Source of the DNA: Pelagibacteraceae bacterium | GTDB taxonomy: Bacteria; Pseudomonadota; Alphaproteobacteria; HIMB59 | NCBI GenBank assembly: GCA_002705265.1 | Contig: PAHR01000033.1 | Coordinates: 1 to 39,558 of the forward strand | Length of the DNA stretch: 39,558 nt | Reading direction: 5' to 3' | Program-made: the position numbers and the translations under genes | The notes under the pieces: generated by a model | What the model saw: the letters and a program-made list of their open reading frames with translations, nothing else | What the model was told of the DNA's origin: nothing | Databases searched by the model: none | Shown here: positions 1 through 39,558 of the stretch, piece after piece | Layout of the letters: each line of letters begins with the position of its first letter | Position numbering within the stretch: the stretch's first letter is position 1

Positions 1-75
1 AGCTGGAGTTTCCTTGGCTTCTTCTTTAGCTGCTTCAGGAGCTGCTTCAGGAGCTGGAGTTTCCTTGGCTTCTTC
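1..75. repeat. 51-bp tandem repeat coding the S16 tail
   Basis: A stretch of about 24 bp starting at base 1 recurs from base 52, a period of 51 bp or 17 codons. It codes an acidic, Ala/Pro/Glu/Lys-rich tail on ribosomal protein S16. The period keeps the frame, so copy-number change would lengthen or shorten the tail without a frameshift. The array may continue past the left edge. Confidence 0.7.
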
Positions 76-423
76 CTCAGCTTTTAAAGCCGCTTCTTCT
101 TTTTGCTTCATTCTCTCTTGAGCTTTTGCTTTAGGGAGATGTTTTTTTGTTTTTTCAGTAATTTTTGGAGCATCAGTTAACCCATGTTCAGACAAAAATT
201 TCTGAACTCTTTCAGTAGGTTGTGCTCCGACTTTTAACCAATATTCAACTCGCTCCTTACTAAAAATTAACCTTTCCTTGTGATCTTTAGGAAGCATTGG
301 ATTAAAATTACCTACTTTTTCAATGAAATTTCCATCTCTAGGTGCTCTTTCATCAGCGATAACAATTCTATAAAATGGCTTTTTTTTTGTACCACCTCTT
401 GCTAGTCTTATTTTTGTTGCCAT
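1..423 (-). CDS. rpsP: 30S ribosomal protein S16, C-terminus cut by window edge
   Basis: Structural protein of the small ribosomal subunit. The product starts MATKIRLARGGTKKKPFYRI, the classic S16 N-terminus, and continues through an IVIADERAPRDG segment. The ATG at 423 is preceded on the minus strand by an AAGGAGAAA ribosome binding site. After the roughly 80-residue S16 core there is a long tail rich in Ala, Glu, Pro and Lys, encoded partly by a 51-bp tandem repeat. The frame is open to base 1, so the true C-terminus lies outside the window. It follows ffh on the same strand by 19 bp, matching the widespread ffh-rpsP-rimM-trmD order; rimM would be expected to the left (inference). Confidence 0.97.
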   Translation of the reverse strand, partial: MATKIRLARGGTKKKPFYRIVIADERAPRDGNFIEKVGNFNPMLPKDHKERLIFSKERVEYWLKVGAQPTERVQKFLSEHGLTDAPKITEKTKKHLPKAKAQERMKQKEEAALKAEEEAKETPAPEAAPEAAKEEAKETPA

Positions 424-442
424 GGTTTCTCCTTTCTAAGAT

Positions 443-1795
443 TTAGTCCATAGTTGGCATATCGCCTCCACCAAAAATATTTTTAAGCTTGTTGGCGAAG
501 CCGGGTTTTTGTGCTTGTTTCATGAATTTTTTTGTCTGTTCATATTGTTTGATCAGCCTATTAACTTCATGAACTTGTCTTCCAGATCCTGCAGCAATTC
601 TTTTTTTACGTGATGCTTTTAATATATCAGGATCAAGTTTTTCTTCTTTTGTCATAGATCTTATGATTGCAATTTGATGGTCAATTGTTTTTTCATCAAT
701 ATTGCTTTTTTCAACCATATCCTTAACTTTTGAAATGCCGGGTAGATATGACATTACTCCGGACATGCCTCCCATTTTTTTCATTTGTAAAAATTGTTTT
801 AGTAAATCATTAAAACTAAATTGGCCACTCATCATTTTTGCCTGCATGTTCTCCATATCTTTGGAGTTGAATTCTTGCTGAGCTTTTTCTACCAAAGAAA
901 CAACATCGCCCATGCCTAATATTCTTGAGGCAATTCTCTCAGGATAAAAAACTTTAAAATCATTTACTTTTTCTCCAGATCCAAAAAAACGTATTGGAAG
1001 ACCTGTTTGATACTTTGCTGATAATGCAACGCCTCCTCTTGGGTCTGCATCTAGTCTTGTTAATATAAATCCTGTTAATGGAGCAGTTGAATGAAAGCTG
1101 TCCACAACTTCTAAAGCCTGTTGGCCCATCATAGCATCAAGTACAAGTAAATTTTCTTGTGGTGTTACAATGCTGTAAATAGTTTTTAGTTCGTCTAGTA
1201 ACTCTTGGTCTGTACTAATTCTGCCAGATGTATCAATAATCAATATGTCAGATAGTTGTTTATTCGCAAATTCTAAAGCATTATTTACAATATTTTTTAC
1301 ATCGTTATCTATTGGTTCAATAAAATTGAAATTATTTTCTTTGGAAAGAGTTCTAAGCTGATCGATAGCGGCTGGTCTTCTTAGATCGGTTGAAACAAGT
1401 GAAACGCTTTTTTTTAAAGTATGTTGGCAGTAAAAAGCAAGCTTTGCAACTGTTGTAGTTTTTCCTGCACCTTGAAGACCACACAAAAGAAATACAGCCG
1501 GTTTGCTTTTAAGATTAAGCTCTTGATTGTCATTTCCAAGTATAGCTGTTAATTCATCACTAACAATTTTGACAATTTGTTGACCTGGCTGAACACTTTC
1601 TATAATTTTTTGACCTATAGCTTTTTGTTCAATAGTAGAAACCAAGTCTTTGGCAACTTTTAATGATACGTCTGCCTCTAGTAAAGCTACTCTGACTTCT
1701 CTTAAGGTTAATGAGAGGTCTTTTTCAGTAATAGCTCCTTTATTTGATAGGGATTTAAATATCCCTGATAATTTGTTTGTTATATTATCTAGCAT
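443..1795 (-). CDS. ffh: Signal recognition particle protein Ffh (SRP54)
   Basis: GTPase that binds SRP RNA and signal sequences and delivers ribosomes to FtsY at the membrane. The 450-residue product has the N domain at 1-100, P-loop GLQGAGKTTT near 106-115, a DLRRPAA G2-like motif near 137, DTSGR near 189, and a methionine-rich M domain after about residue 300 with the MGGMSG stretch and an RQVHEVNRLIKQ helix that contacts RNA. An upstream in-frame start at 1831 would add 12 residues (MSFIHRSFF...) running through a hairpin; MLDNITNKLSG at 1795 fits the family, so that start is chosen. It lies just upstream of rpsP and divergent from dapF. No SRP RNA gene was recognised nearby. Confidence 0.97.
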   Translation of the reverse strand: MLDNITNKLSGIFKSLSNKGAITEKDLSLTLREVRVALLEADVSLKVAKDLVSTIEQKAIGQKIIESVQPGQQIVKIVSDELTAILGNDNQELNLKSKPAVFLLCGLQGAGKTTTVAKLAFYCQHTLKKSVSLVSTDLRRPAAIDQLRTLSKENNFNFIEPIDNDVKNIVNNALEFANKQLSDILIIDTSGRISTDQELLDELKTIYSIVTPQENLLVLDAMMGQQALEVVDSFHSTAPLTGFILTRLDADPRGGVALSAKYQTGLPIRFFGSGEKVNDFKVFYPERIASRILGMGDVVSLVEKAQQEFNSKDMENMQAKMMSGQFSFNDLLKQFLQMKKMGGMSGVMSYLPGISKVKDMVEKSNIDEKTIDHQIAIIRSMTKEEKLDPDILKASRKKRIAAGSGRQVHEVNRLIKQYEQTKKFMKQAQKPGFANKLKNIFGGGDMPTMD

Positions 1796-1803
1796 TTTAA
1801 AAT

Positions 1804-1845
1804 AAAAAAAGGATCGGTGGATGAAACTCATCGACCGACCATATT
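1804..1845 (-). terminator. Terminator-like hairpin in the ffh/dapF divergent spacer
   Basis: Arms 1811-1824 and 1828-1840 pair around a 3-base loop with two mismatches. On the minus strand the stem is followed by a run of seven T; on the plus strand it is followed by ATATTTTTTC, so it could end transcription in either direction. It sits 15 bp ahead of the ffh start codon, where a terminator is unexpected unless it attenuates ffh or ends a short leader RNA. Confidence 0.5.
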
Positions 1846-1860
1846 TTTTCTTTATTAGTG

Positions 1861-1877
1861 AGTGATTTTATATCACT
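1861..1877. promoter_or_regulatory. AGTGAT/ATCACT inverted repeat upstream of dapF
   Basis: Perfect 6-bp arms AGTGAT (1861-1866) and ATCACT (1872-1877) with a 5-bp spacer end 11 bp before the dapF ATG. It could be an operator or a small leader hairpin. The same hexamer recurs in the 7599-7665 cluster. Function is not known. Confidence 0.3.
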
Positions 1878-1888
1878 ATAGGCTCGAA

Positions 1889-2707
1889 ATGAGAATACCT
1901 TTTATTAAGGCCCAAGGCGCAGGCAATGATTTTATAATAATCGACAAATATGTTGGAAAAATTGAGAAATCTAAGTCTTTAATTAAATCCTTATGTAGTC
2001 GTAAGCAAGGAATTGGCTGCGATCAACTTATTCTTATCAAAAAGAAGACCTCTTTTTATGAAATTGTATATTTTAACTCTGATGGATCTAAGGCACAGAA
2101 TTGCGGAAATGGACTAAGATGTGTTTATAAATATCTTGTTGAAAATAAAAAGAAAAAAAACCCTATTATTAAAACTAAAAATTTTACTCACCAAGGTAGA
2201 AAAATTAAAAAACTATATGAAATCAATGTGGGCGATGTTTCAGTTGATTGGAATTTAATTCCATTAACAAAAAATATTAATACACAAGACATTAAGTTTA
2301 AGAATATTAAAATTCCAGGATTAATTAGGATCATGTCAGCCACTATTGGAAATCCACACTGCATAGTTTTAGTTAAAAAATTAAATAATATAAAAATAGC
2401 TGACCTTGGCCCAAAACTACAAAGACATGTCCTATTTAAAAACCAAGCTAATATAACATTTGTTGAAAAAAACTCTGATTCAAAAATTACAGTTGAATTT
2501 TGGGAAAGAGGAGTGGGGCATACACTTGCTTGTGGATCTGGAACTTGCGCAACAGCATACGTTTTATATAAAAATCGGTATACAAAAAATAAATTAGAAA
2601 TTAAAACAGAAACTTCAAAACTTTACACTTCAATAAAAAATAAGTCTGTACTTTTAGCTGGGCCAGCTGAATTAGTTTTTCAGGGAGTAATTAAAATTAA
2701 TGAATAA
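1889..2707 (+). CDS. dapF: Diaminopimelate epimerase
   Basis: Converts LL- to meso-diaminopimelate for lysine and peptidoglycan synthesis in the cytoplasm. The two catalytic cysteines are visible in NCGNGLRC (Cys72) and ACGSGTC (Cys215), each followed by the Gly-rich phosphate-like binding loop of the family; GAGNDF is present at the N-terminus. Length is 272 residues, normal for DapF. An upstream GTG at 1862 would add nine unlike residues, so the ATG at 1889 is chosen. Its 3' end overlaps mtaB by 8 bp, and the dapF-mtaB-ftsY order is common in alphaproteobacteria. Confidence 0.96.
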   Translation: MRIPFIKAQGAGNDFIIIDKYVGKIEKSKSLIKSLCSRKQGIGCDQLILIKKKTSFYEIVYFNSDGSKAQNCGNGLRCVYKYLVENKKKKNPIIKTKNFTHQGRKIKKLYEINVGDVSVDWNLIPLTKNINTQDIKFKNIKIPGLIRIMSATIGNPHCIVLVKKLNNIKIADLGPKLQRHVLFKNQANITFVEKNSDSKITVEFWERGVGHTLACGSGTCATAYVLYKNRYTKNKLEIKTETSKLYTSIKNKSVLLAGPAELVFQGVIKINE

Positions 2708-3890
2708 AGTTATTAGCTTTGGTTGTCGTTTAAATCATTTTGAAGGTAAGGAAATAAATCATTTAATATCAAAAAAAAATGATGTGGTTGTAATTAACTC
2801 ATGTGCAGTTACAAATGAAGCTGAGAGAAGAGTCAGGCAAGCTATACGTAAGGCAAAAAAAGAAAATCCAAATAAAAAAATAATTGTGACAGGATGTGGA
2901 GCGCAAATAAATCCTGATCAGTTTCTCAAAATGAATGAAGTTAGTAGTGTAGTTGATAACGTTAATAAATTGAAAAAATCAACTTGGGAAAACCAAGACA
3001 GTAGTCCTTCTATTCTCAATATATTTGAAGATCCTCAAGATGAATTACCTTCATATGATTATGATGGTATGAATGTCAGAGAAAATCTAGTTATTCAGCA
3101 AGGTTGTAATCATCGCTGTACTTTTTGCGTTATTCCGTATGGCAGAGGAAACAATAGGAGTTTTGATCCAAGTTACATAATAGATCAAGCAAATAAATTA
3201 GTAAAAAAAGGAGTTCAAGAAATTACATTAACTGGTGTGGATATATCAGATTACGGATCTGACTTTAAAGAACATTATTGTATGAGCCAACTTGCACTTA
3301 AAATACTTAATAAAACTAAAATTAAAAGATTAAGACTATCATCCATTGATTGTGTTGAGCTTGATCCTCATTTTTTCGATCTTTTACAAAACTCAAGACT
3401 GATGCCTCATTTACATTTGAGCCTTCAATCTGGTGATGATTTAATTCTAAAGAGAATGAAGAGGAGGCATTTATCTAAAGATATTTTTAAATTTATTCAA
3501 AAATGTAAGAGTGTTAGACCAGACATAACATTTGGGGCAGATATTATAGCTGGATTTCCCACTGAAACTGAAAAAATGTTTTCTAATACTTGTGAACTAT
3601 TAAAAAAATGTAACATCACTCATCTACATATTTTTCCTTTCTCTCCTAAAAAAAACACACCAGCTTCAAAAATGCCTCAACTTTCAAAATCAGTTATTAA
3701 AAATAGAGCAAAAATTCTTAGAAAATTAGGAAATGATTTAATGGAAAAACTTGAAGCCGCTCAATCTAAGCCGAGAAAAATTTTAGTAGAAGAAAAAATT
3801 ATGGAGCATTGTATTGGTTATGATCAAAATTATATTAAACATCAGGTTCCTGCCTTTGGTATCCCTATTGGTGAAATTATAACAGTTTAA
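2700..3890 (+). CDS. mtaB: tRNA t6A37 methylthiotransferase MtaB-type
   Basis: Radical-SAM enzyme of the MiaB/MtaB family that adds a methylthio group to t6A37 of tRNAs reading ANN codons. The N-terminal UPF0004 domain carries Cys9, Cys35 and Cys66 for one 4Fe-4S cluster, and GCNHRCTFCVIPYGRG (Cys136, Cys140, Cys143) holds the radical-SAM cluster. The FGCRLN start is typical of MtaB rather than MiaB (inference from memory). At 396 residues the C-terminal TRAM-like region is short. The ATG overlaps the dapF end and its stop overlaps the ftsY start (TAATG), so the genes are probably translationally coupled. tsaD in this window makes the t6A substrate. Confidence 0.92.
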   Translation: MNKVISFGCRLNHFEGKEINHLISKKNDVVVINSCAVTNEAERRVRQAIRKAKKENPNKKIIVTGCGAQINPDQFLKMNEVSSVVDNVNKLKKSTWENQDSSPSILNIFEDPQDELPSYDYDGMNVRENLVIQQGCNHRCTFCVIPYGRGNNRSFDPSYIIDQANKLVKKGVQEITLTGVDISDYGSDFKEHYCMSQLALKILNKTKIKRLRLSSIDCVELDPHFFDLLQNSRLMPHLHLSLQSGDDLILKRMKRRHLSKDIFKFIQKCKSVRPDITFGADIIAGFPTETEKMFSNTCELLKKCNITHLHIFPFSPKKNTPASKMPQLSKSVIKNRAKILRKLGNDLMEKLEAAQSKPRKILVEEKIMEHCIGYDQNYIKHQVPAFGIPIGEIITV

Positions 3891-4705
3891 TGTTTTTTAA
3901 AAAATTCTTTGGAAAAAAATATGAAGTATCTGAATTAGAAGATACCTTATACGAAAACGGTGTGGAGCCTAAGTTCGCAGATATAATTGTAGAGTCATTA
4001 TCAAAAAAAACTAAAGGGAATGATGTTAGGATTGAATTAAAAAAAAACATTAAAGAAAATATTAATATTAAAAACTTTGATGCATGGGATTTTTCAGATA
4101 AAAGTTTGTACTTAATTATAGGCAATAATGGCTCTGGAAAAACAACATTTATTGGCAAATTTTTGAATTTTTTAAATAAAAAAAAACTTAATCCTTCTGT
4201 TATAGCTGCTGATACATTTAGGGCAGCAGCAATGGAACAGTTAGAGCATTTTGCTACTAAGCTTTCGGTCAAATTTTACAAAGGATTAGATAAAGAAGAT
4301 CCTGCTGCTGTTGTTTTTAAAGGAATACAAATCCTTAAAAACCAAAATTCTACTATTGTTATTGATACCTCTGGAAGGCAACACAATAATAAAAACCTTA
4401 TGGATGAATTAAAAAAAATATCTAATGCGATTATGAAGGGAGATCATGATTTTAAAAAAATTAAAACTTTATTAACTCTTGATGCAAATATTGGTCTTGC
4501 CTCTAAACAAATAATTCAAGGTTTCAAAGACTATATTTCAATTGATGGATTGGTAATTAATAAAGTTGACTCTAACTCAAAGTATGGGGCTCTTCTTACA
4601 ATTATAAATGATTTTGACATTCCAATAATTTTTGAAGGATATGGAGAAGATGTAGAAGATTTAAGAATGTTTGAATTTGATAAATACTTAGATAGATTAA
4701 TTTAG
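3890..4705 (+). CDS. ftsY: Signal recognition particle receptor FtsY, minimal form
   Basis: Membrane-associated GTPase that docks Ffh-ribosome complexes at the translocon. P-loop GNNGSGKTT is near residues 78-86, followed by ADTFRAAAMEQL, DTSGRQHNN and DANIGLASKQ. The NG core begins almost at once: the long acidic A domain found in many FtsY proteins is absent, giving 271 residues. Membrane contact would then rest on the short N-terminal helix MFFKKFFGKK, which has alternating Lys and Phe (inference). It overlaps mtaB by one base and is followed one base later by yciB. Ffh, its partner, is coded divergently 2 kb away. Confidence 0.95.
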   Translation: MFFKKFFGKKYEVSELEDTLYENGVEPKFADIIVESLSKKTKGNDVRIELKKNIKENINIKNFDAWDFSDKSLYLIIGNNGSGKTTFIGKFLNFLNKKKLNPSVIAADTFRAAAMEQLEHFATKLSVKFYKGLDKEDPAAVVFKGIQILKNQNSTIVIDTSGRQHNNKNLMDELKKISNAIMKGDHDFKKIKTLLTLDANIGLASKQIIQGFKDYISIDGLVINKVDSNSKYGALLTIINDFDIPIIFEGYGEDVEDLRMFEFDKYLDRLI

Positions 4706-4706
4706 T

Positions 4707-5237
4707 ATGAAACAAATACTTGAATTTTTTCCTTTAATTGTATTTTTTGCCGTTTATTACAAATCAGATAAAGACTTATACATAAGTATAGCTGCCGTAA
4801 TAGTAGCAACTTTAATATCGCTCGTAGCTATTTATATTAAAGAAAGAAAAGTATCAACGATGATGCTCGTAAGTACTGTGATACTTGTGATTTTTGGTGG
4901 GCTTAGTTTATTTTTTAAAAATGAAATATTTTTTAAAATGAAGCCAACAATTATTAATGCTCTTTTTGCAGCTATTTTGATAATTAGCACATATCTTAAA
5001 AAACCAATTCTTAAAATACTTTTAAATTCATCAATAAAATTGAGTGACCAGGGTTGGTCCTCTTTAAATAAAATGTGGACAGGTTATTTTATTTTCTTAG
5101 CAATTCTTAATGAAATTGTTTGGAGAACACAAACAACAGATGTGTGGGTAAATTTTAAAGTATTTGGAATTATGGGAATAACCCTGGCTTTTACTATTAT
5201 TCAAATACCAATTTTGAAAAAACATTTTACTGAGTAA
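4707..5237 (+). CDS. yciB: Inner-membrane septation protein YciB/IspZ family
   Basis: Polytopic inner-membrane protein of the YciB (septation protein A, formerly IspZ) family, implicated in envelope integrity and division. The start MKQILEFFPLIVFFAVYY and the later segments TYLKKPILKILL, LNKMWTGYFIFLAILNEIVWR and WVNFKVFG are family hallmarks. About five hydrophobic segments are seen over 176 residues, the usual length. It follows ftsY by one base, so it is the last gene of the dapF-mtaB-ftsY-yciB unit, and it overlaps the convergent pgk by 11 bp. Confidence 0.93.
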   Translation: MKQILEFFPLIVFFAVYYKSDKDLYISIAAVIVATLISLVAIYIKERKVSTMMLVSTVILVIFGGLSLFFKNEIFFKMKPTIINALFAAILIISTYLKKPILKILLNSSIKLSDQGWSSLNKMWTGYFIFLAILNEIVWRTQTTDVWVNFKVFGIMGITLAFTIIQIPILKKHFTE

Positions 5238-6393
5238 CTAAGGCGTTAACTCCTGGTAATTGTTTATTTTCTAATGCTTCTAAAAAAGCACCTCCAGCTG
5301 TAGATACAAAAAAATACTTATCAAATGATTGGTTTGCTATACTGAGCGCAAGAAGCGTGTCTCCTCCTCCAATAATTACTTTAGATTTTGCTTTTGCCAG
5401 ATAAATTGCGATGGAAGTTGATCCATTAGAAAATTTCTTATTTTCAATAATTCCAAGAGGTCCATTCCATAATACTAGTTCTGATTCATCGATAATTTTT
5501 TGGATTTTGCTGATAGTTTGTGATCCAATATCAAAAATTTTAAAATTATTTTTAACAGATATATTACTAATTTGAACTTCTTCTGTTGAATCCAGAATTA
5601 CATCTTCAGGAAGATGTATTTGGCAGTTATTATTTTTTGCCTCATCAATAATATTAAAGATTTTATCATCAACTTTTTCTTCTATTAAAGAATCACTAAT
5701 ATTTATATTTTTATATTTTAAAAAATTGTTTGCCATTGCTCCTCCTATTACTAGATTGCTACAAGACCTTACCAGTGATAACAAGGTTTCAATTTTTGTT
5801 GATACTTTGGATCCACCTATAATAGCAAGTGTTTTCATTGAGGATTGTTTGATTGTATCAATGACTTCAAGTTCTTTAAAAAAATTTATTCCAGGACATG
5901 ATAAAATATTTCTTGCCATTTGATCTACTGAAGCATGAGATCTGTGTGAAGCAGAAAAAGCTTCATTAATATAAAGATCAAAGCTATTTGTTATAGTTAA
6001 ACTAAAGTGTATATCATTTTTTTTTTCTCCTTTAAAAAACCTGATGTTTTCGAGAATAGAAATATCATTTTCAGTTTCATGAAATTTTAAAAGTCCATTT
6101 GAATTAAATTCTTGATAAGATATAAAATTAATTTTTTGATTTAATAGTTTTGAAATTTGATCAATAATTTTTTCTATAGAGTAAGCTTCTTCATATCTAT
6201 TATCTGGTCTACCTAGATGGGTTAGTAAAAGAATTTTACAATTTTTGGATAATAGGTATTCTATTGTTTTTTTTGATCTCAAAATTCTTGTATAATCTTG
6301 AATTATAAAATCATTTCCAATTGGAACATTATAATCGACTCGGACTAGAGTATTTTTTATTTTTTGAAAGTCGATTTCATTTAAATTTTTCAT
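5227..6393 (-). CDS. pgk: Phosphoglycerate kinase
   Basis: Interconverts 1,3-bisphosphoglycerate and ADP with 3-phosphoglycerate and ATP in glycolysis/gluconeogenesis. Family motifs run in order: VRVDYNVPI, LLTHLGRPD, ENIRFFKGE, EAFSASHRSHAS, IIGGSKVSTKI, LWNGPLGI and GGGDTLLAL, with STAGGAFLEAL at the C-terminus. Length is 388 residues, as expected. It is a single gene, convergent and overlapping with yciB by 11 bp, and divergent from gcrA. No gap gene lies next to it here. Confidence 0.97.
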   Translation of the reverse strand: MKNLNEIDFQKIKNTLVRVDYNVPIGNDFIIQDYTRILRSKKTIEYLLSKNCKILLLTHLGRPDNRYEEAYSIEKIIDQISKLLNQKINFISYQEFNSNGLLKFHETENDISILENIRFFKGEKKNDIHFSLTITNSFDLYINEAFSASHRSHASVDQMARNILSCPGINFFKELEVIDTIKQSSMKTLAIIGGSKVSTKIETLLSLVRSCSNLVIGGAMANNFLKYKNINISDSLIEEKVDDKIFNIIDEAKNNNCQIHLPEDVILDSTEEVQISNISVKNNFKIFDIGSQTISKIQKIIDESELVLWNGPLGIIENKKFSNGSTSIAIYLAKAKSKVIIGGGDTLLALSIANQSFDKYFFVSTAGGAFLEALENKQLPGVNALVTQ

Positions 6394-6488
6394 AAATTAC
6401 CCACATATTTAATATTTTTTTACCTTTATTGATACTACTATATATAGTATAAATTTATGTATAAATTAACTATATAAGGTAGGTATAT
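6394..6488. promoter_or_regulatory. pgk/gcrA divergent promoter region with TACTATATATAGTA palindrome
   Basis: The 95-bp spacer must hold promoters for both pgk and gcrA. A perfect 14-bp palindrome, TACTATATATAGTA, lies at 6436-6449, and AT-rich -10-like hexamers follow it. Twelve of those bases recur inside gcrA at 6671-6682. No convincing -35 element could be assigned. Confidence 0.35.
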
Positions 6489-6968
6489 ATGTCTTGGGAT
6501 ACACAAAAAATCGAAAACTTGAGGAAACTTTGGGATGATGGTGTTGCTACAAGCCAAATTGGCCTACAGCTTGGATTTACAAAAAATGCGGTAATTGGCA
6601 AGGCTTTTAGACTAGGATTAGAAAGAAGACAAAACTCTAGAAAAAAATCGGCCTCAAATAGCCTTTCTTCTACTATATATAGGGATACAAAGCCAGGCGC
6701 ATCAATGACAACGAATAATGTCTCAAAACAATCAACAACTAAAAAAAGAGAAAAATTTACATTAAAGAAGAGCATTGTTGGCTCAGGCAATTTTAATAAA
6801 TGCCAATGGCCAATTGGAGATCCTTTGAAAAGTGGTTTTCATTTTTGTGAAGCAAGAAATATACCAACGAAACCTTATTGCATTGAGCATTATAAAGAAG
6901 CTTATAATGTTGATGAAAAATATCTTGATAAACTTTTAGATTTTCTAGGTGACAAATCTAAAAATTAA
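6489..6968 (+). CDS. gcrA: GcrA-family cell-cycle transcription regulator
   Basis: Alphaproteobacterial regulator that binds sigma-70 RNA polymerase and, in Caulobacter, activates promoters carrying methylated GANTC. Residues 2-45 form the conserved HTH (MSWDTQKIENLRKLW... then FTKNAVIGKAFRLGL). The C-terminal third has the Cys/His segment CQWPIGDP ... FHFCEARNIPTKPYCIEHY shared by the family. Length of 159 residues is normal. The ATG at 6489 gives the exact family start. It stands alone, divergent from pgk, with the duplicated tRNA fragment 43 bp after its stop. A CcrM-type methylase was not seen in this window. Confidence 0.95.
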   Translation: MSWDTQKIENLRKLWDDGVATSQIGLQLGFTKNAVIGKAFRLGLERRQNSRKKSASNSLSSTIYRDTKPGASMTTNNVSKQSTTKKREKFTLKKSIVGSGNFNKCQWPIGDPLKSGFHFCEARNIPTKPYCIEHYKEAYNVDEKYLDKLLDFLGDKSKN

Positions 6969-7011
6969 TTTTGACTATAGTAATTACAAATATTAAAAAA
7001 TAAAAAAGATT

Positions 7012-7059
7012 TTGGCGCACTCGACAGGAATCGAACCTGTGACCCCCAGATTAGGAATC
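7012..7059 (-). repeat. 48-bp duplicate of tRNA-Arg 3' end (att-like site, distal copy)
   Basis: Bases 7012-7059 are identical to 7686-7733, which cover the intact tRNA-Arg from the end of the 5' anticodon-stem strand through the T arm, acceptor strand and coded CCA, plus one base. Identity stops at 7060. The copy has no 5' half, so it cannot fold as a complete tRNA. A displaced tRNA 3' fragment at the far side of an insert is the usual trace left when a tyrosine recombinase integrates into a tRNA gene. Confidence 0.85.
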
Positions 7060-7193
7060 CGTGTCCCGTGGCTAGATTGAAGCACATATACGGAATTACG
7101 AAAAAAATCATTCATTAAGTAGAAAAAATAAGACTCTTAAGTAATAAATAAGTTTTTATTGTATAAAGGCTTTTTTTCTCTAATGTTCTTAAA

Positions 7194-7595
7194 ATGAGAA
7201 TATTTCATAGCTCAAGAGCAGTATTAGCATTAAACGGTATTATAATGATTATAATAGGCTTAACTTTTTTTATTTTTCCTGAAAAAATTACAATCATTAT
7301 GTTTCCTAAAATAATTTCAAATCCAGAAGCGATAAAGACTGGAGTTGTATTGAGGTATTTAATGGGAGCAGGCCAATTGTGTATTGGAATAATTTTATAT
7401 TTAGCTCGAATATCTATTAAATCGGGAGCTCAAAGACTTTTACTGGGATCAGGAATAGGATTTATGATAATATTTGCAACAGCAATACTCATAATCATTA
7501 AATATGATGCGGATATTCCTATAATAGCTTTATCTATTTATCCATTATTAGCTATCTTATCTTTATATGTTTCAACTAGAAAATATCAAGAATAA
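7194..7595 (+). CDS. Unknown four-helix membrane protein inside the tRNA-Arg repeat pair
   Basis: I do not recognise a family. The 133-residue product is mostly hydrophobic, with four predicted membrane segments at roughly 8-28, 51-71, 82-102 and 108-127. A short basic N-terminus (MRIFHSSR) and basic loop near residues 73-80 suggest both ends face the cytoplasm. There are no enzymatic motifs or conserved Cys/His pairs. It is the only gene between the two tRNA-Arg repeats, so it is a candidate cargo gene. The ATG at 7194 lacks a clear Shine-Dalgarno sequence. Composition is like its neighbours, so recent transfer cannot be argued from base use. Confidence 0.65.
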   Translation: MRIFHSSRAVLALNGIIMIIIGLTFFIFPEKITIIMFPKIISNPEAIKTGVVLRYLMGAGQLCIGIILYLARISIKSGAQRLLLGSGIGFMIIFATAILIIIKYDADIPIIALSIYPLLAILSLYVSTRKYQE

Positions 7596-7598
7596 TTA

Positions 7599-7665
7599 AT
7601 CACTCACTTTCTGCAAGTGTAGTGATCCGTAAGTGATACAAACCGAAATTTTTTTTTGTATCACT
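7599..7665. repeat. Cluster of AGTGAT/ATCACT motifs with an 11-bp inverted repeat
   Basis: ATCACT at 7599 and 7660 and AGTGAT at 7621 and 7632 form a cluster just outside the tRNA-Arg 3' end. Bases 7632-7642 and 7655-7665 are perfect 11-bp inverted repeats separated by 12 bp. The T-run lies in the loop rather than after the stem, so this is not a classic terminator. It may be a protein binding array such as recombinase arm sites (speculative). Confidence 0.45.
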
Positions 7666-7686
7666 CGAAAAAAGCCAGGGTTTAAT

Positions 7687-7763
7687 TGGCGCACTCGACA
7701 GGAATCGAACCTGTGACCCCCAGATTAGGAATCTGGTGCTCTATCCTACTGAGCTACGAGTGC
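7687..7763 (-). tRNA. tRNA-Arg (anticodon CCT), CCA encoded
   Basis: The minus strand folds into a full cloverleaf of 77 nt: acceptor GCACTCG/CGAGTGC, D arm GCTC/GAGC, anticodon stem CCAGA/TCTGG around the loop TTCCTAA, T stem ACAGG/CCTGT with loop TTCGATT, discriminator G and a coded CCA. The anticodon CCT reads AGG arginine codons. Its 3' 47 bases plus one flanking base are duplicated at 7012-7059. It lies between the small membrane-protein ORF and recX. Confidence 0.97.
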
Positions 7764-7810
7764 ATTCTTATAATTATGTATTTTTAATATAGAATGATTA
7801 TATTTTAATT

Positions 7811-8299
7811 ATGGACACTAACCTAAATGATTTTTTATTTAACCAAGCTGTAAGCTATTTGGGTCGCTATCCTTCAACAAAAAGAAAATTAAAAATTCAT
7901 TTAAAAAAAAGAATGAAAAGTAAGAGATATATTTCTAAACTTAAAATAGATAAAAATTTAAATTTAGAAGAACTGCTCGATACAATTATAGAAAAACTAG
8001 TTGAACTAAAAATTCTTAATGAATTAAATTATATGGAATCTCTTTTTAATCATTTTACTAGATCGTTGTTTCCATTAAAAAAAATGAATCAAAAATTTTA
8101 TGCTCAAGGATTTGAGATTAAAGATATAGAAAATTTTTTAGATAAAAAAGTTATTGAAGAACCCGAATTAGAATTAAGAATCTTAGAAAATTATGTTAAG
8201 AAAAAAAAACTAAAAACTTCTGACCTATTAATTTTTAAAAAGAAAGTTTATTCTCAAGGATTTAAAGACGATACAATTAATAATTACTTGAAAGACTGA
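7811..8299 (+). CDS. recX: RecX-family regulatory protein
   Basis: RecX proteins bind RecA filaments and limit recombinase activity. The 162-residue product is basic and helical, with the opening A-x-x-YLGRYPSTKRKLKIHLKKR pattern, the mid-protein LVELKILNELNYMESLFNHF segment (equivalent to the L..glldD..fa motif) and two later QGF repeats (FYAQGFEIKDIENFL, VYSQGFKDDTINNYL), matching the three-repeat RecX layout. No recA gene is adjacent. It is very rich in lysine, in line with the AT-rich genome. It is convergent with rpmF, ending on the base before the rpmF stop. Confidence 0.8.
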   Translation: MDTNLNDFLFNQAVSYLGRYPSTKRKLKIHLKKRMKSKRYISKLKIDKNLNLEELLDTIIEKLVELKILNELNYMESLFNHFTRSLFPLKKMNQKFYAQGFEIKDIENFLDKKVIEEPELELRILENYVKKKKLKTSDLLIFKKKVYSQGFKDDTINNYLKD

Positions 8300-8557
8300 T
8301 TATTTTTTTTCTTGAGGTTCGATAGTCTTAGTATCTGTTGCTTCAGTTACAGGTGCTTCATCGGATCCTTCGACTTTTTTAGCTTTTTTAACAATAATTT
8401 GTTTTCCGCGATACATTCCTGTACTTAAATCAATATGGTGAGGTCTTCTTAATTCGCCTGATTTTTTATCTTCAACAAAAGATTGAGATATAGCTCTATC
8501 ATGAGCTCTTCGCATATTCCTTCTTGAAGGTGATACTTTTTGTTTTGGTACAGCCAT
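8300..8557 (-). CDS. rpmF: 50S ribosomal protein L32 with acidic tail
   Basis: Large-subunit ribosomal protein. The start [20 protein letters not shown] is the L32 signature, followed by [20 protein letters not shown]. No zinc-binding cysteines are present, as is usual for alphaproteobacterial L32. The product is 85 residues; after the ~60-residue core it carries an extra tail rich in Glu, Thr and Pro. An upstream start at 8617 would add 20 hydrophobic residues unlike L32, so 8557 is chosen. It is convergent with recX and divergent from the FYDLN-acid gene. Confidence 0.96.
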
Positions 8558-8602
8558 AATGAAGCGATAACATAATAAAAATTTGCGGAAATTACAATAA
8601 TA

Positions 8603-8941
8603 ATGTATATAAACCAATTAATGTCAGAAGAAGTATTAGATTTAGGTCATAAAAGAGTATGTCCTTTGTGTTCAGCAAAATACTACGACTTTTATCAAGA
8701 CGAGCTTGAATGCCCATCTTGTGGGAAAACTATTCAAGCATCTAACATTAATAAACCAAAAAGAGGTAGAAAAGCTGGGATAGTTGCCATACCTTCACAA
8801 AAAGTAAAAGAAAATGATGACCTAAAAGATTTAATAGAAGATACACCCGAAGAGGATAGTGCTTCAAGTGAAGAAGAAAATTTGAGTGAAGATATAAGCA
8901 TTGATATTTCTTCAAACAAAGAACCTGAAGAAACTAGTTAA
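8603..8941 (+). CDS. FYDLN-acid domain (TIGR02300-like) zinc-ribbon protein
   Basis: Small alphaproteobacterial protein of unknown role. The N-terminal part [28 protein letters not shown] has two CxxC pairs forming a zinc ribbon, and the C-terminal half is strongly acidic (runs of Glu, Asp and Ser), which is the pattern of the FYDLN-acid family. The ATG at 8603 gives 112 residues; an ATG at 8621 ([12 protein letters not shown]) is equally likely and closer to family starts. It is divergent from rpmF with only 45-63 bp between start codons. The acidic tail could bind basic partners such as nucleic-acid binding proteins (speculative). Confidence 0.85.
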
Positions 8942-8959
8942 TAAATTATATAAAAAAAT

Positions 8960-9640
8960 TTACCTTTTATTTAAAATTTCAAGTATTTTTTTTGATGCTT
9001 CATCAAATTTTATAGAAGATGATATAGCAAATTCCCTTGTATATCTCTCAAAAGCAACTTGAAACATTTGTCTTTCACTGTAAGACTGTTCCGTTTGATC
9101 ATCTTTTCTAAAGAGATCTCTAACTACATCTGATAATAATTTAATATTACCTGAATTAATTTTTTGGTCATACTCCTGAGCTCTTCTGCTCCACATAGCT
9201 TTTTTAATTTTTGGTTTTCGTTTAAGATTTGAGAGGGTTCTTGTCATGGTAGATTTAGTTGTAATGTCTCTTAATCCAATTAATTTAGCTTTACTAAAAG
9301 GCACTCTAATTGTTAATTTGTCTTGAAAAAATTGTATTACATATAGTTGTTCTTCTAATAAATCATATTGAAATTTTTCTATAGTAAGGATTCTACCTAC
9401 ACCATGTGTGGGATAAACAATATTATCTCCTGGTTTAAATTCTTGTAGAGCTAAAACTTTTTTTATTTTTGGAGGTTTTGGAACTACTATTTTTTTTATA
9501 ATTTTCTTTTTTACAATTTTCTTTAATGGTTTTTTTTTCACTATTTTTTTTGCGGGTTTTTTATCTAAATTTTTTGAGGTCTTTTTAGTTGTTTTTTTTA
9601 CATTTTTTTTTGTAACTTTTTTTGTTTTTTTCTTAATCAT
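8960..9640 (-). CDS. carD: CarD/CdnL-family transcription regulator with lysine-rich N-terminal tail
   Basis: CarD_CdnL proteins bind the RNA polymerase beta subunit and stabilise open complexes at promoters. The domain begins near residue 68 with [17 protein letters not shown] and continues through [27 protein letters not shown]; a helical C-terminal part holds the conserved [14 protein letters not shown] segment. In front is a tail of about 60 residues made almost only of Lys, Thr, Val, Ile and Pro, giving 226 residues against about 170 in typical family members. The tail resembles a histone H1 tail and suggests extra DNA contact (inference). It overlaps fdxA by 4 bp. Confidence 0.93.
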
Positions 9641-9972
9641 TTTTCTCCACCCTTTTCACTAAAATGTTTTTCAAATTTATTTGGAACTTTTTCCCAATCT
9701 TTAGCATCTGCCGGCGCTTCTTTTTTTTCTTTTATATTTGGCCAGATCTCAGAATATTTGGTATTGATCTCTAACCATTTTTCTGTTCCTTCAATAGTAT
9801 CAGGTACTATTGCTTCTACAGGGCATTCTGGCTCACAAACACCACAGTCTATGCATTCATCTGGATTTATAACTAGCATATTTTCTCCCTCATAAAAACA
9901 ATCAACGGGACAAACTTCAACACAATCAGTAAACTTGCATTTAATACATTTTTCATCTACTAGATATGTCAT
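9637..9972 (-). CDS. fdxA: 7Fe-8S ferredoxin FdxA
   Basis: Small electron carrier. Cys9, Cys12, Cys17, Cys21 and Cys25 in the N-terminal segment and the [12 protein letters not shown] group (Cys40, 43, 46, 50) match the FdxA pattern of one 3Fe-4S plus one 4Fe-4S cluster. The [21 protein letters not shown] start is highly typical. Length is 111 residues. It lies between a TerB-like gene and carD with overlaps on both sides (20 bp and 4 bp). The pairing of fdxA with carD and a Suv3-like helicase is common in alphaproteobacteria. Confidence 0.96.
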
Positions 9973-10399
9973 TTTTTACTTTATTTCTTATACTGATAAA
10001 ATCATTATCTTCAATACCTAATAAAACTGCTATTTTTCTTACTATAGAAGTTTCAAAAATATCCTCTTCTTCATCTATAAGCAAAACCTGCCAACATATT
10101 AATATTAAATATTTTCTCTTTTCATAAGGCAAATGATTTTTTAATTGATAAGCTATATTGGTTAAATCAGGATTGAAATGATTTTCATTTTGAAGTTTTC
10201 TTAATTCCGATACATTAATATCTTTTCTTATATCAAAGTACTTTTCAATTAATTCAGATGTTAAGTTTATTTCCCTATCATCTATATTATGGTCAGCTAC
10301 AATAATTTCATAAATTAAAAGATATAGATTTTTATTAATATAATTATCTTTTTTTATTTCTTCTTTACTTTCAAATAATTTTTTTAATTTACCTAGCAT
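9953..10399 (-). CDS. TerB-like helical domain protein
   Basis: A 148-residue, all-helical cytoplasmic protein. Two copies of the TerB-type pattern are visible: [21 protein letters not shown] in the first half and [21 protein letters not shown] in the second, each placing acidic residues after a hydrophobic helix as in the TerB/DjlA metal-binding fold. Biochemical role is unknown; tellurite resistance should not be inferred. It overlaps the helicase gene by 11 bp and fdxA by 20 bp, so it is firmly in the operon. In many alphaproteobacteria an S4 RNA-binding gene occupies this position (from memory). Confidence 0.75.
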
Positions 10400-12914
10400 T
10401 GATTTTATTTAATTCATTAAAAGGATTATTAAAAAGAGGTTGTTTCTTGGTGTTTATTTTATTCAAAGGTTTTTTTGTTTTGTTTTTTTCTTTTTGTATT
10501 TTTATTTGTTTTTTTATAACTATTTGATCATTTTCACCAGTTTGAATAATTTGAAAGTTTCTTGACAGTAATATTTCTACTAATTTTTCTTTTTTAATTC
10601 CTAAAAGATTTGATAAATCAATGGGAAGGGCATAAGGACCTCGCATTTCTCTCTTAAAAAGACTTTTTTCAAATTCATTGAAAACATCTAATCTTATTAG
10701 GAAATTTAACTCCTTATAAAAACCTAAAAAACTATATAAGTCTTTGTTATTATTTTTATATATAATTGTTGCATTGCCATCCCTAGGAATATAGTTCTCT
10801 GAATTATATTTAGTCTCATTAAAAACACACCATAAATTAAACTTTAAAGTCATTAACTCAGGTCTTAGCAATTCTGTATTGTATATAATGTTTTTTCCTA
10901 GTCTAAAATTTAAAGAGTGTATTTTTTTTCTTTGGCTTTCATCAATTTTTTTAAAATCATCTAAAACACCTTTTTTGTAATAATTGAAATTATTTTCAAT
11001 TAATTGGTACACAAAAGTTCTCTCTTCAGAGGATTTGTTAAACTCTTCGAGATTTGTTTTTAAATTAAGCTTGTTTTCAATATTAACAAAAATCCAGTTC
11101 TCAATTTTTGTATGTATTTTATCTATGTCATTGGCGCTTAGTAATTTTTCATCAACTAATAATTTGATAGATGGCTTAAATACAGTTTCTCCTTTAACAA
11201 TCTTTGCAATTTTTTCCTCTCCCCACAAAATATGTAAGTTCTCAAAATTTCCGTATTTGTCTTCATTGGCGACGCACTTTATACTTTCTTCTGGAGCATC
11301 AATAAAAGATTTTGTATTCATTTGTATATTTAGAGAAATTTGCTCAATAATAATTTTTTTGTAATTTTCATTAAGTATATCCTTAAATTTATCATAAAAA
11401 ACTAACCTAAACCCTATAAATCTTCCTATTATCTCGTCTTTTATATATATGTAGCCATTTGGGTCAATGTTTATATTTTTATAACTCAAATTTAAATTTT
11501 GAACGATGGCGCTCTGATTTTTATCAACAAATTTCTGCAATAAATTATTGTGAATTTCTTCTGAAAGTCTGTTTTCTATTTCTTCTACAACTTTTGTCCA
11601 GTGATTAGATTCAAGCCACTGATTATAGTTTGTAATATAAAGCCATGTTCTTGTTTCATTTAAATTATAAATTAAATCATTAATACTTCCTTTATAGTCT
11701 TCTAATTTTTTTATGTTACTGTTTAAAAAATTTTCTGAAAGCTTCCATCTATTCCTATGAAGTTCACCATAAATATTTGATAATAGAATTAGGTGTTTTT
11801 CATCAGATATATTTTGAAAGTCAGGTATTCTACAAACATCCCATAAAACTTCTAATTCTTTTGAATTAGTAATAACAAATTTTTTTTTATACTCACCTAA
11901 GAACTTCATTAAGAAGTTTTGATCAGAAGCATCTTTTTTCAAAACTAATTTTGAATTAGGGGGGTTTTTTCTTAGTGATCTAATTAAATCGTAAGGTGAT
12001 TTAAAAATAAGTTTATGATTTCTCCAAAATATTTTCTTAAGAGGTTGAAATTTATTTGTTTGAATACTTTCTATCATACCTTTATTTTGAAACCTCGCTC
12101 CTAAAGTAGAACCAAAAAATCCTTGCTTGGTGTGCCTTCCTGCTCGACCGGCAATTTGAGCAATTTCCAAATCATTAAGGGGCCTAAGGTATTTTCCATC
12201 AAATTTCTCTAAACTTGAAAAATAGACTTGAGTGATATCTAAATTTAAACCCATTCCAATTGCATCTGTGGCTACAATATAATCAACGTCCCCATCTTCA
12301 TATAGTTTTACTTGGGCATTCCTAGTTTTTGGGCTTAAGGCTCCAACAACTAAAGCAACTCCTCCCTTGAGGGTTCTCACTTGGTCAGCAATTTCATATA
12401 GATCAATTAAATTAAATGCTATGATTGCTGATCTTGGTTTAATATTTTGAATTTTTTTGTGAGTTATAAAATTTAATTGAGAAAACCTATTTTTAAATTT
12501 AATTTCTGCTTCGGGTAAAAGCTCTTTTATTAAATCTTCCATAACAGTCGATCCTAAAAAAATAGTTTTGAATTCACCCCTTACATATAAAAGTTTTTGT
12601 GTAAAAATATGCCCTCTCTCATAGTCAGAAGCTAATTGAATCTCATCAACACAAATAAACTCTAAGTCAACCTCTGGCATAGATTCGACAGTACAAAAAA
12701 AATATTTTGCATTTTTGGGAATAATTTTTTCTTCTCCAGTAATTAATGCAATTTGATCAATTGGATATTTTTTGCATGCTTTATCGTAGTTTTCACGTGC
12801 TAAAAGCCTTAAAGGGAAACCAAAAGCGCCATTTTTATACAAAAACATTTGATTAAAAGCATCAAAAGTTTTTCCGGTGTTAGTTGGGCCTAAAATTACT
12901 TCAATTAAACTCAT
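10389..12914 (-). CDS. Suv3-like ATP-dependent RNA helicase
   Basis: Superfamily 2 helicase related to mitochondrial SUV3, which unwinds RNA for degradation. Walker A GPTNTGKT is at residues 9-16, the motif I follow-on GAFGFPLRLLARENYDK comes next, motif II is VDEIQLASD, motif III LGSTV, and motif VI QIAGRAGRH. VATDAIGMGLNLD precedes motif VI as in SUV3. The middle and C-terminal part (to 841) is long and poorly conserved, ending in a Lys-rich tail. It heads the minus-strand unit helicase-TerB-fdxA-carD and is divergent from the H1-like gene. Confidence 0.9.
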   Translation of the reverse strand: MSLIEVILGPTNTGKTFDAFNQMFLYKNGAFGFPLRLLARENYDKACKKYPIDQIALITGEEKIIPKNAKYFFCTVESMPEVDLEFICVDEIQLASDYERGHIFTQKLLYVRGEFKTIFLGSTVMEDLIKELLPEAEIKFKNRFSQLNFITHKKIQNIKPRSAIIAFNLIDLYEIADQVRTLKGGVALVVGALSPKTRNAQVKLYEDGDVDYIVATDAIGMGLNLDITQVYFSSLEKFDGKYLRPLNDLEIAQIAGRAGRHTKQGFFGSTLGARFQNKGMIESIQTNKFQPLKKIFWRNHKLIFKSPYDLIRSLRKNPPNSKLVLKKDASDQNFLMKFLGEYKKKFVITNSKELEVLWDVCRIPDFQNISDEKHLILLSNIYGELHRNRWKLSENFLNSNIKKLEDYKGSINDLIYNLNETRTWLYITNYNQWLESNHWTKVVEEIENRLSEEIHNNLLQKFVDKNQSAIVQNLNLSYKNINIDPNGYIYIKDEIIGRFIGFRLVFYDKFKDILNENYKKIIIEQISLNIQMNTKSFIDAPEESIKCVANEDKYGNFENLHILWGEEKIAKIVKGETVFKPSIKLLVDEKLLSANDIDKIHTKIENWIFVNIENKLNLKTNLEEFNKSSEERTFVYQLIENNFNYYKKGVLDDFKKIDESQRKKIHSLNFRLGKNIIYNTELLRPELMTLKFNLWCVFNETKYNSENYIPRDGNATIIYKNNNKDLYSFLGFYKELNFLIRLDVFNEFEKSLFKREMRGPYALPIDLSNLLGIKKEKLVEILLSRNFQIIQTGENDQIVIKKQIKIQKEKNKTKKPLNKINTKKQPLFNNPFNELNKINAR

Positions 12915-12944
12915 TTATAAAAAAATAACACAACAAATAAGATG

Positions 12945-12950
12945 TTGACA
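12945..12950 (+). promoter_or_regulatory. TTGACA -35-like element for the H1-like gene
   Basis: An exact TTGACA lies in the divergent spacer about 100 bp before the H1-like start. The matching -10 hexamer is unclear: AT-rich candidates follow but none has both good sequence and 16-18 bp spacing. It is offered only as a likely promoter region. Confidence 0.3.
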
Positions 12951-12984
12951 TAGTTAAATCTTTTTTTAATGTTTTTATTAGGTT

Positions 12985-13005
12985 GCGAATATTATAAATA
13001 TTCGC
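12985..13005 (+). promoter_or_regulatory. Hairpin in the H1-like gene leader
   Basis: Perfect 9-bp arms GCGAATATT (12985-12993) and AATATTCGC (12997-13005) flank a 3-base loop. It lies 41 bp before the start codon at 13047 and 6 bp before a second palindrome. It may be an mRNA leader structure or an operator. Confidence 0.5.
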
Positions 13006-13010
13006 ATCAT

Positions 13011-13026
13011 TACTAACTAGTTAGTA
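13011..13026. promoter_or_regulatory. 16-bp perfect palindrome TACTAACTAGTTAGTA
   Basis: A perfect 16-bp palindrome sits just ahead of the ribosome binding site of the H1-like gene; ATCA and TGAT outside it add four more pairs if one T is bulged. Dyads of this size usually bind dimeric regulators, but a leader stem is also possible. Confidence 0.5.
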
Positions 13027-13046
13027 TGATAAATAAGGAGGCTATT

Positions 13047-13325
13047 ATGGCTGCAAAAAAAAGAAAAGCTGCACCTAAGAAAAAAAAGGCAGCTCCTAAG
13101 AAAAGGAAGGCTGCAAAAAAAGCAGCTCCTAAGAGACGTAAAGCTGCTAAGAAAAAAGCGGCTCCTAAGAAGAGAAAAGCTACTAAGAGAAAAGCTGCTA
13201 AGAAAAAAGCGGCTCCTAAGAGACGTAAGGCTGCTAAGAAAAAAGCAGCTCCTAAGAAACGTAAGGCTGCTAAGAAAAAAGCAGCTCCTAAGAGACGTAA
13301 GGCTGCTAAGAAAAGAAGAAGATAG
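13047..13325 (+). CDS. Histone H1-like lysine/alanine-rich DNA-binding protein
   Basis: A 92-residue protein made nearly only of Lys, Ala, Arg and Pro, resembling the C-terminal tail of eukaryotic H1 and bacterial HC1/HC2-like proteins. It repeats a 12-residue unit of the KKKAAPKRRKAA type about seven times, alternating PKKRK and PKRRK. Such tails bind DNA or RNA without sequence preference and compact nucleoids (family knowledge). An upstream ATG at 13026 exists, but the strong AAGGAGG at 13035-13041 sits 5 bp before ATG 13047, which decides the start. It has its own structured leader and terminator, suggesting high, independent expression. Confidence 0.9.
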   Translation: MAAKKRKAAPKKKKAAPKKRKAAKKAAPKRRKAAKKKAAPKKRKATKRKAAKKKAAPKRRKAAKKKAAPKKRKAAKKKAAPKRRKAAKKRRR

Positions 13326-13357
13326 TTTATTAACTTTTTATTCTTTAGAAGTTCATT

Positions 13358-13387
13358 TAAAAGCGGGTTATAATAACCCGCTTTTTT
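13358..13387 (+). terminator. Rho-independent terminator after the H1-like gene
   Basis: AAGCGGGTTA and TAACCCGCTT pair perfectly around a 3-base loop, with flanking A and T runs; the stem is followed by six T. It lies about 35 bp after the H1-like stop. The T run ends on the base before the ccmA start codon. Confidence 0.92.
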
Positions 13388-13990
13388 ATGATTAAAATAT
13401 CTGACCTATCATTTGCTCGAGGAAACCAATTAATATTAAAAAATATTAATATTGAAATTAGGCCTTCAGAAATTTTTTTAGTTAAAGGTGCTAATGGCAA
13501 GGGTAAAACCACACTTTTGTCTTGTATTGCAAATTTGCTTGAACCACTCTCAGGATCAATTACGTATTTTTCTGAAAAAATTGATAGTGCTATCACATCA
13601 AAAAATTTCACCTTTTGGGGAGAGGAAAATTATGGAATCGAAGATTTTAGTATTATTAAAAATATTCACTATTGGCTAAACGCTAATAACGCGTCTCCAA
13701 AAGAAGAAAATATAAAAAAAACAATATCTTATTTATATGGAAGTATTGATATTAAAAAAAAATTTTCTACTCTTTCATATGGGCAGAAAAGGAAAATAAA
13801 AATATTACTTTTAATGCTAATTGATAAACCAGTTTGGATATTAGACGATCCATATAATGGACTTGATGATGAAACAATTCACAGACTCAATGAAATTATT
13901 TTATTAAAAAGACGAGGGAATGGAATAATAATTATAGCAAGTCATCAACACCCAAAAATAGAGGGAGTGAAAGAATTTCAAATTTTATGA
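13388..13990 (+). CDS. ccmA: Heme exporter ATP-binding protein CcmA
   Basis: ATPase of the CcmABC complex that releases holo-CcmE during cytochrome c maturation. Walker A GANGKGKTT is at residues 34-42, the signature is LSYGQKRK, and Walker B reads PVWILDDPYNGLD, followed by the ASHQH switch histidine. Length of 200 residues is normal for CcmA. The ATG at 13388 directly follows the T run of the upstream terminator, so no Shine-Dalgarno site is available; the message may be leaderless or made by read-through. It overlaps ccmB by 4 bp. Confidence 0.94.
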   Translation: MIKISDLSFARGNQLILKNINIEIRPSEIFLVKGANGKGKTTLLSCIANLLEPLSGSITYFSEKIDSAITSKNFTFWGEENYGIEDFSIIKNIHYWLNANNASPKEENIKKTISYLYGSIDIKKKFSTLSYGQKRKIKILLLMLIDKPVWILDDPYNGLDDETIHRLNEIILLKRRGNGIIIIASHQHPKIEGVKEFQIL

Positions 13991-14643
13991 TTAAGAATTT
14001 TTTTTTATTTTGTTTAAAGGAATGGCAGTTAATGACTTTAAAAAGTCTTCAATCCCTTGTTTTATTTAGCTTTATTATTATATCATCTACAATTTTTGGC
14101 TTAGCATTAAGATACATTCAGGTTGATTTAAAAATTTCAATGTCTGTTGTTTGGATAATTTTATTTTTAGTAGCAATGATTAAAGTTGAAAAAGTTTACC
14201 AGGAAGATTTTTCAGAACCAAAAATTCAGCAATATATAATGTCCTCATTGTCCTTAGAGGCTATTGTTTTTGTTAAAAATATATTTATTTATCTCAACTT
14301 ATCTTTTTTCTTTTTTATTACTTCACCTTTTATTTTTCTTGCTCTATCATTAAATTTTGAACTATTTTTGTATGTTAATCTTCTTGCAACTCTTTCACTT
14401 TTAAGCATAGTTTTTATTTCTTCAATAACTGCTTCAATCACTAATTCTAAGAATAATAGGCATGCTATTATGAGCGTAATGACGCTTCCTTTATTTATTC
14501 CTATTTTAATTTTTACTATTAGTGCATTGGATATGGATTTAAAGAATATTAACTCATATGTTTTCTTTATAGCTTATTTCTTATTAAATCTTGCTTTTTC
14601 TCCTTTATTAACTAGTTTTGCTTTAAAAAAATTATCAATTTAA
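13987..14643 (+). CDS. ccmB: Heme exporter membrane protein CcmB
   Basis: Integral membrane partner of CcmA in cytochrome c maturation system I. The 218-residue product begins with a short amphipathic segment (LFCLKEWQLMTLKSLQS), then six hydrophobic segments, matching CcmB topology. The conserved F.LALRYIQ and LPLFIPILIF stretches are seen. It is coupled to ccmA by an ATGA overlap and to ccmC by TAATG. Confidence 0.92.
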   Translation: MIKNFFLFCLKEWQLMTLKSLQSLVLFSFIIISSTIFGLALRYIQVDLKISMSVVWIILFLVAMIKVEKVYQEDFSEPKIQQYIMSSLSLEAIVFVKNIFIYLNLSFFFFITSPFIFLALSLNFELFLYVNLLATLSLLSIVFISSITASITNSKNNRHAIMSVMTLPLFIPILIFTISALDMDLKNINSYVFFIAYFLLNLAFSPLLTSFALKKLSI

Positions 14644-15350
14644 TGCTTGTTATTAATCCAAATTCATTAAGTACCATTTTAAAATCATTAAATAAATTAT
14701 TGTCGATATTAATTGTTTTATTATCAATATCTTCTCTGACTATAATATATTTTTTAGAAAATGATTATTATCAAGGTATTTCTTTTAAAATTATGTTTAT
14801 ACACGTTCCTGCAGCTTGGTTGTCTTTGTTGCTATTTGGCGTAATGGGGATAACAAGTATTATAGGACTAGTTTTTAAATCTCCTAATGCTCTAATTATT
14901 GCGAGATCCATTTCACCTGTAGGACTAATTATGAGTATAACAGTATTAATTACTGGTTCTATTTGGGGCTATTTAACTTGGGGAACTTTTTGGGTTTGGG
15001 ACGCAAGATTAACTTCTATGCTAATATTGGCTTTTATATATTTTGGTCATAATCTATTATTAAATTCATTTGATCACTTTCAAAAATCAGATTTTGCAGC
15101 CGCAATATTGGCGATTATTGGATTAGTTAATCTTCCTATAGTAAAATTTTCTGTTGATTGGTGGACAACGCTCCATCAAGGAGCCAGTGTATTTAAAATA
15201 GGTGGGCCAAGCCTATCTGGAATATATTTAATAACCCTTTTTATTAGCTTTATTTGTATTTTATTAATATCTCTATTTTGGATTTTTAACATTCTGGTAA
15301 CTACTAAAGATAAAAGAAAGCTAGAAAGAATGAGGTTATTTAATGAATAG
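14643..15350 (+). CDS. ccmC: Heme handling protein CcmC
   Basis: Inner-membrane protein that loads heme onto CcmE. The tryptophan-rich WWD-type signature WGTFWVWDARLTS is present near the middle, with heme-ligand histidines expected in the periplasmic loops at FIHVPAAW and WWTTLHQGAS. Six membrane segments fit within 235 residues. It overlaps ccmB by one base and ccmD by 8 bp. Confidence 0.95.
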   Translation: MLVINPNSLSTILKSLNKLLSILIVLLSISSLTIIYFLENDYYQGISFKIMFIHVPAAWLSLLLFGVMGITSIIGLVFKSPNALIIARSISPVGLIMSITVLITGSIWGYLTWGTFWVWDARLTSMLILAFIYFGHNLLLNSFDHFQKSDFAAAILAIIGLVNLPIVKFSVDWWTTLHQGASVFKIGGPSLSGIYLITLFISFICILLISLFWIFNILVTTKDKRKLERMRLFNE

Positions 15351-15489
15351 CATATATTTAGTACTATTATGCTATGCTTTTTTTATTGGTATGTCTGCTG
15401 TGACAACGCTCATAGTACTACGAAATAAAAAAAATGTATTAAATCAGATAAGTGAGATCTCAAAAAATCAGTTCAAGAATAAAGAATAG
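15343..15489 (+). CDS. ccmD: Small heme exporter protein CcmD
   Basis: A 48-residue ORF, read directly from the sequence, starts at ATG 15343 inside the ccmC end and stops with TAG at 15487-15489. It encodes MNSIYLVLLCYAFFIGMSAV followed by a few more hydrophobic residues, then a charged tail of Lys, Asn and Glu. One membrane helix plus a basic C-terminus is the CcmD layout, and position between ccmC and ccmE is diagnostic. CcmD helps release holo-CcmE from CcmABC. It overlaps ccmE by 38 bp. Confidence 0.85.
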   Translation: MNSIYLVLLCYAFFIGMSAVTTLIVLRNKKNVLNQISEISKNQFKNKE

Positions 15490-15901
15490 ATTAATATTTT
15501 TAATAATTATTTTCTCATGCTTTTCATCATCTATCTACTTAATTAGTTATGCACTAAAAGATAAGATCTCGTATTTTTACTCACCATCAGAAATAAAAGA
15601 ACTAGAAATTGACTCAACACAAACTGTTAGAGTTGGCGGGTTGCTAAAAAAAGGATCTCTAAAAATTGAAAATAATATTTGGTTTTTTGATGTGGTAGAT
15701 GAAAATGATAATAGCGTCAGTGTTGTATTTGATAAGACATTACCAAATCTCGTAAGAGAAAATAAAGGAATTATTGTTGAGGGTAAAATTATGAATAATA
15801 TTTTAAACGCAAAAAATGTTTTAGCCAAACATGACGAAAACTACATGCCTCAGAGCGCAATCGATAAAATGAAAGATAAAGGGGTATGGAGAGGTGAATA
15901 A
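15452..15901 (+). CDS. ccmE: Heme chaperone CcmE
   Basis: Membrane-anchored periplasmic chaperone that holds heme covalently before transfer to apocytochrome c. One N-terminal membrane helix (about residues 13-33) precedes an OB-fold domain with VRVGGLLKKGS and a C-terminal AKHDENYMP motif whose His127 is the heme attachment residue. Length is 149. The only plausible start is GTG 15452, which lies inside ccmD; no ATG occurs before the membrane helix. The stop codon is followed immediately by the ccmF start. Confidence 0.95.
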   Translation: MRSQKISSRIKNRLIFLIIIFSCFSSSIYLISYALKDKISYFYSPSEIKELEIDSTQTVRVGGLLKKGSLKIENNIWFFDVVDENDNSVSVVFDKTLPNLVRENKGIIVEGKIMNNILNAKNVLAKHDENYMPQSAIDKMKDKGVWRGE

Positions 15902-17749
15902 TTGCTAAATTTTTTTGGTCAAGCTTCCATTTATTTAAACCTCTTATTAGTTCTATCATTTTTTTTTCTTTATAAGAAAAAATTTTGGTCATCTAATAAA
16001 TATATTTTAATTACTATTAGTATTTCAGGATTTTTACCTTTTATAATTCTAGTAGTGGCTTTTTTAAAATCTGATTTTACAATTTTAAATGTCTTAACAA
16101 ATTCATATATTAATGATCCTATTTTTTTTAAATTCGCATCTGCTTGGGGGAGTCATGAAGGTTCTATTTTATTATGGGTTTTTATAATAAATTTATTTTT
16201 ACTGATTTATGTTATTCAAAAAAAATATGAAAAAGCAGTAATAAAAAATATTTTGCTTATTGAAATTGGATTTATAATATACACAATTCTAAGTTCAAAT
16301 CCTTTTGTGTTTATATCTTCATCTTCAGACATACAAGGATTAGGTCTAAATCCTGTACTTCAAAATTTCCTGTTTGTAATTCATCCTCCGATTCTATTCC
16401 TAGGTTATATTTGTCTAATTATTCCTTTTAGTCTTGCCATATTTATTTTGTCTTATGAGGATTTTAATAAAAAATACTTTATTGAAATTATTAATTGGTC
16501 AAAGATTGCTTGGTTTTTTTTAACACTCGGAATTGTTCTAGGATCATATTGGGCTTATTCAGAATTAGGTTGGGGGGGATGGTGGTTCTGGGATCCCGTT
16601 GAAAATGTTTCTTTGATACCTTGGCTATTAATAACTGCTCTAATCCACTCAACAAATGTTTCCATAAAAAAAAATGAATTAAAAATTTGGTCTCTTAATT
16701 TATGTTTGTATGGATTTATTTCCTGTATTTTTGGGACTTTTTTGGTCAGATCAAATCTAATTATATCTGTTCACAGCTTTGCAAGCGATCCATTAAGAGG
16801 GTTTTATTTACTAGCAATAGTAGCATACTTATTATTTTATACTTTCTATTTAAATTTGAAGAGTATTAATCTTTTTAATCAAGATAGGTTTAACATTTTA
16901 AGTAGAGAAAGTTTTCTCTTGTTAAATAATATATTTTTCATTTCCGCTTCTTTGACAGTATTTATTGGAACTATTTATCCATTATTTTCAGAAATAGTTT
17001 ATGGACAACAAATTTCAGTTGGTGCGCCTTACTATAATTTTACATTTAATATTTTATTAGCTCCTGCAGTTTTATTAATGGCCCTTGCACCTCAATTATC
17101 TTGGGGCAAGAATAAAATTAATAAGTTATCTCTTTTTAAGACTTTGGGGCTAAGCTTAGTATTAAGTATAGTAATTTTATTTTTTTTTAAAAATATTTAC
17201 TTTTCTTTAGCGACTTTCATAGCATCTCCAATAATTTTAGTAAGTGTGTTTAGTTTTCAAAAAATAATCAAAGTTAAAAATATAAATTACTTTGGTCAAT
17301 GGCTAGCTCATCTTAGTATTGCTTTTTTTATTTTAAGCGCGGTTTTTACTGAACAATTTGATAGAGATTTTAATGTTAAGTTTGATAAAACATCTGACAC
17401 AACTCAAATAATTAATAATAATTTAATTATTACTATAAATAATATCAAAAACTATACTTTTAAAAATCATGATAAAATAATTGTAAATTTAACGATAAAT
17501 AATTCCAATAAAATTATGGAACTTACACCATCTAAAAATATATATAAACCATCAGGTCAAATTACAACAGAAGTTTCTAAATCTAATTTTTATTTTGATC
17601 AATTTTATTCTACAATTAATAGTATTAAAGATGATGAAATTATTTTAAATATTGTACACAAACCTATGATAAATTTTTTATGGCTTTCAACAATATTACT
17701 AATTTTAGGAATATCTTTATCTTTGTTTAGGAAAAAACATTATGAATAA
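15902..17749 (+). CDS. ccmF: Cytochrome c heme lyase subunit CcmF
   Basis: Large polytopic membrane protein that, with CcmH, ligates heme to apocytochrome c. The product has 615 residues and many hydrophobic segments. Hallmarks are WGSHEGSILLW, the WWD motif GWGGWWFWDPVENVSLIPWL and IHPPILFLGY with conserved histidines. The start is TTG 15902, placed right after the ccmE stop and preceded by an AGAGGTGA binding site. It overlaps ccmG by 8 bp. Confidence 0.96.
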   Translation: MLNFFGQASIYLNLLLVLSFFFLYKKKFWSSNKYILITISISGFLPFIILVVAFLKSDFTILNVLTNSYINDPIFFKFASAWGSHEGSILLWVFIINLFLLIYVIQKKYEKAVIKNILLIEIGFIIYTILSSNPFVFISSSSDIQGLGLNPVLQNFLFVIHPPILFLGYICLIIPFSLAIFILSYEDFNKKYFIEIINWSKIAWFFLTLGIVLGSYWAYSELGWGGWWFWDPVENVSLIPWLLITALIHSTNVSIKKNELKIWSLNLCLYGFISCIFGTFLVRSNLIISVHSFASDPLRGFYLLAIVAYLLFYTFYLNLKSINLFNQDRFNILSRESFLLLNNIFFISASLTVFIGTIYPLFSEIVYGQQISVGAPYYNFTFNILLAPAVLLMALAPQLSWGKNKINKLSLFKTLGLSLVLSIVILFFFKNIYFSLATFIASPIILVSVFSFQKIIKVKNINYFGQWLAHLSIAFFILSAVFTEQFDRDFNVKFDKTSDTTQIINNNLIITINNIKNYTFKNHDKIIVNLTINNSNKIMELTPSKNIYKPSGQITTEVSKSNFYFDQFYSTINSIKDDEIILNIVHKPMINFLWLSTILLILGISLSLFRKKHYE

Positions 17750-18233
17750 AGTTAAAGTTTTTATAATTCCTTTTTTTCTAATTTTAATAATAATTTTTAT
17801 TGCATTAAATTTGAATAAAAATGATAAATCTAAAATTAAAATCCAGTATAATGAAATACCCATATCAATTTTTGAAATTCCTGATTTTATAAACAATAAA
17901 ACTATTGATACTGAATTACGTAAAAATCCTTATATTATAAATTTTTTTGCATCTTGGTGCGGACCCTGCCTTGCTGAACATCCTATTTTAATGAATCTAA
18001 AAGAAAAAGGTGTCAAAATAATAGGTATAAATTTTAGAGATGATGAAAATAACCTAAGAGAATGGCTTAAAAATAATGGTAATCCATTTGAATACATAAT
18101 AATTGATAATGGTGATATTGCCTTTGAACTTGGTTTAATTGGTGTACCAGAGACATATTTTATAAAAAAAGACAAAATATTTAATAAAATACAAGGCCCA
18201 TTATTTGAGGATGATATTGAAAAATTTTTATAA
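17742..18233 (+). CDS. ccmG: Thiol:disulfide oxidoreductase CcmG/DsbE
   Basis: Membrane-tethered periplasmic thioredoxin that keeps apocytochrome CxxCH cysteines reduced. One N-terminal helix (residues 5-22) is followed by a thioredoxin fold with active site FFASWCGPC (Cys73, Cys76) and the cis-proline region GVPETYF. At 163 residues it is slightly short for CcmG. It overlaps ccmF by 8 bp and the start region of ccmH by about 20 bp. Confidence 0.94.
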   Translation: MNKVKVFIIPFFLILIIIFIALNLNKNDKSKIKIQYNEIPISIFEIPDFINNKTIDTELRKNPYIINFFASWCGPCLAEHPILMNLKEKGVKIIGINFRDDENNLREWLKNNGNPFEYIIIDNGDIAFELGLIGVPETYFIKKDKIFNKIQGPLFEDDIEKFL

Positions 18234-18576
18234 GATTTTAATTATTTTATTACTAATAAGTCCTGTTTTTAGCTATGCCCAAGAACAAGAAATAATTGAT
18301 TTTTATAAAACCGTTAGGTGCTTAGTATGTGATGGCCAAAGCATTTATGACTCAGAAACACTATTCGCTCAAAATTTAAGAGAGCAAATTCAAATAAAAT
18401 ATAATTTGGGTTTTTCAAAAGAAAATATTCAAAAAGAACTTTTAAAAATTTATGGTGAAAAAATTAGCTTTGAACCAAAAAAAAACAGAATTATTCTTTG
18501 GTTTTTTCCGTTTGTAGTTTTATTTACTATAATCCTCTTAAACATTAAAAGATTTATACGCAGAACTAGTAACTAA
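18211..18576 (+). CDS. ccmH: Cytochrome c biogenesis protein CcmH (CycL type)
   Basis: Periplasmic thioreductase subunit that works with CcmF and CcmG. A signal or anchor helix leads into VRCLVCDGQSIYDSE, which contains the RCxxC redox pair (Cys37, Cys40), and a second hydrophobic helix lies near the C-terminus before RRTSN. Starts at TTG 18205, ATG 18211 and TTG 18217 all fit; GAGG at 18207-18210 is best spaced for TTG 18217, but ATG is reported. No ccmI was found. The 3' end overlaps the convergent permease gene by 11 bp. Confidence 0.92.
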   Translation: MILKNFYKILIILLLISPVFSYAQEQEIIDFYKTVRCLVCDGQSIYDSETLFAQNLREQIQIKYNLGFSKENIQKELLKIYGEKISFEPKKNRIILWFFPFVVLFTIILLNIKRFIRRTSN

Positions 18577-19243
18577 CACTATAACGTTTTTCAACTTGTC
18601 TAAAAATAATAGTTATTAAATAGTTCAAGAACAAATAAATTATTCCCGCGGCTATAAAAACTTCAATTGGAGCAAAGGTTGTTGAAATTATTTTTCTAGC
18701 AATTCCTGTCATCTCCATGATCGTAATAATGCTAACAAGAGAACTGGATTTAATCATTAATATTATTTCATTTGAATATGCCGGTATAGACTGCCTTAGA
18801 GCTTGTGGTATTAAAATTCTTTTAAAAGTTTGAAATTTTGTCATACCAAAAGCAGTGGCAGATTCAATTTGACCCTTAGAAATTGCATTTAAACCACTTC
18901 GAATAATTTCAGCAGTATAAGCCGAAGTATTAATTGTAAGCGCTATTACTCCACACCAAAAAGGCTCCTTTAATATAATCCACAGGAATGAATCTCTTAT
19001 AAAACTAAATTGAGCTAATCCATAATAAATAAAGTATATTTGAACTAGTAACGGTGTCCCCCTAATAGAAAAAATAAAACCTCTGCTAAAACGACTAAAT
19101 AAAATGTTTTTAGATAGTCTCATTAAAACTATTAAAATTGATGCTAAAAAACCAAGTATTAAGCTTAATACTATTATTTCTAAAGAAAGGGCTAGTCCAT
19201 TTAAAATTTTTAAGAAACTTTCAAAAATTAAACTAAAATTCAT
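18566..19243 (-). CDS. Polar amino-acid ABC transporter permease (HisM-like)
   Basis: Membrane subunit of a polar amino-acid uptake system. It has 225 residues and about five membrane helices, with the N-terminal L-x-L-x-I pattern of the His/Glu/Gln/Arg permease family and the EAA loop ESATAFGMTKFQTFKRILIPQALR that contacts the ATPase. The SIRGTPLLVQIYFIYYG segment is typical. It starts on the last base of the preceding permease stop, so the two are coupled. The matching ATPase is probably the gene at 24767 (inference). Confidence 0.93.
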   Translation of the reverse strand: MNFSLIFESFLKILNGLALSLEIIVLSLILGFLASILIVLMRLSKNILFSRFSRGFIFSIRGTPLLVQIYFIYYGLAQFSFIRDSFLWIILKEPFWCGVIALTINTSAYTAEIIRSGLNAISKGQIESATAFGMTKFQTFKRILIPQALRQSIPAYSNEIILMIKSSSLVSIITIMEMTGIARKIISTTFAPIEVFIAAGIIYLFLNYLITIIFRQVEKRYSVSY

Positions 19244-19938
19244 TAAACATATCCCTTGCTATATTTATTTTCAGCAAAAATAAAAATCTTGTTAGAAAAA
19301 GTAGTTAAGGTTAAATATAATATTGCAGCTGTTATTAAAAAAAGGAAAGGTTGTCTAGTTACTCCAGAGGATATATGTGTTTGCCTCATAATTTCAACTA
19401 ACCCTGTGACTGAAATAAGAGATGTATCTTTTAAAGCTAATTGCCATACATTTCCGATGCCAGGAAGTGCAATTCTAAGTGTTTGCGGGATCATAATTCC
19501 AAAAAGAAGTCTTTTTCCTTTGATTCCAAATGATTTAGAAGCTTCAATTTGACCCTTTGGTATTGCTAGAACTGCTCCTCTTAGAACCTCAGTAGAATAA
19601 GCAGCAGCAATTATTCCGACACAAAAAGCCCCCACTATAAAAGCGTTAATTTCTATATAGCCGTTATAACCGAATATACGTGCTATAAACATAATAGCAG
19701 CACTGCTACCAAAAAAAAATAAATATATAATAAGTAATTCAGGTACTCCGCGAACTACAGTTGTGAAAAAATTTGCAATTAATTTTAAAATAAAACTATT
19801 AGATAATTTCATAATAACAAAGGGGATGGCTAAAATTATTCCAAATGACATAGCACAAACACTGACAGCAAAAGTCATTATACATGCGCGAAGCATTTCA
19901 TCTCCCCATCCTGTATCGCCAAACGAAAGTAGTTCCAT
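19243..19938 (-). CDS. Polar amino-acid ABC transporter permease (HisQ-like)
   Basis: Second membrane subunit of the same transporter. Recognisable are the VVRGVPELLIIYLFFFG segment, the EAA loop IEASKSFGIKGKRLLFGIMIPQTLR and LKDTSLISVTGLVEIMRQ. Length is 231 residues. PELL and the sequence around the EAA loop resemble HisQ/OccQ-type permeases, which take up histidine, arginine, ornithine or opines; the real substrate cannot be fixed from sequence. It is separated from the binding-protein gene by a hairpin-bearing 55-bp gap. Confidence 0.93.
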   Translation of the reverse strand: MELLSFGDTGWGDEMLRACIMTFAVSVCAMSFGIILAIPFVIMKLSNSFILKLIANFFTTVVRGVPELLIIYLFFFGSSAAIMFIARIFGYNGYIEINAFIVGAFCVGIIAAAYSTEVLRGAVLAIPKGQIEASKSFGIKGKRLLFGIMIPQTLRIALPGIGNVWQLALKDTSLISVTGLVEIMRQTHISSGVTRQPFLFLITAAILYLTLTTFSNKIFIFAENKYSKGYV

Positions 19939-19955
19939 AGAATATTGTTAAAGAA

Positions 19956-19985
19956 ATAAGGGTAGTGCTAAAGCACTACCCGTAT
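19956..19985 (-). terminator. Hairpin between binding-protein and permease genes
   Basis: Arms GGGTAGTGC and GCACTACCC at 19960-19968 and 19973-19981 pair perfectly around a 4-base loop. On the minus strand the stem is followed by TTATTTCTTT, an imperfect U run. This would act as a partial terminator or mRNA end stabiliser, giving more binding protein than permease. Confidence 0.75.
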
Positions 19986-19993
19986 AAAAAGAA

Positions 19994-20818
19994 TTACATA
20001 GATATGTCTCTGCCAAACCATTCTTTAGAAATTCTTCCGATGGTTCCATCGGCTAAAGCTGATTTTATTGCGGCATTAAACATCTCTCTTAAATCATCAT
20101 CATCTTTCCTGAATGCTCCTCCAACGCCATCTCCAAATGGTCCACCACTTAAAGTAGGTTGGATTGATGTTAAGTTACTGTCCGCTTTTGCCATATAATC
20201 ATCAAAAGCACCACAGTCTGCAAGACCAACATCTAGTCTACCTGCGCCCATATCAAGATTTAAATCGTCTTGAGTTGAATAAGTTTTTAGTTCTGCGCTT
20301 GGGGCATATTGCTCAACAAAGTTTTGATGGATTGTTCCGCCTTGAACACCAACTGTCTTACCTTTTAATAAAGCTACAACTTGTCCCGTAACTTGTTTAG
20401 TGGCTGCATCAGTATTAAATAAATTTATGCTTTCTTTGCTTGGTGAAAATGATGCCATTTGTGAATCACCACTAACGACTAAACATGCGCCATCAGTCAT
20501 ATATCCAACTGAGAAATCTACTTTCTCTTTTCTTTCATCAGTAATAGACATCCCGGCAATGATAACATCATACTTTCCGTTTAATAATGCTGGAATGATT
20601 CCATCCCAATCTTGAACTACGAAAGTACAATTAACGCCCATTCTATCGCAAAGCTCATTTGCCATATCAATTTCAGCGCCTTCAAGTTCACCTGCGGCAT
20701 TTGTACCATTCCAAGGTGGATAAGCACCCTCTGTTCCAATTCTAACCTCAGTCCAATCAGCAGATAAAGTTAGAGGTACGAAGAATAGAGAAGCTATTAT
20801 TGCAAATAATTTGTTCAA
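19994..20818 (-). CDS. Polar amino-acid ABC transporter substrate-binding protein
   Basis: Periplasmic binding protein of the SBP_bac_3 family. MNKLFAIIASLFFVPLTLSA is a clear signal peptide with cleavage before DWTE. Family motifs include IGTEGAYPPWN, EGAEIDMANELCDRMG, DVIIAGMSIT-ERKEKVDFS and the C-terminal FNAAIKSALADGTI-RISKEWFG. Upstream ATG 20854 would add 12 polar residues before the signal peptide, whereas TTG 20818 is preceded 4 bp earlier by AAGGAGAG, so TTG is chosen (274 residues). Sequence is more acidic than its neighbours, as expected for a secreted protein. GGPFGDGVG resembles octopine/arginine-type binders. Confidence 0.94.
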   Translation of the reverse strand: MNKLFAIIASLFFVPLTLSADWTEVRIGTEGAYPPWNGTNAAGELEGAEIDMANELCDRMGVNCTFVVQDWDGIIPALLNGKYDVIIAGMSITDERKEKVDFSVGYMTDGACLVVSGDSQMASFSPSKESINLFNTDAATKQVTGQVVALLKGKTVGVQGGTIHQNFVEQYAPSAELKTYSTQDDLNLDMGAGRLDVGLADCGAFDDYMAKADSNLTSIQPTLSGGPFGDGVGGAFRKDDDDLREMFNAAIKSALADGTIGRISKEWFGRDISM

Positions 20819-20889
20819 TTTTCTCTCCTTATATAAATAATTAATATTAAGCAATATAACCTAAAATAAAGGAAATTTGTTAAAATAAT

Positions 20890-21999
20890 TTACTTAAAAA
20901 AAGCCCTATAAATCTTATAAATAGCAGTTAAAAATAGTTCATTATTTGGGTAATCTTTATATGATTTTGCTGGTTTATTAATTATAGATTTAAAATTGTC
21001 TTCGCTAATACCAAATTTCTTACTTACATACGCTATATCTTTTTCTACTTGGTCAGCTTCATATGGTTCTTTTTTTAAACATTCAAGGGCCTCTTGTCTC
21101 GACATCAATCCTGCACAAATTAAAGATGAATAAGTTGCTCTTCTATAATCTAAATTAAATTTTACTGGCTGAATGTAACTTTGCATAAATCTTGTATAAA
21201 CTGACTCATGGTGTTTTCCACCATAATCAATGTAACCTAATTTTTCTTGAAGTAATTTTTTTGCTTGTTCTTTGTCATAATCAAATAAATTTAATAAATA
21301 TATCATTTTTATATTTTTATAAAATTTATAGTAGATTTCTCTTTTATAATCAAAATATGGAAAATTTTTAATCTTTTTGATTCCAAATTTTTTTTGAATA
21401 GATCTTAGAAGTTTTGCATCTTTGGGATCATAGAACCATCGCTTTGGTAGAATGCCTTCTGAAGCATAATTACCTCCGCCAATAATAAATTTAATATTGT
21501 GTTTTGCGGCTGTTTGATGAAGGGCTCCGGCAATTGCTTGATCTGTTGGCATCTCAACTTCTACTATCGATGACTTTAAATAAGAAAGTTGTATGTCCTT
21601 AAACTCATTCCAATCCAATACATAACTTGCATAATCAATGTTTAAATTAGAGCACACACTTAGGATATTTTTTACAGCATCTTTTGAATTCCAGCCATTA
21701 TCCATATGTAAAGCAAGGGGGGTTAATCCTAATTCAACTACTAAATAAGCTAGGTAACTGCTATCCACGCCTCCGCTCATACCAATTAAACAATCATATT
21801 TATTATTCTTTGAACTTTTTTTTATCTTTTTGACAATTTCTTCTATTTTTTTAGATCTTTCTTCACCTTGAGGTCTAATAATTTTTGATTCCTCTATACA
21901 ATTTGTACAGTTATTACAAAGTATATCTTCGTCAAAAAATATATCTGGATCAGAGGTATCCATAACGCATCTAGAACAAATTTGATAATTTTTTAACAT
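20890..21999 (-). CDS. N-acetyl sugar amidotransferase (WbpG/PseA-like)
   Basis: PP-loop ATPase of the family that converts an N-acetyl group on a surface-sugar precursor to an acetamidino group, using ammonia from a HisH/HisF pair. SGGVDSS at 75-81 is the PP loop. Two CxxC pairs (Cys8/11 and Cys28/31) form a zinc-ribbon-like N-terminus. TDQAIAGALHQTA, IIGGGNYASEGILP and YDPKDAKLLRSIQKKFG are family features. Length is 369. It directly follows hisF-like and hisH-like genes on the same strand, as in O-antigen loci, but no other sugar gene is present here. Confidence 0.9.
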   Translation of the reverse strand: MLKNYQICSRCVMDTSDPDIFFDEDILCNNCTNCIEESKIIRPQGEERSKKIEEIVKKIKKSSKNNKYDCLIGMSGGVDSSYLAYLVVELGLTPLALHMDNGWNSKDAVKNILSVCSNLNIDYASYVLDWNEFKDIQLSYLKSSIVEVEMPTDQAIAGALHQTAAKHNIKFIIGGGNYASEGILPKRWFYDPKDAKLLRSIQKKFGIKKIKNFPYFDYKREIYYKFYKNIKMIYLLNLFDYDKEQAKKLLQEKLGYIDYGGKHHESVYTRFMQSYIQPVKFNLDYRRATYSSLICAGLMSRQEALECLKKEPYEADQVEKDIAYVSKKFGISEDNFKSIINKPAKSYKDYPNNELFLTAIYKIYRAFFK

Positions 22000-22013
22000 A
22001 ATATGAACACCAG

Positions 22014-22775
22014 TTATTTAAAAAGATCTGAAATTTCTTTTTTTGAGGGATAATTTATTAAAACACCATCATTTTTTCCATGAAAAACAAACTTACTTCC
22101 AGCTGCTATTCCATTAACAAAGCTTTTCTTATAAACATTCTTAAAATCATCCATTGATCCAGCTCCTCCAAGGGCAACCAAGGGAATAGATAGCTTACAT
22201 GATACTTTGTTTATTAAATTCAAATCATAACCGTCTTTCATTCCATCATTTAATATAGATTGAATGATTATTTCACCAGCACCTAAGCTTTCAATTTCTA
22301 AGATAAAATCTAAATAATTACAATTTAGTTTATTTTTTCCATTTTTATAATAGATAGAATATTTTCCAAATATATCTTTTTTTATATCTAAACATACTGA
22401 AATTGTTGATGAACCAAAATAATCTGAAGCTTCTTTAACAAAATTTGGTGTCTCACAAGCAATTGACCCAAGAACAACTCTTTCAGCTCCCTTATTTATT
22501 ATTTTTTTAATTTCACTAATTGTTCGTATTCCCCCTCCAACAGAAAATGGCATATTAGCTTCTTCACCAACTGCTTCAATCAACTCAAGAGAAATAGTTT
22601 TATTTTTTTTAGATGCAGAGATATCTAAAAAAATTAATTCATCTGCTTTTAAATCATTAAATATTTTAACTGCATTTATGGGATCTCCCACATATATATT
22701 AGATTTAAATTTTTTTGTTTTAATAAGCATTCCATCTTCAATTAGTAATACAGGGATAAGTCTTGGTCTAAACAT
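22014..22775 (-). CDS. HisF-like cyclase-subunit homologue of a sugar amidotransferase
   Basis: TIM-barrel protein of the HisF family, 253 residues. FRPRLIPVLLIEDGMLIKT aligns with the HisF start IIPCLDV, but residue 11, the catalytic Asp of histidine-pathway HisF, is Leu here. The phosphate-binding loops SVGGGIRT and VALGGAGS are kept. That pattern fits a HisF2-type partner passing ammonia to WbpG rather than making imidazole glycerol phosphate (inference). It starts on the base after the hisH-like stop and lies 14 bp before the amidotransferase gene. Confidence 0.9.
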   Translation of the reverse strand: MFRPRLIPVLLIEDGMLIKTKKFKSNIYVGDPINAVKIFNDLKADELIFLDISASKKNKTISLELIEAVGEEANMPFSVGGGIRTISEIKKIINKGAERVVLGSIACETPNFVKEASDYFGSSTISVCLDIKKDIFGKYSIYYKNGKNKLNCNYLDFILEIESLGAGEIIIQSILNDGMKDGYDLNLINKVSCKLSIPLVALGGAGSMDDFKNVYKKSFVNGIAAGSKFVFHGKNDGVLINYPSKKEISDLFK

Positions 22776-23390
22776 CTATAAATTTAGAAAATTTTTTAAA
22801 AAAATTTCTCCAGCATCATGGCTTTTTTCTGGATGGTATTGAACACCAATTATATTTTCTTTTTGAAATGCAGAACAAAATTCATGAATATAATTTGTTT
22901 TATTTAATATAATACTTTTGTTTTGTGGTTCTGCAAAATATGAGTGAACAAAATAAAATTCTGAGGATTCTTCAATCCCATTAAAAAGATCGTTTTTTTT
23001 TGCAATCTTAATTTGATTCCACCCAACGTGGGGAATTTTAAACTGTAGTTTATTATCAGTAGTAAATTTTTTAATTTTTGCATTAACCCAGCCAAGACCA
23101 CTAACATTTCCTTCTTCACTAAAATCACACATGATTTGCATTCCTAAACAGATACCTAATGTTAATTTTTTTTTAATCAGCGCAAAATCATTTAAGTCAT
23201 CCAATAAATTTAAATTTTTTAAATTTTTCATTGCATTTTTGAAATGTCCAACGCCTACAAGTATTATCTTATCGGCCCATTTTATATCTGATCGGTCAGA
23301 TGACACTCTAATAATATCTTTACTATTAATTATTTTTTTATGTACTGAGCTTATATTGCCCATTCCATAATCTAGAACTAATATATTCAT
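22776..23390 (-). CDS. HisH-like glutamine amidotransferase subunit
   Basis: Class I glutaminase that releases ammonia for its HisF-like partner. The nucleophile elbow TLGICLGMQIMC holds the catalytic Cys, and GVQYHPEKSHDAG near the C-terminus gives the His-Glu pair. The start MNILVLDYGMGNISSV is typical of HisH, as is GLGWVNAKI. Length of 204 is normal. It is the first gene of the hisH-hisF-wbpG set. Role in histidine synthesis cannot be ruled out alone, but context points to sugar amidation. Confidence 0.92.
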   Translation of the reverse strand: MNILVLDYGMGNISSVHKKIINSKDIIRVSSDRSDIKWADKIILVGVGHFKNAMKNLKNLNLLDDLNDFALIKKKLTLGICLGMQIMCDFSEEGNVSGLGWVNAKIKKFTTDNKLQFKIPHVGWNQIKIAKKNDLFNGIEESSEFYFVHSYFAEPQNKSIILNKTNYIHEFCSAFQKENIIGVQYHPEKSHDAGEIFLKNFLNL

Positions 23391-23495
23391 GTTTGAATTA
23401 TTTTTTATTTAATATTTTTAATTTATCCATAGTTTAATTAGATTTAATATAATTTTATTCTAATACGAATATCTTTAATTTAGTATGGAAATATA

Positions 23496-23885
23496 TTAAA
23501 TGGTTTTTATTAATTCAGCTGTAATAATTGCGCCATTTTGAATATCAATATTTTTATACTTAATGGTGCCCTTTATTTTTGAAGTACTTTTTACATATAA
23601 GTCTTGAGCAATTATTTCACCTTCAACATTTCCCTCTACAGTAACTATATCTGCTGTAACTTCTCCTAAAATACTTCCTGATTGTCTTATATCAATTTTT
23701 TTGGACTTAGCTTTTCCGATTATCTTTCCAGCTAATTCAACATAATCTTTTCCAAAAACCTCACCTTGTATTTCTAAATCTTCGCTTATAAATGTGTTTC
23801 TAGATGTTGAGGGTTTTTCACTTGGAAAAACATAGTTATCTTCTGATAAGTTTTCTTTTTTATCTGATGAACCAAATATAGACAT
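23496..23885 (-). CDS. Bactofilin (second of a tandem pair)
   Basis: Polymer-forming cytoskeletal protein of the bactofilin (DUF583) family. A polar N-terminal tail of about 30 residues precedes a right-handed beta-helix core with repeating hydrophobic-Gly turns: LEIQGEVFGKDYVELAGKIIG, IRQSGSILGEVTADIVTVEG, NVEGEIIAQDLYV and STSKIKGTIKYKNIDI. Length is 129. Bactofilins form filaments without nucleotide and recruit cell-wall or stalk enzymes (family knowledge). It follows the first bactofilin by 4 bp. Confidence 0.93.
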   Translation of the reverse strand: MSIFGSSDKKENLSEDNYVFPSEKPSTSRNTFISEDLEIQGEVFGKDYVELAGKIIGKAKSKKIDIRQSGSILGEVTADIVTVEGNVEGEIIAQDLYVKSTSKIKGTIKYKNIDIQNGAIITAELIKTI

Positions 23886-23889
23886 TTAA

Positions 23890-24342
23890 TTAATTTATTT
23901 CTTCATCCGAACTGTCATTTAATGAATTCATTTCAGTGTTATTTGAATTTTCTAAATTAGAAGAGATCGAAGAAACTGAACCTGAATGTTTAATCATGCC
24001 TTCAACTGTAGCTCCAAACTTAACTTCCAGAAATGAATATTCAATATTTCCTTTGACCTTGCCACTTGAATTTACTAGTAGCCCCTTATCAACTTTAATA
24101 TCACCGTCAAATTTTCCGCTAATTGTTGCGTCTCCTGCTCTTATGTCACCATTAAGATTTCCATTATCAGTAACACTAATGTTATCTGATTTTACAGTGC
24201 CACTATAAGTACCTGAAATTTGTGTATCTTTGGCATTATCAATCCTTCCTTCAAGCCTTACTCCCTCTCCGACAACTACAGTTCCGTGGTCATTGCTTAA
24301 ATTGGATTCTTCTTGGTTGTCCATTTGAATTTCCTCAGCCAT
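23890..24342 (-). CDS. Bactofilin (first of a tandem pair)
   Basis: Second bactofilin-family protein, 150 residues. The core runs from about residue 21 (TVVVGEGVRLEGRIDN) through ISGTYSGTVKSDNISVTDNG, LNGDIRAGDATISGKFDGDI and VKGNIEYSFLEV, with the regular short beta turns of the fold. Both ends are acidic and Ser/Asn-rich, probably disordered. The two bactofilins differ clearly in sequence, so they may copolymerise rather than be simple duplicates (inference). The gene is divergent from a stand-alone RodZ-like HTH gene across a 182-bp spacer. Confidence 0.93.
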   Translation of the reverse strand: MAEEIQMDNQEESNLSNDHGTVVVGEGVRLEGRIDNAKDTQISGTYSGTVKSDNISVTDNGNLNGDIRAGDATISGKFDGDIKVDKGLLVNSSGKVKGNIEYSFLEVKFGATVEGMIKHSGSVSSISSNLENSNNTEMNSLNDSSDEEIN

Positions 24343-24524
24343 TATAATTTCTATTTACTAATGCTCCTTTAATAATCTGTATATGACAAAAAATCAACTT
24401 ACATAACAGTATATGCATTAAGCTAATAGGTCTATAATAATCAGAATAAAATAAATCAAAAAATGTTAATTATTCGCTAATTTTATTGAATAATAATAAA
24501 TAATATCGTTAAATACCTCCCCGC
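24343..24524. promoter_or_regulatory. Divergent spacer between bactofilins and RodZ-like gene
   Basis: This 182-bp AT-rich spacer must carry promoters for both directions. I see no strong hairpin, terminator, riboswitch fold or perfect consensus promoter in it. It is long for this window, where most spacers are under 100 bp. Confidence 0.3.
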
Positions 24525-24749
24525 ATGAATGAATTTAAATGTATAAGACTTAAATCTTCTGTTTCAGTTGAACAGGCAGCAAAAAAATTAGGCATCCATC
24601 CTGAAGTAGTAAAAGATTTGGAAAAAGAAGGCCATCATATTTTATCAAATCCTTTTATTTACTTCTGTGCCAAAAATTATGCTAAATACCTTAATATTGA
24701 TTTGCCAGAAAAATTTCTGAAAAATAATACTACTATCCATTATTATTAA
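24525..24749 (+). CDS. Stand-alone RodZ-like helix-turn-helix protein
   Basis: A 74-residue cytoplasmic protein. SVSVEQAAKKLGIHPEVVKD, then LEKEGHHILSNPFIYFCAKNYAKYLNID, follows the pattern of the RodZ N-terminal HTH_25 domain, including the residue spacing before the final YAxxL helix. Unlike RodZ it stops there: no transmembrane helix and no periplasmic domain. RodZ's HTH binds MreB, so a cytoskeletal role next to two bactofilin genes is possible; a small DNA-binding regulator is the alternative. It lies 17 bp before the ABC ATPase gene and may be cotranscribed with it. Confidence 0.7.
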   Translation: MNEFKCIRLKSSVSVEQAAKKLGIHPEVVKDLEKEGHHILSNPFIYFCAKNYAKYLNIDLPEKFLKNNTTIHYY

Positions 24750-24766
24750 AGTTAAAATAAATTAAA

Positions 24767-25531
24767 ATGAAAATACTGGAGATAAAAGGTTTAGAAAAAA
24801 ATTTTGGCGATAACAAAGTTTTGAAAGGAATTGACTTAAAAGCAAATAAAGGAGATGTAATAAGTATTATAGGCAGTTCTGGTTCAGGTAAAAGCACATT
24901 GCTTAGATGTGTTAATTTTTTAGAAAATGCCAATCAAGGAATTATAAATGTAAGTAATATTGAAATAAACTGTTCCAAAGAAAATTTAGAAAAACCAAAT
25001 AAAGAACTTCAAAAAAAAATTATTGATGTAAGAAAAAAATTAGGAATGGTATTTCAGAGTTTTAATCTCTGGGCACATATGACTATTTTGGATAATATTA
25101 CTGAGGCACCAATTCACGTTTTAGGAAAAAATAAAAACGAGGCTAAAAAAAATGCATTAGACCTTTTAGAGCAAGTAGGAATCAAAGACAAAGCTAATAG
25201 TTATCCTATTCATTTATCAGGTGGTCAGCAGCAACGTGTTGCAATAGCAAGAGCTTTAGCTATTTCTCCTGAAATTTTATTATTTGATGAACCAACATCT
25301 TCTCTTGATCCTGAACTTGTTGATGAGGTTTTAGGTGTAATGAAAAAATTAGCAGAGAGTGGCAAAACTATGTTGGTAGTTACTCATGAAATGGGGTTTG
25401 CTAAAAAAGTTTCTAACAAAGTTGTTTTTTTGCATGATGGTCTTGTTGAGGAAGAAGGGCATCCTGACACAGTCTTTACAAACCCAGCATCAGAGCGCTG
25501 TAAAAATTTCTTATTTAATAGACGATCTTAA
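24767..25531 (+). CDS. Polar amino-acid ABC transporter ATP-binding protein (HisP-like)
   Basis: ATPase subunit for an amino-acid importer. Walker A GSSGSGKST at 36-44, Q-loop region MVFQSFNLWAHMTILDN, signature LSGGQQQRVAIARAL, Walker B ILLFDEPTSSLDPE and the VTHEM switch are all intact. The insertion before the Q loop and the WAHMTILDNITEAPIHVL segment match HisP/OccP rather than GlnQ. Length is 254. Permeases and binding protein at 18566-20818 lack an ATPase, so this is the likely partner although 4 kb away and on the other strand (inference). Confidence 0.94.
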   Translation: MKILEIKGLEKNFGDNKVLKGIDLKANKGDVISIIGSSGSGKSTLLRCVNFLENANQGIINVSNIEINCSKENLEKPNKELQKKIIDVRKKLGMVFQSFNLWAHMTILDNITEAPIHVLGKNKNEAKKNALDLLEQVGIKDKANSYPIHLSGGQQQRVAIARALAISPEILLFDEPTSSLDPELVDEVLGVMKKLAESGKTMLVVTHEMGFAKKVSNKVVFLHDGLVEEEGHPDTVFTNPASERCKNFLFNRRS

Positions 25532-25553
25532 AAAACTTTTATATTTTCTTCGA

Positions 25554-25850
25554 ATGAATTCTTTATTAATATTTTTAATAAGATTAATTGATTTTTATAC
25601 TCTATTGATTTTTGCATATGTAATTGTCTCATGGTTATTTCATTTCAGAGTCCTAAGTCATGAAAACATGTTTTTAATAAGAATGTATGATGGTCTCAAA
25701 AGACTAACTGATCCGCCATTAAATTATATTAGACGATACATACCTAACTTAGGTGGAATTGATATTAGTCCAGTAATATTAATTTTAATTATATACTTAC
25801 TTAAAGACTTACTAATTGAATACTGGCCAAGGCAAAATATATATAAATAA
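25554..25850 (+). CDS. YggT-family membrane protein
   Basis: Small integral membrane protein of the YggT family, linked in other bacteria to osmotic tolerance and membrane-protein assembly. The 98-residue product has two hydrophobic segments and the conserved loop SWLFHF...LKRLTDPPLNYIRRYIPNLGGIDISP. A longer frame reaches back to 25386 inside the ATPase gene, but MNSLLIFLIRLIDFYTLL at 25554 is the family start. It follows the ATPase by 22 bp and precedes folD by 12 bp. Confidence 0.9.
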   Translation: MNSLLIFLIRLIDFYTLLIFAYVIVSWLFHFRVLSHENMFLIRMYDGLKRLTDPPLNYIRRYIPNLGGIDISPVILILIIYLLKDLLIEYWPRQNIYK

Positions 25851-25862
25851 GGAGATTTTATA

Positions 25863-26780
25863 ATGACAAAAATTATTGATGGAAAAGAATTTGCTGGAAA
25901 GATTAGAGGACAAGTTAAAGAAGACTCTGATCTTTTATTTAAAGATCATAAGGTACAACCTTGTTTAGCTGTTGTTTTAGTTGGCGAAAATCCTGCAAGC
26001 AAAGTTTATGTTGGGGCTAAAACAAAAATGGCTGCTGAATGTAATATAAAGACTAAAGATTTCAAAATGAATGAAGATACAGATCAAGATACCTTGTTGA
26101 AAACAATTAAAGATTTAAATGATGACTCTAGTGTTCATGGAATACTTGTGCAACTACCCCTTCCTAAACAAATTGATGAAAGAGCTGTAATTGACGCTAT
26201 CGATGTAAAAAAAGATGTTGATGGCTTTCATGCAATTAACGCAGGTAGATTATCAATTGGTGGTGATATGTTAAAACAAGCTTTTATACCCTGTACGCCC
26301 CTAGGTTCTCTATTGTTGTTAAAAAATACTGTTCAAAATTTAAGTGGAATGAATGCAGTTGTTGTTGGAAGGTCTAATATTGTTGGCAAGCCTATGTCAC
26401 AGCTTTTAATTGAAGAGTCTTGTACTGTAACAGTTGTTCACTCAAGAACAAAAGACATTGAATCTATATGCTCTAAAGCGGATATTGTTATAGCAGCAGT
26501 CGGAAGACCGGAAATGATAAAATCCCATTGGATTAAAAAAGATGCTGTCATTATTGATGTTGGTATCAATAGAGTTCCAACTACAAAACCAGATGGGTCC
26601 GAGGGAAGTAAAATAGTTGGAGACGTAGATTATCAAGATACATTTGAAAAATGCTCAGCAATAACTCCTGTTCCTGGTGGTGTGGGCCCAATGACTATTG
26701 CTTGTTTATTGAGAAATACAGTAACTTCTGCCTACCGTCATAGTGGGCTAGAAGACCCAAGGGGGACTGTAAGCACTTAA
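25863..26780 (+). CDS. folD: Bifunctional methylenetetrahydrofolate dehydrogenase/cyclohydrolase
   Basis: Interconverts 5,10-methylene- and 10-formyl-tetrahydrofolate with NADP, feeding purine and formyl-Met synthesis. [15 protein letters not shown] holds the catalytic Tyr/Lys region, followed by [33 protein letters not shown] and [16 protein letters not shown]. Length is 305. An AAGGAG site lies 8 bp before the ATG. It overlaps convergent argG by 4 bp. Confidence 0.97.
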
Positions 26781-27970
26781 TATTTGATTTTATTCTTTTT
26801 TAATCTGAGGGAATTTAACTTAATAAATCCTTCTGCGTCTCTTTGATCATAATTTGAAGACTCAAAAGTAGCTAGTTCCTCATCATACAAGCTGTTTGGC
26901 GACTTTCTTCCAGTAACAATTACATTTCCTTTATAAAGAGCCAACCTTACTTGGCCATTAACTCTATTTTGAGTAGCATCAATTAATTTTTGTATCATTG
27001 TTCTCTCAGGTGCAAACCAATAACCATTATAAATAAGTTTTGCGTATTTTGGCATAAGCTCATCTTTAGTAAAAATTTCCTCTCTGTCTAATGTAATGCT
27101 TTCAATAGCTCTTCGGGCTTTAAGAAGAATTGTGCCACCTGGGGTTTCATAAACTCCTCTGGATTTTATCCCAACATATCTATTTTCAACAATATCAACT
27201 CTTCCTATACCATTGTTAGAACCAAATTTATTGAGTTTTTCTAATATCTTAAATGGCGATAATTTTTTTCCATTAATAGCAACAGGATCTCCTTTTTTAA
27301 AACCTATTATTATTACTGTTTCTTTATTAGGGGCATCTTTTGGGCTTTTTGATATACCAAATACATTTTCAGGTGGTCTATTCCATGGATTCTCTAATAT
27401 TTTTCCTTCTGCAGAACGGTGGAGTACATTCGCGTCTACACTATAAGGTGATTCAGTTCTATTGTGTTTCGTAATAGGAATTTTGTTTTTAGCAGCAAAC
27501 TCTAATAGCTTGGTTCTAGAATTTAAGTTCCACTCTCTCCAAGGTGCAATAACTTTTATATTTGGTGAAAGAGCGAAGTAAGAAAGTTCAAATCGCACTT
27601 GATCATTCCCTTTGCCTGTTGCTCCATGCGATACAGCAAAAGCTTTTTCTTTTTTTGCAATTTCGATTTGACGTTTTGCAATTAAAGGCCTAGCTATAGA
27701 GGTGCCTAATAAGTATTCTCCTTCATAAATTGTGTTACAACGGAACATTGGAAATACATAATCTTTCACAAACTCTTCTTTTAGATTTTCAACATAAATT
27801 TTCTTTGCGCCTAGTTTCTTGGCTTTATATTTTGCTTCATCAAGTTCAGCGCCTTGACCCAAATCTGCTGCATAACAAATCACATCTGCTTTATATTCCG
27901 TTTGTAGCCATTTAAGAATAACGCTTGTATCTAACCCTCCTGAATATGCTAAAACTATTTTTTTTTTCAA
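26777..27970 (-). CDS. argG: Argininosuccinate synthase
   Basis: Joins citrulline and aspartate using ATP in arginine synthesis. AYSGGLDTS at residues 8-16 is the PP-loop ATP site; [14 protein letters not shown] and APWREWNL bind citrulline and aspartate. Length is 397, as in other bacterial ArgG. It is 4 bp downstream of the ialB-like gene on the same strand and overlaps folD convergently by 4 bp. argH is not in the window. Confidence 0.97.
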
Positions 27971-27974
27971 AATT

Positions 27975-28436
27975 CTAACAACTCTCGTTTAATTTTGTAA
28001 TTGCTTTAGTAAAGCCAATTAGAGAATACGTATCGGTTGTTTGAGTTCCTCGACTCGAATATCCAACTATTATCATTTGCTTGCCCGCTTTCATTGCATC
28101 AATTATTATTCTATCATCTTGCATAGACCATGCTGAATCTCCATCCTCGAAAAATTGGAAGTTGGAACCATCTATTGTGACTTTAATATACTTATTGGTT
28201 TCAAAAGTATATCCAGCGTCAGCTCTTACATAAACAGCGCCTTTATCTTTGGTAACAAAAAATACAACTTGACCTCTTTTTGTATAGTCACCTTTTTCGG
28301 AAACTGGAAATTGATAAATTGCGCAAGCTTGATTATTAATTTTTTTATGAGTCCAAATGCCTTTTTCTTTTCCAAAAATACTACTAGAAGTAAAAATCAT
28401 CATAATAAGTAAAATCAATGAAAGAATCTTTCGCAT
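27975..28436 (-). CDS. IalB-like (invasion-associated locus B) exported protein
   Basis: Periplasmic or envelope protein of a family widespread in free-living alphaproteobacteria; the Bartonella name does not imply virulence here. A signal peptide ([22 protein letters not shown]) is followed by a beta-rich domain with two cysteines, Cys near residue 38 (NQACAIYQF) and the penultimate-type C-terminal Cys, which could form a disulfide. The [20 protein letters not shown] segment is the family hallmark. Length is 153. It is divergent from the ECF sigma gene across 66 bp. Confidence 0.85.
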
Positions 28437-28502
28437 AAAGAAAAGAATATATCAGAAGCATTTGAATTTTCAGCTTAATTAGTTAATAATATCTGAATTT
28501 AG

Positions 28503-29114
28503 ATGAAACATTATAATAAAAAGAAAAAAAACCAATATATTGAAGCTCTATCAAAAATTGCTTCTAAAAAAGATGTGGCTTCATTCAAAATTATATTTGA
28601 TTATTTTGGCCCAAGATTAAAATCCTTTTTAATGTCATCGGGTAGCACTGAGTCTATTGCTGAGGAAATAATTCAAGAAACTATGACAATTGTATGGACT
28701 AAAGCAGATTATTATAATCCAAAATTAGCTTCTCCAAGCACTTGGATTTACACAATTGCCCGAAATAAGAAAATTGATATTTTAAGAAAATCTAACAAAG
28801 CTATTTTAGAAGATATAGAGGTTGCTTCCCTGCCTCCAATTGAATCAAAACTAGAAGATGATATAGAGCTTGATCAGAAATTTGATATTATTAATAAATA
28901 TCTAGATGACCTGCCGAAAGACCAATTAGCACTCTTAAAATTGAATTTTATAGAAGAAAAATCTCATGGAGAGATAGCAAAAATCACAAATATCCCCCTA
29001 GGTACTGTAAAATCAAGGATTAGGCTGGCTATGGAAAAAATTAGAACTAGGATAAAAAATGATGGTAATGCCACAGATCTAAATGATGTTAATATAGGTA
29101 AAAATATAAAATGA
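28503..29114 (+). CDS. ECF sigma factor, RpoE/ChrR group
   Basis: Extracytoplasmic-function sigma factor of 203 residues. Region 2 spans about 22-95, with FGPRLKSFLMSSGS, AEEIIQETMTIVW and STWIYTIARNKKIDILRK. Region 4 spans about 130-190, with LPKDQLALLKLNFIEEKSHGEIAKI and IPLGTVKSRIRLAM. It is coupled by ATGA to a ChrR-like cupin protein, the arrangement of the Rhodobacter RpoE-ChrR singlet-oxygen response pair. Autoregulation is usual in such pairs, but I could not identify a matching promoter in the 66-bp spacer. Confidence 0.92.
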   Translation: MKHYNKKKKNQYIEALSKIASKKDVASFKIIFDYFGPRLKSFLMSSGSTESIAEEIIQETMTIVWTKADYYNPKLASPSTWIYTIARNKKIDILRKSNKAILEDIEVASLPPIESKLEDDIELDQKFDIINKYLDDLPKDQLALLKLNFIEEKSHGEIAKITNIPLGTVKSRIRLAMEKIRTRIKNDGNATDLNDVNIGKNIK

Positions 29115-29719
29115 TAGATATTATAATGACTCAACCAGCGTTATCTTCAGCTAAATTTTTATTCCAAAAATGTATCTCTGAAAGCTCTTCTGAAGGAAAT
29201 GCCATTGAGGTGATAAGAAATTGTATTTCTGGTAAATTTCTCGAAGATATTAAGCCAACAGATCTTAATAAGCATGTTTGGAATGATACTTTAGAAATTA
29301 TTTCAATAAACAAGAAAACAAAACAATCCAAAAACCTTGATCAGCTTTACGAACACTTGCCTCAAACCCTTCAAAACTATCTAATAAATACAAAAATAAA
29401 ATGGAAAAATTATGGCAAAATTAAAGTTTCAAGAATTAACTCCAAGTCTGAAAAAGACAAGTTAGAACTTATTTATGTTAACCCAAATGCATCAATACCT
29501 CAACACACCCACGAAGGTAATGAAGCTTTTTTGGTCTTGCATGGATCGTACAAAGATCAATATGGAACTTATAATAAAGGCTCGGTTCAAATTAGAAATG
29601 AAGATCACGATCATATGCCTATTGGTCATCCTACTTCTGGATGCATAGGTTTAGCGTATACAGAGGGTAAGATTAAATTCTCAGGAAAGTTTTATAAAAT
29701 TTTAAATTTTTTTAATTAA
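29111..29719 (+). CDS. ChrR-like cupin protein, putative anti-sigma factor
   Basis: Partner of the upstream sigma factor, 202 residues. The C-terminal cupin has metal-ligand residues PQHTHEGNEAF (His132, His134, Glu138) and a later His in DHDHMP near 168, as in the ChrR cupin. The N-terminal half should contain the zinc anti-sigma HxxxCxxC motif, but none is present: only isolated Cys21 and Cys38 are seen. It may still bind sigma without zinc, or work mainly as a sensor. It abuts the convergent DUF3429 gene with no spacer. Confidence 0.82.
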   Translation: MIDIIMTQPALSSAKFLFQKCISESSSEGNAIEVIRNCISGKFLEDIKPTDLNKHVWNDTLEIISINKKTKQSKNLDQLYEHLPQTLQNYLINTKIKWKNYGKIKVSRINSKSEKDKLELIYVNPNASIPQHTHEGNEAFLVLHGSYKDQYGTYNKGSVQIRNEDHDHMPIGHPTSGCIGLAYTEGKIKFSGKFYKILNFFN

Positions 29720-30118
29720 CTAGATAATATAGAACAAGTGTGCTGGCATAATTCCTGCAGTCAAAATTACTCTTAGTATAAAATAATCTAATTTTATAAT
29801 TTGCTCCTTAAAATAAAAAAAGAAATCAAATCCCAAAACAATTAAATACCCAAAAATTAGATACCATAACGTTATATCAAATTTAAGGTTGTAAGAGAGA
29901 ACGAAAAAAGCATAAATGCAAGGGACCACACTAAAAACAATTGCAGTTTTATTGTTTGAACTAAGATATATGCCCCAATAAACAGCACCTAAAAAAGACA
30001 ATATTACACTCGAATAAATTAAAAACATATCTTTATCAAACTCTAAAAAAATTAAATCGATATTATAAAAGCAAAGATAAAAAGGTATAAGCCCTGGAAT
30101 TCCAATAAAGTAAATCAT
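29720..30118 (-). CDS. DUF3429-family membrane protein
   Basis: Integral membrane protein of 132 residues with about four to five hydrophobic segments. GLIPFYLCF near the start, SSVILSFLGAVYWGIYL in the middle and ILTAGIMPAHLF near the end fit DUF3429 (related to mitochondrial TMEM69). Function is unknown. It starts on the base after the pterin dehydratase stop on the same strand, and ends where the sigma/cupin pair ends. Confidence 0.75.
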   Translation of the reverse strand: MIYFIGIPGLIPFYLCFYNIDLIFLEFDKDMFLIYSSVILSFLGAVYWGIYLSSNNKTAIVFSVVPCIYAFFVLSYNLKFDITLWYLIFGYLIVLGFDFFFYFKEQIIKLDYFILRVILTAGIMPAHLFYII

Positions 30119-30355
30119 TTATAAAATCTTATCTATTTGTTCTGCTAAATCTATATCTCTTTGTGTAATTTTATTTTTATCATGAGAAATTAGTTCGATT
30201 TCAACACTATTATATTCTAAAATAATTTTAGGATGGTGGTTTTTTTTCTCTGCAAGAAGTACAACTTGGGATACAAATGCAAAACTTTGTCTATAGTTTT
30301 TGAATGGAAAAAACTTATAGATTGATCCTTTTTTTGTTTTTTCCCAGGTATTCAA
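30119..30355 (-). CDS. phhB: Pterin-4a-carbinolamine dehydratase family protein
   Basis: Dehydrates 4a-hydroxytetrahydrobiopterin in phenylalanine hydroxylation, or acts on molybdopterin-related compounds in some bacteria. The short 78-residue product carries NHHPKIILEYNSVEIEL, which includes the active-site His pair, and SHDKNKITQRDIDLA with the third His. FFPFKNYRQSFAFVSQVV is the usual N-terminal region. It is 2 bp from the aldo/keto reductase gene. No phenylalanine hydroxylase gene is in the window. Confidence 0.85.
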   Translation of the reverse strand: MNTWEKTKKGSIYKFFPFKNYRQSFAFVSQVVLLAEKKNHHPKIILEYNSVEIELISHDKNKITQRDIDLAEQIDKIL

Positions 30356-30357
30356 TT

Positions 30358-31398
30358 TTAAGGTGCTGGATTGGGATTTAAATGATGGATTTTATTTATT
30401 TCGCTCATAACATCTTCTTCTAACTTAATATTAATTGAAGTAACATTTTCTTTTAACTGATTCATTGTTGTCGCCCCAATAATGTTTGATGTGACAAACT
30501 CTTGTTGGTTTACAAAAGCTAAAGACATTTGTGTTAGAGATAAATCATATTTTTTTGCTACTTTATAATATTCCTCAACTGCTTGAGATGTTCTGCTACC
30601 TTGATATCTAGGAAAATGTTCTCCGAATAATTTTAGTCTAGACCCCTCAGGCATTTGATTGTTTAAATATTTACCACTTAATACTCCAAAGCCAAGGGGA
30701 GAATAAGCTAAAAGGCCGGCTTTATCTCGAATAGAAATTTCTGCCATCCCGACTTCATAAGTTCTATTAACTAAGCTATATGGATTTTGAACTGAAACTA
30801 CTCTAGGTAAATTACATTTTTCAGAAATATTTAAAAACTTCGCAAAGCCATAGGGGGTTTCATTAGAAAGACCAATATGTCTAATTTTTCCTTGATCAAC
30901 AAATTTATTTAAAGTTTTTAAAATGCTTTCAAAACTATTCCATTCCTCTTCGTCTTCTTTGTGTTTATATCCAAGCTTACTAAAAAAATTAGTATTTCTT
31001 TCTGGCCAATGAAGTTGATAGAGATCAATATAATCTGTTTTTAATCTGGTTAAGCTTCCTTCAATTGCTTTTGTAATATTCTCTTCGGCGTACTGCATCC
31101 CTCCACCACGTATCCAAGAGCATCCGTGTCCTGAAATTTTTGTTGCTAGAATAATTTTTTCTCTATTGTGTTTTTCTGCAAACCAGTTTCCGATCATTAT
31201 CTCGGTTTTAGTGTATGTTTCAGCTTTTGGTGGTACGGCATATAATTCTGCTGTATCAAAAAAATTTACTCCCTGATCAACAGAGTAGTCCATTTGCTCA
31301 AAAGCATCTGCTTGCGTATTTTGTTCTCCCCACGTCATTGTTCCTAAACAAATTAGACTGACATTAAGGTCTGTATTTCCTAGTTTTTTGAATTTCAT
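30358..31398 (-). CDS. Aldo/keto reductase, Tas-like
   Basis: NAD(P)H-dependent TIM-barrel oxidoreductase of 346 residues. LGNTDLNVSLICLGTMTWGEQN leads into NFFDTAELYAVPP with the catalytic Asp and Tyr; the catalytic Lys lies in ILATKISG and the His in YQLHWPERN. Cofactor-binding elements SNIIGATTMNQLKENV are present. The closest match in pattern is E. coli Tas; substrate is unknown. It heads a three-gene minus-strand unit with the pterin dehydratase and DUF3429 genes. Confidence 0.93.
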   Translation of the reverse strand: MKFKKLGNTDLNVSLICLGTMTWGEQNTQADAFEQMDYSVDQGVNFFDTAELYAVPPKAETYTKTEIMIGNWFAEKHNREKIILATKISGHGCSWIRGGGMQYAEENITKAIEGSLTRLKTDYIDLYQLHWPERNTNFFSKLGYKHKEDEEEWNSFESILKTLNKFVDQGKIRHIGLSNETPYGFAKFLNISEKCNLPRVVSVQNPYSLVNRTYEVGMAEISIRDKAGLLAYSPLGFGVLSGKYLNNQMPEGSRLKLFGEHFPRYQGSRTSQAVEEYYKVAKKYDLSLTQMSLAFVNQQEFVTSNIIGATTMNQLKENVTSINIKLEEDVMSEINKIHHLNPNPAP

Positions 31399-31469
31399 AA
31401 AATATTCATACGGTTTTACTTGAATTTAAGCAAGATAATAGCCATATTTACTTATTATAAGGAGAAAAA

Positions 31470-32174
31470 ATGGCAGAACTTAAACAAAATACTTATTCTC
31501 AAGCAAATACAGCAACAATTGATGCTGGCCTAAGGGATTATATGCTTAAAGTATATAACTACATGACTTCGGGCTTAGCTATAAGTGGCTTAGTGGCTTG
31601 GGGCTTTTCAAAGTCTCCTATGTTAATGGGAGCAATTTATGGCACAGCACTTCAATGGGTCGTAATGCTTGCCCCTCTTGGATTCATATTCTTTTTAGGT
31701 GCAAGACTTCAAAAAATGTCTAACTCAGCAGCTCAAATGACATTTTGGGCTTTCTCAGCAGTAATGGGCATATCACTTTCATACATATTTATTGTTTATA
31801 CTGGCGTTAGCATCACAAGGGTATTTTTAATAACTTGTAGTGTTTTTGCAGCAATGAGTATTTACGGCTATACAACCAAAAGAGACCTTACAAAGTTTGG
31901 GTCTTTCTTAATGATGGGACTTATAGGAATTATATTAGCAAGTATCGTTAATATTTTTATGCAAAGTTCTATGATGCAATTTGTAATTTCATGTATAGGC
32001 GTATTAGTATTTGTCGGTCTAACTGCTTATGACACTCAAAAAATTAAATCAGTTTACTATGCAACTGGTGGTCAGCAGGCAACTAAAACTGCAATTATGG
32101 GTGCTTTAACTTTATACCTAGACTTTATTAATTTATTCGTAATGCTCATGCAGCTTTTTGGACAAAGAAGATAA
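31470..32174 (+). CDS. Bax inhibitor-1/YccA-family membrane protein
   Basis: Polytopic membrane protein, 234 residues with seven hydrophobic segments after a polar N-terminus. SFLMMGLIGIILASIVNIF and GLTAYDTQKIKSVY near the end are typical of bacterial BI-1 proteins; the conserved aspartates of the pH-sensing pair are seen in YDTQ and LYLDF. Family members are thought to be calcium leak channels. A GGAG site lies 6 bp before the ATG, and it has its own strong terminator, so it is a single-gene unit. Confidence 0.93.
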   Translation: MAELKQNTYSQANTATIDAGLRDYMLKVYNYMTSGLAISGLVAWGFSKSPMLMGAIYGTALQWVVMLAPLGFIFFLGARLQKMSNSAAQMTFWAFSAVMGISLSYIFIVYTGVSITRVFLITCSVFAAMSIYGYTTKRDLTKFGSFLMMGLIGIILASIVNIFMQSSMMQFVISCIGVLVFVGLTAYDTQKIKSVYYATGGQQATKTAIMGALTLYLDFINLFVMLMQLFGQRR

Positions 32175-32188
32175 TAATAAGCTTTTAT

Positions 32189-32217
32189 AAAAAGGGAGTT
32201 TTGGCTCCCTTTTTTTA
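32189..32217 (+). terminator. Rho-independent terminator after the BI-1-like gene
   Basis: Arms AAAAAGGGAG (32189-32198) and CTCCCTTTTT (32205-32214) pair perfectly around a 6-base loop, with further T to 32217. It lies 15 bp after the stop and insulates the downstream transporter gene. Confidence 0.95.
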
Positions 32218-32264
32218 TCTAAAAAAAATCTTTTTTTTAAAAATTATTAACTTACTATCTCGCG

Positions 32265-33149
32265 GTGATCAGTTATTTTCTTGCAATATTTGCTGCAACT
32301 ATCTGGGCTATTACAGGATCTATTAGTACTCGTCCAGTAAGATTTTTTGGTAGTTACAATTATAATTTTTTAAGATTAATAGGAATAATAATTTTATTTG
32401 CACCATATGTTTTTATAAAATGGTCTGGTATTTATTTAGAAAATTCAATTATTTTAGGAATATTCTTGTCTTCTTTGATAGGAATAGTTATTGGGGATAC
32501 TTTTTTATTTATATGCTTAAAAAGAATAGGTCCAAGGAGAGAGGCATTATTATTTTCAATTCAAATACCTTGTACCATTTTAATGGCACATATTTTTTTA
32601 GACGATCTTCCAAATCCTCAAGAATTAATTGGTTGCGGCCTTATATTTTTAGGAATATTAGTAGCTATTCAATTTAATAAAACCATCAAGAATGATGATT
32701 TAGAAAATATTCAAGGCAATAAATTCGTTGGTCTTTTTGCAGGTGTTGGTCTTGCTGTTTGTCAAGCAATAGGAATTATTATTATGAAGCCCGTTCTCAC
32801 TAACACTGACCCAATAATTGTTTCATATTTAAGAGTCCTTATTGCAGCTATTGCTATGTTTATCACTATATTATTTATGCCAAAACTTAATTTATGGACA
32901 AAAATTAAAAATATTAAGCAAACATCTATTGCAATTTTTAGTGGAATACTTGGTATGGGCTTAGGTATGACAATTTTTATAATAGCTTTAAAAGGTGGAA
33001 ATCCTGGTATCGTTTCAGCACTATCTTCAACAATGCCAATTATGATTATACCTGTTTTGTGGATAGCTACTAAAAACTATACTGGCCATGTGTCTGTAAT
33101 TGGTGCTGCTATTACTTGTATTGGTGCTGCTTTAATTTTTTTAGGTTAA
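32265..33149 (+). CDS. EamA/DMT-family transporter
   Basis: Drug/metabolite-transporter superfamily protein of 294 residues with about ten membrane helices in two EamA repeats. Repeat one holds FLAIFAATIWAITGSIS and GIVIGDTFLFICLKRIG; repeat two holds GLAVCQAIGIIIMKPVL and LGMGLGMTIFIIALKGGN. The start is GTG 32265, since no ATG precedes the first helix. Substrate cannot be told. It overlaps the convergent hemY-like gene by 4 bp. Confidence 0.92.
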   Translation: MISYFLAIFAATIWAITGSISTRPVRFFGSYNYNFLRLIGIIILFAPYVFIKWSGIYLENSIILGIFLSSLIGIVIGDTFLFICLKRIGPRREALLFSIQIPCTILMAHIFLDDLPNPQELIGCGLIFLGILVAIQFNKTIKNDDLENIQGNKFVGLFAGVGLAVCQAIGIIIMKPVLTNTDPIIVSYLRVLIAAIAMFITILFMPKLNLWTKIKNIKQTSIAIFSGILGMGLGMTIFIIALKGGNPGIVSALSSTMPIMIIPVLWIATKNYTGHVSVIGAAITCIGAALIFLG

Positions 33150-33577
33150 TCTGATCCTTTTTCTACATTTACAATTTTAAGTTCTTTTGTTTTTTTAATC
33201 TGAGAATGTAGAATTTTATTGAGAGGGTCTTTACCAAGATATTTTTTAAATTGTTTGTGTTTCTTAGATGCTTCCTCTGTGTTTCCTTCATTGATTAAAA
33301 CCAATGTTTCTCTTAAATAATGAAGTCCTTTTTGTTCTTTGGAAGCTTTGTATCTTGAGTAAATAGATCTTGGATAAACAACAATTTTAAAAATTAAATA
33401 AATTATAATTGTAATTAGCAAAAGTATAGAAAGAACAATTATAATAGCTTGCACCATTGGTATTTCTAATTGCCAGTAGCTTATAATAAAAGCTAGGTTT
33501 CCATGGTTATTTAATAAGTAAAACAATGCGGAATATCCTAAGACGAGAAATAATATAATTAACAAAAATTTGACCAT
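33146..33577 (-). CDS. HemY N-terminal domain protein, very short
   Basis: Membrane protein of 143 residues. Two N-terminal helices (about 3-22 and 42-66) and the following basic SRYKASKEQKGLHYLRETLVLINEGN segment match the HemY N-terminal domain. Full HemY proteins have several hundred residues with TPR repeats; this one ends right after the first such helix pair, with a natural stop and no continuation in other frames that I could see. Either the family has been shortened in this lineage or it is a decayed gene. Position after a Mic60-like gene supports the identity. Confidence 0.72.
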   Translation of the reverse strand: MVKFLLIILFLVLGYSALFYLLNNHGNLAFIISYWQLEIPMVQAIIIVLSILLLITIIIYLIFKIVVYPRSIYSRYKASKEQKGLHYLRETLVLINEGNTEEASKKHKQFKKYLGKDPLNKILHSQIKKTKELKIVNVEKGSD

Positions 33578-34357
33578 TTAAAATAAGTTCTCCAAGTAAG
33601 CTCTTTGTTCTTCATAGGATTTTGCAATATTGTAACTTGTTTGGAAAAATTGTTTTTGTTTTTGCGTTAAGTTGTTATATGAAACAACCGCTCCTGAATA
33701 ATTACTATTTTCAATAGAAGTTATAAACGCACCTATCGGATTTTCTATCTCTCTTGAAATCGATATTTCAAAAATATTTTTAATAATTTTTTTTAACCAT
33801 GGGAGTTTTGTTCCATTCATAAAATTATGTTCCATGTATTTTTTTTCATTTACAAGAAGTTCATTTTTGGAAAAAGATGTGTCCGGTAAATTTAGGAGGG
33901 ATTGCAATCTTTTTTTACTAAAAAACATAAATTGGCTCTGTAGTTTAGTAACATTGTTATTTCTAACTTGCTGATTGTCTATATTAAGCAAAATCATGTT
34001 CATGCCTTTTAATAATTCGTAAGCATCTAAGTCTTTTATCTCAATTATGTTTTGCTGTGGTTGAACAACTTGTGTTTCTGATTTTTGAGATTGTGCATTT
34101 TTAATATTTTTTGATAATTCTTGTATAAGTTTTTCTAAGTTTGCAACTTTTGTCTCTAATTCTTTGTTATTATTTTCTGGTTGAATAATTACAGGATCTT
34201 CTTTTGTTTCTGGCTTTTGAATTATGCTATTTATATTTAAATTATTATTAGAATATAAGAAAGCAACCACTACTATCAAAAGCCCAAAAAATATAAGTAA
34301 AAAAGAATTTCTTTTAAAAAATCCTTTTTTTGGTAAAACTTTTTTATTGTCGCTCAT
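33578..34357 (-). CDS. Mic60/mitofilin-like membrane-anchored coiled-coil protein
   Basis: A 259-residue inner-membrane protein: basic N-terminus, one helix near residues 15-32, an acidic/Pro linker, a predicted coiled coil at about 64-90 (ELETKVANLEKLIQELSKNI), then a helical domain ending in a mitofilin-like region (LTQKQKQFFQTSYNIAKSYEEQRAYLENLF). Sequence similarity to Mic60 is weak by eye; the call rests on architecture and its place between tsaD and hemY, as in other alphaproteobacteria. Alphaproteobacterial Mic60 shapes intracytoplasmic membranes. Here hemC and hemD, commonly next to it, are missing. Confidence 0.65.
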   Translation of the reverse strand: MSDNKKVLPKKGFFKRNSFLLIFFGLLIVVVAFLYSNNNLNINSIIQKPETKEDPVIIQPENNNKELETKVANLEKLIQELSKNIKNAQSQKSETQVVQPQQNIIEIKDLDAYELLKGMNMILLNIDNQQVRNNNVTKLQSQFMFFSKKRLQSLLNLPDTSFSKNELLVNEKKYMEHNFMNGTKLPWLKKIIKNIFEISISREIENPIGAFITSIENSNYSGAVVSYNNLTQKQKQFFQTSYNIAKSYEEQRAYLENLF

Positions 34358-34383
34358 AAATTAGAATCTATATTTTTATATTA

Positions 34384-35406
34384 ATGAAAGTTTTAGCAAT
34401 AGAAAGTTCTTGTGACGATACATCAATAGCAATTGTTGATAGCACTAAGAAAATAAGGTATTTAGAGACGATTAATCATCAAAAATTTCATAAAGATTTT
34501 GGGGGGGTTGTTCCAGAAATAGCTGCAAGGCAGCATTTAGACATTATGGATGTTATTTTAAAAAAAATACCTATTAGCAAAATTAAATCTGTTGATTGTA
34601 TAGCTGCAACATATGGCCCGGGTCTCATTGGTGGATTAATTGTAGGATCAAGTATCGCTAAAGGACTTTCTATTTCTTTAGATAAGCCGTTGTTACCCAT
34701 TAACCACCTTCAGGCACATTTGTTATCCCCAAGGATGATTGGCAAAATTACCTTTCCTTATTTATGTCTTTTAGTTTCAGGCGGCAACACAGCAATAGTA
34801 TTAATTCAATCAGAAAAAAAATTTAAAGTATTAGGATCTACGATTGATGATTCTGCAGGAGAGTGCTTTGATAAAGTTGCAAAAGCAATGGGGTTGGGCT
34901 ATCCAGGAGGTCCGTTAATTGAAAAATTAGCAATTAAAGGAAACCCAAATACATTTAATCTACCAAGGCCATTAACTAAAAATAAAAATTGCGATTTTTC
35001 ATTTTCAGGACTTAAAACATCAGCAATAAAAATTATACAAAAACATAAAAAAGAAAAAAACTTTAAAAATAATTTTGCTGCTTCTTTTCAAAATTCAGTA
35101 TCAGATATTTTAAAAATTAAGATTCAAAACTCATTAAGCATTTTAAAAAAAAGAAATATCATTATTCAGGATTTTTCTATTTGTGGTGGAGTGGCTTCAA
35201 ATAAAAAAATAAATTCAAATCTTAAAAAATACATTATGTCTGAAGGAATAAATTTTTATCAGGTGCCCTTATCACTTTGTACTGATAATGCTGCAATGAT
35301 TGCTTGGAATGCAATAGAATTAAGCAAGACTGGCAAAATTAAAAAGAATAATTATAATATAAGACCTACACCTAATATTTTAATAAATGAAAACTTTATC
35401 AAATAA
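34384..35406 (+). CDS. tsaD: tRNA t6A37 threonylcarbamoyltransferase TsaD
   Basis: Transfers threonylcarbamoyl to A37 of ANN-decoding tRNAs with TsaB, TsaE and TsaC. IESSCDDTSIAIVD opens the ASKHA ATPase fold, the metal pair is His108 and His112 in INHLQAH (usually HMEGH), and VSGGNTA, GYPGGP and CGGVASNKKI are conserved. Length is 340. It is divergent from the Mic60-like gene and overlaps the EVE gene by 20 bp. Its product is the substrate of MtaB, also in this window. Confidence 0.97.
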   Translation: MKVLAIESSCDDTSIAIVDSTKKIRYLETINHQKFHKDFGGVVPEIAARQHLDIMDVILKKIPISKIKSVDCIAATYGPGLIGGLIVGSSIAKGLSISLDKPLLPINHLQAHLLSPRMIGKITFPYLCLLVSGGNTAIVLIQSEKKFKVLGSTIDDSAGECFDKVAKAMGLGYPGGPLIEKLAIKGNPNTFNLPRPLTKNKNCDFSFSGLKTSAIKIIQKHKKEKNFKNNFAASFQNSVSDILKIKIQNSLSILKKRNIIIQDFSICGGVASNKKINSNLKKYIMSEGINFYQVPLSLCTDNAAMIAWNAIELSKTGKIKKNNYNIRPTPNILINENFIK

Positions 35407-35809
35407 AAATTATTGGCTAATTAAATCTGAACCTGGTACTTGGTCTTGGGATCAACAAAAAAAAGAAAAAAAAACGCACTGGGATGGTGTGAGAAATTAT
35501 CAGGCCTCAAATAACCTTAAAGCAATGAAAAAAGGTGATGAGTGTTTCTTTTATCACTCTGTATCAGAACGATCAATTAAAGGCATTGTGAAAGTTACAA
35601 AAGAATATTATCCGGATCCGACTGATCCTAAAAGGAGATTTGGAATGGTTGATGTTACTTATGTTAAAAGCTTACCCGATGTAACTTTAGATGACATTAA
35701 GGCCGATTCTTTTTTTGATAACTTTCCTTTGGTAAGACAATCTCGCCTAAGTGTGATGCCTGTATCATTGAAAGAATGGAAGAAAATCATTAAAATGTCG
35801 TCTAAATGA
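35387..35809 (+). CDS. EVE-domain (PUA-like) protein
   Basis: Small protein of 140 residues with the EVE fold, which binds modified bases in RNA or [35 protein letters not shown] and [21 protein letters not shown] are hallmark segments, and KRRFGMVDV follows. EVE proteins occur in many proteobacteria as stand-alone genes, with proposed roles in modified-nucleic-acid recognition. It overlaps tsaD by 20 bp and acs by 4 bp, so it is translated from the same message. Confidence 0.93.
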
Positions 35810-37725
35810 TAAAAGAATTTACTATACCAAATCCCCATTTATCAATCCAAGAATATGAAGATATGCGAAAAGAGTCTTTCGAAGATAATGAAAAATTTTG
35901 GTCAAAAATAGCAAAACAGCAAGTCTCCTGGTTTAAAGACTTTACTAAAGTTAAAAATACTTCGTTTGATGGAGATGTTTCAATTAAGTGGTTTGAGGAT
36001 GGTAAGTTGAATGTTTGCTATAATGCCGTTGACCGCCACGCAAAAGATTCACCAGAAGATATAGCAATTATTTGGGAAGGAGATGATCCCAACAAATCTA
36101 AAACATATACATATGCGCAACTTCAAACAGAAGTTATTAAATTTGCAAATGTATTAAAAAAAATGGGAGTTCAAAAAGGGGACAGGGTAACAATTTACCT
36201 TACCATGATACCTGAGGTTGCCTTTGCAATGCTTGCTTGTACTAGGATAGGAGCCGTTCATTCTGTAATATTTGGTGGTTTTGCGCCAGAGTCAATTTCT
36301 GGCAGAATAAAAGACTGTCAATCTAAATTTGTAATTACGGCAGATGAAGGAATAAGAGGCGGCAAAACCATTCCATTAAAAAAATATATAAATACTGCCC
36401 TTGAAGCTTGTGATTCAGATATCAAAACACTTGTTATCCAATACGCAAAAACCTCAGAGGACCTTCATCGAGATAACAATTTTTATTTTGATGAAATGGC
36501 TTCTACCGTAGATGACAAATGTGAGTGTGAGTCAATGAACGCAGAGGACCCTTTATTTATTCTGTATACATCTGGCTCTACTGGTAAACCAAAAGGTGTT
36601 CTTCATACAACTGGTGGGTACTTGGTTTATGTTTCTTTTACACATAAATATTCATTCAATTATAACAAAGGGGATGTTTACTGGTGTACTGCGGATGCGG
36701 GATGGGTTACAGGACATTCTTATTCTTTGTATGGGCCACTAACGAATGGCGCTCAAACATTATTGTTTGAAGGTGTCCCAAATTTTCCTGACTATTCACG
36801 TTTTTGGCAAATTTGTGATAAGCACCAAGTCAATATTTTTTATACAGCACCAACAGCCATAAGAGCATTAATGAAAGAGGGTGATGATTTTGTTAATAAA
36901 TGTAATCTTTCTTCTCTAAGAATTTTAGGAACTGTTGGTGAACCAATTAATCCTGAGGCTTGGAATTGGTATGCTGAAGTTGTAGGAAAAAATAAGTGTC
37001 CTGTCATAGATACATGGTGGCAAACAGAAACGGGCGGTCATTTAATTTCCCCTATTCCAGGTATAACTAAATTAAAACCGGGTAGCGCGTCACATCCTTA
37101 TTTTGGAATTGAAGCGGTAATAGTTGACGATAATGGGAATGTTATGGAAGGTGAGTGTGAGGGAAAGCTATGCATACAAGATAGTTGGCCAGGGCAAATG
37201 AGAACAGTGTACGGAGATCACAAACGCTTTGTAGAGACTTATTTCTCACAATTTAAAGGAAAATATTTTACTGGAGATGGCTGTAAAAGAGATAAGGATG
37301 GATTTTATTGGATTACAGGAAGAGTTGATGATTGCATAAATGTTTCAGGGCATCTCTTGGGAACAGCAGAGATTGAAAGTGCTTTTGTTGAGCATAAACT
37401 AGTCAGTGAAGCTGCTGTCGTTGGCTATCCTCATGATATAAAAGGACAAGGTATATATGCATATGTAACAACAAATACAGGTGTTGAAACCTCAGATGAT
37501 TTAAGGTCTGAATTAATTCAATGGATTAGAACGAAAATTGGACCTATTGCTACTCCTGATATAATTCAATTTTCAGCAGGATTGCCCAAAACCCGATCAG
37601 GTAAGATTATGAGAAGGATTCTAAGAAAAATTGCTTCTAATGAGGCAGATCAATTGGGCGATACTTCCACACTTGCTGATCCTAGCGTTGTAGAGTCTCT
37701 TGTTGCTGGATACAAACAAAATTAA
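35806..37725 (+). CDS. acs: Acetyl-CoA synthetase
   Basis: Activates acetate to acetyl-CoA via acetyl-AMP. The 639-residue product has the P-loop-like [56 protein letters not shown] with the hinge region, and [11 protein letters not shown] holding the catalytic, acetylation-prone Lys. It is coupled by ATGA to the EVE gene and overlaps the rsmB frame by 26 bp. No acetate permease gene is adjacent. Confidence 0.98.
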
Positions 37726-38908
37726 AAATTCAGATATATCTAATATCTTTGTGACCACGGAAAAAGTTAACAAAGGACAAAGTGTAGATAATGCAATTAC
37801 ATCATTAGATAAAATTAAAAGACCCTATGCATTTTTAATTATTCAGGAACATTTTAGAAGATATCAAAATACGATTGAGATAGTAAAAGAACTATCACAT
37901 AAAAAATCTAATTCGAATGCTGTTTTAATAATTCAAATTGCAATTATAATGATTTATTTTTCAACAAAACCTGTTCACTCAATTGTGAATGATAGCGTCG
38001 AATTTGCTAAAAATTTTAAAGCACCAGGATACGTAAATGTAATTCTAAGATCCGTTTTAAAAGAAAAAGACAAATTTAGATCCGCTATTAAAGAAATAAA
38101 AATTGGCAATGAATTTAAAAGACAAATTATAAAAATATATTCGAGCAAAAAAATACATAATTTTATTTTTAATAGTTTAGACAAAAAACCGGTCAACTAT
38201 CAAATTTCCTATTTGGACGATACTCAAGCAATTTATGATAAAAGAGTTTCTATAATAGATGATTTAAAAAAAATAAAAAAACAATCTTGGGTGCAAGACA
38301 TTGGAAATTATGAATGTATTAGATCTGTTAAAAAATTAATAAAGAATAAAAATATATTAGACTGTTGTGCTGCCCCTGGTGGAAAAAGCTTTTTGTTGTC
38401 TTCGTTTGGAGCTAATGTTGATTGTATTGATAATCAAAAAAACCAAATTGAAAAATTTAAAAGCAATGCGGATAGACTGGAATTAGATTTAAAAATTAAG
38501 AAACAAGACTTTCTTAGATCTAATTTTAAGAATGTATACGATTGTATTTTACTAGATGCGCCATGTTCTTCGCTTGGTACATTTAGAAGGAACCCTGATG
38601 TAATGCTTAAAATTAATAAAAATTTTCTTAAAAGTAAAAATGATAAGCAAGCTTTAATGCTCATTCATGCGTCTAAAATGATCAAACCAAAAGGATATAT
38701 TATCTATATTGTATGCTCTTTTCATATGGATGAGACGATTGAAGTTATTGATAAATTTCTAAAAAAGAATACTGATTTTAATGTAATTGAACTACAATCT
38801 GATAAATTAATAAAGAAAAACAATGGATATTTCACTAATCCCTTATCTTTTAAAAAATTTGGTGGTTCAGATATATTCTATATTAGTGTCCTTGAAAGAA
38901 AAAATTAA
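37700..38908 (+). CDS. rsmB: 16S rRNA m5C methyltransferase, RsmB-like
   Basis: SAM-dependent RNA methyltransferase of the RsmB/Nol1 family. An N-terminal NusB-like helical domain (about 1-140) precedes the catalytic domain with the SAM loop [13 protein letters not shown] and the catalytic [17 protein letters not shown]; a second Cys lies in the IYIVCSFH motif. Length is 402. No ATG is available at the start: TTG 37700, TTG 37703 or GTG 37751 are possible, the first overlapping acs by 26 bp. Family member assignment (RsmB versus RsmF-type) rests on the NusB-like domain. Confidence 0.88.
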
Positions 38909-38911
38909 TAT

Positions 38912-39558
38912 ATGAATAGAATATTAGCGCCTTCAATATTAGGTGGGTCTTTTTCTAATATCGAAAAAGTTATTAAAGACATAGACCAGTCTGAAGCAGA
39001 ATATATTCATCTTGATGTAATGGATGGTGACTTTGTACCTAACTTAACTTTTGGTCCTAAATTTATTAGTGATGTCAGAAAATTTTCAAAAAAGACTTTT
39101 GATGTGCATTTGATGATAAACAGGGTAAGCAAATTTTTAAAAGATTATATTAGTGCCGGCTCAGATATCATAACTTTTCATATTGAAATAGATGAAAATA
39201 TTGAAGAAAACTTAAATGCCATTAAATCCTCAAATATTAAATGCGGACTTGCAATAAAACCAAATACAAATTGGAAAAGTTTAGAAAAATATATTTCGTA
39301 TTTAGATCAAGTTTTAATAATGACTGTGGAGCCTGGCTTCGGCGGGCAATCATTTATGAATGATCAGATAAATAAAATTATTGAAATTAAAAAATTAGTT
39401 AATGAAAATAATCTTAAGGTTAATATTGGTGTTGATGGAGGGATAGATGATCAAACGGGGCCTATTTGTATTAATGCAGGTGCAAATATATTAGTTGCAG
39501 GGTCTTTTCTTTTTAAGCAAGATAACTTTATAAGCTCAGTTAATAATTTAAATAATAA
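38912..39558 (+). CDS. rpe: Ribulose-phosphate 3-epimerase, C-terminus cut by window edge
   Basis: Interconverts ribulose-5-phosphate and xylulose-5-phosphate in the pentose phosphate pathway. The ATG at 38912 lies 3 bp after the rsmB stop. LAPSILGGSFSN, YIHLDVMDGDFVPNLTFGP, FDVHLMI, TFHIE, MTVEPGFGGQSFM, VDGGID and GANILVAGSFLFK cover all catalytic Asp/His motifs. Frame stays open to the last base: 215 codons are visible plus two bases, and the usual length is about 220, so only a few residues are missing. Confidence 0.96.
   Translation, partial: MNRILAPSILGGSFSNIEKVIKDIDQSEAEYIHLDVMDGDFVPNLTFGPKFISDVRKFSKKTFDVHLMINRVSKFLKDYISAGSDIITFHIEIDENIEENLNAIKSSNIKCGLAIKPNTNWKSLEKYISYLDQVLIMTVEPGFGGQSFMNDQINKIIEIKKLVNENNLKVNIGVDGGIDDQTGPICINAGANILVAGSFLFKQDNFISSVNNLNN

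Follow-up and report, generated by a model that had tools for sequence, protein, structure and literature searches.

The stretch of DNA analysed here (the window, 39.6 kb) comes from a 1.34-Mb draft genome, 87.7% complete, of the HIMB59 order, which comprises two families (PMC10734472). ARAGORN found a single tRNA in the window, a tRNA-Arg(CCT) gene that lies between gcrA and a recX-like gene (Table 1), the latter not being recognised in a Pfam search. The final 47 nt of this tRNA, which run from its anticodon stem to CCA, occur twice, together with the next base, as a 48-bp exact direct repeat at 7012-7059 and 7686-7733, with a start-to-start spacing of 674. This is the longest exact direct repeat of the window; in ten order-1 Markov sequences of the same composition the longest such repeat was 16-18 bp. 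The insert at 7012-7733 thus has the intact tRNA at one end and, at the opposite end, a displaced piece of that tRNA's 3' part, as Islander-type islands do, and the two copies of the tRNA 3' half are still identical. Besides the tRNA itself, Rfam matches were sub-threshold overlaps.

The original prediction, made from the window's letters, had proposed this repeat, its coverage of tRNA-Arg(CCT) from anticodon stem to CCA, the intact gene and displaced fragment at opposite ends, and an interval holding one gene and no integrase. Each of these points agrees with the repeat coordinates, the ARAGORN position of the tRNA and the reading frames of the interval, where the only plausible gene between the repeat copies encodes 133 aa. 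Islander-type islands also have an integrase gene inside, and none lies within the 7012-7733 interval.

Table 1. Features of the tRNA-Arg(CCT) locus, in window coordinates.
Feature	Position	Strand	Remarks
gcrA	6489..6968	+	Flanking core gene; Pfam PF07750, 1e-29
Displaced tRNA-Arg(CCT) 3' half	7012..7059	-	48 bp identical to 7686-7733; attR-type core, distal end, adjoins gcrA
P region	7060..7134	-	~75-bp non-coding stretch, adjoins core
Distal (P) arm, expected position	7136..7164	-	Putative; degenerate AT-rich trace only
Cargo gene	7194..7595	+	133-aa helical protein, probably membrane-bound; patchy in the order
Proximal (P') arm	7620..7666	-	Two direct sites (GTATCACTTAC GGATCACT, tRNA sense) and one inverted copy (AGTGATAC)
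Intact tRNA-Arg(CCT)	7687..7763	-	tRNA-proximal end of insert, attL-type junction; ARAGORN; Rfam RF00005, 72 bits
recX-like gene	7811..8299	+	Flanking core gene; named by position and after the original prediction

The cargo protein is predicted to be all-helical with a mean pLDDT of 86, consistent with a membrane protein. Searches of Pfam, PHROGs and NCBIfam for its function returned nothing above cut-off, only a sub-threshold match to DUF4345, and comparison of the predicted fold with solved structures gave no match (best E 0.46). Neither the cargo gene nor the exact 46-bp core was found in viral contigs, and a phage origin was rejected for both.

Comparison of the insertion site across the genus showed that the order pgk-gcrA-tRNA(-recX) is kept in 40 relatives, and that in most of them 44-50 bp separate the recX-like gene from the 5' end of the tRNA. 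As expected for the target of an integrative element, the site between gcrA and the tRNA was empty in 24 of the 40, where the gcrA stop codon lies 14-30 bp from the tRNA 3' end, and the other 16 carried different cargo at the same spot. None of the 40 had the window's tRNA fragment or its cargo gene there, so the same fragment and gene are not a fixture of all relatives, and the idea that the repeat is a conserved non-mobile RNA was rejected, the fragment being missing from every relative that has the site. The integration into the tRNA by a tyrosine recombinase that had been proposed for this locus is supported by these empty and alternatively occupied sites, an integrase presumably having carried it out. 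The tRNA allele within the window repeat is shared with only two other genomes, G023 and G014, and the 3' halves of the remaining full-length copies of this tRNA each differ from it by at least three positions; the window integration therefore belongs to that subclade.

Alternative cargo between gcrA and the tRNA included a pectinacetylesterase (ten relatives), a YtoQ-like gene, small membrane proteins and a homocysteine methyltransferase look-alike, Pfam assignment having been made for part of these genes. The ten pectinacetylesterase inserts (PF03283, tested on the L072 copy; L072, L073, L078, L082-L084, L090, L091, L093 and L107) have no 3' tRNA fragment and could be an old fixed cassette or ancestral. 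Some relatives also have inserts on the recX side of the tRNA. One of these, in L071 (genome G014), is a 3.1-kb insert with what appear by eye to be zinc ABC-transporter genes and a zur-like regulator, indicating that the tRNA-Arg(CCT) site takes operon-sized inserts too.

Within the window's own genome, the tRNA regions searched held no other 3'-half duplication, leaving the window cassette as the sole case. Two other observations were made near its tRNAs. A 97% copy of nt 6-34 of a tRNA-Thr(GGT) lies ~370 bp upstream of that gene on contig C37 (L256, 602-1077) and is a possible 5'-side remnant. A tRNA-Ser(GGA) gene lies at the end of L164 on C45 and a different copy at the start of L165 on C13, both being contig ends, as if a repeat-bounded insert had broken the assembly.

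The nearest homologues of the cargo gene are in two single-cell genomes, AG-319-D07 and AG-319-E03, of the same order as the window genome. Placement of these genomes in another order was considered and dropped (161 versus 162 genomes; G245 and G025 are the same genome). Judged by Pgk, which is 40% identical to the window genome's, they appear to belong to the order's other family; Pgk of the window genome is 61-63% identical to that of near genus members and 42% to that of a known member of the other family. The cargo protein is 77 and 79% identical across the same divide, which lends support, though not proof, to transfer of the cassette between families, rates differing between genes. A more distant homologue (56% identical) lies beside tRNA-Arg(TCG) in genome G018 (L009, 1498-2092), and no tRNA fragment was found there.

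In both single-cell genomes the cargo gene adjoins a tRNA-Arg(ACG) 3' half and a non-coding stretch, in the arrangement seen in the window. In AG-319-E03, single genes lie between five tRNA-Arg(ACG) 3' halves in a row that reaches the end of the contig, making at least four cassettes; their cargo comprises the 133-aa gene, a sulfotransferase and two genes whose leaders resemble those of type IV pilins. Several accessory genes in L156 (4368-6550) and L158 (1605-5184) likewise begin with a near-identical type IV pilin-like leader (MKKGFSLIELLVVVAIIGIL...), and pilin-like genes seem to be a favoured cargo.

A search of the two single-cell genomes with a tRNA model found tandem partial tRNAs behind tRNA-Ser(GGA), tRNA-Gln(TTG) and tRNA-Arg(ACG). 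With further genomes included, this gave a catalogue of 31 units at six kinds of tRNA, with a median length of 1.18 kb. Units were chosen for a bounding tRNA 3' half, so the sample is silent on how frequent such units are overall, and some may have been merged or split where boundaries are nested or lost. A single open reading frame of at least 60 aa was present in 19 of the 31 units, and 29 lacked an integrase. The two integrase-bearing units, L233 at tRNA-Arg(ACG) and L193 at tRNA-Thr, both match Pfam Phage_integrase, and in both the integrase adjoins the tRNA. In most duplications, irrespective of the tRNA concerned, the start lies within or close to the anticodon stem or loop.

Two further kinds of arrangement were noted during the search. 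L229 (4975-5185) contains a 162-bp unit without an open reading frame between two tRNA cores, which may be a cassette that is empty or has collapsed. In L166 (2002-6743), L168 (3256-10224), L156 (4028-6880), L089 (2028-3155) and L090 (8002-10673), the insert lies on the 5' side of a tRNA and duplicates the 5' half of that tRNA; these duplications span mostly nt 1-40/44 (nt 1-64 in L090), which in most cases corresponds to an anticodon-loop crossover of opposite, and unusual, polarity. The inserts in L166 and L168 carry an integrase, and the one in L090 has an apparent truncated integrase N-terminus with a weak match to PHROG integrases.

From their sequences, the catalogued units have an attP-like layout, in which a core is accompanied by arm repeats, those at one end of a cassette matching those at the other. 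Read in the sense of the tRNA, paired 10-11-bp direct repeats lie ~45 bp past the core and again ~80-105 bp ahead of the next core. For example, CGGCACACATACGGCACACTT is found at both ends of one tRNA-Ser cassette, and the tRNA-Thr element with an integrase has a pair of TGGGTACAC at either end. When cassette ends were compared, the mean score was 30.6 for the two ends of the same cassette versus 19.5 for ends of other cassettes (0 of 20,000 permutations), and the match to the own end held without one class of related ends (0 of 20,000 permutations); an inverted comparison of cassette ends, used as a control, gave 5%. The match is not found in every unit, the own partner ranking first in 10 of 30.

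The window cassette ranked 23 of 30 in this test. Its proximal arm occupies the place of the paired arm repeats in other cassettes, and perhaps the cassette is now stuck, having presumably lost its mobility when the other arm decayed. Its P region is 65-82% identical to those of 11 of 20 sister-family tRNA-Arg(ACG) units, 10 of which carry other genes, and the remaining 9 units (39-51%) serve as background. This retention among units with different genes indicates that the att module is conserved independently of the cargo.

A tyrosine recombinase was sought among the host's own genes. The window genome, within its 87.7% complete draft, has one match, a reading frame of 331 aa that resembles the Xer-sized frames seen throughout the genus. 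In several hosts no tyrosine recombinases other than Xer-like ones were found, which would fit a scheme in which the host Xer recombinase acts on these sites as it does in dif-based modules. The core, however, is half of a tRNA rather than a short dif-like site, and a layout with arm repeats paired on either side is that of arm-binding integrases, making action by Xer very improbable. A helper integrase for the window's arm class was found neither in its own genome nor in L233, the only integrase element found at the sister site, which has a different P-region class (42% to the window's). The L233 integrase is ~37% identical to integrases of temperate phages, and no close relative of it was present in the viral contigs scanned.

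What appears to be the strongest evidence that these cassettes move as units comes from one with an NmrA-like gene and no integrase. Over one core-to-core unit this cassette is 95.8-97.7% identical in three genomes, where it holds array positions 2, 1 and 1, and the downstream flanks are 77.5-80.3% identical. A unit so much more alike than its flanks indicates that integrase-less units do move. Such spread might also follow DNA uptake, with no integrase involved, if homologous recombination took place at the conserved flanks or between the tRNA halves of ~48 bp: each end has homology through its core, the host yielded no integrase, and the flanking genes are conserved across the genus. We think this improbable, since homologous recombination needs no arm repeats, yet the arms match within cassettes; the flanks of the transferred NmrA cassette have diverged outside the core; and duplications mostly start at the anticodon stem or loop in any tRNA, as for a fixed crossover region.

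The original prediction had left open whether the window insert is the residue of a larger island or a non-autonomous cassette, and it is the cassette that is favoured, because the same unit with its att region occurs in arrays of another family and because a comparable cassette, likewise without an integrase, has passed as a whole between genomes. A residue would be a CIME-like product of decay, in which internal deletion of a larger integrase-bearing island left one gene between the att sites. Such islands are usually explained as decaying to CIMEs (PMC5704250), elements with the same layout and an integrase do occur, and both the degenerate distal arm and a genome with no integrase other than an Xer-like one would be expected of it. 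Against this origin, the recurrence of the same ~0.7-kb unit, gene and att region together, in another family implies that the small form is old or was transferred as such; most catalogued units are compact one-gene cassettes, many with both arms, and the NmrA-like unit moved intact. Decay from a larger island, which may have happened once in an ancestor, is unlikely, if less so than homologous recombination or Xer.

The likely explanation for 7012-7733, in our view, is a non-autonomous cassette that a tyrosine integrase acting in trans has placed at tRNA-Arg(CCT). The arms, core and crossover region can be read in the DNA itself, and we infer a circle, an integrase acting in trans together with its identity, and a reaction of the following form. 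The free form would be a circle of ~674 bp with a single cargo gene and a 48-bp core made of the tRNA 3' half, which arm-binding repeats would flank on either side. Supplied in trans by another element, a tyrosine integrase would bind arms and core, and crossover in the anticodon stem or loop would bring the circle in 3' of the tRNA. The tRNA would be restored with the cassette's 3' half, and the host's own 3' half displaced beyond the cargo. If further circles entered the intact tRNA in turn, arrays would arise in which the newest cassette lies next to the tRNA.

Marine bacteria with ~1.3-Mb genomes have few plasmids, transposons and integrons, yet their gene content differs. A one-gene, integrase-free cassette with a defined att layout offers a concrete and testable route for this gene turnover, and such cassettes can be found from sequence alone by the tRNA 3' half and paired arm repeats. 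More broadly, we give an even chance to the proposal that the streamlined bacteria of the HIMB59 order share a tRNA-based, integron-like economy. Its units would be compact circles, mostly of one gene and without an integrase, each with a full attP made of a tRNA 3'-half core and arm repeats specific to the cassette. Different tyrosine integrases would capture these circles in trans, arrays of them would collect behind several tRNAs, and single genes could thereby travel from family to family on elements that have no phage, plasmid or conjugative genes. If so, near-minimal genomes could swap one gene at a time, much as integrons do, and the question becomes which integrases serve the cassettes and how a cassette meets a helper of the right arm specificity.

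Several known systems share parts of this format. The additive flexible genomic islands (fGIs) of Actinomarinales (PMC7771536) and fGI-2 of Methylophilaceae (PMC10872708) are, in the available parts of those papers, cassettes at tRNAs with partial tRNA repeats. The units described here resemble them as small tRNA-side cassettes with varied cargo at the same place in streamlined aquatic bacteria, and the window insert, with variable small cargo among relatives at its position and its tRNA-fragment repeats, would count as one. Single-gene units with their own attP-like arms, arm matching within a unit and core-to-core transfer of units set the present cassettes apart from additive fGIs as those parts describe them (PMC7771536, PMC10872708). 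Integrase-less att-flanked segments in tandem at the 3' end of a tRNA or ssrA gene are also known as CIMEs (PMC5704250) and as Dehalococcoides ssrA islands without an integration module (PMC3146451). The window insert is like a CIME in keeping both att ends, the distal arm degenerate, and in lacking integration and transfer genes, although no integrase-bearing element lies beside it in the window. CIMEs are described as decayed larger elements that are moved together with a neighbour, whereas the units here are mostly one gene, compact and recur with the same gene and att region across genomes. The text of the paper on HIMB59 islands (PMC10734472) mentions neither integrases nor direct repeats, and our search of open-licence literature, which is weak evidence of absence, found no description of the single-gene, own-attP, arm-matched format.

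Integron cassettes are similar in that they, too, form arrays of units that lack an integrase, mostly hold a single gene and have a recombination site each. Judged by repeat layout, the repeat here is a tRNA 3' half with arm repeats rather than attC; several different tRNA genes serve as anchors, and no IntI adjoins the array, the window genome having the Xer-like frame only and the integrases of the sister arrays (L233, L193) lying inside tRNA-targeted elements. Tycheposons, attributed to Hackl et al. in 2023, a work that PMC10872708 cites, are reportedly tRNA-anchored elements of 4-200 kb in streamlined marine bacteria that carry their own recombinase and are tied to tyrosine recombinases. 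The window insert shares their tRNA anchor and type of host, but at 0.67 kb (674 bp) it has neither a tyrosine recombinase of its own nor large cargo. The general kind of element, as additive islands and CIMEs, is already known, and it is the single-gene, own-attP, integron-like format that looks new.
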